From: an uncultured Bacteroidia bacterium
GTDB lineage: Bacteria; Bacteroidota; Bacteroidia; Bacteroidales; UBA932
Direction of reading: 5' to 3'
DNA length: 64,000 bases
NCBI GenBank assembly: GCA_902774155.1
Contig: CACYHF010000021.1
Coordinates: forward strand, 1 to 64,000
In this document: piece after piece, positions 1-64,000 of the stretch
How positions within the stretch are numbered: position 1 is the stretch's first letter
How the letters are laid out: the number at the start of each line of letters is the position of its first letter
Notes under the pieces: generated by a model
Databases searched by the model: none
The model's input: the letters and a program-made list of their open reading frames with translations, nothing else
Told to the model about the DNA's origin: nothing
Made by a program: the position numbers and the translations under genes

Positions 1-1355
1 CCGGTCTTGTCCACCATAATAAACGACACACACACCGCGGTCATGAAAAGGGCCGGCAACAAAGTAATCAGGTAATTGAGACCGCCCTTCTTACGCACCA
101 GGTACACCGTGGCCGTCCAGAGCATAAAAGCCGCCAGGGTCTGATTGCTCCAGCCGAAATAGCGCCAGATGGTGTTGAAACCGTTGGCATCGGCAATATT
201 GTACCACAGCAGGAGGGCCGATCCGGCAAAAAGCGGAACGGCGATGGCCAGACGCTTATGAATGTCTTTCTGCTCCAGGTGCAGGAAATCGGCAATGATA
301 AGACGCGCGCTGCGGAAGGCCGTGTCACCGGAAGTGATGGGCGCAGCCACAACGCCGATAATGGCCAGGATACCGCCCATAACGCCCAGCCAGCCCTTGG
401 AGACCTTGGTTACCACGGCAGGAGCGGCGGCCGACAGGTCAGAGCCAACTTCCGCAGCCCCTCCGTCAAAGAAGAACCAGGAAGCCACGGCCGCCCAGAT
501 GAGGGCTACCAGGCCTTCCGTAATCATAGAGCCGTAAAACACTGGCCGACCCATTTTCTCATTGCGGATACAACGGGCCATAAGCGGGCTCTGCGTAGCG
601 TGGAAGCCGGAAATGGCACCACAGGCAATGGTGATGAACAGGCAGGGGAAGATGGGTTGGTCACCGATTCCTGCCTGTTTGTTCCAACCGCCCAGTCCGT
701 CCCAGAATTCCGGGAGGGAAGGCCATTTGACAAAGAGGCACACCATAAGGGCCAGCGCCATAAACAGGAGCGCAACGGCAAACAGCGGATACACCCGGCC
801 GATGAGTTTGTCGATGGGCAGCAGCGTAGCAATAATATAATAGAAGAAGACAATACCCACCCAAAGCATAATAGAGCCTCGGCTGCCATCGCCGGCTATA
901 TCTCCCAAAATGAGGGCCGGGCTGTATACGAATACCGTTCCCACCAGCAGAAGCAGCACGATGGAGAAAACCAACATCACCTTCTTGGTCCGCTGTCCCA
1001 GGTACTCCCCTACCAGTTCCGGGAAGCCGCATCCGCCATGGCGCACGGACAGCATACCGCACATATAGTCGTGCACGGCGCCCGCGAAAATGCAGCCGAA
1101 GACGATCCACAGATAGCTGGCCGGGCCGAACTTGGCGCCCATAATGGCGCCGAAGATGGGTCCCGTTCCCGCTATGTTCAGGAACTGGATCATATACACC
1201 TTCCAGGAGGGCATAGCAATGAAATCCACGCCGTCAGCCTTGGTGACAGCCGGCGTGGGCCGCTTGGAATCCGGTCCGAACACCCGGTCCACAAAAGCGC
1301 CGTAAAGGAAATAACCCAGGATCAGGGCGACGATGCTGATGACGAAACTAAGCAT
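1..1355 (-). CDS. cstA: Carbon starvation protein CstA (peptide/pyruvate transporter), 3' end outside window
   Basis: This is an integral membrane protein of the CstA family, which takes up peptides or pyruvate during carbon limitation. I translated 451 residues on the minus strand; the C-terminus lies beyond base 1. The N-terminus MLSFVISIVALILGYFLYG is the first of many hydrophobic helices. Family-typical stretches follow, such as NIAGTGPIFGAIMGAKFG and GAVHDYMCGMLSVRHGG. The ATG at 1355 shares one base with the rsmD stop (TAATG), so translation is probably coupled. It is the distal gene of the operon starting near 3.3 kb. Family assignment is confident; the substrate is not shown by sequence. 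Confidence 0.9.
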   Translation of the reverse strand, partial: MLSFVISIVALILGYFLYGAFVDRVFGPDSKRPTPAVTKADGVDFIAMPSWKVYMIQFLNIAGTGPIFGAIMGAKFGPASYLWIVFGCIFAGAVHDYMCGMLSVRHGGCGFPELVGEYLGQRTKKVMLVFSIVLLLLVGTVFVYSPALILGDIAGDGSRGSIMLWVGIVFFYYIIATLLPIDKLIGRVYPLFAVALLFMALALMVCLFVKWPSLPEFWDGLGGWNKQAGIGDQPIFPCLFITIACGAISGFHATQSPLMARCIRNEKMGRPVFYGSMITEGLVALIWAAVASWFFFDGGAAEVGSDLSAAAPAVVTKVSKGWLGVMGGILAIIGVVAAPITSGDTAFRSARLIIADFLHLEQKDIHKRLAIAVPLFAGSALLLWYNIADANGFNTIWRYFGWSNQTLAAFMLWTATVYLVRKKGGLNYLITLLPALFMTAVCVSFIMVDKT

Positions 1356-1885
1356 TATTCAAAAAAACTAAAATGGACACGTCCATAATGACGTTCTTTG
1401 ACAAAACGAGGATGTTTCACGAAGGAATGTTCGTCTCCGTGTTCCAGAATGAAATAGCGCTCCGGATACAGGATGTCGGCGGCAAAAACCAGGTCTGGCA
1501 GTTTCTCCAGGCCCTCCAGCGCATAGGGAGGGTCTGCGAACACAAGATCGAAGCGTTCCCGGCAGATGGGCAGGAAATCGAAGACATTGTCCCGGACCAT
1601 GGTCACATTGTCCAGGCCCAGCCGCTGTGCTTCCGTCTTGATGAAACTGGCGTTTTCCCGGGCCATCTCCACGCAATATACACGCGCAGCGCCCCGGGAA
1701 GCAAACTCGAAGGCAATGGAACCGGTGCCGCCGAACAGGTCCAGCACCTTCAGGTCTTCGAACTCGTATTCGTTGTCCAGGATATTGAACAGGCCTTCCT
1801 TGGCAAAGTCCGTGGTAGGACGTGCCTGGTAGCCCGCCGGCGGGAGGATTACCTTTCCTTTCAGTTTTCCGCCGATGATTCTCAT
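1355..1885 (-). CDS. rsmD: 16S rRNA (guanine(966)-N2)-methyltransferase RsmD
   Basis: RsmD methylates G966 of 16S rRNA in the assembled small subunit, using SAM. The 176-residue protein has the Rossmann SAM motif LDLFGGTGS (about 48-56), an acidic ribose-binding position in CVEMARENA, and the N2-methyltransferase catalytic motif DPPY (118-121). Length fits the family. It overlaps the upstream DUF3822 gene by ATGA and the downstream cstA by one base, giving a tightly coupled operon. DUF3822 next to rsmD is a familiar Bacteroidetes arrangement. Confidence 0.95.
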   Translation of the reverse strand: MRIIGGKLKGKVILPPAGYQARPTTDFAKEGLFNILDNEYEFEDLKVLDLFGGTGSIAFEFASRGAARVYCVEMARENASFIKTEAQRLGLDNVTMVRDNVFDFLPICRERFDLVFADPPYALEGLEKLPDLVFAADILYPERYFILEHGDEHSFVKHPRFVKERHYGRVHFSFFE

Positions 1886-2571
1886 AACTGCACCACGCCT
1901 TTAAAATAGCGGTACAGGGACATCTCCGAGGCCGCATCCAGCGGCGTGTGGAAACACACGGTGGACACTTCCGGATTCAGCTGCAAACGCTTCATACTCA
2001 GGAAGAGGAAATACTGCGCCGTGGTGAAATCCGGGGCTTCAAACACATTGGCCAGCAGGAGGCTCCGTCCCTGGGCGATCACCAGGTGAAGCCAGCCGTC
2101 CTGCCAGGAAGCTATGATCTTATTATAGTCCGAGACGGTTTCCAGCAGGCGCAGCAGGTAATACATCTCCGGCAGCACCCGCACCGGCTTCCCGGAAGCG
2201 GGAAGGACCGTCTGTGCAATGACCCGGGACAGCGATTCCCCGATGGTATTGGAAAAGAGCAGCACCGACGCCAGGGAAGGAATCGAGATGGACTCCACGA
2301 AATCCCCCTCCTGCAGCGACGCCACCTCTTCCAGTGCCGAGCGGGCCGATCCGGGATGATAGAAGCTTTCCGGCACCAGTGCCACCTTGGGCGTGAGCAG
2401 CGAAATCTCCACGTTGTCATAACGGCGCTGGAACTCCGGCGTGGTGAACAGGCGTTCCGCCCCCATCCAACCACTTTGCCGGATTTCTTCGCCGTTACGG
2501 ACCTTAAAAGAATATCCACTCAAGGAGACTTGAATGGATATTCCTGTATTTGCAGTATGCGCGGTGTCCAT
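1882..2571 (-). CDS. DUF3822 family protein
   Basis: A 229-residue soluble protein resembling the DUF3822 family, found in Bacteroidetes and commonly encoded beside rsmD. It contains a central YHPGSARSALEEV region and a C-terminal segment (FTTAQYFLFLSMKRLQLNPE, then a YRYF near the end) reminiscent of an actin/FtsA-like ATPase fold, though no ATP motif can be confirmed by eye. No signal peptide or membrane helix is seen. It overlaps rsmD by four bases (ATGA). Its function is unknown; a link to ribosome or cell-wall biology is only a neighbourhood guess. Confidence 0.8.
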   Translation of the reverse strand: MDTAHTANTGISIQVSLSGYSFKVRNGEEIRQSGWMGAERLFTTPEFQRRYDNVEISLLTPKVALVPESFYHPGSARSALEEVASLQEGDFVESISIPSLASVLLFSNTIGESLSRVIAQTVLPASGKPVRVLPEMYYLLRLLETVSDYNKIIASWQDGWLHLVIAQGRSLLLANVFEAPDFTTAQYFLFLSMKRLQLNPEVSTVCFHTPLDAASEMSLYRYFKGVVQL

Positions 2572-2577
2572 AGAGGA

Positions 2578-3303
2578 CTATTCCCAGTTACCTGCGTTGT
2601 TGTTAGGAGCGGTAACGCTACCCACCTGCAGACCTTCGTACTTGTTCTGGTCCCTGCGTTCTGCATCCAGATTGATGCGGAGCTGGTTGTCCAGACCCTT
2701 GCAGAGGGCTTTGTAAGGCATACGGGCTTCGAACAGAGGAACGTTCACACCGGAAACCAGCTTGATGGTAGCTTCCATTTCGGTGAGCTGCTTGCCGGAG
2801 AACGGGATGTAATACAGGGAGTCGATGCAGAAGTCCGGGCGGTTGTTGAAGAGGGTGTCCTTCACGGGAATTTCCGTAACGGTGGAGAACACAACCTTCT
2901 GGCCAGCCTTGTAGGCTTCGATGCAGGCATCCGTGAGCTTGTTGTTCAGATCCTGACCCTTGAGACGGGGATTGGCCTTCTGGACAGCTTTCTTGATGGC
3001 CTCCGTGTTGGCCACGGCGATAGAGTCATCGTGCGAGCCGATCTGCATCACGATATCCATCTTACCGGTTTCGTAGAAGAGTTTCAGGGAGTCTACAGTA
3101 GGAGAGAAACGGCCGTTGACGCTCTTGAAAGCCACCTGAAGCGTACGGATGTCCTTGAGGCGCTGAATACCTACCTGGGAACGGGCGGCAACTTCCTTGT
3201 TGAATTCCACGGGCTTCTGAACACTCTTTACAGTGAGCCAAACGAGGAGGCAGATAATAAGTGCCAGGAGAATTTCGAGACCGATTTTTAATCCTTTGTT
3301 CAT
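2578..3303 (-). CDS. Conserved membrane-anchored protein of unknown function
   Basis: A 241-residue protein with one N-terminal transmembrane helix (about residues 7-25, GLEILLALIICLLVWLTVKS) and a long extracytoplasmic domain. I do not recognise a catalytic motif. The soluble part is rich in charged residues and contains VAFKSVNGRFSPTVDSLKLF, which recalls periplasmic proteins of Bacteroidales. It is the first gene of the operon with DUF3822, rsmD and cstA, six bases before the DUF3822 start. A minus-strand promoter lies just upstream. Function unknown. Confidence 0.75.
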   Translation of the reverse strand: MNKGLKIGLEILLALIICLLVWLTVKSVQKPVEFNKEVAARSQVGIQRLKDIRTLQVAFKSVNGRFSPTVDSLKLFYETGKMDIVMQIGSHDDSIAVANTEAIKKAVQKANPRLKGQDLNNKLTDACIEAYKAGQKVVFSTVTEIPVKDTLFNNRPDFCIDSLYYIPFSGKQLTEMEATIKLVSGVNVPLFEARMPYKALCKGLDNQLRINLDAERRDQNKYEGLQVGSVTAPNNNAGNWE

Positions 3304-3336
3304 TATTTTAGTGTTTTATAATTTCTAAACTTCCGA

Positions 3337-3344
3337 CAAAGTTA
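3337..3344 (-). promoter_or_regulatory. -7 element for the 3303-to-1 operon
   Basis: On the minus strand this reads TAACTTTG, a perfect match to the Bacteroidetes -7 consensus TAnnTTTG, about 34 bp upstream of the ATG at 3303. A weak ATTG lies about 20 bp further upstream as a possible -33. Confidence 0.6.
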
Positions 3345-3377
3345 AAAAAATCATTTCTCAAAAGCAATAATCTTTTG

Positions 3378-3385
3378 TAAATTTG
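3378..3385 (+). promoter_or_regulatory. -7 element for the nrnA operon
   Basis: TAAATTTG matches TAnnTTTG on the plus strand, 22 bp before the ATG at 3408. The -33 region is weak. Its position downstream of the in-frame TTG alternative is irrelevant, but it fits initiation at ATG 3408. Confidence 0.6.
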
Positions 3386-3407
3386 CGGACGTAAATGATG
3401 CTTGCCC

Positions 3408-4433
3408 ATGGATTGTATCCATAAAGACCGCATACTGGCCCTGCAAGCGCTGATGGCACCTGCCACCAGCGTGGCTGTAGTGGGTCATACGCATCCGGAC
3501 GGAGACGCCCTGGGCAGCACATCGGCGCTGGCCCTTTACCTGCAAAAAGTGGGCATCCCGCACGTTTCCGTGGTCTTTTCGGACAGCCCGGCCGATAACC
3601 TGCAATTCATCCTCCCGGATTGCGTGCAATTCTGTTTCTACGATAAGGAAGCGGAAAAGGCCCGGGACAGCATCCGGAAAGCAGACCTGCTGTTTCTGGT
3701 AGACTGTAACAGCTTCCAACGCACGGAAGCGCTCCAGGACGTCCTGGAAGCCTCCAAGGCCCGCAAAGTTCTCATCGACCATCACCTGAATCCGGACGCA
3801 GACGCCTTCGACCTGGTATTCTCCACCCCGGATATTTCATCGGCCAGCGAACTCCTGTACTGGATATTGAAGGCACTGGAGGAAAAAGCTCCTTCCATCG
3901 CCATTGGCACCGCGCTGATGGCCGGCATGACCACGGACACCAACAACTTCGCCAATTCGGTGTACCCTTCCACTTTCCGGATGGCCTCGGAACTCATTGC
4001 TGCGGGCGTGGACCGCGAGGGTCTGTTGCAGAAATTATACAACAGCTACCGGGAGAACCGGGTGCGGCTCATGGGCTACATGCAGTATGAAGGTTTGCAC
4101 CTCCTGCCCGGCGGCGGGGCCTACATGATCCTCACGCAGGAAATCCAGCAGCGCTTCAACCTAAAGGATGGCGAATCCGAAGGCCTGGTGAACGTACCGC
4201 TCACCATCGGGGCGGTGCGCCTGAGCCTCCTCCTGAAAGAAGACCAGGGGCATTTCCGCGTATCCATCCGTTCCAAGAAAGGAACATCGGCCCAGCAACT
4301 GGCCCAGCGCTGTTTCCACGGCGGCGGGCACGAAAATGCGGCCGGCGGAAAGCTGTTCATCGGCCAGGATATCCCTTGTGCGGAAGATGCCGCCGCCTAT
4401 GTAGAAAACGTCCTTAAAGCATTCCTGTCATGA
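3408..4433 (+). CDS. nrnA: DHH-family nanoRNase / pAp phosphatase (NrnA-like)
   Basis: NrnA-type enzymes degrade 2-5 nt RNA oligomers and dephosphorylate pAp. The 341-residue protein shows HTHPDGDALGS (27-37), LVDCN (98-101) and the signature DHH in LIDHHLNPD (about 124-126), all manganese ligands. The C-terminal DHHA1 domain carries GGGHENAAGG near residue 305. I chose ATG at 3408 over an upstream TTG at 3402 because it is an ATG and is well spaced from the promoter. The stop overlaps the next lipoprotein gene (ATGA), starting a five- to six-gene operon. Confidence 0.9.
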   Translation: MDCIHKDRILALQALMAPATSVAVVGHTHPDGDALGSTSALALYLQKVGIPHVSVVFSDSPADNLQFILPDCVQFCFYDKEAEKARDSIRKADLLFLVDCNSFQRTEALQDVLEASKARKVLIDHHLNPDADAFDLVFSTPDISSASELLYWILKALEEKAPSIAIGTALMAGMTTDTNNFANSVYPSTFRMASELIAAGVDREGLLQKLYNSYRENRVRLMGYMQYEGLHLLPGGGAYMILTQEIQQRFNLKDGESEGLVNVPLTIGAVRLSLLLKEDQGHFRVSIRSKKGTSAQQLAQRCFHGGGHENAAGGKLFIGQDIPCAEDAAAYVENVLKAFLS

Positions 4434-4999
4434 GCAAACGCAGCCTCCTTTTAGCCGGCATCTTTGCCCTGGCAGTAACAGCCGCCTGTTCCAAATTGTC
4501 CGTCAAGAGCACGTACGAGAAACAGGCTACCTATATCGAGGGCTTTGTCTCCGCTCAGATGAGTAAAGACCCCCAGGCCACCCTTACCCGCAACGGCGGA
4601 GCCTTCCGGCTCACCCTGCACGACACGCTGGACCGCGTTTTCGGACAGCGGGATTCCCTTCGCCAAGGCGGAACGGCCGTGGTGTGGTATGCCTGTTACA
4701 CCCTCACGGGAAGCAGCCTGAGCGCCAGTAATCTGGTGGCCACCAATATCAGGTTGCTCGCCAACTCCGCCGGATGGGAGCTTTCGGATACCCTCCGTTA
4801 CAAACCGGACACCCTCCGGCTGGACGGCGCGCTGGTACGCGGACTGCAGGAAGGTTTGTTCGGAGTCCAGCAATACGACGAATGTTTCATTCTGTTTACC
4901 GGAGAATTTGGCTTTGGAAACAACGAGCGGGGCACGATTCCTGCAAGGAGTGCCCTGGCCTATCAATTTTGGATAGAAAATATAGACAATGAAAACTAA
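4430..4999 (+). CDS. FKBP-like lipoprotein
   Basis: A 189-residue lipoprotein. The signal peptide ends in a lipobox with Cys20 (ALAVTAAC). The C-terminal part, GFGNNERGTIPARSALAYQF, resembles the last strands of FKBP-type peptidyl-prolyl isomerases, but the active-site aromatic residues are not evident, so this may be a non-catalytic FKBP relative. It probably sits in the periplasm or outer membrane as a folding factor. It overlaps nrnA by four bases and the next FKBP gene by eleven. Family placement is by weak similarity. Confidence 0.7.
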   Translation: MSKRSLLLAGIFALAVTAACSKLSVKSTYEKQATYIEGFVSAQMSKDPQATLTRNGGAFRLTLHDTLDRVFGQRDSLRQGGTAVVWYACYTLTGSSLSASNLVATNIRLLANSAGWELSDTLRYKPDTLRLDGALVRGLQEGLFGVQQYDECFILFTGEFGFGNNERGTIPARSALAYQFWIENIDNEN

Positions 5000-6026
5000 T
5001 ATATACAAAAACTTCACCCTGGCAGCAGTCGTCTGCCTTCTGGCAGCAGGCTGCGCCAAGGATAGTTCCATGAAAACAGGCGAGAAAGCCCAGGAATACC
5101 TGAAACTCTTCATTGAGAAGTATTATCCGTACGTAACCCCCAACGAATACGGGTTATACGTCCTGGAAGAGACTCCCGGCACCGGCAGTGCCTGGACGGA
5201 AAGCGTTCCCTATGTCTACGCCCGGACCACCATCCGCGACCTGGGCGGCACCATCACATCCACTACGGAAGAGCCCTTAGCCCAGCAACTGGGCACCTAT
5301 GTCAAAGGCAATTACTACGGTCCCAAGTACCAGCAAACCGGAAAAGAGCAAAGTTATGTGGGCCTGGACAACCTCCTGAAGGGCATGCGCGTGGGCGGCA
5401 CCCGCAAAGCCATCATCCCCTCCTGGCAGCTCACCACCAGCCGATACAGCACCTCCAAGGAATACATCGACGCCTGCACTTCGGACGCCCATATGGAATA
5501 TACCGTAACCCTGGAAGGGATTAGCTCCGATATGGCTGCAACGGAAAAGGACAGCCTCGCCAAATATGTCCTGCACAATTACGGACCGGGCCTGTCCCCC
5601 ACCACCATCGCGTCCGACGTAACGGAAGGCGCCTTCTATTTCATCTCAGACAGTACTGCCTTCATCGGCAAGCCTTACTTCCCCTCCGACACCACCCTGA
5701 AGCTCAATTACACCGGCCGTTTGCTCAACGGACAAGTCTTCGACACCACCATTGAGCGGGTGGCCAAGGATGCCGGCATCTATAGCACATCCAAAACCTA
5801 TGGCCCCGTCAGCGTCACTTTCGCTTCCAAATACACAGAGGTTAAAATGGGAGAGAGTTCCTCCCTCATCACCGGTTTCAAGGGCGGCCTGTATAAACTG
5901 CGCTGGATAGGTCAGAAGGCCGATGCCCTGTTCACCTCGGAGCTGGGATACACCGCCACCGGCAGCGGACAGACCATCCCGCCCTATTCCCCCTTGCTGT
6001 TCGAACTTGAAGTGGTAAAAGAATGA
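4989..6026 (+). CDS. FKBP-type peptidyl-prolyl isomerase lipoprotein with two FKBP-like domains
   Basis: A 345-residue lipoprotein (Cys22 after CLLAAG). The first half (about 30-180) is a diverged FKBP-like domain with LDNLLKGMRVGGTRKAIIP. The second (about 200-345) is a clearer FKBP_C domain with LNYTGRLLNGQVFDTTI, GFKGGLYKLRWIG and GYTATGSGQTIPPYSPLLFE. These would catalyse proline isomerisation during folding outside the cytoplasm. It is in one operon with the single-domain FKBP-like lipoprotein upstream and overlaps the MATE gene by ATGA. Confidence 0.85.
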   Translation: MKTNIYKNFTLAAVVCLLAAGCAKDSSMKTGEKAQEYLKLFIEKYYPYVTPNEYGLYVLEETPGTGSAWTESVPYVYARTTIRDLGGTITSTTEEPLAQQLGTYVKGNYYGPKYQQTGKEQSYVGLDNLLKGMRVGGTRKAIIPSWQLTTSRYSTSKEYIDACTSDAHMEYTVTLEGISSDMAATEKDSLAKYVLHNYGPGLSPTTIASDVTEGAFYFISDSTAFIGKPYFPSDTTLKLNYTGRLLNGQVFDTTIERVAKDAGIYSTSKTYGPVSVTFASKYTEVKMGESSSLITGFKGGLYKLRWIGQKADALFTSELGYTATGSGQTIPPYSPLLFELEVVKE

Positions 6027-7423
6027 GCGGAACAAGCGCCCCCACCGAACTGGGCACCAAGCCCATTGGCGCTCTCCTGAAGCAGTACGCCGTTCCTGGC
6101 ATCATTGCCATGACGGCGTCTTCGCTTTATAACATGGTGGACAGCGTTTACATCGGCCACATTTCCGATGTAGGTTCCCTGTCCATCGCCGGCCTGGCCA
6201 TCACCTTCCCCCTGATGAACATCTCCACCGCGTTCGGCACGCTGGTGGGCGTAGGCGCCTCCACCATGATTTCCGTCCTGTTGGGGCAAAAGAACTACAA
6301 GACGGCCTGCAAGGTGCTTTCCAACGAAGTGACGCTGAACATCCTCACCGGCATCATCTTCACCCTGGTCACGCTGCTGTGGATGGATCCCATCCTGCGC
6401 TTTTTCGGCGCTTCGGACGCCACGCTCCCCTTCGCCCGCGGGTACATGACCATCATTGCCCTGGGCAACGCGGTCACACACCTGTATTTCGGCCTCAACG
6501 CCGTCATACGGTCTTCTGGCAATCCCAATCTGGCTATGAAACTCACCCTGTTCACGGTGTTTACCAACGCCATCCTGGACCCCATTTTTATCTTTGCACT
6601 GGGGATGGGCGTCCAGGGAGCAGCTATTGCCACCGTTCTGTGCCAGATGTTGTCACTCAGCTATACCCTGTGGTATTTCCTGAATCCGGACCGTTTCCTG
6701 CACCTGCCCCGCTCTCTCAAGATGTTCCGCGTGGACTGGAAGATCGCCAAGGATTCCCTGGCCATCGGTATGGGACCTTTCCTGATGAACCTGGCCAGCT
6801 GCATCGTAGTGCTGTTCATCAACCAGCAACTGGTGAAATGGGGCGGAGACCTGGCCATCGGCGCCTATGGCATCGTGAACCGCATCAGTTTCCTCTTCAT
6901 TATGATTGTGATGGGCTTCAACCAAGGTATGCAGCCCATTGCCGGCTATAATTTCGGTGCCCGGCAATATGCCCGCGTGCGGGAGGTATATCTCAAGACG
7001 GCCGGCTGGGCCACCCTGGTGATGGTGCTGGGCTTCATCGCTTCCTTCTTCTTCTCGGAACCGATGGCGCGCATCTTCACCAGCGATCCCGTCCTGGTGG
7101 ATAAATCGGCCTACGGCCTGCGGATTGTGAATATGGCCTTCCCCATCATTGGTTTTCAGATGGTCACCACCAACCTGTTCCAATGCCTGGGTATGGTGAG
7201 AAAGAGCGTTTTCCTCTCCCTTTCACGGCAGCTGCTTTTCCTGCTGCCCTGCATCTACATCCTGCCGCCCCTGCTGGAGAGCGAGAGCGGCGTATGGTAC
7301 AGTTTCCCCATCTCCGACACCATTTCCGCCATCATCACGGCCCTGCTGGGCTGGAACCTGCTGGTCAAATTGGGCAAATTGAAAGACGGGGACGATCCGG
7401 ATATTTTAGGAAGCCAAATATAA
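6023..7423 (+). CDS. MATE family efflux transporter
   Basis: A 466-residue polytopic membrane protein of the MATE (DinF/NorM-like) family, which exports drugs or metabolites using Na+ or H+. It starts with ELGTKPIGALLKQYAVPGIIAMTASSLYNMVD, typical of bacterial MATE proteins, and has about twelve helices in two related halves (GMGPFLMNLASC begins the second). Length matches the family. It overlaps the FKBP gene by ATGA and is six bases from the following kinase-like gene. The substrate cannot be deduced. Confidence 0.92.
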   Translation: MSGTSAPTELGTKPIGALLKQYAVPGIIAMTASSLYNMVDSVYIGHISDVGSLSIAGLAITFPLMNISTAFGTLVGVGASTMISVLLGQKNYKTACKVLSNEVTLNILTGIIFTLVTLLWMDPILRFFGASDATLPFARGYMTIIALGNAVTHLYFGLNAVIRSSGNPNLAMKLTLFTVFTNAILDPIFIFALGMGVQGAAIATVLCQMLSLSYTLWYFLNPDRFLHLPRSLKMFRVDWKIAKDSLAIGMGPFLMNLASCIVVLFINQQLVKWGGDLAIGAYGIVNRISFLFIMIVMGFNQGMQPIAGYNFGARQYARVREVYLKTAGWATLVMVLGFIASFFFSEPMARIFTSDPVLVDKSAYGLRIVNMAFPIIGFQMVTTNLFQCLGMVRKSVFLSLSRQLLFLLPCIYILPPLLESESGVWYSFPISDTISAIITALLGWNLLVKLGKLKDGDDPDILGSQI

Positions 7424-7429
7424 CCCGAT

Positions 7430-8035
7430 ATGAATACCATTATTACCATCGGCCGGTCTTTCGGCAGCGCAGGGGGTCATGTGGGCCACGCTGTTGGCCA
7501 GAAGTTAGGCATCCCCTTCTACGACAACGAACTCATCTCCAGGACCGCCGAGGAAGAAGGCTACTCCAAGAGTCTCTTCGCCAAGGCCGAGGAAAAGAGC
7601 CTGTTCTCCTTTTCCAGCTTCTTCGCATCCAGCCGCCTGGGCTATGTAGATGGGGGCTATATCAATGACAATGTGATGTTTAACATCCAGAGCGAGGTCA
7701 TCCGTTCCATTGCAGAAAAGGGAGACGCCATTATTATCGGCCGTTGCGCCGATTATATTCTGCGCGACCTTCCCTGCCTGAACGTGTTCATCACCGCCCC
7801 GGAAGAGCACCGCATCCGCAGCCTTATGAAAAGTGAAGGCCTTACAGCCGATGAGGCTGAAAAGCTGATGCGCCGCAAGGACCGCACCCGGGAAACTTAT
7901 TACAATTACTACACTTTCGGTGAGTGGGGCTACGCTTCCAATTATCACCTGTGCCTGGACAGTTCCATCCTGGGTGTGGAAGGAACGGCCGACCTGATCA
8001 TTGATTTCGGCCGCCGCTGCAAACTCATCAAGTGA
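7430..8035 (+). CDS. Cytidylate kinase-like family protein
   Basis: A 201-residue P-loop protein with the N-terminus MNTIITIGRSFGSAGGHVG, a modified Walker A as in the cytidylate-kinase-like (AAK_14) family. IIIGRCADYIL and the lid-like MRRKDRTRETYYNYYT follow. It is not the housekeeping Cmk, which is encoded at 51242-51958. The substrate is unknown; the family is common in Bacteroidales and Clostridia. It overlaps the following serine hydrolase gene by GTGA. Confidence 0.85.
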   Translation: MNTIITIGRSFGSAGGHVGHAVGQKLGIPFYDNELISRTAEEEGYSKSLFAKAEEKSLFSFSSFFASSRLGYVDGGYINDNVMFNIQSEVIRSIAEKGDAIIIGRCADYILRDLPCLNVFITAPEEHRIRSLMKSEGLTADEAEKLMRRKDRTRETYYNYYTFGEWGYASNYHLCLDSSILGVEGTADLIIDFGRRCKLIK

Positions 8036-9258
8036 GAAGGGCCTGCGCCATATCGCTCTCTTGCCTGCTGGTTTTGGCGGGCTGCTTTTCGCTGACCGGG
8101 CGCTCCGTTCCGGAAAAGGAAGAACCCATCCCCTGGCGGGATTCCCTGAACCGGGTTCTCACCAACAAACTTTCCCAGTTGCCGGAGATGGACGCCGTAC
8201 TGGACAGTTTTATGAACTTCTGGAGCCTGCACGGGGTTTCGCTGGCCGTTATGCGCAACGACTCCCTTTTGTATGCCCACGGGTACGGTCAGGCCGATGC
8301 CTCCACGCCTATGACCCCGGGCACCACCCTGCGGCTGGCTTCCGTCTCTAAACTGCTTACCGCCGTGGGTATTATGCGTTTGCAAGAGCAGTGCGAACTG
8401 TTCCTGGACACGCCGGTCTTCGGCCCGTACGGGGTGCTGAACCAATACGACTCCTATATCCGGGACGACGATTATTATCTCATTACCGTAGAGCACCTGC
8501 TGCGCCACCAGGGCGGATTCAGTTCCAGGGGCGGAGACCCTGTCTTCTCCCCTTACCCGTCGCTGGACCAGCTGCTGCGTACGCAGCTGCGACGCCCGCT
8601 GGCCTTTGAGCCCGGCACTTCGCAGGAATACTCCAATTTCGGCTTCCTCCTCCTGTCGCTCATTATTGAAAAGGTATCCGGCAAGCCGTACGAGGAATTT
8701 ATGCAGGAAGAGGTGTTCTCCCCTGCCCTATGCCGCGATTTCCGCATCGCGGGGAATTACCTGGCCGACCGGCATCCCGGAGAAACCCGCTACTATATGC
8801 ATCCTGAGGCAACCCCGGGTCCTTCCTTCGACGGCCGCTTCTCCGCCGTGGAAAAGTGCTATGGCGGCAATAATGTGAGCGGATCGCTGGGTGCCGGCGG
8901 CTGGACGGGATCGGCCCCGGAACTGGCCCGGATGGTGGCCTGTATCGACGGCCATGGCCCCCTGGACGACATCCTGCTGCCGTTTTCCGTGTCCCAGATG
9001 ACCAATTACTACGATCCTGACACCTTCTCCCTGGGGTGGAATGATACCAAGGTTACGGGAGAATGGACCCGCTCCGGCTCCTTCTCCGGCACCCAGGCGC
9101 TCATCAAGACCTACCCCGACGGGGAATGTTGGATTTTCATTTCCAACACCTCCACCTGGCGCGGTTCACGCTTTTCCCGCAACATCGCCGCCCTCTTCGA
9201 GAACCTGCGCACCCGCTTCTCCCAGGATTTGCCGGTGCGGGACCTGTTCAGAGAATAG
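8032..9258 (+). CDS. Serine hydrolase, beta-lactamase/class C penicillin-binding-protein family
   Basis: A 408-residue lipoprotein (Cys18 in LVLAGC) of the beta-lactamase-related family. SVSK (104-107) gives the nucleophilic serine and lysine, and YSN (200-202) is the second motif. GSFSGT near the C-terminus corresponds to the third. Family members are D-Ala-D-Ala peptidases, esterases or peptidases. The start is GTG, overlapping the previous stop as GTGA. It closes the plus-strand operon and converges with ettA, three bases away. Confidence 0.88.
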   Translation: MRRACAISLSCLLVLAGCFSLTGRSVPEKEEPIPWRDSLNRVLTNKLSQLPEMDAVLDSFMNFWSLHGVSLAVMRNDSLLYAHGYGQADASTPMTPGTTLRLASVSKLLTAVGIMRLQEQCELFLDTPVFGPYGVLNQYDSYIRDDDYYLITVEHLLRHQGGFSSRGGDPVFSPYPSLDQLLRTQLRRPLAFEPGTSQEYSNFGFLLLSLIIEKVSGKPYEEFMQEEVFSPALCRDFRIAGNYLADRHPGETRYYMHPEATPGPSFDGRFSAVEKCYGGNNVSGSLGAGGWTGSAPELARMVACIDGHGPLDDILLPFSVSQMTNYYDPDTFSLGWNDTKVTGEWTRSGSFSGTQALIKTYPDGECWIFISNTSTWRGSRFSRNIAALFENLRTRFSQDLPVRDLFRE

Positions 9259-9261
9259 GTA

Positions 9262-10941
9262 CTACTCCATCAACTTCTTGTATTTGAAGCGCTTGGGTGC
9301 CGCATCGGGGCCCAGGCGCATTTTGCGGTTGGCCTCGTATTCCTGGTAGTTGCCCTCGAAGAATACCACCTTGCCTTCTCCTTCGAAAGCCAGGATGTGG
9401 GTAGCGATACGGTCCAGGAACCAGCGGTCGTGGCTTACTACAACGGCGCAGCCCGCAAAGCCGTCCAGGCCCTCTTCCAGTGCGCGGATGGTATTCACAT
9501 CCACGTCGTTGGTGGGTTCGTCCAGCAGGAGCACGTTGCCTTCGTCCTTGAGCGTGAGGGCCAGGTGCAGGCGGTTGCGTTCACCGCCGGAGAGCACGCC
9601 GCACAGCTTTTCCTGGTCGGCCCCGGAGAAGTTGAAGCGGGACACCCAGGCGCGGGCGTTTACGTCCCGGCCGCCCATACGCACCCATTCGGAATTGCCG
9701 GCGATGGTCTCGTACACCGTGAGGTCCGGATCAATGCTGCGGTGCTGCTGATCCACGTAGGCAATCTTCACGGTTTCGCCAATCTCGATGGTGCCGCTGT
9801 CGGGCTGCTCAATACCCATAATCAGGCGGAAGAGCGTGGTTTTACCGGCGCCATTGGGGCCGATCACACCTACGATGCCGGCCGGCGGTAGCTCGAAGCT
9901 CAAGTGCTCAAACAGCAGTTTATCTCCGTAAGCTTTTGACACATCGTTGAATACTATTACCTTATTGCCCAGGTGCGGGCCGTTGGGGATATAGATTTCC
10001 AGGTTGGCTTCCTTCTGTTTGGTATCGGCCGATGCCAGCTTTTCGTAAGCGCCCAGACGGGCCTTTTGCTTGGCCTGGCGGGCCTTGGGCGCCATCCGCA
10101 CCCATTCCAGTTCCCGTTCCAGGGTTTTGCGGCGTTTGCTTTCGGCTTTCTCCTCCTGCGCCAGGCGCTTGGTCTTCTGGTCCAGCCAACTGGAGTAGTT
10201 GCCCTTCCAGGGGATGCCCTCGCCGCGGTCAAGTTCCAGGATCCAGCCGGCCACGTTGTCCAGGAAGTAGCGGTCGTGCGTAACGGCAATCACAGTACCT
10301 TTATACTGCTGCAGATGGGCTTCCAGCCACTGGATGGATTCCGTATCCAGGTGGTTGGTGGGTTCGTCCAGCAGCAGGACGTCGGGCTCGCTCAGGAGCA
10401 GGCGGCACAGGGCCACCCGGCGCTTTTCGCCGCCAGAAAGTTCCTTAATCTTCTGGTCGCCGGGCGGACACTGGAGGGCGTCCATAGCCCGCTCCAGTTT
10501 GGCGTCTATCTCCCAGCCGTCCACGTGCTCAATCTGTTCGGTGAGTTCGCCCTGGCGCTCGATGAGGCGGTTCATCTCATCGTCGTCCATAGGCTCCATA
10601 AACTTCATCGAAATGTCGTTATACTCCTGCAGGATGTCCATAATGGGCTGCACGCCCTCCTGGACTACTTCCAGCACCGTTTTCTCCGGGTCCATCTGCG
10701 GTTCCTGCTCCAGGTAACCCACGGTATAGCCGGGTGCCCATACTACCTCGCCCGTGTAGGATTTCTCCACGCCGGCGATAATTTTCAGAAGCGTGGATTT
10801 ACCGGATCCGTTCAGGCCGATGATGCCGATCTTGGCCCCATAGAAGAAGCCCAGCCAGATATCCTTGAGGATGACTTTGTTATTATGGGGGAGCACCTTG
10901 CTCACCCGGTTCATAGAGAAGATAATCTTTTCGTCGGCCAT
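9262..10941 (-). CDS. ettA: Energy-dependent translational throttle protein EttA (ABC-F)
   Basis: EttA is a cytoplasmic ABC-F ATPase that binds the ribosomal E site and gates the first elongation step according to ADP/ATP ratio. The 559-residue protein has two ABC modules: Walker A GLNGSGKST (42-50), LSGGEKRRVALC and LLLDEPTNHLD in the first, and GPNGAGKTT, LSGGERNRLHLA and LLLDEPTNDVD in the second. A charged linker lies between. There is no membrane segment. The tandem esterase gene ends eight bases upstream, so the two are likely co-transcribed. Confidence 0.95.
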   Translation of the reverse strand: MADEKIIFSMNRVSKVLPHNNKVILKDIWLGFFYGAKIGIIGLNGSGKSTLLKIIAGVEKSYTGEVVWAPGYTVGYLEQEPQMDPEKTVLEVVQEGVQPIMDILQEYNDISMKFMEPMDDDEMNRLIERQGELTEQIEHVDGWEIDAKLERAMDALQCPPGDQKIKELSGGEKRRVALCRLLLSEPDVLLLDEPTNHLDTESIQWLEAHLQQYKGTVIAVTHDRYFLDNVAGWILELDRGEGIPWKGNYSSWLDQKTKRLAQEEKAESKRRKTLERELEWVRMAPKARQAKQKARLGAYEKLASADTKQKEANLEIYIPNGPHLGNKVIVFNDVSKAYGDKLLFEHLSFELPPAGIVGVIGPNGAGKTTLFRLIMGIEQPDSGTIEIGETVKIAYVDQQHRSIDPDLTVYETIAGNSEWVRMGGRDVNARAWVSRFNFSGADQEKLCGVLSGGERNRLHLALTLKDEGNVLLLDEPTNDVDVNTIRALEEGLDGFAGCAVVVSHDRWFLDRIATHILAFEGEGKVVFFEGNYQEYEANRKMRLGPDAAPKRFKYKKLME

Positions 10942-10949
10942 AGGTCCTT

Positions 10950-12674
10950 TTATTTTTGCAGGATATTCTCTTTCAGGAACTCATCAATGCGGTCCAGCCA
11001 GGTGTAGCTGCCAGTGCCGGGGGCTGCGTTCTGCTGGAAACAATGCTGGCGGGTGGCCAGGGTGTGGAGTTCGGCCGGGATGCCCATAGCACGCAGTTTC
11101 TCCCATACCTTCACGGAGTTCATAGCGGCCCAGCCGTCGGCATCGCCGTGGATGAGCAGCATAGGCGCCGTATCCAGGTCGAAGGAGAATTCCGGTGCCA
11201 GGACGGCGCTGTCGGCATTGCCGCCCGTGGTGTTGGGGGCTTCCAGGCCATCCGTGAGGGAATAAGCCGGATAGATGCCGATGCCCCACTGCACATTGCA
11301 AGGAAGTTTGTCCAGCTCATCGATGGGCCAGTAGGAGCGGTGGCGGGAGGAAGTCACGCCCATAAGCGTGAGATGTCCACCGGCCGAGGAACCCATAATG
11401 CCAATCTTGTCCGGATTCAGGCCGTGTTCGGCCGCCTGGCTGCGCACTACGCGGATGGCGCGCTGCAGATCCTGCCAGGCCGTGGTGTGTTTGGCCAGGC
11501 CCTTAGGACGGGGCGTACGGTACTTCATAGTCACCACCGTAATACCCTTTGCGTTCAGATAGCGGCGGGCAGGGGCCACCTCGAAGCCATCGGGATCGTT
11601 GCCGGTATAGGAACCGCCGGAATAAATGATCTGGATGGCATCGGTGGTGCGGACCGCCGGAATGTGCCACTCCAGATAAGGGGTACACTGATGGTCCTGG
11701 GCATTGGGCATCTTTCCTTCCGGCCATACATCTTCTTTCCAATAGGAAGCGCGGTCCTGGTCCGAAGGGAAGCGGTCCATAATCTTCTGGTTCTCCTCCA
11801 ATCGGCCCAGAAATCCCATCTGGCGGAGGAATTCCACGCCGCGGTCGAAGCCGAAGGCGCCGTGACCCTTATGCGGATACAGGTGCAGTTCGGCCGGAAT
11901 TCCCATTTCGCGCAATTTCCTATAAATCAGGGTGGAGCCATTGGGGGAATAAGGGTCGTCCTGCCCGTGATGCAGGCTCATGGGGCAGGTTTTGTCGTCG
12001 AAGGGGAAGACACTGCTCAGCTTTACGTCCGTCCCGTAGCCGTCCCGACTGCAAGTGGTGCCGGCCTCGCCGTCCGTAGTGACATAGGCCGGGGCGTTCA
12101 CGATGGCGATATTGATGTGACAAGGCACGCTGTCCAGCTGGTCTACGGTAGGATAGGCCTGGGTCTGCGAAGCCGTGGCCAGCAGGAGCGCCAGATGCGA
12201 ACCGGCCGACATGGACACCGTACCGATCTTCTCCGGGTCATAGCCTCTCTTTTCAGCCTGGTTCCTCACCAGCCGTACGGCCCGCTGACCATCATCCCAG
12301 GCCGATTGATAAATAGGAAGGCCCTGTGGACGGGGCGTGCGGTACACAAGGCTCACGCACTGGACGCCCTGCCGGGTGAGTTCCTCCTTCCAGTAGCGGA
12401 CCAGGTCCACGTCGCAGGTGTTCTGGTAGGCGCCGCCGGAAATGAGGATCATACAGGTACCGTTGGGCTGCTCCGGGGCCGGATACCATTCCAGATAGGG
12501 ATCCCGGTAGGCGTCCGGGTTAAAGCCAGGCGCACGGGAAACATCCGTCATAGCGGCTATCTGCTGCCCTTGGGCGTGGGGCATGCGGCCGGCGGGCCAG
12601 ATGGGCATACGCTCCTGGGCACAGACAGACAGGCCGATCAACAGAAAGAGAAGGGTGGTAAAGAACTTGTTCAT
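10950..12674 (-). CDS. Secreted tandem alpha/beta-hydrolase (esterase) with two catalytic domains
   Basis: A 574-residue secreted protein with signal peptide MNKFFTTLLFLLIGLSVCAQ and two homologous alpha/beta-hydrolase domains, roughly 25-280 and 290-574. Domain 1 has the serine elbow SMSAG, aspartate in HHGQDDPYSP and histidine in YPHKGHGAFG. Domain 2 has GSSAGGH, HGDADGW and ATRQHCF. Each repeat also shares YRTPRP. They resemble acetyl-esterase/BD-FAE-like carbohydrate esterases, so a role in deacetylating glycans is plausible but unproven. The chosen ATG is 21 bases inside a longer open frame because it begins the signal peptide. Co-directional with ettA. Confidence 0.85.
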   Translation of the reverse strand: MNKFFTTLLFLLIGLSVCAQERMPIWPAGRMPHAQGQQIAAMTDVSRAPGFNPDAYRDPYLEWYPAPEQPNGTCMILISGGAYQNTCDVDLVRYWKEELTRQGVQCVSLVYRTPRPQGLPIYQSAWDDGQRAVRLVRNQAEKRGYDPEKIGTVSMSAGSHLALLLATASQTQAYPTVDQLDSVPCHINIAIVNAPAYVTTDGEAGTTCSRDGYGTDVKLSSVFPFDDKTCPMSLHHGQDDPYSPNGSTLIYRKLREMGIPAELHLYPHKGHGAFGFDRGVEFLRQMGFLGRLEENQKIMDRFPSDQDRASYWKEDVWPEGKMPNAQDHQCTPYLEWHIPAVRTTDAIQIIYSGGSYTGNDPDGFEVAPARRYLNAKGITVVTMKYRTPRPKGLAKHTTAWQDLQRAIRVVRSQAAEHGLNPDKIGIMGSSAGGHLTLMGVTSSRHRSYWPIDELDKLPCNVQWGIGIYPAYSLTDGLEAPNTTGGNADSAVLAPEFSFDLDTAPMLLIHGDADGWAAMNSVKVWEKLRAMGIPAELHTLATRQHCFQQNAAPGTGSYTWLDRIDEFLKENILQK

Positions 12675-12686
12675 GCCGATATTTGC

Positions 12687-12718
12687 TTTGCACAAAAATA
12701 ATAAAAAATGTACATTTG
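12687..12718 (+). promoter_or_regulatory. polA promoter
   Basis: TTTG (12687-12690), 20 bp spacer, TACATTTG (12711-12718): a full match to the Bacteroidetes housekeeping promoter. The polA ATG follows 20 bp later. Confidence 0.75.
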
Positions 12719-12727
12719 TGGGTCAAA
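12693..12727 (-). promoter_or_regulatory. Esterase-ettA promoter, overlapping the polA promoter
   Basis: On the minus strand TTTG (12724-12727), 23 bp spacer, TATTTTTG (12693-12700), ending 18 bp before the esterase ATG at 12674. It lies back to back with the polA promoter. Confidence 0.6.
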
Positions 12728-12738
12728 AATCATACGGA

Positions 12739-15381
12739 ATGGACAAGCTTTTCCTCATAGACGGGCACGCGCTGGTATTCAAGATGTACTACGCCTTCCT
12801 GCGCCGGCCCATGATCAATTCGCAAGGGGCGGATATGTCCATCCTGTACGGATTCACCAAGTACCTGCTGGAAATGCTGGAGCGGGAAAAGCCCACGCAC
12901 GTGGCGGTGGCGTTCGACCCGCCGGGCGGCACCTTTCGCAACCAGCTGTACCCCGCCTACAAAGGGACGCGTCCCCCTACCCCGCAACTGGTCATCGACG
13001 CCCTGGAACCGCTTACCCAGCTGGTGCAGGCCCTGCAGATTCCGGTGCTGATGGTGCCGGGCTTCGAGGCCGATGACGTCTTGGGCTCCGCAGCCACGCA
13101 GTACGCCTCGGACGCCCTGGATGTGTATATGGTAACGCCGGACAAGGATTACGGGCAGCTCATCGGCCCGCACGCCTTCCAGTACAAGCCGGGGAAAAGC
13201 GGTAGCGACGCCGAAATCTGGGGCATCCCGGAACTCTGCGCCAAATGGGGCATATCGGAGCCTGCGCAGGTGATTGATATGCTGGCCATTTGCGGCGATT
13301 CGGCCGACAATGTGCCCGGCGTGAAGGGCGTGGGAGAAGTGGGAGCTGCCAAGCTCATTGCCCGATACGGCAGCCTGGAGAACATCTATGCGCACCTGGC
13401 GGAACTCCCGCCCCGGCAGCAGGAGCAGTTCCGGGAAGCGGAGCCGTATATCGGCCTGTCCAAAACCTTGGTTACCATCAAGACCGATATGGAACTGCCC
13501 GTCACGCTGAAAGATATGCGTTATACGGGGCAGTACGCACCGGATATTGTGGCGTTGTTTGACCAGTATGAGTTTGCCTCGCTGAAAAAATATCTCAAAG
13601 ACAGAATCATCCGTCCGGATAATAGCCAGACACCGTGCATTTCGGGGGCTTTTTGTGCAACGGCTGGTTCCCCCGAGCCACCTGTTACGCAAATTGTGCC
13701 CCAAACGTGTAGCGTCCGGCAAATCCTTGACAGCAAACCTGAAAAAATTGGTCTTGTATTCACATCTCCCTCCAAGCTGCTCATCTGTGCGGGACAAAAC
13801 GTGGCGGTTACTACCGACCCACGGGAGGCCCAAACCCTGCTGGAAGACCCTACGGTGTCAAAATACGGCGTGGATCTCAAGCGGTTGTCCAACGGGCTTG
13901 CGGCCGAAGGAATCGGCCTGGAAGGCCAGTGGAACGACATTGAACTGATGCACTATGTGCTGAATCCGGAACGGAGCCACGAGCTGGCGGCCCTGGCGCA
14001 GACATACCTGGGCGTTTCGCTGGAAGCCTCGTCCACACCTGCCCAGACGGGGTCCCTCTTTGACGACATCCCTGAGGAAGATGACACGCCCCGGCTCCTG
14101 GAGGCCGCCGTGCTGGTGCCGCTGGGCGACAAACTTCGCGAAAACCTGCCGCCGTTCTATGACCAGATGGAAGAGCCGCTGGCCAAGGTGCTCGCCGTGA
14201 TGGAGCGGGATGGGGTGAAAGTGGATATGGAGCAGATCCGTCATTTTGCCGACGGATTACGCAAAGAGCTGGCGGAACGGGAGGCCCGTATCCGCGAAAT
14301 GGCTGGGGATGCGTTACTGAACATCTCCTCCCCCAAGCAGGTGGGAGAACTGCTCTTTGACAAGCTCCGGCTGGATCCCAAGGCCAAAAAGAGTGGCAAG
14401 GCCGGCCAGTATTCCACCGATGAAGCTACCCTGCTGGCCATTGCCGACCGGCATCCCATCGTGGAAGAGATCCTGGAATTCCGGGCCGTGAAAAAGCTGC
14501 TTTCCACTTATATCGAGCCGTTCCCTTCGTACATCTCGCCGGTGGATGGACGTGTGCATACCACGTTCAATCAGGCGCTTACGGCAACCGGTCGGCTTTC
14601 TTCCTCCAATCCCAACCTGCAGAATATTCCCGTGCGCACGGAGCGCGGCAAAGAGATTCGCAAGGCGTTTGTGCCAGGGACGCCGGAAGGTATCATCGTA
14701 TCGGCCGACTATTCGCAGATCGAACTGCGCATCATGGCGCACCTGAGCGGCGACGAACATCTGACCCAGGCTTTCCGCGAAGGGGCCGATGTCCACGCGG
14801 CCACGGCGGCCAAGATCTTCGGCATTCCGGTGTCGGAAGTTACGCGGGAACAGCGCGGGATGGCCAAGACGGCCAATTTCGGCATCATGTACGGCATCTC
14901 CTCCTTCGGCCTGGCGCAGCGGCTGCACTTGTCGCGCAGTGCTGCCAAGGAGCTGATTGACGGTTACTTCGCTTCTTTCCCTTCCATCCGTTCCTTCATC
15001 GACGACAGCATCGCTTTCGCCCGGGAGAACGGCTATGTCCAGACCCTCTTCGGCCGGCGACGCTACCTGCCCGACATCCATGCCCGCAACGCCACGGTCC
15101 GCGCCCTGGCCGAACGAAACGCCGTAAACGCCCCCATCCAGGGGACATCGGCCGATATTATCAAGTTGGCCATGATCGGGGTGGCGGCGCGTCTGCGGGA
15201 AGCTGGGCTGCGCAGCAAGATGGTGCTGCAAATCCACGATGAACTGCTCTTTGACGCGCTTCCTGAGGAGCTTCCGCAACTGGAGGCGCTGGTGAAAGAC
15301 GTGATGGAACACGTCATTGCCCTGTCCGTTCCCTTAACCGTTGAATGTTCCGCCGGCGCCAACTGGCTGGAAGCCCACTGA
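12739..15381 (+). CDS. polA: DNA polymerase I, with proofreading motif lost
   Basis: An 880-residue DNA polymerase I for Okazaki-fragment processing and repair. The 5'-nuclease domain (1 to about 300) starts MDKLFLIDGHALVF and contains ADDVLGS and DKDYGQL. The polymerase domain has motif A SADYSQIELR (about 654), the O helix KTANFGIMYG (about 709) and motif C QIHDELLFD (about 829). Between them the 3'-5' exonuclease-like region (about 300-470) is shortened and has no DxE pair where E. coli has FDTETD, so proofreading is predicted absent. The ATG at 12739 gives the canonical N-terminus and suits the promoter. It is followed seven bases later by an ECF sigma gene. Confidence 0.95.
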   Translation: MDKLFLIDGHALVFKMYYAFLRRPMINSQGADMSILYGFTKYLLEMLEREKPTHVAVAFDPPGGTFRNQLYPAYKGTRPPTPQLVIDALEPLTQLVQALQIPVLMVPGFEADDVLGSAATQYASDALDVYMVTPDKDYGQLIGPHAFQYKPGKSGSDAEIWGIPELCAKWGISEPAQVIDMLAICGDSADNVPGVKGVGEVGAAKLIARYGSLENIYAHLAELPPRQQEQFREAEPYIGLSKTLVTIKTDMELPVTLKDMRYTGQYAPDIVALFDQYEFASLKKYLKDRIIRPDNSQTPCISGAFCATAGSPEPPVTQIVPQTCSVRQILDSKPEKIGLVFTSPSKLLICAGQNVAVTTDPREAQTLLEDPTVSKYGVDLKRLSNGLAAEGIGLEGQWNDIELMHYVLNPERSHELAALAQTYLGVSLEASSTPAQTGSLFDDIPEEDDTPRLLEAAVLVPLGDKLRENLPPFYDQMEEPLAKVLAVMERDGVKVDMEQIRHFADGLRKELAEREARIREMAGDALLNISSPKQVGELLFDKLRLDPKAKKSGKAGQYSTDEATLLAIADRHPIVEEILEFRAVKKLLSTYIEPFPSYISPVDGRVHTTFNQALTATGRLSSSNPNLQNIPVRTERGKEIRKAFVPGTPEGIIVSADYSQIELRIMAHLSGDEHLTQAFREGADVHAATAAKIFGIPVSEVTREQRGMAKTANFGIMYGISSFGLAQRLHLSRSAAKELIDGYFASFPSIRSFIDDSIAFARENGYVQTLFGRRRYLPDIHARNATVRALAERNAVNAPIQGTSADIIKLAMIGVAARLREAGLRSKMVLQIHDELLFDALPEELPQLEALVKDVMEHVIALSVPLTVECSAGANWLEAH

Positions 15382-15387
15382 TTGCCT

Positions 15388-15969
15388 ATGGACTATCTGA
15401 ATTATACGGAAAAAGAGCTGGTTGCCCGGGCCGTTCAGGGCGACCAGATGGCCTTCCGTGCCCTTTACCAAATCCACGAACGGTCCGTACGCGGCCGGGT
15501 CAGCGGTTACTTCCAATGGAAGGCCGATGTGGACGATGTGGTCTCCGAGAGCTTCCAAAAGGCGTTTGCGGCCTTGGGCAGCTTCGATGTCTCGCGCGAA
15601 TTCAGGCCCTGGCTCCTGACCATCGCCACCCGCACGGCGCTGGACCATCTTTCCAGCATCCAGCGGGAGGACGAGAAGAAGGAAGGCATCCTGCACAAGG
15701 CTTCTTCCGAAAGCGGAGACAGCGTTCCCCTTACGGATTTCACGCCGGAAGAGGAAATCATCAACGATGAAGTGCACCAGCGGCTTATGCAGTACATCGA
15801 CGAGCTTCCCTCCCTGTACAAGGACGTGATGATCAAATATATGATAGAAGAACTGGAATACGAAGAGATTGCGAAAGAGCTGGACCTGGAGCTGAATACG
15901 GTCCGCACGCGCATCCGCCGGGGCAAGCAGCACCTGGCCCAAATGATGCTCCGGGGGGAGGTGGAATGA
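15388..15969 (+). CDS. ECF-type RNA polymerase sigma factor
   Basis: A 193-residue sigma-70 family (ECF) protein. Region 2 covers residues about 10-95, with ADVDDVVSESFQKAFAALGS for core binding and -10 recognition. Region 4 (about 135-185) has the helix-turn-helix YEEIAKELDLELNTVRTRIR. No anti-sigma gene is adjacent, so control may be by expression level. It lies six bases after polA and overlaps rsmG by ATGA, so the three genes are probably one transcript. ATG 15388 was preferred to an upstream TTG. Confidence 0.9.
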   Translation: MDYLNYTEKELVARAVQGDQMAFRALYQIHERSVRGRVSGYFQWKADVDDVVSESFQKAFAALGSFDVSREFRPWLLTIATRTALDHLSSIQREDEKKEGILHKASSESGDSVPLTDFTPEEEIINDEVHQRLMQYIDELPSLYKDVMIKYMIEELEYEEIAKELDLELNTVRTRIRRGKQHLAQMMLRGEVE

Positions 15970-16619
15970 ATGCGGCCGATTTTCTGTCCTTTGTAAAGTC
16001 CGATTTCCCGCTCACTCCCCTGCAGGAACAGCGCTTTACGGCGCTGGATTCCCTGTACCGGGAATGGAACGCGCAGATTAACGTAATCTCCCGCAAGGAC
16101 ATCGATGCCCTGTATGAACATCATGTCCTGCATTCCCTGGCCATCGCCCGCTACCTTTTAACAGTACCGGGACTCTATGAACGCTTTGCCTCCTCATCTG
16201 TGATGGATCTGGGGACCGGCGGCGGTTTCCCCGGCATTCCGCTGGCCATTCTCTTTCCATCGGCCCACTTTGTCCTCTGCGATTCCGTTGGGAAGAAAAC
16301 CATTGTGGCACAGGCGATTGCATCGGCATTAGGTTTGGAAAACGTGCGCGTGGTGAACGCCCGCGCCGAATCCCTGCCCCAGGTTTTCGACTTTGTTGTT
16401 TCCCGGGCTGTCGCCTCCCTGCCGGACTTTTATCCGTGGGTCAAGGGCAAGTATTCCCAGGGTATCCTGTACCTGAAAGGCGGCGATGTGAACGAAGAGA
16501 TTGCCCTTACTATGGCCCGGCACCGGCTGCCGCGCGGCAGTGTGCACACCTGGCCCATATCGGCCTGGCTCCAGGACCCCTGGTACGACGGAAAACTGGT
16601 GATTCATTTTGAACGCTAG
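15966..16619 (+). CDS. rsmG: 16S rRNA (guanine(527)-N7)-methyltransferase RsmG
   Basis: RsmG methylates N7 of G527 in 16S rRNA; its loss gives low-level streptomycin resistance in other bacteria. The 217-residue protein shows the typical NAQINVISRKD (about 35-46), the SAM loop MDLGTGGGFPGIPLAI (about 78-93), and VSRAVASLPDF. Length matches the family. It is the last gene of the polA-ECF-rsmG set and is followed by the independent rpmH promoter. Confidence 0.95.
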   Translation: MNAADFLSFVKSDFPLTPLQEQRFTALDSLYREWNAQINVISRKDIDALYEHHVLHSLAIARYLLTVPGLYERFASSSVMDLGTGGGFPGIPLAILFPSAHFVLCDSVGKKTIVAQAIASALGLENVRVVNARAESLPQVFDFVVSRAVASLPDFYPWVKGKYSQGILYLKGGDVNEEIALTMARHRLPRGSVHTWPISAWLQDPWYDGKLVIHFER

Positions 16620-16637
16620 CAAGAATCTCAAAAAATA

Positions 16638-16669
16638 TTTGGCGTTTTGAGTGGGAATTACTACCTTTG
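16638..16669 (+). promoter_or_regulatory. rpmH promoter
   Basis: TTTG (16638-16641), 20 bp, TACCTTTG (16662-16669), 36 bp before the rpmH ATG. It is one of the best consensus matches in the window. Confidence 0.75.
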
Positions 16670-16705
16670 CAGTCCTTACGCGAAAAATAATAAAACAGAG
16701 ATATC

Positions 16706-16858
16706 ATGAAAAGAACATTCCAACCTTCCCGCCGCAAGCGCGTGAACAAGCATGGCTTCCGCGCCCGGATGGCCAGCGCCAACGGCCGCCGCGTTCTGAG
16801 CGCCCGTCGCCGCCACGCCCGCAAGAAGCTCTCCGTCTCCGACGAAGACCGCTGGTAG
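16706..16858 (+). CDS. rpmH: 50S ribosomal protein L34
   Basis: A 50-residue, very basic protein beginning [20 protein letters not shown] and containing [15 protein letters not shown], diagnostic of ribosomal protein L34. It is a single-gene transcript with its own strong promoter upstream and a Rho-independent terminator seven bases after the stop. Adjacent rsmG is translation-related, but the genes are separately promoted. Confidence 0.98.
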
Positions 16859-16864
16859 AAATCG

Positions 16865-16893
16865 AAGCAACCCACCCGGGTTGCTTTTTTTTT
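16865..16893 (+). terminator. rpmH Rho-independent terminator
   Basis: AAGCAACCC (16865-16873), loop ACCC, GGGTTGCTT, then a run of T. Nine-pair stem directly after the rpmH stop. Confidence 0.9.
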
Positions 16894-16942
16894 ATTTACC
16901 CCCGTGGCTGTCAACTGACTGATTGTCAATATCTTATTATAT

Positions 16943-16971
16943 AGTCCTCGTTCAAAAATCGAACGAGGACT
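16943..16971 (+). repeat. Left hairpin of the REPtron-like element
   Basis: Stem AGTCCTCGTTC (16943-16953), loop AAAAATC, stem GAACGAGGACT (16961-16971). The whole 29-mer is the exact reverse complement of the right hairpin at 18712-18740; the tail motif TTAGCTGCCAC is at 17000-17010. Confidence 0.9.
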
Positions 16972-17040
16972 TTACGTTAACTCGCTAATAATGTGCATCT
17001 TAGCTGCCACAGGGGATTCGCACAATTGAATTGGAAGGGG

Positions 17041-17048
17041 TATCTTTG
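17041..17048 (+). promoter_or_regulatory. -7 element before the REPtron unknown gene
   Basis: TATCTTTG matches TAnnTTTG, 18 bp before ATG 17067. It favours that ATG over the upstream TTG at 17031, which would precede the transcription start. Confidence 0.5.
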
Positions 17049-17066
17049 GCCGAAAAAAGAGTACAG

Positions 17067-17615
17067 ATGATTTACGAGGGAGTATTAGCGCTGTTCTATC
17101 TCTGCTCTCCAGAATTGGAAGAGCCGCAGATACCGTACAACATCAATTGGGAGGAGCAGGAAACGGCCGATTTGCTTGCGTTCGTACAATTGGCAACCAA
17201 GGAACTGTCTCTAAGGGGACTCCAACCCACCCTAAAGCCAGAAACAGTACGCATTACTTCCTCTCTGAGGATTTTTATCGGCAACAAAGAATTGAAGGTA
17301 AGACCTATGGCAAAAACCGTCCTGCTACTTTTCCTCAAACATCCGGAAGGGATCCCTCTTAAGCATATTTCGGATTATCAGGAGGAACTAACATCCTACT
17401 ACAGAAGAGTAAGCAAGAGTTCCACCAGGGAGGAAATAGACCGTCGTGTTGTAAAAATGATGGACTTGTTCAACAACGAACTGAATGTGAACATTGCCCG
17501 AATCAACCGGGCCGTGGCCAATCTGGTAGACGAGGCCTCCAGCTACCTGATCACCGGCGATGCCGGCTATCCCAAAAGCATTCCCCTTAACCGAAAATGG
17601 GTCATTTGGGAGTAA
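17067..17615 (+). CDS. Conserved protein of unknown function, partner of the Y1 transposase
   Basis: A 182-residue soluble protein that I do not recognise as a named family. The central part has a beta-strand-like LRIFIGNKELKVRP followed by MAKTVLLLFLKHPEGIPLKH and an ISDYQEELTSYY helix, suggesting a winged-helix-like fold. The C-terminus ends in SIPLNRKWVIWE. Related proteins with a PMAK..LLFLKHPEGI core occur in Bacteroidales, from memory. Being inside the hairpin-bounded element with the transposase, it may regulate it or bind the hairpins. The ATG fits the promoter; a TTG at 17031 would add 12 residues. Confidence 0.65.
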   Translation: MIYEGVLALFYLCSPELEEPQIPYNINWEEQETADLLAFVQLATKELSLRGLQPTLKPETVRITSSLRIFIGNKELKVRPMAKTVLLLFLKHPEGIPLKHISDYQEELTSYYRRVSKSSTREEIDRRVVKMMDLFNNELNVNIARINRAVANLVDEASSYLITGDAGYPKSIPLNRKWVIWE

Positions 17616-17762
17616 GGAATAAATAAAAAAACCACCTAATCGTAAGAAATCGCAAAAGAATCACCTGAAACAACACAATGTTTTTTACGATGCTTCCTTT
17701 TCCGGATACTTCTGGATATCTTGCAAACACGCATCCTACCAAGGAGAGGAGATGTTTGAGCT

Positions 17763-18683
17763 ATGAAAACGAGGAAAGTATATCCGGGAGAGGTACACCA
17801 TGTGTGTCAGCAGACCATTGACGGGGTGGTGGTGTTCTACACCCTCTGTGACTTTTTGGTTTATTTCACCATCTTTTGCACAGTGGCCCGGCGCTATGGC
17901 GTGAAAGTGCTGGCACTCTGCCCGATGGTGGACCATACCCACAACACCGTGGTGATACAAAGCGGACTTCAATTATCCCGCTTTGTCCAACAGTATACCC
18001 ATTTATTCTCAAAAGAATGGAACCGTTCCAGAAAACGGGAAGGGCCGCTGTTCAAGCACCGTTTCATGAGCTCTGTAAAACTGGGGAACAAGCAGGTGAA
18101 GACCACCATTAATTACAATAACAACAATCCGGTTGAACGCAAACTTGTCGTGAATGCAGAAGATTATCGTTGGAACTTTCTCCGCTATGCCAAAGAGGCA
18201 TTTCCCTTCTCGGAACCGTTCCAATTATCCGGAAAGTCCACGATGTTCCGTAATATCCTAAAAGAGATAACTCGAATCTATGAGGACGGCGGTTATTTGC
18301 GCTACAGCTACTGGGAAAGATGGAGAAAAGCCTTGAAGGGAACTGAGATGCAACAATTGGCAGATTATGCAATTCAACTCTGGAATGTTATTGATTATGA
18401 AGAGATTATTAGCTATTATGGGGATTATGAAACCCTGCTGCGCTCCACCCATGACAATACGGGAAGCGACTACGATATCAAAGAAGACAGGAACACCTAT
18501 TCCGATTCAGTATATCAGGAATGTTCCCTACTGCTCCTGAAAGAAGGGGTCATCCAGCATCCCTTTGAGATTCCCACGCTGCCTGCCGACAAGAAAAAAA
18601 CCATCGCGGAAATGCTGCAGTACCGGACAACAGCCCGCCCCCGTCAAATTGAAAAATATCTCCACCTTCACCGTGACAAGTAA
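17763..18683 (+). CDS. REP-associated / IS200-like Y1 (HUH) transposase
   Basis: A 306-residue protein of the Y1 transposase superfamily. It starts MKTRKVYPGEVHHVCQQ, has the metal-binding HUH pair H58-T-H60 in LCPMVDHTHNTVV, and a candidate catalytic tyrosine Y78 in FVQQYTHLF. GPLFKHRFMSS and NYNNNNPVERKLV follow, as in REP-associated tyrosine transposases. A long C-terminal extension (about 170-306) is unassigned. It would nick and rejoin single-stranded DNA at hairpin ends. The flanking hairpins at 16943 and 18712 are the likely substrates. Confidence 0.85.
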   Translation: MKTRKVYPGEVHHVCQQTIDGVVVFYTLCDFLVYFTIFCTVARRYGVKVLALCPMVDHTHNTVVIQSGLQLSRFVQQYTHLFSKEWNRSRKREGPLFKHRFMSSVKLGNKQVKTTINYNNNNPVERKLVVNAEDYRWNFLRYAKEAFPFSEPFQLSGKSTMFRNILKEITRIYEDGGYLRYSYWERWRKALKGTEMQQLADYAIQLWNVIDYEEIISYYGDYETLLRSTHDNTGSDYDIKEDRNTYSDSVYQECSLLLLKEGVIQHPFEIPTLPADKKKTIAEMLQYRTTARPRQIEKYLHLHRDK

Positions 18684-18711
18684 ATGATTGATTCATTGAA
18701 TATTACAATAT

Positions 18712-18740
18712 AGTCCTCGTTCGATTTTTGAACGAGGACT
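18712..18740 (+). repeat. Right hairpin of the REPtron-like element
   Basis: Stem AGTCCTCGTTC (18712-18722), loop GATTTTT, stem GAACGAGGACT (18730-18740). Same stem as the left end, loop inverted; tail motif TTAGCTGCCAC at 18769-18779, again 28 nt away. Confidence 0.9.
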
Positions 18741-18783
18741 ATTATATAAAATACTGTGATTCAACAGATTAGCTGCCACGCGG

Positions 18784-20127
18784 CTACTTCTTGATGGGAT
18801 AGAGGCGAAGGAGCAGGAGGATGAGGAGGGCGATGGCGGCCGGGAAGAGGGAGAACAGACACCAGATCATCTGCTGGACGGAGGCTTCGTTGGTAATGGT
18901 TACCACGGTCTGTCCGGTAATGGGGTCCTGGCTGGAGACCAGGCCGGCAATTCCCAGCAGAAGCGCCACCAGCGCACCCGAAATGGCCGATCCAAACTTC
19001 TGGGCCATGGTGCCGGAAGAGAAGATGAGGCCGGTAGAGGAGGTACCGTCCTTCTCAGTGGCATAATCCGCCACATCGGCGTACATGGACCACAGCAGCG
19101 GGGAATAAATGCCGATACCCATCGAGGTGACAATCACGTTGGCGATCATAAGCCAGATATAGGCCGGATCCATAGGAATGAAGAAGAAGGCGACAGAGGA
19201 AACGGCACAGAGCGCAGCCGCCCAGGCAAAGGCCTTGTGCTTACTTCCCACCCACTGGGTAAAACGGGGAGTAATGCCGCCGAAGATCATACAGACCGCC
19301 TCGCCGAACATCATAAACACCGTGTAGTTGATGATGAGACCGGCAACCGTTACATCTCCGTGCATACAATATTCAAACAGATAGGCCGCCACGGCATAGC
19401 GGAAACCATTGAAGAAATTGGTGCAGATGCCGATGAGCGTAAGGTATATCCAGGGTTTGTTGTGAACTAGGTCTACGAAAGGCTTGAAGGAGAATTTTTC
19501 GGCCCTGACAGGCTCCAGGCGTTCTTTGGTGAGCAGGCCGCAGGCCAGGGTGCCTAAAGCGGCCAAAGCGCCCAACACAACGCCTAATACGGCATACTGA
19601 TGCGCCGGCGTACCACCCACCATCTTCTGCAAATAAGGGAAGGAGAAGAGGGTGATAAAGCCCATCGCATAGGCGCCTACCATCCGGAAAGAGGAGAACT
19701 GGTTGCGCTCGTTGCTGTCGTCGGTCATAACGCCCAGCAGGGAACCATAAGGCACGTTAACGGCCGTATAGACCACCATCATCAGGAGGTACAGGGCATA
19801 GGCATAGGTCCTTCTTCCGGCAGGGCCCAGATCCGGCGTATAAAGCAGCAGGGCGAAAACCAGGCCCAGCGGAATGGCACCGAAGATGAGCCAGGGCCGA
19901 TAAGTGCCCCAACGGGACTTGGTTCTGTCTGCGATGGCGCCCATCAGCGGGTCCGTCACTACGTCGAAAAGGCGTGCCAGCAGCATCAGGGCGCCGGCAT
20001 CGGCCACGGTGAGGCCGAAGATGTTGGTGAAAAAGAACGGGAATGCGATGGACATGACCTTCCAGGTGATTCCGCCGGCAGCGGCATCGCCCAGGCCATA
20101 GCCTATTTTCTCGGATAATTTTGCCAT
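18784..20127 (-). CDS. MFS glycoside-type (GPH) oligosaccharide:cation symporter
   Basis: A 447-residue twelve-helix transporter of the glycoside-pentoside-hexuronide family. MAKLSEKIGYGLGDAAAGG and LFDVVTDPLMGAIADRTKSRWGTYRPW are diagnostic. In this locus it most likely carries mannobiose or short manno-oligosaccharides from periplasm to cytoplasm, where the epimerase and GH130 act. It has its own promoter and lies beyond the terminator of the enzyme operon. Substrate is inferred from context. Confidence 0.9.
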   Translation of the reverse strand: MAKLSEKIGYGLGDAAAGGITWKVMSIAFPFFFTNIFGLTVADAGALMLLARLFDVVTDPLMGAIADRTKSRWGTYRPWLIFGAIPLGLVFALLLYTPDLGPAGRRTYAYALYLLMMVVYTAVNVPYGSLLGVMTDDSNERNQFSSFRMVGAYAMGFITLFSFPYLQKMVGGTPAHQYAVLGVVLGALAALGTLACGLLTKERLEPVRAEKFSFKPFVDLVHNKPWIYLTLIGICTNFFNGFRYAVAAYLFEYCMHGDVTVAGLIINYTVFMMFGEAVCMIFGGITPRFTQWVGSKHKAFAWAAALCAVSSVAFFFIPMDPAYIWLMIANVIVTSMGIGIYSPLLWSMYADVADYATEKDGTSSTGLIFSSGTMAQKFGSAISGALVALLLGIAGLVSSQDPITGQTVVTITNEASVQQMIWCLFSLFPAAIALLILLLLRLYPIKK

Positions 20128-20147
20128 ACCAGTTTTGTGTTATTCTA

Positions 20148-20178
20148 CAAAGTTATGAAAAAAAAGATTCCCGGTCAA
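20148..20178 (-). promoter_or_regulatory. Promoter of the PUL transporter gene
   Basis: On the minus strand TTG (20176-20178), 20 bp, TAACTTTG (20148-20155), 21 bp before the ATG at 20127. The -33 element lies inside the loop of the upstream terminator. Confidence 0.6.
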
Positions 20179-20187
20179 GCCGGGAAT
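20158..20187 (-). terminator. Rho-independent terminator of the PUL enzyme operon
   Basis: On the minus strand ATTCCCGG, loop CTTGA, CCGGGAAT (20167-20187), followed by a long T run. It is eight bases after the epimerase stop, separating it from the transporter gene. Confidence 0.85.
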
Positions 20188-20194
20188 GCAAGGG

Positions 20195-21379
20195 TCAGAA
20201 CAGCGACAGCACCTGGAGGCACATACGCGTATTGTGGTACGGACACTTCCAGAAACCCGCCTTGGGCTGGGAACGGTCCAGGGAACCGTCGGGCAGCACG
20301 GCCCACCACCACTCTCCGTCAGCTGCATCCACCAGCCGCTCCCGGATGTAGTGCCAGCAGGAGAGCGCCTTGTCGGCCCCGGAAGCGACGCCGTGGTACT
20401 TCCACAGCCACAGATTCCCCACCACGGTCTCGGCCTGGACCCACCATTGGCGGGAGTCGTCGAACGAACCGTCCGGGAAGCGCTCATAGCGCAAAGAACC
20501 GTCGGGCAGCAGGCCCTCGTTCCCGGCAAGGCCCATCTGCAGCGCCCAGGGCCGTACGCGGTTCACGACGTCCAGGTCTTTCAGCGCGAAGGCACATTCC
20601 AGCGCCAGCCAGGAGGTTTCAATGTCGTGCCCGTAAGATACGGCACCCGGCAGCACGCTCCAATCCCGCCGGAAATACAGTTGCAAATGACCGTCCGGCC
20701 CCATAATACGCGTGCCCATCAACTCCAGCAGCCGGTCCACCGCCAGGCGCAAGCTCTCGTCCGGCCAAACCTGGTACAAGTTGGCATAAGCCTCCAGTAA
20801 GTGCAGGTGGGAATTCATCGTTTTGTCGGCATTGATATCGTGGGCCGATAAAGACATATCCTCCAGCGGAGAAAAACCCCGCGCCAGGGCCTCGATATAG
20901 CCACCGTGCTCCTGGTCGGCGAAGTAGGTTTCCACCACCCGGAACAGATTTACGGCGTTTTTCAGCGCTTCGTCGTCGCGCGTAACCTTATACAGTTCCG
21001 ACAGGCCGTAAATGGCAAATCCCTGCGCGTACAACTGTTTTTTGGCATCCAGCCGCTCCCCTTCCGGGCTCACGCTCCAATACACGCCACCGTACTTATG
21101 GTCGCAGAAATGCTCCAGGAACCAGTCCCGTGCGTGAACCGCCGCCACCAGATACTGCGTATCCTTCAAGGCGGCATAAGCGGCCGAAAAAGCCCAGATG
21201 AGCCGTGCGTTCAGAATCACGCCCCGCGGGGCATCGTACAGCACCTTCCCGTCGGAAAGCACTTCTCCGTAAAAACCGCCCCGAGGGTCTTTCAACTTGA
21301 GCCAATAAGGCAAAATACCAGAGGTCAGGTTCTCCCTGACCTCCTGTAGAAATACGTCTGTTCTTGTTTGCATAAACAT
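20195..21379 (-). CDS. AGE-family epimerase, cellobiose/mannobiose 2-epimerase
   Basis: A 394-residue cytoplasmic (alpha/alpha)6-barrel protein resembling cellobiose 2-epimerase (EC 5.1.3.11). Motifs include NSHLHLLEAYANL, YGHDIETSW, QWWVQAE and CPYHNTRMCLQ, which contain the conserved catalytic histidines of the family. In Bacteroides mannan metabolism this enzyme epimerises beta-1,4-mannobiose to mannosylglucose, the substrate of the GH130 phosphorylase encoded four genes upstream. It is the last gene of the main PUL operon. The 45-bp gap to GH3 contains a dispersed repeat. Confidence 0.9.
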   Translation of the reverse strand: MFMQTRTDVFLQEVRENLTSGILPYWLKLKDPRGGFYGEVLSDGKVLYDAPRGVILNARLIWAFSAAYAALKDTQYLVAAVHARDWFLEHFCDHKYGGVYWSVSPEGERLDAKKQLYAQGFAIYGLSELYKVTRDDEALKNAVNLFRVVETYFADQEHGGYIEALARGFSPLEDMSLSAHDINADKTMNSHLHLLEAYANLYQVWPDESLRLAVDRLLELMGTRIMGPDGHLQLYFRRDWSVLPGAVSYGHDIETSWLALECAFALKDLDVVNRVRPWALQMGLAGNEGLLPDGSLRYERFPDGSFDDSRQWWVQAETVVGNLWLWKYHGVASGADKALSCWHYIRERLVDAADGEWWWAVLPDGSLDRSQPKAGFWKCPYHNTRMCLQVLSLF

Positions 21380-21384
21380 TGCGC

Positions 21385-21422
21385 CTACAGATCCTTCGTC
21401 GCTTCGCTCCTCAGGATGACAG
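21385..21422. repeat. Dispersed palindromic repeat, intergenic copy
   Basis: Contains CAGATCCTTCG and CTCAGGATGACA, a form of the common bacterial dispersed repeat whose other strand reads TGTCATCCTGAG...CGAAGGATCTG. It fills most of the gap between GH3 and the epimerase gene and is related to the copy at 21757-21789. Confidence 0.7.
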
Positions 21423-21424
21423 TA

Positions 21425-23749
21425 TTAAATATTAGGAGTATCCCAAATAGTGGTTTCATTGCAGACCACCATCACGGCCTGGCCGCCGCAGGAAAGGCGG
21501 AAATCGCCTTTTTCCAGGCGCCAGCGGCCATCGGCCCCCACAAAAGCCAGGGCCGATGCCGGAACCTGGAAGCACACCGTCTTGGTCTCGCCGGGTTCCA
21601 GGGCAATCTTTTCAAAACCGCGCAGGCGCTTGACATCCGGAATGAGAGATGCCACCAGGTCGGAGCTGTACAGCAGCACCGCCTCCTTTCCGGCACGTTC
21701 GCCGGTATTGGTCACATCCACGGATACCTGCATGGTGTCGTCGGCATTAAAAGTAACTACAGATTCTTCGCTGCGCTCAGAATGACAAGATACCTTCATA
21801 TTACTATAAGCAAACGAGGTATAGCTGAGGCCGAAGCCGAAGGGCCACTGCACGTCCATTATGGCGTCGTAATTATAGGAGCCGTCCATAGTGGTCCGAT
21901 GCTCGGACACTTTGTAATCGTAGGTATGCAGGGCGTTGATGTGCTTGGAATAAGTGAAAGGCAGCTTCCCGGAGAAGTTCTCGTCGCCGCTCAGGAGGGC
22001 AGCCAGGGCATCGGCCCCGAAATTGGAGGGAAGCATAATGTCCACCACGGCGGAACAAAGCGGCTCGATATCGCCGATCAGGCGCGGGCGGCCTTCGTTG
22101 AGCACCAGGATAACGGGTTTTCCGGTACTGGCCGCTTCCTTCACCAGGTCTTTCTGGTTGGCCGAGAGATTGAGGTCGTCCATATTGCCGGGCGTTTCGC
22201 AGTACGTGTTCTCGCCCACGCAGCAGATAATCACATCGGCATTTTTGGCGGCATTCTTCACCTGCTGGAGGCTGCCCACCACTTCGTTCTGCCAGTCGGG
22301 TCCGTCATACACCACGCCGGGCACCCAGGTCACCTGACCCGGGAAACGCTTCTGCAGCGCCTCCACGATGGTATTGTACTGCGGGACATAGGCATCGGCA
22401 TCGCCCTGCCAGGTATAGCTCCAGCCACCATTCAAGGTGCGCATACTGTTGGCATTGGGGCCACATACCAGAATGCGCTCCTTGCCTTTCAGCGGCAAGA
22501 TGCCTTCATTCTTCAGCAAGACCTCGCTCTCCAGGGCGGCGGCATATGACTGCTGCGCGAACTCTTCACTGCCGAACTCCGGATACACGTAATCCCAGAC
22601 CGGCTTGTCAAACAGCCCCAGGCGCACTTTCAGGCGCAGGACCCGCCGCACGGCGTCGTTCAGACGGGCCTCCGAAATGCGGCCTTCCTTCACCAGTTTC
22701 ACAATCACGTTGCAGCATTCGGGGTCGTAGGGATCCATAATCATGTCGATGCCGGCATTAATGCCCAGGGCCACGGCTTCGGCCTTGTCGGCCGCCACGT
22801 GGTCGCGCTGGAACAGATTGTCAATATCGGCCCAGTCGGTGACCAGCATACCGTCCCAGCCCAGTTCTTCCTTCACCCAGCCGCTCAGCAGCAATGCGTT
22901 GCAGTGAGTGGGAATGCCGTTGATGGAGGCCGAATTCACCATAGCGGTGAGGGCTCCGGCGCGGAAGCAGGCCAGGAAGGGGGCGAAGAACTTCTCCCGG
23001 AGGTCATTGGGAGCGATGATGGCCGGCGTACGGTCCTTTCCGGTCACCGGCACGCCATAGCCGATGAAATGCTTCAGCGACACGGCCACGTGCTCCAGGT
23101 CGATGTGGTTGGGGTCGTCCCCCTGCAGGGCCAGGGTCTCTTCACGGGCCATTTCGGCCTGCAGGTACGGATCCTCGCCAAAGCTTTCCCAGAGACGGGG
23201 CCAGCGGGGGTCACGCCCCAGGTCCATCACAGGCGAAAACACCCACGGAACCTGCGCAGCGCGTGTTTCATAGGCCATAGCCCGGCCCATCTGGCGGGCA
23301 TATTCCCGGTTGAAAGTGGCGCCCAGGTTGATTTCCTGGGGATACAGCGAACCGTCCGTCAGGTAGGAGGCACCGTGGATCATATCCAGACCATAGATGC
23401 AGGGAATGCCGATGGCCTCCATCGATTTATCCTGAATCTGGCGCACCATGGCAGCGGTATGTTCGCGGGAGTGCGACTCGTCGTTCATAATGTTCAGGAT
23501 GGAACCCACTTTATACTGGCCGATAATCCGGTCCAGCTTGGCCGGATCCAGGGCCTGGTGGGTATCGTCCTCCAGCGTATTGATGGACAGCTGGACTAGC
23601 TGACCCGCTTTTTCCTCCAGGGTCATCCCCTTGAGGACCTTTTCTACTTTGGTTTCTACATCTTTGTCGGCAGGAATGGCCTGCGGGCCTTTGGGGGCGC
23701 ATGCCATCACCAACAGCAAAGCGCTTACAGCATAGAGCGTTCTTTTCAT
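21425..23749 (-). CDS. GH3 family beta-glycosidase lipoprotein
   Basis: A 774-residue GH3 enzyme, probably a periplasmic or outer-membrane beta-glucosidase-type enzyme. It starts MKRTLYAVSALLLVMACAPKG with a lipobox cysteine. The (beta/alpha)8 domain contains MLVTDWADI, whose aspartate (about residue 304) is the expected nucleophile. The GH3 C-terminal sandwich and a fibronectin-III-like domain follow. About residues 654-665 read VSCHSERSEESV, the translation of an inserted dispersed repeat. A longer upstream frame exists, but the ATG at 23749 begins the signal peptide five bases after the GH31 stop. It could release glucose from gluco-oligosaccharide ends of (gluco)mannan or xyloglucan. Confidence 0.9.
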   Translation of the reverse strand: MKRTLYAVSALLLVMACAPKGPQAIPADKDVETKVEKVLKGMTLEEKAGQLVQLSINTLEDDTHQALDPAKLDRIIGQYKVGSILNIMNDESHSREHTAAMVRQIQDKSMEAIGIPCIYGLDMIHGASYLTDGSLYPQEINLGATFNREYARQMGRAMAYETRAAQVPWVFSPVMDLGRDPRWPRLWESFGEDPYLQAEMAREETLALQGDDPNHIDLEHVAVSLKHFIGYGVPVTGKDRTPAIIAPNDLREKFFAPFLACFRAGALTAMVNSASINGIPTHCNALLLSGWVKEELGWDGMLVTDWADIDNLFQRDHVAADKAEAVALGINAGIDMIMDPYDPECCNVIVKLVKEGRISEARLNDAVRRVLRLKVRLGLFDKPVWDYVYPEFGSEEFAQQSYAAALESEVLLKNEGILPLKGKERILVCGPNANSMRTLNGGWSYTWQGDADAYVPQYNTIVEALQKRFPGQVTWVPGVVYDGPDWQNEVVGSLQQVKNAAKNADVIICCVGENTYCETPGNMDDLNLSANQKDLVKEAASTGKPVILVLNEGRPRLIGDIEPLCSAVVDIMLPSNFGADALAALLSGDENFSGKLPFTYSKHINALHTYDYKVSEHRTTMDGSYNYDAIMDVQWPFGFGLSYTSFAYSNMKVSCHSERSEESVVTFNADDTMQVSVDVTNTGERAGKEAVLLYSSDLVASLIPDVKRLRGFEKIALEPGETKTVCFQVPASALAFVGADGRWRLEKGDFRLSCGGQAVMVVCNETTIWDTPNI
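21757..21789. repeat. Dispersed palindromic repeat inserted in frame in GH3
   Basis: CTACAGATTCTTCG..CTCAGAATGACA, second copy of the repeat at 21385-21422. Read on the minus strand it encodes CHSERSEES within the GH3 protein without breaking the frame. Confidence 0.75.
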
Positions 23750-23754
23750 ATCTG

Positions 23755-26496
23755 TCAGAGTTGATTCATCGTAACGGTTTCTCCTGTATACGGGACGGCG
23801 ACACCTTCGGCGTCCGGATTCCAGGCGAAAGGATGGGCGGGGTCCACCACCACCACGCGGAAGCGGCGGCTCTGGACCATACCGGGATAAGAGCCCGTAC
23901 GAGGGCCGATGGTGAGCGTCCGGGCGGCATTGTCCCAAGCCAGCGGGATGCTGCTGTACTCCCCTCGCTCATATCCGTAGCTGAGACCGTCGTCTTCGTA
24001 AAGGGTGAAGGAGGCATCGGCCCCGGCGTAGACCAGCAGCAGGAGGTCATCGGCCGGCTTTTCATCGCTCCATTCCATGGTAGGGCCCACCGGAACGATG
24101 CTGCCGGCCCGCACAAAGAGCGGGATGCGCTCATAAGGCGCATTCACGGTAAGCTGCTGACCACCAGCAATATACCGGCCGGAATAGAAATCGTACCAGC
24201 CGCCTTTCGGGAAGTACACGCAGCGGCTGCGGGCCTGATATTCGGACACCGGACAAGGCATAAGGGCCGGGCCCAGCAACCACTGGTCGGAGAGGTCGCG
24301 CACGGCGGGATCGGCCGGGAAGTCCATCGGCAAGCCGCGCAGGAGGGTGTAATCCTGGAAATGGACGGCGCCAGTAAGGGAATACAGATAAGGCATCAGC
24401 CGATAGCGCAGCTGCATATACCAGAGGATGCTTTCGTAAGCCGGAGAGCCTTCCGGAGCAATGTTCCAGAGTTCCCGCCGGGGCCACTGGCCATGGGTGC
24501 GGAACAGGGGCACAAAGGTGCCGAACTGGTGCCAGCGCGTCTGGAGCTCCTGCCACTCATCGGCATTGGCGGCTTCGTAAAACTTGCTCATGACGGAGAA
24601 GCCGCCGATATCCATGCCCCAGAACGGAATGCCACTCATAGAGTAATCCAGGCCAGCGGCCATCTGCATGCGGAGGTCGGTCCAGGAGGTGCCGATATCC
24701 CCGCTCCAAGTGGCAGTGCTGTAGCGCTGCAGGCCGGCAAAACCGTTTCGGGTGAGGAGGAACACGCGCTTGTCCGGGTCTACGCTGCGCTGGCCTTCAT
24801 AAATGGCCTGCGCATTCACCAAAGCATAGGCATTGAGGTATTCGGTGGAAGAGCCCAGGGCATTGGGCGTGAGCAACCACTTGAGGTAATCCATGGGCAG
24901 GCAGTCCCGCAGATTGGGCTCGCTGGCATCCATCCACCAGGCATCGATCTTGCGCCCGAAGCGGCTGTAAAGGCTCTGGTCCATCTGATACCAGAACATC
25001 CGGCGGCCTCCGGGGGCATAGGCATCGTAAAAACTCTGCTTATAGCCCAGCCAGTCCACCAGGGAGTCTTCCTCGGCGTGCGAATAGACATAGCCGGCCT
25101 CCTTAAGTTCCTTATAATGGATCGTGTTGGTGTAGAATTTCGGCCACACGGAAATCATGAAGCGGCCGTTCATCCTGTGCACGTCGTTGATCATCTGTTC
25201 CGGGTCCGGATAACGCTCCGGATCAAATTCGTGACTCCCCCACTGGTCCTCTTTCCAATATTGCCAGTCCTGGACGATATTGTCCACCGGAATGTGCCTC
25301 CGGCGCAGTTCCCGCAGCGTTTCCACCAAATCGTCCTGGGTGGCATAACGTTCCCGGCTTTGCCAGAAACCCAGCACCCATTTGGGCATCACGGGCGCCT
25401 TGCCGGTGAGCTGACGGTAGTTCCTGATCACCCCGTCGTAGTTCTCCCCTACCATAAAGTAATAGTCGGCCTGGGGCTCGGCCTCGCTCCAGAACGTCAG
25501 GCCCTGGTCCACGGCCCCGGCGGGCAACACCCGCAGGCCGATATAGGATACATCCCCGTCGGGCTCCCAATTAATCTTGAAAGGCGTGGGAACACCTTTT
25601 TCCAAATGGACGGTATACTTATAGCTGTTGGGGTTCCAGGCCGGACGCCAGCGGCGGGACATCACTTCCTTCCCGCCCATTTCCGTCTGCTGGAAGCCGG
25701 CGTAGTACTGGATAAAGTGGTAATCCCCCGTCTCGCGGGCGGTGAGGGTGCCTTCATAGCACACCGTAGCCCCATTAAGGGGGATTTCAGGCAGGTTCCG
25801 GATGGCCCATTCGTTCTCATAGAACAGGCTGTCTTCCTTTTGGACCAGTACCGTGCTATCGGCCACCCTATAGGTTCCCGTGAGGTTCAGATCAAAGACC
25901 TCTCCCAACTGCCGATAAGGCTGGTCGGTGCCCCAGCGGCTCAGGGAATAGGCATCGAACAGCACGCCGTAGCCCTTGTTGGAAACCACCATCGGCACGC
26001 TTACCTTGGTGTTGTACTGGTACAGTTCCTCCGGACGGCCTTTGTGGTCGAATTCCCCCGCCTGGTGCTGTCCCAGGCCGTAGAAGGCCTCGTCATCGGC
26101 CGGATCAAAACGCACCGTGGTGCTCCAAAAGCCCCATTCCGGGCTGGGTGCCAGCGTGGCGTGGCCGTTCAGGGCCAGCGGGGTGCCGTCGGCCTTATAG
26201 AAATGGACCGATCCATCGGCCTTGTACACATCTACTGATAAGGCGGAAGTGGTAAGATGAACCTTGCCCATGGCATCACTCACCTTGTAGTCCGTGAAAA
26301 GATCCTCCTGGGGCAGCACGGCCAGGCTTTCGCGATCCCAGAACATCCCGTCCGGCGTTACGCTCACCCGCACCACTTCCGGGGAAATGACCTGCAAGCG
26401 TACGTAGCCCTCCTGGGTCTTGATATTCACCTCACCGTCCGGCGCACAAGCCACCAGACACAAAGTCAACGCCAGGGCGTGAAATGCTGTCTTCAT
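23755..26496 (-). CDS. GH31 family alpha-glycosidase with PA14 insert
   Basis: A 913-residue lipoprotein (LCLVACAPDG). The N-terminal GH31 sandwich is interrupted at about 225-330 by a PA14-like insert containing YEGTLTARETGDYHFIQYYA. The catalytic barrel has nucleophile aspartate in WWMDASEPN (about 522) and acid/base aspartate in WSGDIGTSW (about 600). GH31 with a PA14 insert is the layout of the Bacteroides ovatus xyloglucan alpha-xylosidase, so alpha-xylosidase is the leading guess; alpha-glucosidase or alpha-galactosidase remain possible. It overlaps GH130 by ATGA. Confidence 0.9.
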   Translation of the reverse strand: MKTAFHALALTLCLVACAPDGEVNIKTQEGYVRLQVISPEVVRVSVTPDGMFWDRESLAVLPQEDLFTDYKVSDAMGKVHLTTSALSVDVYKADGSVHFYKADGTPLALNGHATLAPSPEWGFWSTTVRFDPADDEAFYGLGQHQAGEFDHKGRPEELYQYNTKVSVPMVVSNKGYGVLFDAYSLSRWGTDQPYRQLGEVFDLNLTGTYRVADSTVLVQKEDSLFYENEWAIRNLPEIPLNGATVCYEGTLTARETGDYHFIQYYAGFQQTEMGGKEVMSRRWRPAWNPNSYKYTVHLEKGVPTPFKINWEPDGDVSYIGLRVLPAGAVDQGLTFWSEAEPQADYYFMVGENYDGVIRNYRQLTGKAPVMPKWVLGFWQSRERYATQDDLVETLRELRRRHIPVDNIVQDWQYWKEDQWGSHEFDPERYPDPEQMINDVHRMNGRFMISVWPKFYTNTIHYKELKEAGYVYSHAEEDSLVDWLGYKQSFYDAYAPGGRRMFWYQMDQSLYSRFGRKIDAWWMDASEPNLRDCLPMDYLKWLLTPNALGSSTEYLNAYALVNAQAIYEGQRSVDPDKRVFLLTRNGFAGLQRYSTATWSGDIGTSWTDLRMQMAAGLDYSMSGIPFWGMDIGGFSVMSKFYEAANADEWQELQTRWHQFGTFVPLFRTHGQWPRRELWNIAPEGSPAYESILWYMQLRYRLMPYLYSLTGAVHFQDYTLLRGLPMDFPADPAVRDLSDQWLLGPALMPCPVSEYQARSRCVYFPKGGWYDFYSGRYIAGGQQLTVNAPYERIPLFVRAGSIVPVGPTMEWSDEKPADDLLLLVYAGADASFTLYEDDGLSYGYERGEYSSIPLAWDNAARTLTIGPRTGSYPGMVQSRRFRVVVVDPAHPFAWNPDAEGVAVPYTGETVTMNQL

Positions 26497-27644
26497 AAGT
26501 TTCCGTCAATCAACTTGTTGAGCGTCTCCACCGACAAACCGGTACGCAGGCCGTCTTCCGGCGTGTGCAGACAATAGTCCACCAGGCGGTCCACCGTGGA
26601 AGTGGCCACATGCATGCGGGTATCGGACGAAGCGTAATAGATGAACACCTTGCCGTCCGGGTCGCAGATCCAACCATTGGAGAACAGGACATTCATGACG
26701 TCACCAATGTATTCCGGTCCCTCCGGGACCATGAAGAAGCCACCGGGCTGGGCAATCAGTCGGGAAGGGTCTTCCAGGGCCGTCATATACAGATAGAGGA
26801 CATAGCGCAGACCGCTGGCGCAACCGCGGACACCGTGGGCCAGGTGCAACCAGCCCTGGGGAGTCTTGATGGGATGCGGGCCTTCGCCGTTCTTCACTTC
26901 CTTGATGGTATGGTAATAGCGGCGATTGATAATCTTCTCCTCCCTGATCACGGCATTTTCCATGCTGTCCACCAGGGCCCAGCCAATGCCGCCGCCGTTG
27001 CCGGCGTCGATGAATCCGTCCTGCGGGCGGGTGTAGAGGGCATATTTCCCGTCCACAAACTCCGGGTGCAGCACCACGTTGCGCTGCTGGCTGGCGCTGC
27101 GCACATCCGGCAGACGCTCCCAGTTCACCAGGTCCTTGGTGCGGGCCACACCGGCCGCTGCCGTGGCAGCGGAAAGGTCTCCCTCGGCTGAATGGTCCTT
27201 GCGCTCCACGCAGAAGATGCCGTAAATCCAGCCGTCCTCGTGGGCGGTAAGGCGCATATCGTACACATTGGTGGCGGGTTCACCCCACTCAGGCATAGTG
27301 ATAGGACGAGGCCAGAAAGTGAAGTTGTCCACGCCGTTGGGACTTTCGGCAACGGCAAAGAAGGACTTGCGGTCGGCCCCCTCCACGCGCACCACCAGCA
27401 CATACTTGCCATTCCACTTGATGGCACCGGAATTCAGCGTGGCGTGAATGCCGATACGCTCCATCAGATAGGGATTGCGCTCCTGGTTCAGGTCGTAGCG
27501 CCACTCCAGCGGCGCATGATCGGCCGTAAGGATAGGGTTTTCGTAGCGCTCATACACACCATTCCCCTCGATGGGGACATTTTTTTTCACAATCAACCGG
27601 CGATGGCTCTCGCGAAGCCATGCCAGACGCTCCTCATAATTCAT
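26493..27644 (-). CDS. GH130 4-O-beta-mannosyl-glucose phosphorylase
   Basis: A 383-residue cytoplasmic enzyme of GH130 subfamily 1. It phosphorolyses mannosyl-beta-1,4-glucose to alpha-mannose-1-phosphate and glucose (EC 2.4.1.281). ENPILTADHAPLEWRYDLN and VYDMRLTAHEDGWIYG are family hallmarks; D129 in the latter corresponds to the proposed proton-donor aspartate. GPHPIKTPQGWLHLAHGV forms the phosphate/active-site loop. It pairs with the 2-epimerase, completing the known Bacteroides pathway. It is three bases after GH26 and overlaps GH31. Confidence 0.93.
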   Translation of the reverse strand: MNYEERLAWLRESHRRLIVKKNVPIEGNGVYERYENPILTADHAPLEWRYDLNQERNPYLMERIGIHATLNSGAIKWNGKYVLVVRVEGADRKSFFAVAESPNGVDNFTFWPRPITMPEWGEPATNVYDMRLTAHEDGWIYGIFCVERKDHSAEGDLSAATAAAGVARTKDLVNWERLPDVRSASQQRNVVLHPEFVDGKYALYTRPQDGFIDAGNGGGIGWALVDSMENAVIREEKIINRRYYHTIKEVKNGEGPHPIKTPQGWLHLAHGVRGCASGLRYVLYLYMTALEDPSRLIAQPGGFFMVPEGPEYIGDVMNVLFSNGWICDPDGKVFIYYASSDTRMHVATSTVDRLVDYCLHTPEDGLRTGLSVETLNKLIDGNL

Positions 27645-27647
27645 AAT

Positions 27648-28742
27648 TTATTCGTCCAAAAAAAAGATATCTTCCAACTCACTGAAGGCCTTGAAATCGG
27701 AGGCGCCTTCAAAACCTTTCCACGGGCCATAGAAATGGCCGGGCTTGTCCCAGGCATTGCGCCACGTGAGCACATAGGCGATGGAGAAATCCTTGATGGC
27801 AGGATACAGGCGCTCCGTCCACCAATGGAAGTCGGGAATGCCTTCCAGACCGGTTTCACTCAGGCACATGAGTTTCTGGTGCTCATGGGAAAGGGCCGTA
27901 AGATAAGTGAGCTGTTCCCGGATTTCCTGCGAATAGCGCACACCGGCTTCCTCCAGGCCGTCCGGGCCCACATACTCATAGGTATCCACGCCCAGGATGT
28001 CCACGAATTCGTCACCGGGATAGCGGCTCATGTAGGCTTCCGGACCGCAATTCCCGTTGGGGGAATAACACCAATAGAGGTTTGTCAGGCCCCGTTCCTT
28101 GTTGAAATACAGCCAGGTGTGCCGATAAAGTTCCTGATACTCCTGCGCGCTGCAGAGGCGTCCACCCCACCAGAACCAGCTGCCCAGGTTTTCGTGCCAG
28201 GGACGGAAGATGATGGGAACATCCGGGCCGATGGAATCGATGAAATCGGCCGCACGCCGCAGCCAAAGATTGAATTCGGCCGCTTTCTCCCCGCCGGGAA
28301 GGATGGATTTCACCACCTGATCGGACGAAATGTCCCAGGCATCGCCACCCGTCAAGGGGTTCCGCGGGTGCCAGGAGAAGGTGACCACGCCGCCACGCTG
28401 CGCATGCAACTGCGCAGCCTTGCGCATAAGGCCGAAAGGAACGCCGTCCAGGTTGCAGGAATCGGCCAGCTCGATGCCGCCCAGGTCGAAGCCCATGAGC
28501 ATGGGATACCGTCCGGCAACATCCTTGATGTCGGAACGGTCCAAGGGATCGGCCTCCCAATCCTCCACTTTCCAGGCGTGACCATATACCAGATCGTCCT
28601 GGTGGCCATAGGCAATCCGGCCGTTGTTCACCCAGGCATACAGGCGCTGTGTGAGACGGTCCTTCGAAGTTTCCACCGGTTCGCCGCTACCGCAACTGCT
28701 GCAAGCAAGTGCCAGGGCTGTTAAAAGCATGATCTTTTTCAT
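27648..28742 (-). CDS. GH26 beta-mannanase lipoprotein
   Basis: A 364-residue GH26 enzyme with a lipoprotein signal (Cys14 or Cys17). The acid/base glutamate E184 lies in RPWHENLGSWFWWGG and the nucleophile E296 in LMCLSETGLEG, both classical GH26 features. It has no accessory domain, unlike the BACON-GH26 two genes upstream, so it may be the periplasmic or exo-acting form releasing mannobiose. Its ATG shares one base with the GH5 stop (TGATG). Confidence 0.92.
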   Translation of the reverse strand: MKKIMLLTALALACSSCGSGEPVETSKDRLTQRLYAWVNNGRIAYGHQDDLVYGHAWKVEDWEADPLDRSDIKDVAGRYPMLMGFDLGGIELADSCNLDGVPFGLMRKAAQLHAQRGGVVTFSWHPRNPLTGGDAWDISSDQVVKSILPGGEKAAEFNLWLRRAADFIDSIGPDVPIIFRPWHENLGSWFWWGGRLCSAQEYQELYRHTWLYFNKERGLTNLYWCYSPNGNCGPEAYMSRYPGDEFVDILGVDTYEYVGPDGLEEAGVRYSQEIREQLTYLTALSHEHQKLMCLSETGLEGIPDFHWWTERLYPAIKDFSIAYVLTWRNAWDKPGHFYGPWKGFEGASDFKAFSELEDIFFLDE

Positions 28743-30331
28743 CAGAATTTAGGTGCAGTGCTATAAACGTAATCCAGGGTGTAGCCTTCGGACTCTGTGT
28801 ACCAGGCTTTCTTAATGAGATCCAGAATCTCTTTGCTGTTGCCGATAGGTTTTCCGGTGCCATGGTTCACGTAGCCATGTTTCTCCTTGCCGTCCCCTTC
28901 GGCGCCGTTGTCCCAGAGGAAGCAGGGCAGGCTGTAGGTTCTGGCTGCCTTGGTCACATACTCCATGTAGTACTTGTAGAAGGCCCAGGCACGGGTATCG
29001 CTCTTGGAACGCATGGAACAGCCGAATTCACCCAAATAGACGGGGATGTCCTGGCTGATATAGCGGGTATACAAATCACTGAAAACATCCCTGATCTGTT
29101 TCTCATTGTCGCCGGCCACCTTCTTGCCTTCGGCACCGGTATGTCCCCAATCGGAATACTGGGCGTCGCCGATGGTATAATCCGAAGGGTCGTAGCAATG
29201 GACCGAAACGGCAATCTTTTTAGCAGGGTCGTTCGGGATGGTCATATACTTGGTGAAGCCCGGGTTGGCGCAATAGGAAGGTACGCCCAGCCAACGGGTG
29301 GCATTGCTGCCACCAGTGGCGCGGACGGCATCCACAAACACCTGGTTCCACTCGTTCAGGATATTAGCCTGCTTAGTGGGGTTCTTCTTGAAATCATCGC
29401 TCCAGCCCCAGCCGCCGTCGTTGAGCTCGTTGAAGCTCTCCATCATGAGCCAGTCGTCGCCGCAATCGGCGAACTTGGTGGCAATCTGGGTCCATACGGC
29501 CTTGATTTCGGCCTTGATTTGGGTATTGAGCTCGCTGTTGTTGGCGGCATTCTTGATGTCCAGCCACTGGTAGGTGTTGTTCACCCCGTGATTCTCATCG
29601 TGATGGGTGTTGATAATCACCTTAAGGCCGGCGTTATGGGCAAAGCCCACCACCTCGTAGACGCGGTTCATCCAGGTGTCGTTGATCTTATAATCCGGAG
29701 CGGGGCCGATCATCTTGAGCCAGGAAATGGGAATGCGGACACTGGTGAAGCCCAATGCCTTCACACCGTCGAACGTAGCTTGCGTGGCTTTGTTGCCCTG
29801 CCAGGCTGTTTCGTCCGGATAACCTTCTTTGTCTCCCGCCCAGGAACCGTTGTAATAGGCGTCGAAATGGTTGCCCATGTTCCAGCCCAGGCCGAAGAAA
29901 GAGGCCAGGCCGTCCTTCTCCCCGGGTGTGGGAGGCTCCGGTTTTTCTGCCGCGGCCTGCGAAACTTTCAGCGTGGCCGAGGTGGCACCCGTAGCCTTGA
30001 AAGTAAGGGTGGTCTCACGGGCTTCATAGGCAGTATTGGCGGCCACGACGACGCTCACGGTCACCGTATAATCCTTGAGGGTTCCGCTGGTCACCGTTAT
30101 CCAAGTGGGTTTCTCCACCTGCGGGACAAAGGGAGACTGAACGGTAATCTCGAAGGACTCCCCTTCCGCCTTGGCGGAAATGGCGGTTTGACTCAAGGTA
30201 ATGGTTGTAGGGGCCTTGGGGGTAGGATCCGGCTGGGGCTCAGGATTCTCCTTTCCTCCACAGGAACACAGGATCGGTATCAGCACCGTCAGGGGCAACA
30301 AACAATGTTTCATGTATCTCATAGCTATCAT
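28742..30331 (-). CDS. BACON-GH5 endoglycanase lipoprotein
   Basis: A 529-residue lipoprotein (ILCSCGGKENPE) with an N-terminal BACON domain (about 40-132) and a GH5 barrel (about 143-529). GLGWNMGNHFDA opens the barrel in the style of GH5_4. The acid/base glutamate is in MESFNEL (about 301) and the nucleophile in VYLGEFGC (about 435). GH5_4 members cut xyloglucan, mixed-linkage glucan or glucomannan. ATG 30331 overlaps the previous stop (ATGA); an internal ATG at 30313 begins a neater signal peptide. The BACON domain is nearly the same as in the neighbouring GH26. Confidence 0.88.
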   Translation of the reverse strand: MIAMRYMKHCLLPLTVLIPILCSCGGKENPEPQPDPTPKAPTTITLSQTAISAKAEGESFEITVQSPFVPQVEKPTWITVTSGTLKDYTVTVSVVVAANTAYEARETTLTFKATGATSATLKVSQAAAEKPEPPTPGEKDGLASFFGLGWNMGNHFDAYYNGSWAGDKEGYPDETAWQGNKATQATFDGVKALGFTSVRIPISWLKMIGPAPDYKINDTWMNRVYEVVGFAHNAGLKVIINTHHDENHGVNNTYQWLDIKNAANNSELNTQIKAEIKAVWTQIATKFADCGDDWLMMESFNELNDGGWGWSDDFKKNPTKQANILNEWNQVFVDAVRATGGSNATRWLGVPSYCANPGFTKYMTIPNDPAKKIAVSVHCYDPSDYTIGDAQYSDWGHTGAEGKKVAGDNEKQIRDVFSDLYTRYISQDIPVYLGEFGCSMRSKSDTRAWAFYKYYMEYVTKAARTYSLPCFLWDNGAEGDGKEKHGYVNHGTGKPIGNSKEILDLIKKAWYTESEGYTLDYVYSTAPKF

Positions 30332-31749
30332 TTTTTTAGCGAAGGCATTGATTCACGGGTGAGTACCCGGGACGAAGACATCAGGGATTTCCAATAAGTC
30401 TGGGTATTGAGGGAATAGGACTCCAGGTCCCAAGCCATAAACCAGTTCCAGCTTTCTCCGGCCAATAGGCATTTAGAGGGGTCCGGGATATTACCGCACT
30501 CACTCACCGTCACCAGCTTATGTCCGCCGGAGAGCGCCACGGCCGCCTTGTACTGACGCTCTTTTGCATCCGTATCATCGGCATAAATATCCACGCCCAC
30601 CATATCTACCTGGTCATTGCCCGGGTACCAGGAGGCATAATCTTTCTCCGCTCCCACCGTGGCATCAAGTGTCCAAATCCAAATGAGGTTGTCCAGGCCG
30701 AACTCCCCTTCCAACTTATCCCGAAGCAGTTTCCAGAGCTGTTTGCAAGCATCGGCCCCACCGCGGCCCCACCAGAACCAGGCTCCGTTGGTGCCATAAA
30801 CGTTGTAATTGCCGGCGGCTTCGTGCAGCGGGCGCCAAAGGACAGGAATACCCGCATCCTTCAGCAATTTCAGATAGCCGGCCACTTTTTCTATGTCCTG
30901 GAGAAGGAACTCGTTCTCCCAGGTGCCGGACGTAAGGGCGTTCGTTATGCTGAAGTTGGTCTTTTCACTGTAAAAACCATAGCCGTCGAAATTGCCCGCC
31001 TTCCCCTTCTCCCAGGCTTCCTTAGAAGTGGGGACGTTCCAGTGCCACATAAAGGAGACCAGGCCGTTGTTTTCCCACTGCTCCTTGGCAGCGGAAATGT
31101 CTCCGTAATTCACCTGCCAGCTCCAACCTTCCGGAGTAGGAGAATACTGCAGGAAAATGTAATCATAGCCGGCCAAGGCAGGATGCTTCCCCGTCATTGT
31201 AAACACCTGATTCACACGGTCGTTATTGTTGGCCGTTCCACCGGACTGCACGCCACTGAGCATTTTCTTCCCCGCTTGTTCCCTTAGGAAATCATACACG
31301 TTCACGGCCTGTTGGCAGGCTTTGGCATACGTCAGTTTCGCATCTGTTTCATCCGGCGTTTCCGGCTTTTCGGCCGCAGCCTGCGTCACTTTAAGGGTGG
31401 CCGAAGTGGCGCCAGTGGCCTTGAAGATAAGGGTGGCCTCGCGAGGCTCGTAATCCTTATTTTCGACCACTGTCACGGTCATCGAGACGTTATAATCCTT
31501 ATCAACGGTTTGGCTGGCAGAAGTAACCGTTACCCAACTGGATTTCTCTACCTGCGGGACAAAGGGAGACTTTACGGTAATCTCGAAGGACTCCCCTTCC
31601 GCCTTGGCACTGAGCGAGGATACGCTCAAAGTAATGGCCGTAGGCGCTTTGGGAATGGAATCCGGGATGGGTTCAGGATTGTCCTTCCCTCCACAGCCCC
31701 ATAAGAGGGCCAGGGCGGCGAAGGATGATATGAGGAGGAATCTCTTCAT
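30328..31749 (-). CDS. BACON-GH26 endo-beta-mannanase lipoprotein
   Basis: A 473-residue lipoprotein (LALLWGCGGKDNPE) with a BACON domain (about 38-135) followed by a GH26 barrel. The acid/base glutamate is in LWRPLHEAAG (about 309) and the nucleophile in VTVSECGNI (about 416). WFWWGRGG is a GH26 substrate-binding motif. The lipoprotein signal with proline-rich linker suggests surface display for initial mannan cleavage. It is preceded by an intercistronic stem-loop and overlaps the GH5 gene. Confidence 0.92.
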   Translation of the reverse strand: MKRFLLISSFAALALLWGCGGKDNPEPIPDSIPKAPTAITLSVSSLSAKAEGESFEITVKSPFVPQVEKSSWVTVTSASQTVDKDYNVSMTVTVVENKDYEPREATLIFKATGATSATLKVTQAAAEKPETPDETDAKLTYAKACQQAVNVYDFLREQAGKKMLSGVQSGGTANNNDRVNQVFTMTGKHPALAGYDYIFLQYSPTPEGWSWQVNYGDISAAKEQWENNGLVSFMWHWNVPTSKEAWEKGKAGNFDGYGFYSEKTNFSITNALTSGTWENEFLLQDIEKVAGYLKLLKDAGIPVLWRPLHEAAGNYNVYGTNGAWFWWGRGGADACKQLWKLLRDKLEGEFGLDNLIWIWTLDATVGAEKDYASWYPGNDQVDMVGVDIYADDTDAKERQYKAAVALSGGHKLVTVSECGNIPDPSKCLLAGESWNWFMAWDLESYSLNTQTYWKSLMSSSRVLTRESMPSLKK

Positions 31750-31758
31750 AAAGGGAAC

Positions 31759-31784
31759 CCGGAGGGGCGGTCGGGCCCCTCCGG
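31759..31784 (-). promoter_or_regulatory. Intercistronic stem-loop between binding proteins and glycosidases
   Basis: A 10-bp perfect GC-rich stem, CCGGAGGGGC / GCCCCTCCGG, with a six-base loop. There is no T tract, so it is not a standard terminator. It lies nine bases before the GH26 ATG at 31749. Confidence 0.7.
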
Positions 31785-31799
31785 ATTAAAAACGATGGA

Positions 31800-34181
31800 C
31801 TATTGGAAGGTCAGCTGGTTCACCACCAGGTTCTTACCCTGGACGATGAGTGCAAATCCCCACCAAGCCTTGGTTGTGAGGGCCGTGTAGGCGTTTCCTT
31901 CGGCAATGAAGGAAACATAACCCTTGGAGGCTGCCTCGGGAGAATTCTCGTTATTCCACTGGACACCGTTAGGAGTTACATAACTCATGCTACCCCAGTG
32001 GCCGTCGAATATCTGGATGGACCAGTCCTCCGGATCGTTGGGAGTAAAGTAAATACGTACCTCGGCTCCTTCGGGCATTTCGGCATTCACCCAGTCGTCT
32101 TCACCACCCAGTTCAAGGTTCAGGGCATAGTCTCCAGTATTTGCGCTGGGACCTTCCCAAACCACAGTTTCAGTGGCGCCGAAGTGGATGACGGACACGC
32201 CCGTCATGATGACGCTTTCACCCTGGACCACGAAGATACCGCCCCAGCCCTGAGGAATGGTAAGTGTGCCGATGTTAGCATCGGTGACTTCAATCGGGTA
32301 GTACAGGGCGCCAGGTTCGGTGTTTTCTGCGGTGACCTTGGCGAGCTGGCCGTCCCAGTGGCCGCCAAAGACTTCAAACTGCCACCAGTCGGCGTACGGG
32401 GTGTAGTAGATGCGAACGATGTCGCCCACCACTACGTTGCCGTCGAGTGCGCCGTCGCCACCCAGGTAAGGCTGGTTGCTCCAGTTGCCCAGGTCTTCAG
32501 AGCCTTCCCAGTAGAAGGTTTCCGTGTAAGGAGCGGTAACCTCGAAGGGTATGGGCCAGGTGAGCGTGGTGTCGTCGGTGAGCACCAGATTCAGACGATA
32601 GACGCCGGGACCTACGCCTTCAGGAAGGGCGAAGGCCATCGCATCATCGGAATGGACGGAGTAGTCCACCACCTTCCTGCCCTTGACGTAAACCTGCTCA
32701 ATCTTGAGGAGATTCTTACCGGTTAAGGAAACACTCTTGCCCATGGAATACGACTGGCTGTCGAAGGTAATGTCTACGGCCATATCGTAGGTAATCTCAA
32801 TAGGATAGGTAGCCGTGGTGTAACCGGCTGCGGAAGTGAAGGTGATGGGACCGGTGTAAGCCTGCTCGGGGAGCTTGACGTTTACATCGGTGAAGCCCAA
32901 CTCGTCGGTAACCAGTTCATATTCGCAAGGGATGAGGCCGTGATCCTTGTCACCGATGGTAACATCGGTAACCAGGTCAAGATCAAGACCTTCCACAAGC
33001 ACAACCGTCTCACCGGCCACGTACTCGTCAAAGTGCTCCCAAGCCAGGATTTCAGGCTTGACCACCTCGATGTCCTCGCTGAAGACTTGCTTGCCGGATG
33101 CCAGGGTTACGGTAATGGCACCGTCCTGGGCGTCAGCGGGAACAATGGCAATGATCTTTTCCTCGCTCAGATACCAGGAGGTATCATCGGCATTTTTAAA
33201 AGAGAGCGTGGAAACCAGATCCAGGTCGGTTCCGGAGATTTCCACCTGGGTGCCGGCCTTGTAGCGCTGGTCTTCGGCAAGGGACTTCACGGTGAGGTCC
33301 CGTACGGTCACGGTCTCAATCTCACCGGCATCGAAGGTAACGTCGGCATAGGTGGTGAGAATAATGTTACCGTCGGTAGCCTCAGGAGGCAGGTTGAAGG
33401 TAATCCAGTCGGCCGCTCTGCCGCACACGAACTTCACGTCGGAAGCCTGGGGCAGATCAACCCTCTTGATCATATCCAGGTGCTCGCCTTCCACTTTAAT
33501 CACATCACCGCTCTTATAGATGGCCTTTTCGGCCTTCACAACGGTAGGATTGCCTACCACCAGATCCGTGGCGGAATAAATGTGGTTGGGGATGGTGTTC
33601 TCGTCCTCGATCTCATTCACATCGGAAAGGATGACCGGGCCGGTGATGGCATTGGCGGGAACAGCCACCTTGAGTTCGTGGCGGGACTGGCTCTCGAATT
33701 CGGTGACCATAGCATCGGTACCGGTAAAGATAATCATCTTCACATCGTTCAGGTATTCACCCTTGATGGTAAGGATGTCACCAGAGAGAACCTGGGCGGG
33801 AGCGATGGATTCCACTTCGATGGGTTCGGTGAAGGTAAGGTCGGCGAAGGATTTGCGGGTTACGCCATCCTTGCCTACGATGGTAACAGGACCCACTTCG
33901 GGACCCTCCAGCGGGACCAGCAGACGGATTTCACCGGGGGTACCGGATTTCACCACCTGGATATCGGTCACCGAAACGCCGCCGGCAAAGCGGACTTCCG
34001 TAACCTGCTCCAGGTTGCTGCCCAGAATCCGGAGCTCACCACCCCGCATCACGGGATTCGGAGCCAGCGCGCTGAAGCGGATACCGTCGCCGTACGGGTT
34101 GGTGTCCAGCTCCTTCTTGGCGCAACCGGAGAGCAAAAGAGCAAGTGCTGCTAATACGGTATATGTAAAAATCTTTTTCAT
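31800..34181 (-). CDS. Surface glycan-binding lipoprotein with IPT/TIG-like repeats and two C-terminal binding repeats
   Basis: A 793-residue lipoprotein (LALLLSGCAKKE). Residues about 30-520 form a chain of IPT/TIG-like beta-sandwich repeats (for example APAQVLSGDILTIKGEYL, ...YKAGTQVEISGTDLDLV). The C-terminal 270 residues are two related modules, each with a WEG start, a D-W-W/D-W-S patch, GGHW or DGHW, and a closing WG..(F/L)IVQG or FVVQG strand. It is probably an SGBP that captures polysaccharide at the surface. An alternative ATG 12 bases upstream follows the previous stop directly. Confidence 0.8.
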   Translation of the reverse strand: MKKIFTYTVLAALALLLSGCAKKELDTNPYGDGIRFSALAPNPVMRGGELRILGSNLEQVTEVRFAGGVSVTDIQVVKSGTPGEIRLLVPLEGPEVGPVTIVGKDGVTRKSFADLTFTEPIEVESIAPAQVLSGDILTIKGEYLNDVKMIIFTGTDAMVTEFESQSRHELKVAVPANAITGPVILSDVNEIEDENTIPNHIYSATDLVVGNPTVVKAEKAIYKSGDVIKVEGEHLDMIKRVDLPQASDVKFVCGRAADWITFNLPPEATDGNIILTTYADVTFDAGEIETVTVRDLTVKSLAEDQRYKAGTQVEISGTDLDLVSTLSFKNADDTSWYLSEEKIIAIVPADAQDGAITVTLASGKQVFSEDIEVVKPEILAWEHFDEYVAGETVVLVEGLDLDLVTDVTIGDKDHGLIPCEYELVTDELGFTDVNVKLPEQAYTGPITFTSAAGYTTATYPIEITYDMAVDITFDSQSYSMGKSVSLTGKNLLKIEQVYVKGRKVVDYSVHSDDAMAFALPEGVGPGVYRLNLVLTDDTTLTWPIPFEVTAPYTETFYWEGSEDLGNWSNQPYLGGDGALDGNVVVGDIVRIYYTPYADWWQFEVFGGHWDGQLAKVTAENTEPGALYYPIEVTDANIGTLTIPQGWGGIFVVQGESVIMTGVSVIHFGATETVVWEGPSANTGDYALNLELGGEDDWVNAEMPEGAEVRIYFTPNDPEDWSIQIFDGHWGSMSYVTPNGVQWNNENSPEAASKGYVSFIAEGNAYTALTTKAWWGFALIVQGKNLVVNQLTFQ

Positions 34182-34193
34182 AATGCACGTCAT

Positions 34194-35498
34194 TTATTTG
34201 ATGGGAACAGCACGGATGTTGTCAATCTTGATAATAGGCTGGCAAGCAGTACCCGTGACGCCGCCACTCCACACGAAGATGGTAAGGGACGTGAAGGTTT
34301 CGGGCTTAATATCGTAGGAATTGGACGTACCGTTGGAATTGTACACAAACGAGGTGTAAGGCAAGGTAACGGTTATCCACTTGTCACCGGTATCGTAGGA
34401 GCCGGAGGCCTTCCAAGGGATATAGAGGGCGCGGGGAGCCTGAGGTTTGCCATCGCCGCTGATGAACATGTTGTTGGCACCGGCCGTAACATTGCCGTAG
34501 ATATCCACCACACCTTCACCACCACCGGTTACCAGATCCACGCCGGCTACGATGACCTGCATGGCACCGGACTTCCAAGGATTGGAACTGGGGATGAACA
34601 TCTCGAACTTGAGCGCCATGTTCTTCCACTCGCTGAAATTGGCATAATCCGTCAGACGGGGGCTGTCGGCATAGGTCACAGGGTCGTCCCAGTCACCGGG
34701 CCAGTACTCGAAGGAGAAGTTGGCGTCGTTCCAGCCGCCTTCCTCATCCAGGGTGACCGTAGGATCTCCCAGACGGAGGAAGTTGCCGCTGAGGGCGGTT
34801 TCGTCGGTTTCAATCACCTGTGCGTGCCAGCCGTGGTTGGCCGGGTGCGGATCGGTGTCGAAGTTGAACAGCATACCGCGGGTATCCTTGTACATAAACG
34901 TGGACTGGGCGGTACCGGATTCGGTGGTCACCTTGATCTTGCCGGACTGAGCGCCGCCGGGCACAGTCAGCTCAATGGAACTTCCGTTGGAAGTAGCAAT
35001 CTCAATGGGATCCACACCGGGGAACTGGACCGACAGCGGAGCAAAGAGATAGGAACCGCTGATGGTGACCTTCTCTCCGGCAGGGGCCCATTCGTTGGAC
35101 ATGGCATCCACCTTGGGAGCCGGAGGCAGCACCTTGAAGTCGTACAGCACTACGGTACTGTCGCGGGTAATCAGGTGCATCTTGTCGTCCTGGACGGTGG
35201 GCAGGTTCTTCGGAACCGCCACCACTATGGTGTGGGCGGTCATATAACTGGTATTCAGGACGGCCGGCTGGTCGTTGAAGTAGATATCGTGAATACTGGT
35301 GAGATTATCACCCACGATGCAGATGGTCTCCTCCATATTGGCCTGGGTAATGGCCACATCCCTGTCGGCGTAGCGGACAAAGTGCACGGTGGGAACACCC
35401 TTGGTCTCCTTGAAGCGATCCGGATAATCCAATGCCGTGCAAGAGGCAAGAAGGGCCAGGCCCAGCAGGATACCTGTATATTTTGTCATTGCTTTCAT
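34194..35498 (-). CDS. Surface glycan-binding lipoprotein (SGBP-B-like)
   Basis: A 434-residue lipoprotein (GLALLASCTALDYPD). IPT/TIG-like domains occupy about 30-210 (VGDNLTSIHDIYFNDQPA; APAGEKVTISGSYLF). A C-terminal jelly-roll-like domain (about 215-434) has MLFNFDTDPH, SPRLTDYANFSEW and SLTIFVWSGG. This matches the glycan-binding surface protein family typified by SGBP-B of xyloglucan loci and common in mannan loci. It is 11 bp after SusD, the usual PUL position. Confidence 0.85.
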   Translation of the reverse strand: MKAMTKYTGILLGLALLASCTALDYPDRFKETKGVPTVHFVRYADRDVAITQANMEETICIVGDNLTSIHDIYFNDQPAVLNTSYMTAHTIVVAVPKNLPTVQDDKMHLITRDSTVVLYDFKVLPPAPKVDAMSNEWAPAGEKVTISGSYLFAPLSVQFPGVDPIEIATSNGSSIELTVPGGAQSGKIKVTTESGTAQSTFMYKDTRGMLFNFDTDPHPANHGWHAQVIETDETALSGNFLRLGDPTVTLDEEGGWNDANFSFEYWPGDWDDPVTYADSPRLTDYANFSEWKNMALKFEMFIPSSNPWKSGAMQVIVAGVDLVTGGGEGVVDIYGNVTAGANNMFISGDGKPQAPRALYIPWKASGSYDTGDKWITVTLPYTSFVYNSNGTSNSYDIKPETFTSLTIFVWSGGVTGTACQPIIKIDNIRAVPIK

Positions 35499-35509
35499 GG
35501 ATTCAGGAA

Positions 35510-37288
35510 TTAAAAGTCATATTTAAACGTTTCGCGCACATCCACGTGGACAGGTTGGGCGTCGGAACCCACATTGGGGTTCATCACCACATCTTCGGTG
35601 GGGAAAGGTACGGTGAACATAGAAGGCTTCACATCGGTGAGTTCATCGGAAGGATTGTAAACGATGACGCTCTTGTCCCAAGGATGGGCGCCGGGGCCGG
35701 CATAATTGCCTTCATCGTCAATTACATAGTCTTTATACACACCGGAAATGCCATCCCAGTGGGAGCGGCGCTGAGCCTTGAGCTCGGCGATACAGCCATT
35801 CACGTCATAGTAGGAACGACGCACATAGTCGTACCAGTTATCGCCCTCCATAGCCAGTTCCAGACGACGCTCTTTCCAGATGTCGTTGATGGTGATGGAA
35901 GTATAGGGCTTGGCGTGGGCACGGGCGCGAACGATATTCACATATTCCAGGGCGGCGTTGGTATTACCGGTAAGGAAGGAAGCCTCGGCGTAGATCAGGT
36001 ACACATCGGCCAGACGCAGGATGTGCGTGGGAAGCTGATAGGTCATACGACCGGCGCTCACGCCCAGGGCCGACTGGTGGTCCGAACCGCAACCGAACAG
36101 ATGCTTCACATAATTACCGCCGCTCTGGCAGCACCACTGCTTGTTGGAACCGTTCTTTTCCAGGCCGGTGGGATAATAGGTGTCGTCGAAGAAGAAGCGG
36201 TAGAAGTCGAAACCGCCCTTGTCCACCCAGAAATACGGGAGATAGTCGCCGAACATCAGGATGGTGGCAGCGCGACGGTCGTCCGTCTCCACGCGGTAAA
36301 TGGGCTCTTCATCGGCCGATACGCCGAACAGGTCCATCAGGTCCACGCTGGGGCCTTTCCAGTCACCCCAGATGTCGCCGAATTCGCTGAAACCGGTCAG
36401 ACCTACGTCGCTCTGGATGGAGTTCTGGGCTGTCCAGTTGCCGGAAGTGGAGGTCCACTGCCAGGAGAACAGATTTTCGCCGGTCTGCTGGAACACGGTA
36501 GGGCTCAGACGGAAGATGTCGGAGTACTTGGGAGTGAGGGTGCGGCCGGAGTTGTCGATCACGTCCTTGGCATACTTGGCGGCGGCGGCCAGATCCCCGC
36601 TGTTCAGGGAACCGGAGACACCGGCCTTGGCCAGATAAACCTTGGCCAGAAGACCTTCGGCGGCATAGTAATCAATACGGTTGTACTTGCCGATATTCGG
36701 GTCCTTGGGGAGAAGTTCCATCGCCTTTTCAAGGGTCATGATGACGTACTCGTAGACATCGGCCTTCTCCACCTTATACTGTTCGTTGTAGGTGGCTTCC
36801 TTAATCACCTCGGTGTTGTTGTGGATGATGGGGACGTCACCGAAGGTGCGCACCAGCATGAAGTAGGCCATGGCCTTCCAGGCCAGGGCTTCGCCGATGG
36901 CCTTGTTCTTGACGGCTTGGGAGGCAGTGCCCGTGGAGTTGAGGATGTTGTTGATGACGGTGTTGCACTGGGCGTTCACGGCCCAGAGAGAGTAGGACAT
37001 GTTCTTAAGGTCCGCATCCGTACCGTTCACCGTAAGGGTGGAATAAGCGTTGTTGCCCTGATACACGTTGCCGCACATGGTTTCGGAGCCATAGATGTAG
37101 AAACGGATGATATCGTACCACGGGGAGTTGTACAGGTAGTTCACGGACTGCTCTACCTGCTGGTCGTTCTGGTAGTAGTTCGCGGTGGTGTAGCTGTCCT
37201 CGGCCGGACGGTCCAGGAACTTCGCGCAGGAAGCACTTACAAGAACGACGGCAACTGCTGTGAGAATATATTTCAAAGTATTTTTCAT
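35510..37288 (-). CDS. SusD/RagB family outer-membrane nutrient-binding lipoprotein
   Basis: A 592-residue SusD-like lipoprotein. MKNTLKYILTAVAVVLVSASC supplies the signal and acylated cysteine; AKFLDRPAEDSYTTANYYQN follows as usual for the family. Tetratricopeptide-like helices include AYFMLVRTFGDVPII and DVYEYVIMTLEKAMELLP, and the C-terminus has WKERRLELAMEGDNWYD. It caps the SusC pore and binds oligosaccharide. ATG 37288 is preferred over ATG 37303 because it begins the signal peptide. Confidence 0.95.
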   Translation of the reverse strand: MKNTLKYILTAVAVVLVSASCAKFLDRPAEDSYTTANYYQNDQQVEQSVNYLYNSPWYDIIRFYIYGSETMCGNVYQGNNAYSTLTVNGTDADLKNMSYSLWAVNAQCNTVINNILNSTGTASQAVKNKAIGEALAWKAMAYFMLVRTFGDVPIIHNNTEVIKEATYNEQYKVEKADVYEYVIMTLEKAMELLPKDPNIGKYNRIDYYAAEGLLAKVYLAKAGVSGSLNSGDLAAAAKYAKDVIDNSGRTLTPKYSDIFRLSPTVFQQTGENLFSWQWTSTSGNWTAQNSIQSDVGLTGFSEFGDIWGDWKGPSVDLMDLFGVSADEEPIYRVETDDRRAATILMFGDYLPYFWVDKGGFDFYRFFFDDTYYPTGLEKNGSNKQWCCQSGGNYVKHLFGCGSDHQSALGVSAGRMTYQLPTHILRLADVYLIYAEASFLTGNTNAALEYVNIVRARAHAKPYTSITINDIWKERRLELAMEGDNWYDYVRRSYYDVNGCIAELKAQRRSHWDGISGVYKDYVIDDEGNYAGPGAHPWDKSVIVYNPSDELTDVKPSMFTVPFPTEDVVMNPNVGSDAQPVHVDVRETFKYDF

Positions 37289-37304
37289 TTTGCTGTCCTC
37301 CATT

Positions 37305-40300
37305 TTAGAAAGTGATGTTTACGCCGAAGGAACAGGTCATCGGGGAAGGATAACGGCCGTTATCCACGCCGAAGGTGAGACCGGAAGAATCCTGCGTGGA
37401 AGCACCCACTTCAGGATCGTAGCCCGTATACTTGGTGAAAGTATAGAGGTTCTGGATGTTGCAGTACACGCGGATGTTGTCGATCTTGGCCCGGGTGAGC
37501 AGGCTCTTCGGGAAGTTGTAACCCAAAGTGATGTTCTTGATGCGCAGATAGGAACCATCTTCCACGTAACGGTCACTCAGGCGGTCGTTGTCGTTGGGGT
37601 CGGCGATGGTGGGACGCGGGGTCTTGGTGTCCGGGTTGGCAACGCGGACATTGGTGACATCCCACAGCCAGCTTTCGCCGGCAGGATACTGCTTGTTGGG
37701 ATCGATGGCTTCCAGACGGGCACGGTCCTGGATGCTCACGTGCTGGTTGGTCCAGACGCTGTTCATGTGAACCAGACCGTTGTAGCCCTGACCCATCATG
37801 TTGTAGTTGAGCACTTTGTTACCTACGGAACCATTGAGGAAGATGCTCAGGTCCACGTTCTTGTAACGGAAGGTGTTGGTCCAGCCGAAGGTGAACAGCG
37901 GAAGCGGGGAACCGATGTTGGTACGGTCCAGCTCGTTGATCTTGCCGTCCTTGTTCACATCCTCGAACTTGAGGTCGCCGGGCCAGACGGTGGTATTGCG
38001 ATTGAACACGCCGTCCTCGGGGAATTTTTCGGCCTTCGGGGAATTCATGATGTCGTCGAAGTCCTTGTACACGCCCACAACCTTATAACCATAGAAATTA
38101 TAGAGGGATTGGCCGATCTCGGTAACGGACACGATATCGTTCCACTGACCGTAACCTACCAGCTGGGCATTGGCACTGCCGTCCAGCGCGATGAGCTTGT
38201 TCTGGTTGAAGGAAATCTGGAAGTTGCTGTCCCAGTTGAAGTCCTTGACGTCGACGGGGTGCGTGTCCAGGGTGATTTCAATACCGCGGTTGCGGATGGT
38301 ACCGTAGTTACCCTTAGGAGCGGCCAGGGCGGAAGAACCGTTACCCTGGGTACCCATATAGGAAGGAAGGGTCATGGACATGAGCATATCGGAGGACAGC
38401 TTCTGGTACAGGTCCACGGTGAGGTTCAGGCGGTTCTGGAAGAAGTTCAAATCCAAACCGATGTTGATTTGCTCCTGCTTCTCCCAGTGGATACCGGTGT
38501 TGGAGATGTTGGCGGGACGCTGGCTGTCGCCCAGGGCCGACGGCATCTTGCTCATACCGGATTCCCAGGCGCCGGAGCCGATGTTGGCGTTACCGGTCTG
38601 ACCCCAGCCCAGACGGATCTTACCGTCGGTGAGGACGTTCTTCCAGGAAGAAGGATAGAACTTTTCGTTGGTGAAACGCCAGCTGCCTGCTACGGAATGG
38701 AAACCTGCCCAACGGTTATCGGGACCGAAGTTGGAGGAACCATCGTAACGGAAGGTATAGGTGAGCAGGTAACGGTTGTCGTAGTTATAGGTCTCACGGG
38801 TGAAGAACGAAGCCATGGCGCTGCTGCCGAAGCCGCCGCCCACATTGGGCGTGCCGGTGGCCAGGCGGATGTTATGGATTTCGTCGGAGGGAAGATCCGT
38901 GTTGTTGGCGCTCAGATAGCTCCAGCGGGATTCCCAGGCTTCCTGACCCACCATGGCGGTAATGCTGTGCTTACCGAAAGTATTGGAGTAGGTAAGGTAG
39001 TTCTTGACAGACCAGTAAGTGCTGGAATTGCGCTGCTGGCTCACGGAGTTGGAGCCCTGTTGGAAAGTGCCCAGTGTAATCTTGGGCTTATAGGTATCGG
39101 CCTGCGAAGCGCTGATGTCGAAACCGAACTCACTGCGGAACACAAAGTGCTTGATGGGAGTGAGTTCTGCGAAGAGATTACCGGTGAGTTTCTGGCGCTT
39201 CAGGAGGTTCTCATTATACATGGCCATGGCCACCGGGTTGCGGGTGGTATAACCTTCACGGACCACGGTGGAGTAGTTGCCGTCGATGTCATACACGGGG
39301 ATGTCCGGCAGGGAGGACAGGGAGTAGAAGATCACACCTTCCTGACCATCGGCCAGTTTCAGGTTGTCGTGGGTGAGCGCATAAGTGGCATTCACACCCA
39401 GTTTGAGCCACTCCTTGAGTTGGGCGTCCAGGTTGGTACGGACGCTCAGACGGTCGAAGTTGGAACCGATGATGGTACCTTCCTGGTTCATATAGGAACC
39501 GGAAACATAGTACTGGATCTTCTCGGAACCACCGGTGGCGCTTATCTGGTGCTGGTGCTGGATGGCGGTGCGGAACACCTCGTCCTGCCAGTTGGTACCC
39601 TTGCCCAGGATGGAAGGATCGGCATAGAGGGGGTTGGCCTCCACCTCGCCCAGGCTGACCATATCGTTGTAGTACTCTGCGAACTGGCGCAGATTCATCA
39701 TCTGGATGCGGCTGGTCTGGCGGGAAAGGGCGAACATGCCGTCATAGGAGAACTTGGCGTCGCCGGCCTTACCGTGCTTGGTGGTGATGAGCACCACACC
39801 GTTAGCACCCTGTGCACCGTAGATGGCGGTGGCCGATGCATCCTTCAGGATTTCCATGCTCACGATATCGGCCGGGTTGATGGTGGACAGCGGGGAGATG
39901 GTGGACACCTTACCGTTACCCAGGGCGTCGCCCAGACCGAAGTCGGCGCCGGAATTACCGCCACCCTGGACGATGACACCGTCGATGACGTACAGGGGTT
40001 CGGCGTTGGCGTTCACCGTAGCCTGACCACGCACGCGGATGGAGGAGCTGGAGCCCGGCGCACCGGAAGTCTGCACAGCGCTCACACCAGCGGCACGTCC
40101 CTGCAGGGACTGGTCCAGGTTGGTGATGATGGAACCTTTCAGGTCTTCCTCCTTCATGGAGACGGAGGCGCCGGAGAGGTCGCTTCGTTTCATGACACCG
40201 TAACCCACGACGACTACCTCGTCCAGGAATTGGGTGTCTTCCTTCAGGAGCACGTTGATGACAGACTGGCTGCCCACCACGATTTCCTGCGTTGCATAGC

Positions 40301-40517
40301 CGATGGAAGAGAACACGAGCGTAGCGCCGGGCTTCACCGTGATCTCGTAGTTTCCATCAAGGTCTGTGATGACACCGTTGGAGGTGCCCTTCTCCACGAC
40401 AGACACGCCGATTGCCGGTCCCAGGTCGTCCGAGACTGTACCCTTCACCTTATTCTGCGCGAACAAGGCGGTGGTGGCGAGGAGTGCCAGCATGAAGGTC
40501 ACAAATTTTTGTTTCAT
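37305..40517 (-). CDS. SusC/RagA TonB-linked outer-membrane transporter
   Basis: A 1070-residue SusC-family TonB-dependent transporter. A signal peptide (MKQKFVTFMLALLATTALFAQ) is followed by a carboxypeptidase-D-like domain (about 22-100), the TonB box-plug region with EVVVVGYGVMKRSDLSGA and the signature LYVIDGVIV, then ADIVSMEILKDASATAIYGAQGANGVVLI and a 22-strand barrel. No N-terminal secretin/TonB signalling domain is present, so it is not an anti-sigma-coupled type. It imports oligosaccharides with the adjacent SusD. Confidence 0.96.
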   Translation of the reverse strand: MKQKFVTFMLALLATTALFAQNKVKGTVSDDLGPAIGVSVVEKGTSNGVITDLDGNYEITVKPGATLVFSSIGYATQEIVVGSQSVINVLLKEDTQFLDEVVVVGYGVMKRSDLSGASVSMKEEDLKGSIITNLDQSLQGRAAGVSAVQTSGAPGSSSSIRVRGQATVNANAEPLYVIDGVIVQGGGNSGADFGLGDALGNGKVSTISPLSTINPADIVSMEILKDASATAIYGAQGANGVVLITTKHGKAGDAKFSYDGMFALSRQTSRIQMMNLRQFAEYYNDMVSLGEVEANPLYADPSILGKGTNWQDEVFRTAIQHQHQISATGGSEKIQYYVSGSYMNQEGTIIGSNFDRLSVRTNLDAQLKEWLKLGVNATYALTHDNLKLADGQEGVIFYSLSSLPDIPVYDIDGNYSTVVREGYTTRNPVAMAMYNENLLKRQKLTGNLFAELTPIKHFVFRSEFGFDISASQADTYKPKITLGTFQQGSNSVSQQRNSSTYWSVKNYLTYSNTFGKHSITAMVGQEAWESRWSYLSANNTDLPSDEIHNIRLATGTPNVGGGFGSSAMASFFTRETYNYDNRYLLTYTFRYDGSSNFGPDNRWAGFHSVAGSWRFTNEKFYPSSWKNVLTDGKIRLGWGQTGNANIGSGAWESGMSKMPSALGDSQRPANISNTGIHWEKQEQINIGLDLNFFQNRLNLTVDLYQKLSSDMLMSMTLPSYMGTQGNGSSALAAPKGNYGTIRNRGIEITLDTHPVDVKDFNWDSNFQISFNQNKLIALDGSANAQLVGYGQWNDIVSVTEIGQSLYNFYGYKVVGVYKDFDDIMNSPKAEKFPEDGVFNRNTTVWPGDLKFEDVNKDGKINELDRTNIGSPLPLFTFGWTNTFRYKNVDLSIFLNGSVGNKVLNYNMMGQGYNGLVHMNSVWTNQHVSIQDRARLEAIDPNKQYPAGESWLWDVTNVRVANPDTKTPRPTIADPNDNDRLSDRYVEDGSYLRIKNITLGYNFPKSLLTRAKIDNIRVYCNIQNLYTFTKYTGYDPEVGASTQDSSGLTFGVDNGRYPSPMTCSFGVNITF

Positions 40518-40541
40518 GCTACTTGGTTTTGGTTAATAATA

Positions 40542-41810
40542 TTATTGGTATAGATTATCAATTGCTTCCTTGATAATTTCAATAGTGGTGTCCGTGCAGT
40601 AAACTCCGTTAAGGCCCTGGGCCTCCTGGGCCGGGTCTCCGGTATAGGGGTCTCCGCTTTCCCATTGCTCGTGCAGGGGCTGCGCAAAGCCGCTCCAGCC
40701 CCAAAAGTTCACCCCTTGGAGGGTTTTGCCCACCTGGGAGAACAGGTAGCGGTAATAGCCGTCGCGGCCCTGGGTTCTGGCTTCCTGGCTGGGAGAAAAA
40801 CCGTCGCGGGGGTAGCCGAACTCTTCGCACACGATGGGCTGTCCCAGCTTTTGGGCCAGGGCCGTGTGCAGGCCGATATAAGCTTCCGTCTTGGCGATGG
40901 CCTGCGGGAGGTCTTCCACCAGGCTTTCCGGCCGGGCCCAGCTCCAGTTATAGGGCCAGATGTGAATGGTCATATAGTCGATGCCGGGGATGGAGCAGAC
41001 ACGCTCCAGGAGGGCGGGATCGTTCTCACAGCCCCACTCCCCTTCACTGCCGGTGGAAAGCAGGTGGTTGGGATCCAGTTCCTTGATGATGCGGGCGGCT
41101 TCGGTGAGCCAGCCGATGAAACCGTCCTGGATTTCCTTCTCTGAGGAGAAACAACGGGGTTCGTTGCCGATTTGCCAGGCGAAGATGGCCGGGTCTTCCT
41201 TATAAGGCTTGCCGGTAAGGCTGTTGGTACGGCCCACGATGGTGCGCACGTGATTATAGAACAGTTCCTGAGCCTCCTTGCAGGTTTGGAACTTGCGCAT
41301 CTGCTGCATGAAAGGCCAGTAGCCGGCCTCCAGCGGAATCAATGCCTTTTCTCCGGTAGCCCACTCCAGGTACTGACCGTAACCGCCGCTCCATTCCCAG
41401 GAGTTGTTCATATACAGCACCGCCTGCATATTCCGTTTGCCCAGTTCCACCAGGAAACGATCCAGACCCACCAACAGGGTGTCATTGTATACGCCCGGGG
41501 CTTTCTGGAGCGTGGGTTTCACGCGGGAGAAGACGCCATCCGGGCCATCGGCCCCCACCAATACGCGGAGGTTGTCGATGCCCAGCGCATGCAGCTGGTC
41601 CAGTTCGCTGACCAGGCGGTCCATATCCCCGCCCTGTCCATCGGAGGCCAGGATGGGTCCGTACCAGAAATTGGTGCCCACATAGCGGTACGGCTTGCCG
41701 TCTTTCACAAACGAACCGTCCTTTACGCTAACAAAGGAAGTTTCTGCTGTACAAGAAATGACGCCCAGGGCAAGACACGCCCCAAGCAAAGTTTTAAGTG
41801 TTGATTTCAT
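40542..41810 (-). CDS. GH5_7-type endo-beta-mannanase lipoprotein
   Basis: A 422-residue enzyme. MKSTLKTLLGACLALGVISC is the lipoprotein signal. VGTNFWYGPILAS near the N-terminus, the acid/base in FAWQIGNEPR (about 216) and the nucleophile in IVCEEFGYPRDG (about 328) match GH5 subfamily 7 mannanases. As first gene of the main operon it heads susC. The ATG at 41810 is chosen for its signal peptide and position after the promoter; a longer frame from 41870 would start upstream of transcription. Confidence 0.92.
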   Translation of the reverse strand: MKSTLKTLLGACLALGVISCTAETSFVSVKDGSFVKDGKPYRYVGTNFWYGPILASDGQGGDMDRLVSELDQLHALGIDNLRVLVGADGPDGVFSRVKPTLQKAPGVYNDTLLVGLDRFLVELGKRNMQAVLYMNNSWEWSGGYGQYLEWATGEKALIPLEAGYWPFMQQMRKFQTCKEAQELFYNHVRTIVGRTNSLTGKPYKEDPAIFAWQIGNEPRCFSSEKEIQDGFIGWLTEAARIIKELDPNHLLSTGSEGEWGCENDPALLERVCSIPGIDYMTIHIWPYNWSWARPESLVEDLPQAIAKTEAYIGLHTALAQKLGQPIVCEEFGYPRDGFSPSQEARTQGRDGYYRYLFSQVGKTLQGVNFWGWSGFAQPLHEQWESGDPYTGDPAQEAQGLNGVYCTDTTIEIIKEAIDNLYQ

Positions 41811-41832
41811 TATGTTGGCCGACATAACTATT

Positions 41833-41849
41833 GTACATTGCAAATGTAC
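41833..41849. promoter_or_regulatory. Palindrome overlapping the main PUL promoter
   Basis: GTACATT-GCA-AATGTAC, a perfect 7-bp inverted repeat with a three-base centre, covering the -7 element of the GH5_7-susCD operon. Candidate operator for the adjacent AraC regulator or another factor. Confidence 0.55.
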
Positions 41850-41871
41850 GGTATTGCCCGGGAGCAACAAA
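41841..41871 (-). promoter_or_regulatory. Main promoter of the hemicellulose PUL operon
   Basis: On the minus strand TTTG (41868-41871), 19 bp, TACATTTG (41841-41848), 30 bp before the GH5_7 ATG. Full consensus match, and the only one seen upstream of the thirteen-gene run. Confidence 0.75.
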
Positions 41872-41936
41872 ATGAAAAATTGACCAAATCTAATACTTTT
41901 TTGACATAGCCCAAAAAGTACCTGATTATCTTACGA

Positions 41937-41956
41937 CTGGGGGCCTAATCCCCCAG
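41937..41956 (-). terminator. GC-rich hairpin downstream of the AraC gene
   Basis: CTGGGGG / CCCCCAG stem with a six-base loop, next to a second hairpin (GGCCTTCGGCC at 41969-41979). It lies just after the AraC stop. The T tract is imperfect, so efficiency is uncertain. Confidence 0.5.
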
Positions 41957-41992
41957 ACCCCCTGGGTCGGCCTTCGGCCTCCGGATCTTCGA

Positions 41993-42871
41993 TTATACGT
42001 ATACACGGTTTTTGGTGAACAGGGCCCGGAAATCCCGGGGTGTATACCCTCTCCGCGCCTTGAAACTGCGATTGAAATTGGAGAGGTTGTTGAAGCCGCA
42101 GGCATAGCAGATTTCACTGATGCTGGTGGTGGTGTCCACCAACATACGGGCGGCGTTGCCCAGCCGGATGTCTATGATGTAGTCCATAAGCGTCCGGGTG
42201 GTATGCTGCTTGAAAAAACGGCTGAAAGCGCTGGGGGCCATCCCCACCAGAGAAGCCAGATCCTCCAGGCGCAGCGGTTCCGCGTAATGAACTGAAATAT
42301 AATCTTTTACCTTTGAAACCCGCCGACTCTCCCGCCGTTCCGCGTGTTGGGCGAAAGCCGATGAGGCCAGGGTGCGGGCGTGGTCGTCCAGAGACAGCTC
42401 GTTCAGGATCTTGAGCATCGTAAGAAACTGCTCGAAACGCTCTTCCAGGGAGGCGATGTCGTTTAGGAAACCATACACCCGCATAATGGCGGGCATAGAA
42501 AAAGTAAGGCCCAGGCTGGCCCGTTCAAACATCCTGCGGATGGAGGCGAACTGATTGCGCGCCAAAAGCTGGTTGTCCAGGAGGTTCGAAGAAAACTGGA
42601 TGGTGATTTCCCGCACGTCCGGTTCGCTGCAGTTGCCCTGCTGCCACGCATGCACCAGCCCCTCCCCTGCAATCAGGGTCAGTTCATACTCGCCGATTTC
42701 CTCGATACTGTCCCCTACAACACGCTGTACGCCCTTTCCGTGCTCAACAAAATTGAGTTCAAAACAGTCGTGACTGTGAATAGGATACAGAAATTCGCTC
42801 TTGTGACGGTCCACAATATAGAAGCAATCCTTATCCGTAATGGGCGGACTTTCCCGGAGCACGTTACTCAT
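41993..42871 (-). CDS. AraC family transcriptional regulator of the PUL
   Basis: A 292-residue regulator. The N-terminal cupin-like sensor has YPIHSHDCFELNFVEHGKG and the C-terminal double helix-turn-helix has LRLEDLASLVGMAPSAFSRFFKQHT and ISEICYACGFNNLSNFNRSFKARRGYTPRDFR. It lies between the main PUL operon and the divergent GH36 gene, so it probably controls both in response to a mannan-derived sugar. There is no hybrid two-component regulator nearby. Confidence 0.9.
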   Translation of the reverse strand: MSNVLRESPPITDKDCFYIVDRHKSEFLYPIHSHDCFELNFVEHGKGVQRVVGDSIEEIGEYELTLIAGEGLVHAWQQGNCSEPDVREITIQFSSNLLDNQLLARNQFASIRRMFERASLGLTFSMPAIMRVYGFLNDIASLEERFEQFLTMLKILNELSLDDHARTLASSAFAQHAERRESRRVSKVKDYISVHYAEPLRLEDLASLVGMAPSAFSRFFKQHTTRTLMDYIIDIRLGNAARMLVDTTTSISEICYACGFNNLSNFNRSFKARRGYTPRDFRALFTKNRVYV

Positions 42872-42890
42872 CTTTCAGTACACTTTTTTG

Positions 42891-42898
42891 CAAAGATA
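42891..42898 (-). promoter_or_regulatory. -7 element for the AraC gene
   Basis: On the minus strand TATCTTTG, 19 bp before the AraC ATG at 42871. The -33 region is poor. Confidence 0.55.
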
Positions 42899-42980
42899 GT
42901 ATTAATAAAAGGAATTTTATAACTATCCCTGCATTTTTGATACTATTTCAACATTATTTCTCTATTTGTCAAAATCTCCG

Positions 42981-42988
42981 TACCTTTG
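42981..42988 (+). promoter_or_regulatory. -7 element for the GH36 gene
   Basis: TACCTTTG, 16 bp before ATG 43005. No well-spaced TTTG is present, which is compatible with a promoter that needs an activator such as the neighbouring AraC protein. Confidence 0.55.
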
Positions 42989-43004
42989 AAAAAACCATCC
43001 GACA

Positions 43005-45239
43005 ATGAAACTTCCTGTCCTCGCAGCCGCCCTTCTGGTGGCACTTCCCCTCACAGCCCAAATCCGGAAAGCCAAAACACAGGTTCCTCCCATCGTTGTT
43101 CCGCCCGCCGTGGAGCGGCAGGTGGTGGCCGTGGAAACGGACAATAGCGCCCTGGTGCTGCTGGTGGAGGAAAACGGCCAGGTGTTTACCGCCCATTACG
43201 GTCCCCGTGTGGAGGCTCCGGAGCAGTTTATAGGCGCCCGCGGGAAAGGAGAAGACTACAACGTCTGCGACGGCCTGGCCTACCCCGCCACCGGCGGCCG
43301 CTTCGTGGGCGAACCCGCCCTGCAGGTAAAATATGCCGACGGCACCCACAATACGGAGCTTTCCTTCACCGGGACCACTACTACGCAGCGGGGAAACTGC
43401 ATTTCCACGGAAGTGCAGCTCCTGGACTATGTGACCCAGTTGCAGGTGAAACTGGTGTACGACGCCTACCCCCGGGAGGACGTCATCGCCCAGCACGTGG
43501 AAATCCTCAACGGCGGGAAAAAGCCCGTGGAATTGCTCAACTATGCATCGGCCGCCCTGTATGTGGATGCCGATGAGTACCTCCTCACCCACTTCTGGGG
43601 TGCCTGGGCGGCCGAAATGCAGTTGGAGCACGAACGGCTGGGCCACGATATGAAGGTGATCGAAAGCCGCCGCGGCGTGCAGGCCACCCAGGGGAACAAT
43701 CCGTCCTTCCTCCTGAGTCTTAATACCAGTGATTTCAGTGAAACCAGCGGCGAAGTCATCGCCGGAGCCTTGGCCTGGAGCGGCAATTTCCGCCTAAGTT
43801 TCGACCGCGACAGCGGTGGACGGCTCAGTATCCTGGGTGGCATCAGCCCCTTTGCCAGCGCCTATCCGCTGGGAGCGGGCGAACGTTTCATCACGCCGGA
43901 AATGATCTTTACCTGGTCGGCCAACGGCGCCGGCGGAGCCTCCCGTAACCTGCATCGCTGGGCCCGCCAATACAGCGTGTACGACGGCGGAAACGTAAAT
44001 CCCACCCTCCTGAACAGCTGGGAAGGTGCCTACTTCAACTTCACCACCGAAACGCTCCTGCGTATGATGGACGACGCCGCCGGCATGGGCCTGGAGATGT
44101 TCGTGTTGGACGATGGCTGGTTCGGCAACAAGTTCCCGCGCAACGGGGACAAGGCCGGCCTGGGAGACTGGGAAGTGAATAGCGCCAAACTGCCGGAAGG
44201 CATTGAATACCTGGCCTCTTATGCCCATTCCAAGGGGCTGAAATTCGGGATCTGGATAGAACCGGAGATGGTGAATCCCCAGTCGGAACTCGCGCACGCC
44301 CATATGGACTGGGTGGTCCAGAGCCCCGGACGGGAAGTGTATCAGGGCCGGAACCAGTGGGTGCTGGACCTCTCGAACCCCGCCGTGCAGGACTTTGTCT
44401 TCGGCATTTTCGACCGTACCATGCAGCTGGCCCCGGGCATTGACTACATCAAATGGGACTGCAACCGCGTGATCCAGAGTTTCGGCAGCCCGTATCTGGG
44501 CACGGAACAGGACCGCTTCTTCGTGGAGTACTGCCAGGGCCTCTACAGCGTAATGCAGCGCATCCGGGATAAGTATCCCCGCGTGATGATCCAGTGCTGT
44601 TCTTCCGGCGGCGGGCGGGTGGACTACGGCGCCCTGCGCTACTGCAACGAGATCTGGACCAGCGACAATACCGACGCCCTCTCCCGCGCGTCCATCCAAT
44701 ACGCCACCAGCCTCATCTACCCCGCCTGCGTGATGGCTTCGCACGTATCGGCCGTCCCCAACCACCAGACGGGCAATGTCACGCCGCTCAAATTCCGCTT
44801 CGATATGGCCTGTTCCGGCCGCCTGGGTATGGAGTTGCAGCCCCGCACCCTTTCGGCCGATGAAAAGGCCCTGGCCCAACGCTGCATCGGCTCGTACAAG
44901 GCCTACCGGGACCTGGTGTTCAGCGGAGACCTGTATCGGCTGGCCTCCCCCTGCGACGGTAGCTATTACGGACTTATGTACGTATCTCCGGACCGCTCCC
45001 GCGCCGTGGTCTTTACCTATTGTCTTCAGTATGAATCCCGTAACGTAGGCGGCAAGGTTTTCCGCCTGCAGGGTCTGGACCCCGCCCGTACCTATCAGGT
45101 GGTAGAGCAGAACGTAGACCGTTCCTGCTGGTGGGGCAACGGACAGACCTTCACCGGCGACTTCCTCATGGGCGGCGGCTTCAATCCCCGCCTCCCCCAG
45201 CTGTACTCCTCGGCCGTCTTTGTCCTCGAAGCCCAGTAG
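43005..45239 (+). CDS. GH36 alpha-galactosidase
   Basis: A 744-residue secreted enzyme with signal peptide MKLPVLAAALLVALPLTAQ. The GH36 N-terminal sandwich is followed by a barrel with FVLDDGWFGNKFPRNGDKAG, nucleophile aspartate in YIKWDCNR (about 485), and acid/base aspartate in WTSDNTDA (about 557). It removes alpha-1,6-galactose from galactomannan or its oligomers. It is transcribed divergently from the AraC regulator and ends two bases from the convergent DUF4783 gene. Confidence 0.94.
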   Translation: MKLPVLAAALLVALPLTAQIRKAKTQVPPIVVPPAVERQVVAVETDNSALVLLVEENGQVFTAHYGPRVEAPEQFIGARGKGEDYNVCDGLAYPATGGRFVGEPALQVKYADGTHNTELSFTGTTTTQRGNCISTEVQLLDYVTQLQVKLVYDAYPREDVIAQHVEILNGGKKPVELLNYASAALYVDADEYLLTHFWGAWAAEMQLEHERLGHDMKVIESRRGVQATQGNNPSFLLSLNTSDFSETSGEVIAGALAWSGNFRLSFDRDSGGRLSILGGISPFASAYPLGAGERFITPEMIFTWSANGAGGASRNLHRWARQYSVYDGGNVNPTLLNSWEGAYFNFTTETLLRMMDDAAGMGLEMFVLDDGWFGNKFPRNGDKAGLGDWEVNSAKLPEGIEYLASYAHSKGLKFGIWIEPEMVNPQSELAHAHMDWVVQSPGREVYQGRNQWVLDLSNPAVQDFVFGIFDRTMQLAPGIDYIKWDCNRVIQSFGSPYLGTEQDRFFVEYCQGLYSVMQRIRDKYPRVMIQCCSSGGGRVDYGALRYCNEIWTSDNTDALSRASIQYATSLIYPACVMASHVSAVPNHQTGNVTPLKFRFDMACSGRLGMELQPRTLSADEKALAQRCIGSYKAYRDLVFSGDLYRLASPCDGSYYGLMYVSPDRSRAVVFTYCLQYESRNVGGKVFRLQGLDPARTYQVVEQNVDRSCWWGNGQTFTGDFLMGGGFNPRLPQLYSSAVFVLEAQ

Positions 45240-45241
45240 TA

Positions 45242-45697
45242 TCAATAGCTGGTCTGGCGCGAGATATTCAACTGTTGGATTTTGTAAGGGTCACCGGCCG
45301 ATGAAGTGGCATAGATGGTGACCTGGAACAGTTCCCCGCCGGCATTGAGCAGGCCGATCATATATTTTTTATTGGCTTCCGAAGCTTTATGGGTAACGGT
45401 GAAGGAACGCGGCGTATAGGAATCGAAGAAATTACGGAGAATTTCGCGGGCCTGTTTCTTGGAACAACTTCGGGAAGAGGAGATGATGGTGACGTCCAGA
45501 TTATCGGCAAACCAAGTAGAGAGAGAGGCGGCATCTCCGGCGGCGAGGTATTTGGTGATGGAAGAAAATACCGAAAAACCGTCATCCTGGGCTTGTGGCA
45601 GGCTTTGGGTGTTGCTGGTATAGAAAGACTGGGCCCCTACCGGGACGCTGCAGCACAGCAAGACAACTGCCAACAGAATATGGAACGCTTTTTTCAT
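45242..45697 (-). CDS. DUF4783 domain secreted protein
   Basis: A 151-residue protein with signal peptide MKKAFHILLAVVLLCCSVPVGAQ and a DUF4783 domain (about 40-148): a SNTF2-like fold with SITKYLAAGDAASLSTWFADN, then KKQAREILRNFFDSYTPRSF. It is probably periplasmic. In other Bacteroidetes it neighbours rlmH, as here. Function unknown. Confidence 0.85.
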   Translation of the reverse strand: MKKAFHILLAVVLLCCSVPVGAQSFYTSNTQSLPQAQDDGFSVFSSITKYLAAGDAASLSTWFADNLDVTIISSSRSCSKKQAREILRNFFDSYTPRSFTVTHKASEANKKYMIGLLNAGGELFQVTIYATSSAGDPYKIQQLNISRQTSY

Positions 45698-45710
45698 CCG
45701 GTCCTATATC

Positions 45711-45741
45711 TTGCAAATTCCGCGCCGAATTGTTATTTTTG
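45711..45741 (+). promoter_or_regulatory. rlmH promoter
   Basis: TTG (45711-45713), 20 bp, TATTTTTG (45734-45741), six bases before the rlmH ATG. The leader would be very short. Confidence 0.6.
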
Positions 45742-45747
45742 CATACA

Positions 45748-46221
45748 ATGAACCTGACTTTGTTGACGGTCGGCAAAACCGATGTGAAATGGGTGAAGGA
45801 AGGCCTGGATCTGTATGCGTCCCGGCTGTCCCATTATGTCCCCTTCACCCTCACGGAAATCCCGGAGCTGAAGAAAGTTTCGGCCCTGAGCCGTCAGCAA
45901 ATCATGCAGAAGGAGGGGGAACTCATCCTGAAGCATCTGACACCCGGAGACCACCTGATCCTGCTGGACGAACACGGCCGGGAATTCCGCTCGCTGGAGT
46001 TTGCCGATTATGTGGAACACCTGCTTTCCATGGGCGGGAAGAACCTGGTTTTTGTGGTGGGCGGCGCCTATGGTTTCTCCGATGCCGTCTATGCACGGGC
46101 CCACAGCAAGATCTCCCTTTCCAGAATGACCTTCTCGCATCAGATGGTGCGCATCATTTTTGCAGAGCAACTGTACCGGGCGTTCACCATCTTAAAGGGA
46201 GAGCCCTACCATCATGAATAA
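45748..46221 (+). CDS. rlmH: 23S rRNA (pseudouridine(1915)-N3)-methyltransferase RlmH
   Basis: A 157-residue SPOUT-family methyltransferase that methylates pseudouridine 1915 of 23S rRNA. It has the canonical MNLTLLTVGKTD start, LLDEHGREFRS, and the knot sequence VFVVGGAYGFSDAVYARA, ending LSRMTFSHQMVRIIFAEQLYRAFTILKGEPYHHE-type family C-terminus. Length is exactly that of the family. The stop overlaps the histidine kinase start by eight bases. Confidence 0.96.
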   Translation: MNLTLLTVGKTDVKWVKEGLDLYASRLSHYVPFTLTEIPELKKVSALSRQQIMQKEGELILKHLTPGDHLILLDEHGREFRSLEFADYVEHLLSMGGKNLVFVVGGAYGFSDAVYARAHSKISLSRMTFSHQMVRIIFAEQLYRAFTILKGEPYHHE

Positions 46222-49200
46222 AAAGAACTTCATACGGCACTGGGTGTCCGTGGCGCTGATGGCGGCGGCCGCGCTGGCCCTGATGGCTTCCCTCTTTTCC
46301 GGAACCGGCCGGTCCGATGTAGAATCGGCCGCACTGGAACTGGGCCAGAAGGTGGAAAAGCGCATGCACGTGCTGGACCGTTATGTTGAAAAAGCCCTGG
46401 AAGGCGACGTCAGCCAGTGGATGGACCTGGAAAAACTGCCCGAAGACATGGTGGTTTACCGCTATGTGGAAGACACCCTCCAGAGTTGGGTCAACCAGTT
46501 TCCCATCCGCAACGACGACATCCGTCCCCAGACCCTGGTACAGCGTCTGGGCGATACCCGCAGCAATTACGTTTCCCCCTTGCGGGACGTTACCGAGCAG
46601 GTATCCTTCGTGAACCACGGATCCCGCTGGTTCCTGGAAAAGAAAGTGGAAGGGAAAGGCTGCTTTGTCATTGCCGGTCTGGAGATTGTCAACGAACTGC
46701 AGGCCGGTTCCCTGAACGGCATCAACCGCCATTTCCGGGTGGATCAGCGCTATTCCGTCCGCCCTTTATCGGCCGGCGTGGGCGCATCGGTGGTGGTGGG
46801 CGGCGTCCCCCTGTTCAAGCTCACGGCCGAGAGCATCGCCGAACCCACGCAGCGCCATTCGGCCTTCCTCTGGCTGGCTATGGCCCTGCTGTTCTCGGGG
46901 TTGCTGTTGTTCCTGTCGGTCCACCCCAGCCGCTTGGCAATGGGGGTAGTGATGCTCATCCAGGGTGGCGCACTGGTTTGGATGTACTTTTACGGGCGAC
47001 ATCTGAGCCCTTCCTCGCAGCTGTTCTCACCGTTGTTGTATGCCGACGGCCCCATGCTTTACTCGCTGGGTGCCGTCATCATCGTGAACTTGGCCATCAC
47101 GCTGCTGGTTCTGGACTTATATCTGGTTCGCTGGACACTCCTGAAGGGCATCCGCCGATGGAATTCCCGCTGGAAGCAGATAATCCCGGCCGTCATTTTG
47201 TTCCTGGGAGCGGTAGCCATCGCCCTCCACATCCACTTCACGTTCCGAAGCATCACGGTGAACTCCAGCATCACGCTGGAGCTGTACAAAATCACCCTTG
47301 TAACCGGGTACAGTGCCATTGTGTACCTGTCTTTCCTGGCACTTTCCCTTACCCTCCCGCTTATTTTCCAGATGCTTTCGCCACTGGTGCGTTCGCTCAC
47401 CGGCATACGCTACGACGTCTTCTCCATCAACGGCCGTATCACCTACGCCGTGCTGGTGGGCGTCTACTTCGTGCTGGCGTCCTCCACCTGGGGCTTTGAA
47501 AAAGAGCAGCACCGGGTGGACGTCTGGGCCAACCGCCTGGCCATGGACCGCGACATTGCGCTGGAAATCCAACTCCGGAGCGCGGAGAACGCCATCCAGG
47601 CCGACCAGGTGATTGGTGCCTTGTCAGTGCTGGACGGCGGAATCGACATTATCCGGAACCGTCTGATTAACAACTACATGGGCCGTATTGCACAGGATTA
47701 CGACATTACCGTGCTGCTGCCCGGCGACGATTTCGGCAACAATAGCTATTTCCAGGAACGCATCCGCGGCGGGGTGCGGCTGGAGGAGAATTCGCATTTC
47801 TTCTACAACCCTTCCAGCGCCGGACGCGCCTCCTATACCGGTTTGTTCTCCTATTATGTGAGGGACTACGGCGCCACCAGCGTGCTGGTGATGGTGGAAT
47901 CCAAGCACAACCGGGAAGACCGCGGTTATCTGAGCCTGCTGGGCATTGCGGAACCTGGACGCGTATCGCTTCCTCCCGTCTATTCCTGGGCCAAATATGC
48001 CGATAACCGGCTGGTCCAGTACAAAGGACTGTACCCCTACCCCACCATCCTCACCGGCCCCATCCAGGAATACGCCCAGTCGCCGGGCCAGCGTCATCTG
48101 GACATGGAAGGATGGTGCCATTTCATCCACACCGTCTCGGAAGACGAAGTGGTGGTGATTTCCCGTCCCAGCACCGAATGGCTGTATTACGTGGTGGAAG
48201 GCGTCCTCTTCGCCATCCTGGCCTTCCTGCTCCTGTCGGCCCTTACGAGGCGCAAACGCAGTGGCGGGGAGCGGCGATATTACCAGACCCGTATCAGCAT
48301 GTTGATCTATATCTCCCTCATCCTCACCCTGGTGGCTATGGCGGGATTCAGCGTCTGGTTTGTGTACAAGCGGAACAACGCCGATATGGAGAGCATCATG
48401 ACGGCGCGCATCAACTCCCTCCAGTCCATGCTGCAGGAACGCCTGCGGCAGTTGAACAGTCCAACGGATGTGCGTGCCTCTGAAGTGGTATCGGCCGTAG
48501 AAGGGGTGGGCAACAACCTCAAATGCGACATTTCCCTCTTCGATCTGGCCGGCAGCGTGGTTATGAGCACCACTCCGGAAGTATACGACCGTATGCTGCT
48601 GGGGCATCGGCTGGAAGACAACGCCTACAAACAGATCATGTACGAACACAAGCGCTTCTACTTACATAAGGAGCGCGTGGGCAGGCGAAGCTATTACGCC
48701 CTTTATGCGCCTGTGATGAACAGCGGAGGTCACCTGGTGGCCATTGTCTCTTCCCCGTTCACCGACATCACGCACGATCTGGAAAGCGAGGCCATCCTGC
48801 ATATCGCCACGGTCATCACCATCTTCCTGCTGCTCCTGCTGTTCTCCCGCTTCATCACGGTAGCGGTGGTAAGCCGTATGTTCAGTCCCATCACGGAACT
48901 GCGCCGGAAGATGACCGTTACGGATGTGGACCATCTGGAGCCGCTGGACTATGATCAGGAAGACGAAATCACACCGCTGGTGCAAGCCTATAACCGTATG
49001 GTGCAGGACCTGGGAGAAAGTTCCCGCCGCCTGGCCCAGGTGGAGCGCGACAAAGCCTGGACCGATATGGCCCGCCGCGTAGCGCACGATCTGAAGAACC
49101 CGCTCACGCCCATCAAACTGCAGCTGCAGATGCTTATGCGGATGAAATCCTCCGGCCACCCCCAGTGGCAGGAGCGCTTCGACGAAGTTGCCCAGACGGT

Positions 49201-49720
49201 GCTCTATCACGTGGATTTGCTGGCCGATTCGGCCGATCAGTTCTCCACCTTCGCCAAGATGTACGACCAGAAGGCCGAACGCCTGGACCTGGACGCCCTC
49301 ATCCGGCAGGAAGTGGACCTGTTCGATTCCCGGGACGATATCCAGTTGGATTACTTCGGCCTGTCCGATGCCTATGTCCAGGCCCCGCGCCCGCAACTCA
49401 CCCGCGTGATCGTGAATCTAATCACAAACGCCATCCAGGCAGTGGATGGCGTTGAAGGGGAAAAGCGGCTGGTGGTTTCCTTGCGGAATGCCACGGAAGA
49501 CGGCTTCTATGATATTGTGGTGGAAGACAACGGCCCCGGCGTTGAACAGAAGAATCAGGAGAAAATCTTTACCCCGGACTTCACCACCAAAACCAGCGGT
49601 TCCGGCCTGGGCCTTGCCATCTGCAAGCGCATTGTGGAGCACTGCGGCGGCAGTATTTCCTACAGCAAGTCCTTCAATCTGGGCGGCGCCTGCTTCACCG
49701 TAAAATACCCCAAAGGGTAA
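46214..49720 (+). CDS. Large multi-helix sensor histidine kinase, NtrY-like
   Basis: A 1168-residue membrane kinase. Helices lie near residues 10-28, then a cluster of about six between 215 and 440, then near 655-675, 695-720 and 870-895, with large extracytoplasmic loops between. A HAMP-like segment follows (MFSPITELRRKM). The phospho-acceptor histidine is about H958 in ARRVAHDLKNPLTPIKLQ. The ATPase domain has NLITNAIQAV, EDNGPGV and SGSGLGLAI. It probably pairs with the NtrC-type regulator at 51955-53103, three genes away on the other strand. Signal unknown. Confidence 0.9.
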   Translation: MNKKNFIRHWVSVALMAAAALALMASLFSGTGRSDVESAALELGQKVEKRMHVLDRYVEKALEGDVSQWMDLEKLPEDMVVYRYVEDTLQSWVNQFPIRNDDIRPQTLVQRLGDTRSNYVSPLRDVTEQVSFVNHGSRWFLEKKVEGKGCFVIAGLEIVNELQAGSLNGINRHFRVDQRYSVRPLSAGVGASVVVGGVPLFKLTAESIAEPTQRHSAFLWLAMALLFSGLLLFLSVHPSRLAMGVVMLIQGGALVWMYFYGRHLSPSSQLFSPLLYADGPMLYSLGAVIIVNLAITLLVLDLYLVRWTLLKGIRRWNSRWKQIIPAVILFLGAVAIALHIHFTFRSITVNSSITLELYKITLVTGYSAIVYLSFLALSLTLPLIFQMLSPLVRSLTGIRYDVFSINGRITYAVLVGVYFVLASSTWGFEKEQHRVDVWANRLAMDRDIALEIQLRSAENAIQADQVIGALSVLDGGIDIIRNRLINNYMGRIAQDYDITVLLPGDDFGNNSYFQERIRGGVRLEENSHFFYNPSSAGRASYTGLFSYYVRDYGATSVLVMVESKHNREDRGYLSLLGIAEPGRVSLPPVYSWAKYADNRLVQYKGLYPYPTILTGPIQEYAQSPGQRHLDMEGWCHFIHTVSEDEVVVISRPSTEWLYYVVEGVLFAILAFLLLSALTRRKRSGGERRYYQTRISMLIYISLILTLVAMAGFSVWFVYKRNNADMESIMTARINSLQSMLQERLRQLNSPTDVRASEVVSAVEGVGNNLKCDISLFDLAGSVVMSTTPEVYDRMLLGHRLEDNAYKQIMYEHKRFYLHKERVGRRSYYALYAPVMNSGGHLVAIVSSPFTDITHDLESEAILHIATVITIFLLLLLFSRFITVAVVSRMFSPITELRRKMTVTDVDHLEPLDYDQEDEITPLVQAYNRMVQDLGESSRRLAQVERDKAWTDMARRVAHDLKNPLTPIKLQLQMLMRMKSSGHPQWQERFDEVAQTVLYHVDLLADSADQFSTFAKMYDQKAERLDLDALIRQEVDLFDSRDDIQLDYFGLSDAYVQAPRPQLTRVIVNLITNAIQAVDGVEGEKRLVVSLRNATEDGFYDIVVEDNGPGVEQKNQEKIFTPDFTTKTSGSGLGLAICKRIVEHCGGSISYSKSFNLGGACFTVKYPKG

Positions 49721-49725
49721 AATAC

Positions 49726-50295
49726 TTATTTCACGCGCTGGCCGTAGGAACGGTCGGTTGTGTTCACCGTGATGATTTCGCCGGTCTCGATGAAGAGAGG
49801 AACCATAATCTTGGCACCGGTCTCCAGGGTGACTTCCTTAAGGGCGCTGGTGGAAGCGGTGTTGCCCTTCACAGCGGGTTCGCTATAGGTAACCTCCAGG
49901 GTTACGTAGGTGGGAAGCTCGCAGGTGAGGCAGCGCTCTTCGGGTTCGGTCATATACATCATTTCCACGCGCTGGCCTTCCTTCATGAGGTCTGCATTTT
50001 CCACTACATCGTGGGGAAGGGTGATTTGCTCGTAGGTTTCTTCGTGCATGAAGTTGAAGGACTCACCGTCATCATAAAGGAACTGATAAGGACGGCGCTC
50101 CACGCTGATGGTATCCAACTTGACGCCCGCGGTGAAGGTATTCTCCAGGATGCGGCCGTTCTCCAGGTTGCGCAGTTTGGTTTTCACAAAAGCCGGGCCT
50201 TTGCCGGGTTTCACGTGCTGGAAGTACACCACGACACAAGGTTTGCCGTTGAACATAAGGTACATTCCGTTCTTCAGATCAGCAGTTGTTGCCAT
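49726..50295 (-). CDS. efp: Elongation factor P
   Basis: A 189-residue EF-P, which relieves ribosome stalling at polyproline. KPGKGPAFVKTKLRNL contains the loop lysine K32 at the tip of domain I, the modification site in many bacteria. The OB domains end in FIETGEIITVNTTDRSYGQRVK-like sequence typical of EF-P. It has its own promoter and converges with the kinase gene. Confidence 0.96.
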   Translation of the reverse strand: MATTADLKNGMYLMFNGKPCVVVYFQHVKPGKGPAFVKTKLRNLENGRILENTFTAGVKLDTISVERRPYQFLYDDGESFNFMHEETYEQITLPHDVVENADLMKEGQRVEMMYMTEPEERCLTCELPTYVTLEVTYSEPAVKGNTASTSALKEVTLETGAKIMVPLFIETGEIITVNTTDRSYGQRVK

Positions 50296-50335
50296 AAATA
50301 GTATCTTTAGTTAATTGTTGTTTCCAAAAATCCCA

Positions 50336-50367
50336 CAAAATTAACGAATTATCGTTTTTCCTGCAAA
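50336..50367 (-). promoter_or_regulatory. efp promoter
   Basis: On the minus strand TTTG (50364-50367), 20 bp, TAATTTTG (50336-50343), about 40 bp before the efp ATG. Confidence 0.75.
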
Positions 50368-50378
50368 TTTTCTTTCAC

Positions 50379-51248
50379 TCAGGGCAAGCGGCGCAGGGCA
50401 TCGGCCACGGCCTCCAGCAGCCATTTGGGCGTAGAGGTGGCGCCGCAGATACCCACCCGGTCCCCGTCCTCGAACCAACTTGGATCTATCTCCTCCAGGC
50501 TGCCGATGACATAGGTGCGGGGGTTCACGCTCAGGCAAAGGTCGCTGAGGACTTTCCCGTTGGAAGATGTGCGCCCGGACACGAATAGGATAACGTGGTG
50601 CTGGCGGGCGAAGGCTGTCAGGCGCTCGTGCCGGTTGGCCACCTGGGCACAGATGGTGTCGTGGACCGTGAGTTGCGCCCCCCGTTCCCGCAGCACCTGA
50701 CAGATGGCGGCATATTCCGAAGGGCTTTTGGTGGTCTGGGAGAAGATTTCCATGGGCTGGGAGAAATCCAGGCGGGGCAGGGCATCCAGTAGCATCTGCT
50801 CGTTTTCCACCACCAGGGCATCGCCGTCCACCTGCCCCACCAGGCCCAATACTTCGGCGTGGCCCACCCGGCCGAAAATGATTACCTGTCCGTGCCGACC
50901 CTCCTGATGCAGGCGTCCATATGCCTCACGGATACGGCGTTGCAACTGCAGCACCACCGGGCAGGAGCAGTCGATCACCGTCAGTTTGCGGGCGGAAGCT
51001 TCGGCATAGGTGACCGGTGGTTCCCCGTGGGCCCGGATGAGCACAGTCCCTCCGTCGGGGACCTCCGACAACGACGTTACCGTTACCAGACCCTGTTCCC
51101 GAAGACGGGACAGTTCGGCCTCGTTGTGGACAATGTCGCCCAGGGAATACAGGCTGCCATGCCTGGAAAGGTACTCTTCCGCGCTGGAAATGGCGCGGAT
51201 CACCCCGCCGCAGAATCCGGAACCGGAATCGATCTCTACGTTTACCAT
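50379..51248 (-). CDS. ispH: 4-hydroxy-3-methylbut-2-enyl diphosphate reductase IspH
   Basis: IspH makes IPP and DMAPP in the last step of the MEP isoprenoid pathway. The 289-residue protein has the three [4Fe-4S] cysteines: C13 in SGFCGGV, C96 in DCSCPVV and C200 in HDTICAQV. EIFSQTTKS and SGRTSSNGKVL are substrate loops. The ATG at 51248 overlaps the end of cmk and gives the standard N-terminus; a longer frame from 51305 would only duplicate cmk coding. Operon: NtrC-type regulator, cmk, ispH. Confidence 0.95.
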   Translation of the reverse strand: MVNVEIDSGSGFCGGVIRAISSAEEYLSRHGSLYSLGDIVHNEAELSRLREQGLVTVTSLSEVPDGGTVLIRAHGEPPVTYAEASARKLTVIDCSCPVVLQLQRRIREAYGRLHQEGRHGQVIIFGRVGHAEVLGLVGQVDGDALVVENEQMLLDALPRLDFSQPMEIFSQTTKSPSEYAAICQVLRERGAQLTVHDTICAQVANRHERLTAFARQHHVILFVSGRTSSNGKVLSDLCLSVNPRTYVIGSLEEIDPSWFEDGDRVGICGATSTPKWLLEAVADALRRLP

Positions 51249-51958
51249 GACAGGCCGGGGCTTTCCAGCAGGCCGAATTTGCCTTGCAGCAGGCCCAGCA
51301 TCCACACCACTTCCTCGTGCAGGGTCATGTGGGTGTTGTCCAGCACATAGGCGTCCGGGGCCTGGCGCAGTGGCGAAGTGGGCCGATGCGAATCCCGGTA
51401 ATCGCGGTCCTGGAGGTTCTCCAGTACCGCTTCCAGTGTGGTCTGCTCCCCTTTGGCCACCAGTTCATCGTAGCGGCGCTGGGCGCGTACGGTGGCATCG
51501 GCCGTCATGAAAATCTTGAGTTCCGCCTGGGGGAAAACGGTGGTGCCGATATCGCGGCCGTCCATAATCACCCACCCGTCCCGGGCAAAGGCGTGCAGGA
51601 GGTTGTCCACGAAATTCCGCACCCACGGGAAGGCGCTCACGGGACTCACGTACTGGGAGACTTCCCAGCCGCGGATTTCGGCCTCTATGCAGCGTTCGCC
51701 CCAATACAGTTTGGTGGTGCCGTCGTCGCGGCGGAAATGCAGGTCCAGCGGGCCGATAATGCCTTTCAGGCCTTCTTCGTCGATGACGCCATTGGCAATC
51801 ACGCCGGCTTCCAGGCCGGCCAGGGTGACGCCGCGATACATAGCTCCACTGTCCAGATAGAGGAAGCCGAACTCCTTGGCCACCAACTTGGCAAAAGTAC
51901 TTTTTCCAGTAGAGGAGAAGCCGTCTACGGCGATGATGATATTGGGGATGCTGCTCAT
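51242..51958 (-). CDS. cmk: Cytidylate kinase
   Basis: Cmk phosphorylates CMP and dCMP. The 238-residue protein shows the P-loop GFSSTGKST (about 13-21), YLDSGAMYRG, the CMP-binding DGRDIGTTVFP and the lid region RAQRRYDELVAKG. Length fits the family. It overlaps the response regulator by ATGA and ispH by seven bases, which supports translational coupling. Confidence 0.96.
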   Translation of the reverse strand: MSSIPNIIIAVDGFSSTGKSTFAKLVAKEFGFLYLDSGAMYRGVTLAGLEAGVIANGVIDEEGLKGIIGPLDLHFRRDDGTTKLYWGERCIEAEIRGWEVSQYVSPVSAFPWVRNFVDNLLHAFARDGWVIMDGRDIGTTVFPQAELKIFMTADATVRAQRRYDELVAKGEQTTLEAVLENLQDRDYRDSHRPTSPLRQAPDAYVLDNTHMTLHEEVVWMLGLLQGKFGLLESPGLSW

Positions 51959-53103
51959 ATCACATAATCTTTAACGTCCTGTGCGCTTACCGTGGTGCCG
52001 CCCAGGATGAGCAGGCGCTCCACCACGTTGCGCAGTTCACGGATATTGCCGGGCCAGGGGCGGTCCTGAAGCAGTTTCATGGCCTCCGGGGCGAAGGGCC
52101 GGACGGCCTTGCCGCTTTCGGCGCAAATCTGCTCCGAGAAATGCTCCACCAGCAGCGGGATGTCCTCTTTCCGTTCGTCCAGGGCCGGAACACGGAGCAC
52201 GATCACGCTGAGCCGGTGATAAAGGTCTTCACGGAAATTACCCTTCTTAATCTCTTCCTGCAGGTTTTTGTTGGTGGCGGCTATCACGCGCACATCCACC
52301 GTAATCTCCTTATCGCCGCCTACCGGCGTGAGTTTACGTTCCTGCAGCACCCGCAGTACTTTGGCCTGGGCGGCCAGCGACATATCACCAATCTCGTCCA
52401 GGAAAATGGTGCCGCCATCGGCCTGCTCGAATTTTCCCTTGTGGTCCCGGATGGCCGATGTAAAGGAGCCTTTCTTATGCCCGAACAATTCGCTGTCAAT
52501 GAGTTCTGAAGGAATGGCGGCACAGTTCACCTCCACGAAAGGCATCATGGAGCGTTGCGACAACTGGTAAATGCTCTGGGCCACCAGCTCCTTTCCGGAA
52601 CCGTTGGGGCCGATGATGAGTACGCTGGCCTGGGTGGGCGCCACCTTCCCGATCATGTCCTTCAGGTGCAACACAGGATCCGAGGCGCCGATCATCTCCC
52701 GGCCGTAGATCTTCTTCTTGAGGATTTTGGTTTCCTTAACCAGGTTGGCTTTGTCCGTGGCGTTCTTGAGCGTAATCAGGATGCGGTTCAGGTCCAGGGG
52801 CTTTTCGATGAAGTCGAAGGCGCCCCGCTTGATGCAGTCCACCGCCGTGGAAATATCGGCATGACCGGAGATCATGACCACGGGGGTTTCCACGCCGGCC
52901 TCGATGAGTTTGGACAGCATTTCGGTGCCATCCATCTCCGGCATCTTGATGTCACAGAAAATGGCGTCGTATTTTTCCTTTTCCGCCTTTTCCAGGCCCT
53001 CGCGACCGTTTTCGGCCGCATCCACCTGGTAATTCTCCATCTCCAGAATCTCTTTCAGCGAATAGCGGATGGCTCTTTCGTCGTCTACGATGAGAACTTT
53101 CAT
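51955..53103 (-). CDS. NtrC-type sigma-54 response regulator lacking a DNA-binding domain
   Basis: A 382-residue protein: receiver domain (1-120, phospho-acceptor D51 in FCDIKMPEMDG) and AAA+ sigma-54 interaction domain (about 135-375). Walker A is GPNGSGKE and Walker B DEIGDMS. The sigma-54-contacting loop reads GSFTSA, not GAFTGA. The protein stops right after NIRELRNVVERLLILGGTTVSAQDVKDYVI-type sequence, so the usual Fis-like helix-turn-helix is missing. ATG 53103 begins the receiver; a longer frame from 53163 lacks support. Confidence 0.9.
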   Translation of the reverse strand: MKVLIVDDERAIRYSLKEILEMENYQVDAAENGREGLEKAEKEKYDAIFCDIKMPEMDGTEMLSKLIEAGVETPVVMISGHADISTAVDCIKRGAFDFIEKPLDLNRILITLKNATDKANLVKETKILKKKIYGREMIGASDPVLHLKDMIGKVAPTQASVLIIGPNGSGKELVAQSIYQLSQRSMMPFVEVNCAAIPSELIDSELFGHKKGSFTSAIRDHKGKFEQADGGTIFLDEIGDMSLAAQAKVLRVLQERKLTPVGGDKEITVDVRVIAATNKNLQEEIKKGNFREDLYHRLSVIVLRVPALDERKEDIPLLVEHFSEQICAESGKAVRPFAPEAMKLLQDRPWPGNIRELRNVVERLLILGGTTVSAQDVKDYVI

Positions 53104-53143
53104 ACTAAGAATAGATTTATGCAAATATCGTAAAAAAAATCTA

Positions 53144-53151
53144 TATATTTG
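53144..53151 (+). promoter_or_regulatory. -7 element at the prmA start
   Basis: TATATTTG ends two bases before the ATG at 53154. The transcript would begin at or after that ATG, which favours the in-frame GTG at 53178 or a leaderless message. Confidence 0.5.
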
Positions 53152-53153
53152 CG

Positions 53154-54026
53154 ATGAATCCAAGGCTTATCGTTGCTGTGAACAGTTTTGATTATCTGGA
53201 AGTATCCGTGCTCCTGAACCCCTTCACGGAAGAAATGGCCGAAATCCTCACGGCCGAACTCTCCGAACTGCCCTTCGAGGCGTTCGTCACGGAGGAACCC
53301 CACCTCAAATGCTACATCCAGACGGTGAATTACCGGCCCTCGGACGTGAAAGTGATTCTGAGCGGATACCCTGCCGCCAGCGGCTTTACCGCCGCGCCGG
53401 TGCAGGGACAGAACTGGAACCGGGCGTGGGAGCAGCGTTTTGAACCTATCGTCGTGGACGGCACCGTCACCGTGAAGGCGCCGTTCAATGAGAACGTGCC
53501 CCGTACGCGCTTCAACATCTGGATTGATCCCCAGATGGCTTTCGGCACCGGCTATCACCAGACCACCTATATGATGATGCAGCGGATGCTGGGCCTGGAG
53601 GCGCTCATTAAAGGGCGCAGCGTAGTGGATATGGGCTGCGGAACGGCCATCCTGGCCATCCTGGCGGCAAAAATGGGTGCCCGGAAGGTGTTCGCCGTGG
53701 ACATTGATGCCGTAGCGGCCCGGTCGGCCTGGGGCAACTGCCGGTGGAACAAGGTGGGCACGCGGGTGGAAACCGCCTGCGGCGACGCTTCCCTGCTCCA
53801 GATGGGCACGTACGACGTGCTGCTGGCCAACATTCACCGCAACATCATCCTGGAAGACCTGCCCACTTATTTCCGTTCACTGCGTCGTGGCGGGCATCTG
53901 CTCCTGAGCGGCTTCTACAAGGCCGATGCCCCCGCTATTAGCGCGGCGGCCCAAGAGCTAGGGCTTACTCCGGCCGGCTCTTCCGAGCGCGAAGAATGGG
54001 TCTGCTTGGAATTTGCGAAAAATTAG
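53154..54026 (+). CDS. prmA: Ribosomal protein L11 methyltransferase PrmA
   Basis: PrmA trimethylates ribosomal protein L11. The 290-residue protein has an N-terminal substrate domain and a SAM-binding domain with FGTGYHQTTYMMM, VVDMGCGTAILAILAA, VDIDAVAARSAWGN and DVLLANIHRNIILED (the NxxxN-like catalytic strand). The real start may be GTG 53178 (NSFDYLEVSVLLN), judged from the promoter position and family N-termini. It is followed by tRNA-Leu. Confidence 0.92.
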   Translation: MNPRLIVAVNSFDYLEVSVLLNPFTEEMAEILTAELSELPFEAFVTEEPHLKCYIQTVNYRPSDVKVILSGYPAASGFTAAPVQGQNWNRAWEQRFEPIVVDGTVTVKAPFNENVPRTRFNIWIDPQMAFGTGYHQTTYMMMQRMLGLEALIKGRSVVDMGCGTAILAILAAKMGARKVFAVDIDAVAARSAWGNCRWNKVGTRVETACGDASLLQMGTYDVLLANIHRNIILEDLPTYFRSLRRGGHLLLSGFYKADAPAISAAAQELGLTPAGSSEREEWVCLEFAKN

Positions 54027-54034
54027 TATCTTTG
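54027..54034 (+). promoter_or_regulatory. tRNA-Leu promoter -7 element
   Basis: TATCTTTG, with TTG about 18 bp upstream. It lies nine bases before the mature tRNA 5' end and overlaps the stop region of prmA. Confidence 0.55.
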
Positions 54035-54043
54035 CATCCCCAT

Positions 54044-54125
54044 GCGGGTGTGTTGGAATTGGTAGACAACCCAGACTTAGGATCTGGTGCCTTACGGCGT
54101 ATGGGTTCGAGTCCCTTCACCCGCA
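54044..54125 (+). tRNA. tRNA-Leu (anticodon UAG)
   Basis: Acceptor GCGGGTG (54044) pairs with CACCCGC (54118-54124), discriminator A at 54125. The anticodon arm CCAGA-CTTAGGA-TCTGG places UAG at the anticodon, reading CUA. A long variable arm (TGCCTTACGGCGT) and T arm GGTTCGAGTCC follow, as in leucine tRNA. CCA is not encoded. Confidence 0.95.
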
Positions 54126-54151
54126 AGCCGGCCTTCTCTGGCCGGCTTTTT
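54126..54151 (+). terminator. Rho-independent terminator after tRNA-Leu
   Basis: GCCGGCC (54127-54133), loop TTCTCT, GGCCGGC (54140-54146), TTTTT. Confidence 0.85.
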
Positions 54152-54161
54152 GCGTGCTTGG

Positions 54162-54187
54162 GTGAAGGGACTCCGTCAGCTCACGTT
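54162..54187 (+). repeat. Left near-direct repeat of the accessory island
   Basis: GTGAAGGGACTCCGTC followed by AGCT and CACGTT. It matches the copy at 56774-56799 in 23 of 26 positions. Its reverse complement contains GAGTCCCTTCACCC, also found in the tRNA-Leu 3' end. Confidence 0.75.
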
Positions 54188-54476
54188 ACCCTATCCCCAA
54201 ACCCCTTCCCTCGGGGAAGGGGCTGGCGGCAGAAGCCGCCTGTTCGCCGTAGGCTCAATCGCTTCGCTCCAAAATCATTCGATTCAACGATCTGCCGTTC
54301 ATTATCCTGTTTCTGAGTTGATACTCTAGCCAGTATCGCTACCTTTTCCATTCTGTTCTCGTATCGACCATAATGTATAATTAGGGATTATTATTAATAT
54401 CTGCACTTTTCTTGCCTTTGTGGAAATAGCCATAGTATGGAAGACAAGAAAAAACATATACAAGACAAATAAACAT

Positions 54477-54484
54477 TATCTTTG
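54477..54484 (+). promoter_or_regulatory. -7 element for the zinc-ribbon island gene
   Basis: TATCTTTG, 53 bp before ATG 54538. Confidence 0.5.
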
Positions 54485-54537
54485 CAGAAAGATATTGCTA
54501 ATACTACATAATCTGATAGCGTTATAATCATAATATT

Positions 54538-55608
54538 ATGAAGTGTAAATACTGTGGCAAGAGTGCTGGATTGTTCAGTTTTGAACATAAAGAGTGCAAA
54601 GAAGCACACGATAATTCTATGGAGGAACTCAGAAGACAAATTAACAACTCATTGAGGGGGAGGCCCAATTATGCTGAGATTTATAGCCATGCCTCGACCA
54701 CTATGAACGCTGGTCATATTAAGCCTGATGAATTCGATGACATTTTCTACACCGTTGTGATGTCTGAAATGTTGAAATCACAAGAGCCTTACAGTCTTTT
54801 AACCTTTGTGTCGACATTACCAACGCCACTACTTAATAAATTCAAAAAAGCGTACTCATTCATCTCAATTAGAGATAAAGTAGTATGCTCTAAAATAGGT
54901 GATGCGTTCAAAGCATCTGACATAGATAAAGACATCTACTCTGAAATTAGAGGGATAGCAGAATCTACAGGTTTTACGAAACTAAACGAATTAATTGTTA
55001 ACGAAATTGACCGTAGGGTTGATACTTATTTGGAAGATGGAATAATAGAACCCCAAGAGGAAGAATCCCTAAAGAATTTCATTGAATGTACGGGGATCTC
55101 TGTTGAGGAGATTAGTAAAAGCCCGGCTTATGAGCATTACATCCAGTCATTGGTACTCCGGGATATTCAAGAAGGTAAAATGCCTAGCAGAGTAGCCATC
55201 GCTTCGTTGCCTATTTTATTGGCAAAAAAGGAGTATCCTATTTGGGCCTATACCAATGTTAAAGGCTATGAGCGAAAAACGGGCAAGGAGTATGTCGGAG
55301 GTAGTAGAGGAGTGGGCGTGCGGCTATGCAAAGGTGTTTATTATCGCACCGGAGCCTCCAAAGGCCACTCTGTAGATTACCAGTATACTCAACCGTTAGG
55401 TTCAGGCACCTTGATTATCACAAATAAGGCTTTATACTTTGTAAACCAAGTTAACACAGTTAAGGTTCTTATTTCAAAAATCGTCTCTGTTGAACCTTTC
55501 TCTGATGGAATTGGAATCGTAAAAGATGGCGCTCGCCCTCGTCCGATATATTATGAAGGCTTCGATTCTTGGTTCATGATGAATCTTTTGCCGTTATTAA
55601 CAGACTAG
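54538..55608 (+). CDS. Unknown protein: zinc ribbon, helical middle, PH-like C-terminus
   Basis: A 356-residue protein of markedly more AT-rich codon use than its neighbours. It begins with a small zinc-binding module, CKYCGKSAGLFSFEHKECKE (Cys2...Cys/His). The helical middle contains DGIIEPQEEESLKNFIECTGIS, reminiscent of TerB-like stress domains. The C-terminal part (about 235-356) has a beta-rich pattern, SRGVGVRLCKGVYYRTGAS then GTLIITNKALYFVN and IYYEGFDSWFMMNLL, resembling bacterial PH-like domains. There is no signal peptide. It is probably horizontally acquired; function unknown. Confidence 0.7.
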   Translation: MKCKYCGKSAGLFSFEHKECKEAHDNSMEELRRQINNSLRGRPNYAEIYSHASTTMNAGHIKPDEFDDIFYTVVMSEMLKSQEPYSLLTFVSTLPTPLLNKFKKAYSFISIRDKVVCSKIGDAFKASDIDKDIYSEIRGIAESTGFTKLNELIVNEIDRRVDTYLEDGIIEPQEEESLKNFIECTGISVEEISKSPAYEHYIQSLVLRDIQEGKMPSRVAIASLPILLAKKEYPIWAYTNVKGYERKTGKEYVGGSRGVGVRLCKGVYYRTGASKGHSVDYQYTQPLGSGTLIITNKALYFVNQVNTVKVLISKIVSVEPFSDGIGIVKDGARPRPIYYEGFDSWFMMNLLPLLTD

Positions 55609-55625
55609 TTTAATACAATAACTAT

Positions 55626-55664
55626 AAGGTGATACATTCCGCAAAAGTGTATCACCTTGTTTTT
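55626..55664 (+). terminator. Rho-independent terminator after the island gene
   Basis: AAGGTGATACA (55626-55636), 11-base loop, TGTATCACCTT (55648-55658), then GTTTTT. Confidence 0.85.
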
Positions 55665-55702
55665 AAACTTAAGTTGAAACGGTTGAGGTTTTGACACACA
55701 GA

Positions 55703-56551
55703 TTATTGGATTTCAGGGGTGTTTGTACCGGTGTCCAGAGCGGGTTTATCCTTGGCGTTTAGGGAAGAGATTACTGTGCCACCCACACGTTTTTCAATGT
55801 TTTCACGGGCATCGCCTGCAATGATGCCTCCCTCCTTTGCTATCTGCTTGCTTTCCGAGAAGGTCTCTGGTTGACGAGCCTGGGATATGGCCTTGGTGGA
55901 GACCTCGGCCAGCATGTTCAGGACCAGTTCTATGTCGGTCATATTGTCCCGGAGGTTTTCCTTTTTCAGCCCCTTTAAGTCTTTGTATTCCCGGACGGTC
56001 AAGCCGCTCCATGCCACGGTCATTTCGTTTGTGAGAATGGCATACTCTTTTTCCTTCTGGATGCCGCGAGCCTTCCATTCATCGGTCAGTTCTTTCCGCA
56101 TCCGGATGGACTGAAGGCGCTGGTTGATCCATCCCTCTGAATAACCCTTTGCCCTATAATATTCGGCACCACGAAGTATGGCTAACTCAGGATCCTGAAT
56201 CTCATCGATACGCTCGCTGGCGACCTTGGCAATCCACTGTTTGAAGGGTTCGGCCTTGGGAGATGGAATGGACTGGATAAGGCGGAAAAGTTGCTGCTGA
56301 TCTGCGACATCGGTCTTTCGCATCTTGCCATCGGCAGCGCGCATTTTGAAAGCGTGACAATTTGTCACGGTTTCATTCCCCTCCTTACGCAGCCTCTCTT
56401 TTAGCTTCCTCCAATATGCCGCCGCATCAACACTGTCAGTCAATGCTGCACATACATCCACAATCGAGAAATACCATTTCTCCTCTTCCTGATTCCAGGC
56501 TGTCCTGATTCTCTTTTCTCCGAATAACTGGAGCGCTTCTTTATTTCCCAT
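55703..56551 (-). CDS. dinD: DNA-damage-inducible protein D / Bro-N family
   Basis: A 282-residue protein of the DinD/Bro-N family. The N-terminal Bro domain (about 5-105) has IRTAWNQEEEKWYFSIVDVCAALTDS and AYWRKLKERLRKEGNE. The C-terminal part includes RAKGYSEGWINQRLQSIRMRKELTDEW and VAWSGLTVREYKDLKG, typical of DinD. Such proteins occur on phages, plasmids and islands; E. coli DinD affects RecA. It is convergent with the AT-rich gene and within the repeat-bounded island. Confidence 0.85.
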   Translation of the reverse strand: MGNKEALQLFGEKRIRTAWNQEEEKWYFSIVDVCAALTDSVDAAAYWRKLKERLRKEGNETVTNCHAFKMRAADGKMRKTDVADQQQLFRLIQSIPSPKAEPFKQWIAKVASERIDEIQDPELAILRGAEYYRAKGYSEGWINQRLQSIRMRKELTDEWKARGIQKEKEYAILTNEMTVAWSGLTVREYKDLKGLKKENLRDNMTDIELVLNMLAEVSTKAISQARQPETFSESKQIAKEGGIIAGDARENIEKRVGGTVISSLNAKDKPALDTGTNTPEIQ

Positions 56552-56773
56552 AACTCACTTCAATTTCTACGAAGATAGCCATTCTTTACTGTAGAAACAA
56601 GAATTAGAATCCATATTTCTTTTTAATAGCCTATCGTCTGTATACCAAACAAATAGACCGCCTCAAAGACCTCAAAAATGGTTCGATAATTGTCCCATTG
56701 CCCGCACGAAACTCTGGCGCTCCTTTCAGGGGCGCCTTCGTCACGCCCGGCTGCGCCCGGGCATCTCGTGCGA

Positions 56774-56799
56774 GTGAAGGGACTCCGTCGGTCCACGTT
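56774..56799 (+). repeat. Right near-direct repeat of the accessory island
   Basis: GTGAAGGGACTCCGTC, then GGTC, then CACGTT. Same orientation as 54162-54187. It lies where the truncated copy of an outer-membrane protein gene stops matching its intact relative. Confidence 0.75.
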
Positions 56800-56831
56800 G
56801 GCAGAGTATTGTGATAATCAATCGTTTCATA
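56800..56831 (-). pseudogene. Truncated start of an outer-membrane protein gene
   Basis: On the minus strand, ATGAAACGATTGATTATCAC is the same as the start of the intact gene at 62497. About 30 bases match, then homology ends at the island repeat. It overlaps the DUF4491 stop, so this operon once continued into a barrel-protein gene. Confidence 0.7.
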
Positions 56832-57153
56832 ACTTACCCTCCATTTCTTTACGACGCGTTTGGTAATATTCGTGCCTATTGGGATTCTCCGGAAACCAGC
56901 CACGCAGTACTCGTTTTTCCTGGAGGAACATTTCACCGATACCCCATAGGCAGCAGAAAGCGAAACCGCCGATGATGATTGACAATATATCATTCTTAAC
57001 GAAGAGAGATAACACGCAGAATGTCAGGCCGGCCACCAGCCAGATCCACCAGCTCTGCTTGCCCCAGTGATATTCCATCTTGATGACAAGCGGGTGGCAG
57101 ATGCCGATACTCAGGAATACGGCGGCGCCTATGATGATTCCGTTGAAATTCAT
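56827..57153 (-). CDS. DUF4491 family membrane protein
   Basis: A 108-residue protein with three predicted helices and the family end pattern EMFLQEKRVLRGWFPENPNRHE. DUF4491 proteins are small inner-membrane proteins of unknown role in gut Bacteroidetes and Firmicutes. It overlaps the upstream membrane-protein gene by ATGA and is part of the AraC operon. A fragment of a close relative is found at 62372-62500. Confidence 0.85.
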   Translation of the reverse strand: MNFNGIIIGAAVFLSIGICHPLVIKMEYHWGKQSWWIWLVAGLTFCVLSLFVKNDILSIIIGGFAFCCLWGIGEMFLQEKRVLRGWFPENPNRHEYYQTRRKEMEGKL

Positions 57154-57551
57154 ATTTGTTTTCGGTTTGAGATGAAACGGCAGGCCGCGAACACGAGCAT
57201 CGGACCGAGACCGGAATAGAAAGAAGCGGTGAATTCGGCCGGAATGCCATCAATGAATTTGAGGGCAATGCCGAGGCACGACATGCATACAATCAGAATC
57301 CAGCCCCGGAGCGGGAAAGCCTGCCAAAAGGTCGTTTTTTGCGGCTGGGTCGCGATGCGTGTCGAATACCTGTCCACAATCTTCCGGAACATCAGGAAGA
57401 AACTCACCATGACGAAGATTGTGATGAGCAGTAGCCACCATAGCTTCCGCGATGGCATCGTCAGATATGCACTTATTCCCTTGATTGTAATGATAACACC
57501 GGGAATACCCCAGAGGGCAGCAGCAATATAATAGAGACAGTTCCTGTTCAT
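57150..57551 (-). CDS. Four-helix membrane protein of unknown function
   Basis: A 133-residue protein with about four transmembrane segments (LYYIAAALWGIPGVIITIKG, LWWLLLITIFVMVSFFLM, GWILIVCMSCLGIALKF, GLGPMLVFAACRF). No family is recognised with certainty. The downstream DUF4491 overlap suggests a joint membrane complex. The ATG at 57551 is preferred over one 21 bases upstream because it starts directly at the helix. Confidence 0.7.
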   Translation of the reverse strand: MNRNCLYYIAAALWGIPGVIITIKGISAYLTMPSRKLWWLLLITIFVMVSFFLMFRKIVDRYSTRIATQPQKTTFWQAFPLRGWILIVCMSCLGIALKFIDGIPAEFTASFYSGLGPMLVFAACRFISNRKQI

Positions 57552-57624
57552 ACCGAGCTTTTCACCCTGCAAAGTTCGGTATAAGAGTCGGGATATTTTA
57601 GGCTGGGATGGGAAGGAATTAGGA

Positions 57625-58425
57625 TTATCCTTGCATATTCTTTCGGAAAGCAGATGGCGTCAGGCCGGTTTCTTTCTTGAACAGGCGCGAAAAATAGGAC
57701 TGATCTTCTATGCCCACAGTGGCAGCGATGTCGATGACCGGCTCCCTGGTTTCAGTCAGCAGGCGTTTGGCCCGCTGGATGCGGACGATATCAATCCAGG
57801 CGCCCACGCTACGCCCCGTAGCTTTCTTTACCAAGCGGCTCAGGTAGTTCTCGCTGATTCCTATTTCAGATGCATAGGATGCGATGGTTCCCGGCATCTG
57901 CTTAGGATTGAAAACCGACTCCAGAAACTGGCTCACAGCTGCCGGAAATGCGGCTTCCTGTACAGGTTTGATGCGCGACAGAAGAAGGTCCAGGCCTTTC
58001 TCGACGAACGCCCGGTCGCCTTTCTCAAAAGATGTAGCCAGCATATTGAAGAGTTCGCCTATAAAGGCTCCCTCATCAAACCAGAAACCCTGGTGAAGCG
58101 GCTCGGAGAGAAATCTAAGAGGCTTTGTATCGGACAGGATGGACGGAGCAAAACCACCCGTGTAACCCACGGCATTCCGGTAGAAGCGGATAGCGAATGG
58201 GCTTTGCTGCGGTATTAGCAGAATCTGCCCCGGTTGACAGAGAAAGGGCGTTCCGTCAACTTCTACGAGAACTTCTCCCGATGTTACATAGATGAAGCCG
58301 ATGAGCGGAAGACGCGCCTCGGGTGCTTCGGCGGGTTTGACATAACCCGAAGTATCCATCCTGCGAATGAAGAAGGATGTAGATGAGTAATCCGCTTCCG
58401 GACTCCAGTGAGCTTTCGGGTGCAT
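57625..58425 (-). CDS. AraC family transcriptional regulator
   Basis: A 266-residue AraC protein with a cupin-like sensor (VEVDGTPFLCQPGQILLIPQQSPF) and a C-terminal DNA-binding region (IASYASEIGISENYLSRLVKKAT; IDIAATVGIEDQSYFSRLFKKETGLTPSAFRK). It is 18 bp after the chimeric gene and 73 bp before the membrane-protein genes it probably controls. Parts of a second copy of this gene survive at 62254-62290. Confidence 0.9.
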   Translation of the reverse strand: MHPKAHWSPEADYSSTSFFIRRMDTSGYVKPAEAPEARLPLIGFIYVTSGEVLVEVDGTPFLCQPGQILLIPQQSPFAIRFYRNAVGYTGGFAPSILSDTKPLRFLSEPLHQGFWFDEGAFIGELFNMLATSFEKGDRAFVEKGLDLLLSRIKPVQEAAFPAAVSQFLESVFNPKQMPGTIASYASEIGISENYLSRLVKKATGRSVGAWIDIVRIQRAKRLLTETREPVIDIAATVGIEDQSYFSRLFKKETGLTPSAFRKNMQG

Positions 58426-58443
58426 TTGAGCGGGAGACGACTT

Positions 58444-59007
58444 TTACAACAAGGCCTCGATTTCGGGCACTATCTGCTCCGGAGTAACGACAGGTTCAAA
58501 ACGCGCCACGACGCGCCCCTTGCGGTCAATGAGGAACTTGGTGAAATTCCACTTGAACACCTCATTGGCATTTTCGCCGTTCACGTCGGACTTAGCCTTC
58601 AAGGGGAAGGTGACGCCGTGATTGAGGCGGCAGAACTCTTCGATTTCCGCATTGGTCCCGGGCTCCTGGTGGCTCTGGAAGAAATCCGTCTTGACCACGA
58701 AGCTGAAGAATTTCTCCCTGGTTTGCATCTGCAGAACCGGCGCATTGTCGTTCCGGAAATGGTAGTATGTCCGCTGCCAAAGGTCTGTGTGAGGAGCAGT
58801 GGTAATGGAGATGACTCCATCTTTGGTCTCGCAGGCAGCAGGCTCTCTGGTCCACTGCATCTGGCCAAGGTCAATTTGTCCGCCGTTACCGAGCGCCTCG
58901 GCCACACTGTCGGTGAATCCAGCATCAGACGCTTTCTGTGACGGATTTCCACAAGCGACTGCGAGCAGGCAAACACCAAGGCGAATGGATTTAGTGATGT
59001 TGGTCAT
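58444..59007 (-). pseudogene. Chimeric lipoprotein: DUF1349 fragment joined to glutathione-peroxidase C-terminus
   Basis: An intact 187-residue frame starting with a lipoprotein signal (GVCLLAVAC). Residues about 40-108 match the DUF1349 concanavalin-like family (MQWTREPAAC...TDLWQRTYYHFRNDNAP). From about residue 111 it switches to the C-terminal part of glutathione peroxidase (QEPGTNAEIEEFCRLNHGVTF; WNFTKFLIDRKGRVVARFEP). The peroxidase cysteine region is absent, and about 30 residues normally between ENANEVF and WNFTKF are also gone. It is likely a deletion product and inactive as a peroxidase. Confidence 0.75.
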
Positions 59008-59042
59008 ATGGTTGATTGTTACTGTTATTCGACTTATAGAGA

Positions 59043-59074
59043 CAAACATACTCATTTTGCGCCACATTATCAAA
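59043..59074 (-). promoter_or_regulatory. Promoter of the chimeric-gene/AraC operon
   Basis: On the minus strand TTTG (59071-59074), 20 bp, TATGTTTG (59043-59050), 35 bp before ATG 59007. Confidence 0.65.
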
Positions 59075-59111
59075 ACTGGGATTCCCTACGCCCAATTTTG
59101 GGGCGACATTT

Positions 59112-59142
59112 TTGAGCGACACGGCTTGGAAGTGTCGCTCAA
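59112..59142. promoter_or_regulatory. Inverted repeat over the Fic promoter
   Basis: TTGAGCGACAC (59112-59122), nine-base centre, GTGTCGCTCAA (59132-59142). It covers the -33 element of the Fic gene and is a candidate operator for the helix-turn-helix of Fic itself. Confidence 0.65.
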
Positions 59143-59156
59143 AGTTTGTAGTTTTG
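59126..59156 (+). promoter_or_regulatory. Fic gene promoter
   Basis: TTG (59126-59128), 20 bp, TAGTTTTG (59149-59156), 22 bp before ATG 59179. Confidence 0.6.
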
Positions 59157-59178
59157 CTGGAAATAAGATAGTAATATT

Positions 59179-60171
59179 ATGGACAATCACCAATATATCA
59201 ACCAGCAGGAGCCCGAGAAAAGCAGGAGGTACATCACCTGGCAGGCGGCAAAGGGGTTGCAGGATGTAGATGGGCTTAAGACTTCGGACTATCTGGACAA
59301 GGTTGCGGCTGACAACATTGAGGGGAAGATATCGGCCTATGAGGCCAAGGACCTTATTGACACCTACTACGATGTCAAGGAGGACCGGGAGAAGGATTCG
59401 CTATATGAAGAGGCCGATAAGGTGGCGGCCAGGATAAACATCCTGATCGGCGAAATCGGCTTTTCGCTATCATCGGAAGAGCTGAAATCCATTCACAAAC
59501 GCCTTTTCGAAGGTGTATTTGAACACGCCGGGGCATACAGAGAAAACAACATCCTCAAGCACGAATGGGTTCTCGACGGTGATACTGTCACTTATGGCAA
59601 CGCATACAATCTGGAAGACAGTGTCAATAACCTGCTCCGCGCAGAAAAACTCACGCCATTCAGAAGTCTTGACGAAAATGAGACCGTATGGCATATCTCA
59701 AAGTTTGTTTCTGAACTCTGGAGGATCCATCCCTTTGCAGAGGGCAATACCAGGACAACGGCCGTTTTTGCAATAAAGTACTTACGGATGTTGGGCTTCG
59801 ATGTGGACAATTCCATCTTTGAAGCACATTCCCGCTTCTTTAGAGATGCCCTCGTCAGAGCCAATTATACCAATATAAGAAAAGGCATATACGAAGACAG
59901 GGATCCGCTGGATGACTTCTTTTCAGACCTTATGATTGGAACACAGCATGAGTTCCATAGCCGATATCTGCACATATATGCCGATAAAGCCAAACTGGAG
60001 ACTAAAGATATTGACACCAGCATAATGGAAATGGTAAAGAATAATCGGCACATAACCCGTCAGGCGATTGCCGATACCCTTGGCGTCAGTGTCAAAACCG
60101 TTGAACGTCACCTCAAGAATCTTCCGATTCATTTCTCCGGCCCGGCAAAGACCGGGGAGTGGGTAATGTAG
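59179..60171 (+). CDS. Fic family protein with fused N-terminal antitoxin-like and C-terminal HTH domains
   Basis: A 330-residue Fic protein. The N-terminus (about 15-65) has a helical region, TWQAAKGLQDVDGLKTSDYL and GKISAYEAKDLIDTYY, resembling VbhA-type antitoxin domains. The Fic core has HPFAEGNTR (about 184-192). The C-terminus ends in a helix-turn-helix, ITRQAIADTLGVSVKTVERHLKN. Fic enzymes usually transfer AMP to target proteins. Here the motif has T instead of G and no second arginine. It is flanked on both sides by gene remnants. Confidence 0.85.
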   Translation: MDNHQYINQQEPEKSRRYITWQAAKGLQDVDGLKTSDYLDKVAADNIEGKISAYEAKDLIDTYYDVKEDREKDSLYEEADKVAARINILIGEIGFSLSSEELKSIHKRLFEGVFEHAGAYRENNILKHEWVLDGDTVTYGNAYNLEDSVNNLLRAEKLTPFRSLDENETVWHISKFVSELWRIHPFAEGNTRTTAVFAIKYLRMLGFDVDNSIFEAHSRFFRDALVRANYTNIRKGIYEDRDPLDDFFSDLMIGTQHEFHSRYLHIYADKAKLETKDIDTSIMEMVKNNRHITRQAIADTLGVSVKTVERHLKNLPIHFSGPAKTGEWVM

Positions 60172-60373
60172 CTATGTAAAAGTTATTGTCACAGATGAGG
60201 CCGAAGAGGATGCCATCGCAGTATATGCAATAGTCCCCCATCATCTTTTTCACTGCAATCTCCCCGGCACCGGAGCACTGGTCGATTACTTCGCAATCAG
60301 GGAATAGCGGTTTGTAGTGCCCGCTTTCCATTGCACTACCGCCTTTCCCATGAATGTATAATACTACGTTCAT
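60172..60373 (-). pseudogene. Remnant chimera: alpha/beta-hydrolase start joined to TfoX N-domain fragment
   Basis: On the minus strand the frame begins MNVVLYIHGKGGSAMESGHY, the start of a small alpha/beta-hydrolase. After about 30 residues it becomes VIDQCSGAGEIAVKKMMGDY then CDGILFGLICDNNFYI, the core of a TfoX N-terminal domain. TfoX homology stops where the convergent Fic gene ends. Both parents are truncated. Confidence 0.7.
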
Positions 60374-61104
60374 TATTCTATCACAAAACTGCGGGGATAG
60401 AAGTCGCTGTAGAAGCGGCCGTCGGTGGCGGTGAACTTGAGCACACAGTAGTTCGGGTCGGTGACGCCGCCGGGATAGTACTGAACGTCGCCTTTTCGCC
60501 AGATCATCTCTTTCGAAGCGGCGTCTGTCAGCACTTCCATCGTGCCGCGCAACATCATGCCCTTGAAGCCTTTGGTGTCGCAGAAATAGATGCTGGCCTT
60601 GGGGTTAGCCTTGTATTGAGCCACACGTATTGAGAATGTGTTGGTTGTAAAGTAGAAGGTTTTGATTCCTTCGCGTTTGCGTGGCTTCAGCATGGCCTTG
60701 GTCCAAGGAAAACCTTCTTGGTCTACTGACGAGATGTAAGCAATGGGCAGTTTGTCGGCCATTGTGCCGATGAGTTCCTTCATCCCGGCCAAAGCGGGGT
60801 TTGCATTCATCGCTTCATCGCTATTCACATCCAGCGTTTGGCGCCAACGCTTAAGCTGGGGAAAGTACGATTTCATCATGCCGATGTATTCCTCTTTCGT
60901 GATGGGCTGCGGCAGCCCTTTGTTCACTTCTTCCACAAACTGGGCGCAGTGCTCGATCATCTCCTCCATCGTGCATTCCTGCAGGAACTTGCCGTCCTTG
61001 TAGCAGTACATGCAGTAATCTTCGTTCTTGCTTCCATCGGCATTGGTACCGAGGATTTCCTCAGTGAGCGGCATTCCGCAGCTCTGGCAAAATTTCTGTT
61101 CCAT
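60373..61104 (-). CDS. Zinc-ribbon protein fused to a pyridoxamine-5'-phosphate-oxidase-like domain
   Basis: A 243-residue two-domain protein. Residues 1-85 are a putative zinc ribbon with CQSCGMPL, GTNADGSKNEDYCMYCYKDG and CTMEEMIEHC, as in the zinc-ribbon family PF12674. Residues about 100-243 are a flavin-binding PPOX-like split barrel (DKLPIAYISSVDQEGFPWTKA, YFTTNTFSIRVAQYKANPKA, YYPGGVTDPNYCVLKF), as in general stress protein 26. ATG 61104 is preferred over 61128, which is only 14 bp from the -7 element. Substrate unknown. Confidence 0.85.
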   Translation of the reverse strand: MEQKFCQSCGMPLTEEILGTNADGSKNEDYCMYCYKDGKFLQECTMEEMIEHCAQFVEEVNKGLPQPITKEEYIGMMKSYFPQLKRWRQTLDVNSDEAMNANPALAGMKELIGTMADKLPIAYISSVDQEGFPWTKAMLKPRKREGIKTFYFTTNTFSIRVAQYKANPKASIYFCDTKGFKGMMLRGTMEVLTDAASKEMIWRKGDVQYYPGGVTDPNYCVLKFTATDGRFYSDFYPRSFVIE

Positions 61105-61141
61105 AGCGTGTGTTTTAGTTTTGTCCATATAATTTCGCTTA

Positions 61142-61149
61142 CAAAGTTA
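61142..61149 (-). promoter_or_regulatory. -7 element for the zinc-ribbon/PPOX gene
   Basis: On the minus strand TAACTTTG, 38 bp before ATG 61104. Confidence 0.55.
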
Positions 61150-61223
61150 GTGTATCTTGCGTTCCGAAATAAATATCAATATGGACAATTATGTGGACAA
61201 ATTCCTATTATTCCCGAAATCTG

Positions 61224-61255
61224 ATTGGACAATCCCGCTCCTTTGCGTAATTTTG
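61224..61255 (+). promoter_or_regulatory. Promoter of the TetR-like gene
   Basis: ATTG (61224-61227), 20 bp, TAATTTTG (61248-61255), 27 bp before ATG 61282. Confidence 0.6.
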
Positions 61256-61281
61256 TGCCGTACTTTTACGGAACATCGATT

Positions 61282-62202
61282 ATGGCAAGACCGGTTACTG
61301 TCACAAAAGAAAGAATCCTTTCCGCATCCCTTGATTTGGTGCGTTCCGGCGGGCCCGCAGCCCTTACAGCCCGGAACCTCTGCGCCCGCCTTGGCTGCGG
61401 TGCCAACGCCATCTTCTCCTCTTTCGGCTCCATTCAAGGAGTCCGGGACGCCGTCCGGGAGGAAGCCCGGAAACTGTACCGGAAGCGGGTGGGTGACGGG
61501 TTTTCGCTCAATCCCCCGTTTAAAGGCTTTGGGATGGCCCTTATCTGGTTTGCCATAGACGAACCGCAACTGTTCTCCCTGGTAATGGAATCACAGACCC
61601 AGTCCACTTCCTACAAGGAATACATCGATTCCTATGTGGGCTTCAAGACAGAGAGTCTGTCGGCCATAGAAGAAACCTTCGGCCTGCCGGAAAAAGATGC
61701 CGAAACGCTTTATTATCAACTCGTCCTGGTGGCATTGGGAGTTGCCTCAACCTGCACCAGCGGAAGAAGTCAGTTAAGCATCCCGCAGGTAAGCGAAATC
61801 CTGGGCAAGAATGTCCGGGCCTTTCTGATGGTCATCCGCGCCGGTAACGATGATAGGGAGAGATTCGTCCCGAAGGCCGGCAAGGGTCCGGGTGGCGAAG
61901 TCGATTCCTATGTGCTCATGCATGCGCTCGTCGGACAAAATCATCTGCTCCAGGAGCTCCGTGCCAAGCCGCGCTATATTCAAGATGAAGAGTGGGCCGA
62001 ATTGGAACGGATGCTCCGGAATTCATACAACCTTACCCCCGAATCTCTCCGTCAGGCGCATCCTGACCTGACAAAGGGCGATATCCGCGCCTACATTCTC
62101 TCACACCTGCAATTCTCCGTATCCGAGCAGGCCATCCTGCTAGGAATTTCACCGGCATCCGTCACCAAAGCCCGGCAGCGGCTCAAAGCAAAACTGGGTT
62201 AA
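61282..62202 (+). CDS. TetR-like regulator with a second C-terminal helix-turn-helix
   Basis: A 306-residue protein. The N-terminus MARPVTVTKERILSASLDLV and LTARNLCARLGCGANAIFSSF is a TetR DNA-binding domain, followed by a TetR-type ligand domain (about 60-190). The last 70 residues differ: YNLTPESLRQAHPDLTKGDI, HLQFSVSEQAILLGISPASVTKARQRLKAKL resembles the LuxR-like helix-turn-helix at the end of Bacteroidetes sensor/TPR proteins. Two DNA-binding domains in one chain is unusual. ATG 61282 fits the promoter. Confidence 0.85.
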   Translation: MARPVTVTKERILSASLDLVRSGGPAALTARNLCARLGCGANAIFSSFGSIQGVRDAVREEARKLYRKRVGDGFSLNPPFKGFGMALIWFAIDEPQLFSLVMESQTQSTSYKEYIDSYVGFKTESLSAIEETFGLPEKDAETLYYQLVLVALGVASTCTSGRSQLSIPQVSEILGKNVRAFLMVIRAGNDDRERFVPKAGKGPGGEVDSYVLMHALVGQNHLLQELRAKPRYIQDEEWAELERMLRNSYNLTPESLRQAHPDLTKGDIRAYILSHLQFSVSEQAILLGISPASVTKARQRLKAKLG

Positions 62203-62220
62203 GAATACACGGCAAATCAC

Positions 62221-62228
62221 TATCTTTG
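62221..62228 (+). promoter_or_regulatory. -7 element upstream of the collapsed operon relic
   Basis: TATCTTTG. It would transcribe the relic at 62236-62496 as a leader and then the barrel-protein gene at 62497. Confidence 0.5.
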
Positions 62229-62235
62229 CAACAAA

Positions 62236-62496
62236 ATGGAGCAGCAAAGTATACATCCGAAAGCCCACTGGAGTCGGTTTTCAATCCTAAGCAGATGCAA
62301 GGATAATCCTAATTTCTTCCCTTCCCAGCCTAAAATATCCCATCTCTTATACCGAACTTTGCATCGGTATCTGCCACCCACTTGTCATCAAGGTGGAATA
62401 CCACCAGGAGAAAAGAGTACTGCGCGGCTGGTTCCCGGAGAATCCCAAGCGTCACGATTATTACCAAACGCGCCGAAAAGAAATGGAGGGCAAATT
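62236..62496 (+). pseudogene. Collapsed duplicate of the AraC / membrane protein / DUF4491 operon
   Basis: About 245 bp carries five pieces of the 56.8-58.4 kb operon in order: the AraC start (IHPKAHWS), an internal AraC piece (GGTTTTCAATCCTAAGCAG), the AraC-to-membrane gap, a DUF4491 start piece (CTGTCATCAAGGTGGAAT-like) and the DUF4491 end (AGTACTGCGCGGCTGG..). Junctions fall at short repeats such as CTGGAGTC and ATGC. The frame from ATG 62236 happens to stay open into the next gene. Confidence 0.8.
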
Positions 62497-63084
62497 ATGA
62501 AACGATTGATTATCACGACTCTCTGTCTGCTATTGATCACCACAGCCGTGGCCCAGGAAAAGAAACTCCTGCGCGGTTTTGACGGCGGCATGATGGTCCA
62601 CACGGGCTATTTGCAGGGTAATCTGGATGCCATTGATTATACCGCAAAAGGCGCTCCGCTGGGTATCGGCGGCGTCATCCGCCTACATATTGGAGAGCAC
62701 TTCCGCATCGGCGGCGAAGGCTATTTTTCAACGCTTAACCAGCGGGGCAATGGCAGTTACCTCAAATATGGCTGGGGCGGCCTCCTGGCCGATTTCTATA
62801 CGGTACTGGGCCGATTCCAGCCTTATGCCGGCCTCACATTGGGTGGCGGCGCAACGACGACGCTCCTGATGATGGAGGACCCTGCATCGCCCTGGGCGCC
62901 CATCGACGGAACCCACTATCACAAACAGGGATTTATGGCCATCGACCCGTTTATCGGCTGCGATTTCATCGTTTCCGGCCCGATGCACCTCACTCTCAAG
63001 GTTGATTATCTTTGCGCCTTGAGCGAGTCCAAACTTCTGCCTCACGGCCCACGGATCTACTTCGGTTTCCTGTTTTATCACTGA
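62497..63084 (+). CDS. Outer-membrane beta-barrel protein
   Basis: A 195-residue protein with signal peptide MKRLIITTLCLLLITTAVAQ. Alternating aromatic/hydrophobic strands (GDGGMMVHTGYLQGN-like start, FRIGGEGYFSTLNQRGNG, PYAGLTLGGGATTT) and the terminal phenylalanine-rich RIYFGFLFYH are typical of small barrels. It probably followed DUF4491 in the ancestral operon. I chose ATG 62497 for its signal peptide, although the frame is open from 62236. No specific family is recognised. Confidence 0.8.
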   Translation: MKRLIITTLCLLLITTAVAQEKKLLRGFDGGMMVHTGYLQGNLDAIDYTAKGAPLGIGGVIRLHIGEHFRIGGEGYFSTLNQRGNGSYLKYGWGGLLADFYTVLGRFQPYAGLTLGGGATTTLLMMEDPASPWAPIDGTHYHKQGFMAIDPFIGCDFIVSGPMHLTLKVDYLCALSESKLLPHGPRIYFGFLFYH

Positions 63085-63118
63085 TTAGGATCCTGTTTGC
63101 ATTTCGGCTCTCCAACGG

Positions 63119-63883
63119 CTATCCCAGCACGATATCCAGCACCATCATCAGGGCGAATCCAAGGGCAAAGCCTATGGTGCCGATGTTGGAATGTTCGCCC
63201 TGGGAATAGTCCGGAACCAGTTCTTCGACCACAACGTAGAGCATGGCGCCGGCCGCAAAGGCCAGCATATACGGCATAATGCCGAGTATGGAAGTGGCCA
63301 GCAGCAGGACAAGCGCGCCGCCTATGGGCTCAACGATTCCGCTCAAGGCACCGATGCCGAATGCCTTCCAGCGGCTGTTCCCTTCTGCCCTTAAAGGCAT
63401 AGAGATAATGGCCCCTTCCGGTACGTTCTGAATGGCGATGCCCAGCGACAAGGCCAGCGCACCGGCCATATTGAAATCGGCCGTCAAGGCGCCTGCAATG
63501 GCTACGCCAACGGCCATTCCCTCCGGAAAGTTATGGATGGTGACGGCCAGCGCCAGTTTGGCGGTGCGGGACAAACTGCTTTTCGGCCCTTCCGTGCTGC
63601 CGGAGGGGTGGATATGCGGGGTGACGTAGTCAATCAGCAACAGAAAGGCAAATCCGGCCAAAAGGCCGATAACAGGCGGCAGCACAGCCGCACTTCCCTG
63701 TCCCATTTCTATAGCCGGAATAATCAGCGACCATACGGAAGCCGCCACCATCACACCGGACGCGAATCCCAGCAGCACCTTCTGCAGGATGGCCGGCATA
63801 TCCCGCTTCATAAAAAACACAAAAGCCGATCCCAGGGCGGTCCCCAGGAACGGAATCATCAAGGCTGTGAATACCGGGTTCAT
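63119..63883 (-). CDS. ZIP family divalent-metal transporter
   Basis: A 254-residue transporter with about eight helices. Metal-binding motifs HNFPEG (about 117) and QNVPEG (about 152) lie in the fourth and fifth helices, and VVEELVPD near the end completes the site. It is close to ZupT-type Zn/Fe/Mn importers. The ATG overlaps the stop of an upstream partial gene (ATGA), so it is distal in an operon that enters from the right edge. Confidence 0.9.
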   Translation of the reverse strand: MNPVFTALMIPFLGTALGSAFVFFMKRDMPAILQKVLLGFASGVMVAASVWSLIIPAIEMGQGSAAVLPPVIGLLAGFAFLLLIDYVTPHIHPSGSTEGPKSSLSRTAKLALAVTIHNFPEGMAVGVAIAGALTADFNMAGALALSLGIAIQNVPEGAIISMPLRAEGNSRWKAFGIGALSGIVEPIGGALVLLLATSILGIMPYMLAFAAGAMLYVVVEELVPDYSQGEHSNIGTIGFALGFALMMVLDIVLG

Positions 63884-64000
63884 TGTTGTTTGAGTTGTTT
63901 GATGATGTCGTCCAGCATGCCGAAAAGGTCCGGGACAGTTTCCGGGGTTACGCTCTCACAAAGGACGGCATTACCCATAGTCTCGGGAACATCGGTCAAC
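63880..64000 (-). CDS. C-terminal end of an unidentified protein, 5' part outside window
   Basis: The last 39 residues of a frame running in from beyond 64000 end in VPDLFGMLDDIIKQLKQQ. No domain can be named from this fragment. The stop overlaps the ZIP start by ATGA, so it is the upstream gene of the same operon, possibly a metal-linked protein. Confidence 0.6.
   Translation of the reverse strand, partial: LTDVPETMGNAVLCESVTPETVPDLFGMLDDIIKQLKQQ

Follow-up and report, generated by a model that had tools for sequence, protein, structure and literature searches.

The locus described here lies in a 64,000-nucleotide stretch of genomic DNA from a probable Bacteroidales bacterium (the whole stretch analyzed, hereafter the window) and comprises two genes, a putative REP-associated tyrosine transposase (RAYT) and a partner gene upstream of it, set between two hairpins with a common 11-bp stem (AGTCCTCGTTC/GAACGAGGACT) (Table 1). 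An earlier note on this DNA had described both hairpins and, exactly 28 nt past each of them, the tail TTAGCTGCCAC, and all of these were recovered; what it had missed was the inverted tail upstream of each hairpin (GTGGCTGTCAA at 16904 and GTGACAAGTAA at 18673), which is half of the structure, as each hairpin is the center of a 107-bp palindromic unit. The RAYT stop codon (18681-18683) falls within the right unit. The partner start codon was picked by comparison with relatives, and the neighboring genes are those that we take, from knowledge of their families, to be rsmG, rpmH (L34), and an MFS-type transporter gene.

Table 1. Features of the locus, with positions in the window
Feature	Position	Strand	Basis or remark
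rsmG, chromosomal anchor of the locus, outside the element	15966..16619	+	used as marker
rpmH (L34), upstream neighbor	16706..16858	+	
Left REPIN-like palindromic unit, 107 bp: GTGGCTGTCAA-arm-hairpin-arm-TTAGCTGCCAC	16904..17010	.	sequence; own-genome copies have the same layout
Left-unit central hairpin, 11-bp stem, 7-nt loop	16943..16971	.	sequence
Left-unit right tail TTAGCTGCCAC	17000..17010	+	sequence
Partner gene, 182 aa, PhoB/OmpR-type winged helix (predicted)	17067..17615	+	predicted fold; no Pfam family above cut-off
RAYT gene (putative), 306 aa; HuH D57-H58-T59-H60, catalytic Y118, NNP 121-123; helical C-terminal extension	17763..18683	+	
Right REPIN-like palindromic unit, 107 bp, with the RAYT stop codon in its GTGACAAGTAA end	18673..18779	.	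sequence
Right-unit central hairpin, 11-bp stem (13 bp over 18710-18742)	18712..18740	.	
Right-unit right tail TTAGCTGCCAC	18769..18779	+	sequence
MFS-type transporter gene, convergent neighbor downstream	18784..20127	-	

Transposase and partner protein

The transposase matched Pfam Y1_Tnp (E 1e-6) and NCBIfam REP_Tyr_transpos (E 3.9e-12), scoring under the curated cut-off of NCBIfam NF047646 (46.3 bits versus 80 required); all 16 aligned relatives matched the NCBIfam model at E <= 0.001, with D57-H58-x-H60 and Y118-NNP invariant throughout. Its predicted model (pLDDT 74; weak near the tyrosine, with residues 107-129 below 50) matched by fold IS608 and ISDra2 as well as 4er8, the structure of a REP-associated transposase. 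By its sequence, the protein is a Y1/HuH enzyme of the RAYT type with intact catalytic residues. It is single copy in its own genome, which also holds one relative at 37% identity and one far relative (22%).

For the partner, sequence searches gave no family. In the predicted model (pLDDT 72), the part ahead of the first strand is only about 60 residues long, mostly helical and of low confidence, and there is no N-terminal phosphoacceptor receiver domain. The 50 matches shown of 138 (Foldseek, E <= 10) were all PhoB/OmpR-like DNA-binding domains or proteins with such a domain; the best E value was 0.024, with probability up to 1.00, and no match reached E 0.001. With moderate confidence, the predicted fold is that of a PhoB/OmpR-type winged helix, in keeping with the wHTH-like character that had been suggested from the sequence.

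Linkage was counted among fetched loci, which take in only some of the weaker RAYT matches. The partner adjoined all 30 distinct RAYTs of one clade (support 100/100 in a tree of 67) and lay within about 1.5 kb of none of the 37 distinct RAYTs outside the clade, some of whose loci end earlier at contig ends. Put by identity, it stood beside every RAYT of at least 50% and, within about 1.5 kb, beside none of 43% or less. The two genes shared a strand in 29 of the 30 clade loci. Within the clade, hairpins flank the homologous pairs and the pair is linked in other genomes; the association proposed in the earlier note thus holds here and not among the 37, many of which are still flanked by paired hairpins, so the evidence does not support the partner as the fixed part of a Bacteroidales system that the note had supposed. 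The exception in strand is L075 (G350), where the two genes converge on a palindrome that separates them, seemingly through a flip of the RAYT alone.

The partner is single copy and has no other relative in its own genome. Across 398 genomes of the family, relatives (E <= 1e-3) occurred in 90, in many cases at the C-terminal end of a longer open frame; in one genome (G003 contig 1, about 1159742-1163608), several matches to the C-terminal portion of the partner lie close together. Partner genes lacking a RAYT were clear at the same site in L161, L174/L076, and L078 and elsewhere in L080 and L082, and in L082-L088, which were reached from partner relatives, no RAYT lay within about 1.5 kb. Seven genomes with a near partner and no RAYT beside it (G395, G320, G465, G440, G429, G293, and G272) held no RAYT above 43% identity, an absence that is not certain in draft assemblies. 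A tree that includes these solo partners requires three label changes and has 15 of 34 inner forks open, so that a single ancestral group of solo partners is one possible reading among others; the RAYT may have joined a resident partner gene, or it may have been lost several times.

Might the partner be a working subunit of the RAYT, for targeting, hairpin melting, or repression, so that the pair is one machine? We hold this to be rather doubtful. Apart from the constant pairing in the clade, largely on one strand, it draws on a RAYT-partner distance correlation of 0.947, higher than that between the two halves of the RAYT (0.849) and still 0.885 after correction for three host genes (each protein versus rsmG, 0.61-0.62); without the L100-L103 cluster, however, these values fell to 0.77 for RAYT and partner, 0.823 for the RAYT halves, and 0.545 after correction (host-gene values, 0.62-0.72). 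The RAYT-less partner genes at the locus and elsewhere also weigh against it, as do the dispersed units of partner-less RAYTs. One such RAYT is the second of the window's own genome (L039; G000 contig 41, 14258-15166), which has its own palindrome family (stem AATCGATTAC, tails GTGGAGATAAG/TTATCTCCAC); the stem occurs at 10 sites, 9 of them with tails of the GTGGAG/CTCCAC type, some altered. The linkage, moreover, was probably a single event at a single locus rather than 30, since all 14 named relatives with rsmG found carry the pair beside it. By their distances, RAYT and partner do share much of their history.

The partner is thus a lineage-specific companion drawn from a wider family, given its relatives in that family and the solo partners in seven genomes; its occurrence without a RAYT and the dispersed units of a partner-less RAYT argue against a hairpin recognizer. 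That candidate role, raised in the earlier note as a hairpin-binding factor, was rejected, as partner-less RAYTs have comparable units. In partner-less relatives, such a protein is dispensable for recognizing or spreading units. Most likely, the partner is a DNA-binding regulator of the operon or of the locus.

Palindromic units and their insertion sites

With up to three mismatches, the stem pattern occurred 31 times in the 2.43-Mb genome, and the reversed-pattern control occurred 0 times; 29 of the 31 hairpins are located away from the RAYT gene. A tail was present on both sides (at least 8 of 11 positions) in 28 copies and on one side only in the other 3, against a one-sided background at the same threshold of 84 in 4000 random stretches. 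Within the window, the tail TTAGCTGCCAC alone gave two matches at up to one mismatch, both exact (0.93 expected; at least two in 23 of 100 shuffles), which is not beyond chance, so the weight rests on its fixed place and on its recurrence in the genome. Dispersed hairpins that match a RAYT relative bear out the label of a REPtron-like unit given in the earlier note. By the standard of REPs, 31 copies, and 10 in the second family, are few.

All 31 copies were read with their flanks. In the per-column table, the arms of both sides, read outward, follow one consensus, roughly TTTATTGTAA, CTGA...TCAG, and TTAGCTGYCAC, with TTA at a fixed place in 37 of 62 arms and TTG in 16. The central stem is mostly paired among the copies, with a small number of two-sided changes. 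Small arm hairpins are enriched (mean best stem, 2.34 versus 1.33 ± 0.20 in shuffled arms) and were not found in 24 of the 62 arms. A GTAG tag is no general feature: of the 62 arms, 9 carried GT[AG]G close to the small hairpin, with 3.3 expected by shuffling. In G346, G424, G315, and G468, units stand in tandem 125 to 134 bp apart, and the spacers within the unit triplets of G346 and G424 are near identical.

RAYT relatives (E <= 1e-20) were present in 177 of 300 genomes of the genus; the window's stem (at most one mismatch) occurred in 16 of the 300, and at 16 copies or more in only 4. These four (G000, G315, G424, and G468, with 28, 46, 56, and 16 copies) hold the closest RAYTs (100, 75, 75, and 71% identity, respectively). 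G538, with a RAYT 70% identical, had 0 matching stems, and G488, G346, G527, and G412 (RAYTs of 65 to 66%) had 1 or 2 copies each; several of the remaining stem matches, which carry one mismatch and differ in their loops, look fortuitous. RAYTs of other lineages lie between different stems with different tails, the two tails here too being inverted versions of one another, as in CTGGTCGGTAA/TTATCGACCAG, TTGATCGCTAA/TTAGCGATCAA, and GATCACTTAAC/GTTAAGTGATC. The TTA adjacent to the tail recurs in many lineages but not all (TTG in L048). The finder used for outer arms is weak on single units, as 426 of 3000 random centers reach its threshold of 8/11 and 76 reach 9. As far as the sequences tell, stem and tails are lineage specific and matched to the local RAYT.

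A crude open reading frame caller places 15 of the 31 units in tandem gaps, 11 in convergent gaps, and 1 between divergent genes, the other 4 falling within genes that it called. In 7 of the 31, the last codon of a neighboring gene ends 46 positions from the unit center, and the neighbor takes its stop from the TAA of the tail.

The site after nth was sought in 25 genomes; 23 loci were shown, and 18 had nth and its THUMP-like neighbor in view (left out were L239, which is truncated, and four without the neighbor). Twelve of the 18 gaps held a unit, 5 were empty, and 1 (G478) held joined tails only; filled, empty, and collapsed forms of the site thus occur between species. At the nth 3' end, a full unit in L232 (G272) compares with two joined tails in L237 (G478) between similar flanks, and the latter are a candidate excision or deletion footprint, for which replication slippage at the palindrome could also be the source. 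The RAYT stem was known for nine genomes. In five of these, the cognate locus alone gave the best match to the stem in the nth unit, and in three the sister stems of G000, G269, G424, and G315 tied; in the ninth (G345), the script picked another hairpin, and the cognate stem was seen by eye. Distance from the nth stop varies, the stop lying within the tail in G000 and G424 and the unit 17 nt past it in G412. Own-genome stems at differing distances favor repeated insertion over inheritance and suggest that the units between nth and its neighbor are independent insertions in different species; recurrence at one site could be partly inheritance with sequence homogenization.

Between pheS and hppA, the neighbor was seen in 2 of 25 loci, so these loci were used solely to record units directly after pheS. 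Units follow the pheS stop in L193, L198, L203, L205, and L209, with other stems in L202 and L204, and the gene after the pheS unit is not always the same between species.

The units could instead be bidirectional transcription terminators or structured RNA elements, with the transposase merely lying between two of them, which we consider very unlikely. In favor are their strong stems, often near stop codons, and the gaps that they occupy (11 of 31 convergent, versus 8 convergent among the window's gene pairs, the rest being 31 tandem and 8 divergent). Against this, arms of about 40 nt are conserved on both sides without covarying within the unit (left and right tails identical at 7.97 of 12 positions versus 7.99 ± 0.22 in permuted pairs; P = 0.53), stems and tails change with the local RAYT, and tandem arrays repeat the spacer too. 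The RNA-structure reading was rejected on that permutation result and on Rfam, which matched nothing at gathering scores in 16600-18900. Termination may nonetheless be a side effect.

Chromosomal locus and orientation

Fifteen named records carry the pair, and rsmG was in the fetched flank in 14 (it was not found in the L095 record); relative to rsmG, the pair is direct in 7 and inverted in 7, or 8 and 7 with the window included. In the genus, rsmG was present in 138 genomes, and the best 30 of these gave the rsmG loci compared here. Five (the window among them) show the pair, or its RAYT, in direct orientation and four in inverted orientation. Four further loci show the partner with no RAYT in view: L161 and L174 are clearly RAYT-less because the MFS gene follows the partner, L167 shows only about 640 bp beyond the partner, and L168 is cut by the contig end. 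Two loci (L154 and L173) hold a distant RAYT with no partner, one (L163) is empty, with rpmH and the MFS gene about 130 bp apart, and the remaining loci have other neighbors or none of these genes in view. In L174/L076 (G395), the stretch from rsmG to the MFS gene contains partner and rpmH, both read against rsmG; an inversion at this locus can thus take in the ribosomal protein gene.

These partner-less RAYTs lie downstream of rsmG in L154 (G484; 37%) and L173 (G444; 41%), and their presence at the site of the partner clade would mean either repeated colonization or an old RAYT site. In L171 (G272, positions 2472-2583, with rsmG forward), the gap that separates rpmH from the MFS gene contains an array of three near-identical TAGGGTGCACC hairpins, which may belong to a further repeat family.

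Across these loci, the cassette keeps to one place in either orientation. That unit, partner, RAYT, and unit form a composite transposon jumping together is very unlikely and was rejected: like ends do bound two genes, and both orientations occur, but the cassette is single copy in its own genome, is fixed beside rsmG in all 14 named relatives with rsmG found, gave five weak matches in plasmid records, none covering 80% of the query (phages were outside the search), and its flipping is explained by recombination between the inverted palindromes.

Interpretation and comparison with known systems

REPIN-RAYT systems have been described mainly in proteobacteria. The present locus is best read as a Bacteroidales form of that system which lacks the GTAG tag: the region is probably the master locus, with the units as non-autonomous miniature elements that the RAYT appears to spread in trans. 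The conserved TTA is the best candidate for the cut, since it mostly persists where stems and tails change and since what lies between the tails is missing from the G478 footprint. IS608 is cleaved at TTAC, which resembles this TTA. By analogy with REPINs (PMC3116915) and TnpA-REP (PMC8266576), a unit exposed as a single strand would fold into a clover around its central stem, the RAYT would bind the folded single strand, and its tyrosine would cut near TTA at both sides; a copy of the unit would then be re-inserted elsewhere and would survive mainly near stop codons. Binding, cutting, and copying by the RAYT are what we infer from these systems.

A more elaborate proposal, which we think unlikely, is that the clade RAYT recruited a dedicated OmpR-type winged-helix protein controlling when or where the REPIN-like units are copied, with the bounding palindromes acting as an inversion switch that sets gene orientation relative to rpmH. 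If true, a domesticated transposase would have become a regulated two-component machine.

The RAYT relatives in 177 of 300 genomes of one genus point to a widespread, untagged version of the REPIN-RAYT system, a setting in which to ask what makes a host retain a transposase that does not propagate its own gene. Its repeat families, which shift along with the transposase, and its natural filled, empty, and collapsed sites lend themselves to comparative tests of recognition (stem, tail, or TTA), and a single clade with a candidate regulator offers a comparison of what a companion protein adds.

As far as the available parts of PMC3116915 (2011) describe the REPIN-RAYT system of Pseudomonas fluorescens SBW25, it has in common with the present one two inverted conserved arms around a central hairpin, a RAYT in single copy to which a repeat class of its own is matched, clusters of tandem units that take in flanks, excision footprints smaller than the element, and a proposed clover fold. 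The system here differs in lacking a general GTAG tag, in being most conserved at the central stem, in the lineage-specific tails that follow the TTA, in a copy number of about 30, and in the OmpR-type partner gene of one clade.

In host and in atypical repeats, the nearest published subclass, from the portions of PMC6006769 (2018) at hand, is TnpA-REP subclass 2.6 (RAYT group 5 in the scheme of Bertels 2017 as given there), which likewise belongs to Bacteroidetes and has atypical, non-GTAG flanks with copies elsewhere in the genome; length and motifs differ. Proteins of subclass 2.6 have a median length of 179 aa and the motifs NH[LIV]H and YIH[QN]NP, with HuH and Y a median of 82 apart, whereas the present protein has 306 aa, DHTH, YNNNNP, and a distance of about 61 and is set apart by the description in that source. 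Apart from this Bacteroidetes subclass, the listings and passages of the one literature library searched describe no pair of a RAYT and a regulator.

TIRtrons (TIRYT), in the sections of PMC3733652 (2013) that were available, also place a RAYT-like gene between inverted, partly self-complementary, non-GTAG repeats, with some repeat families; none of the 31 units here contains the motif GGGGWSAS that some of their repeats share.

Finally, the TnpA proteins of IS608 and ISDra2 (IS200/IS605) share with the present system their fold, the catalytic motif, and subterminal hairpins; unlike those elements, the one described here is not a multicopy insertion sequence, and its transposase gene keeps to one locus.
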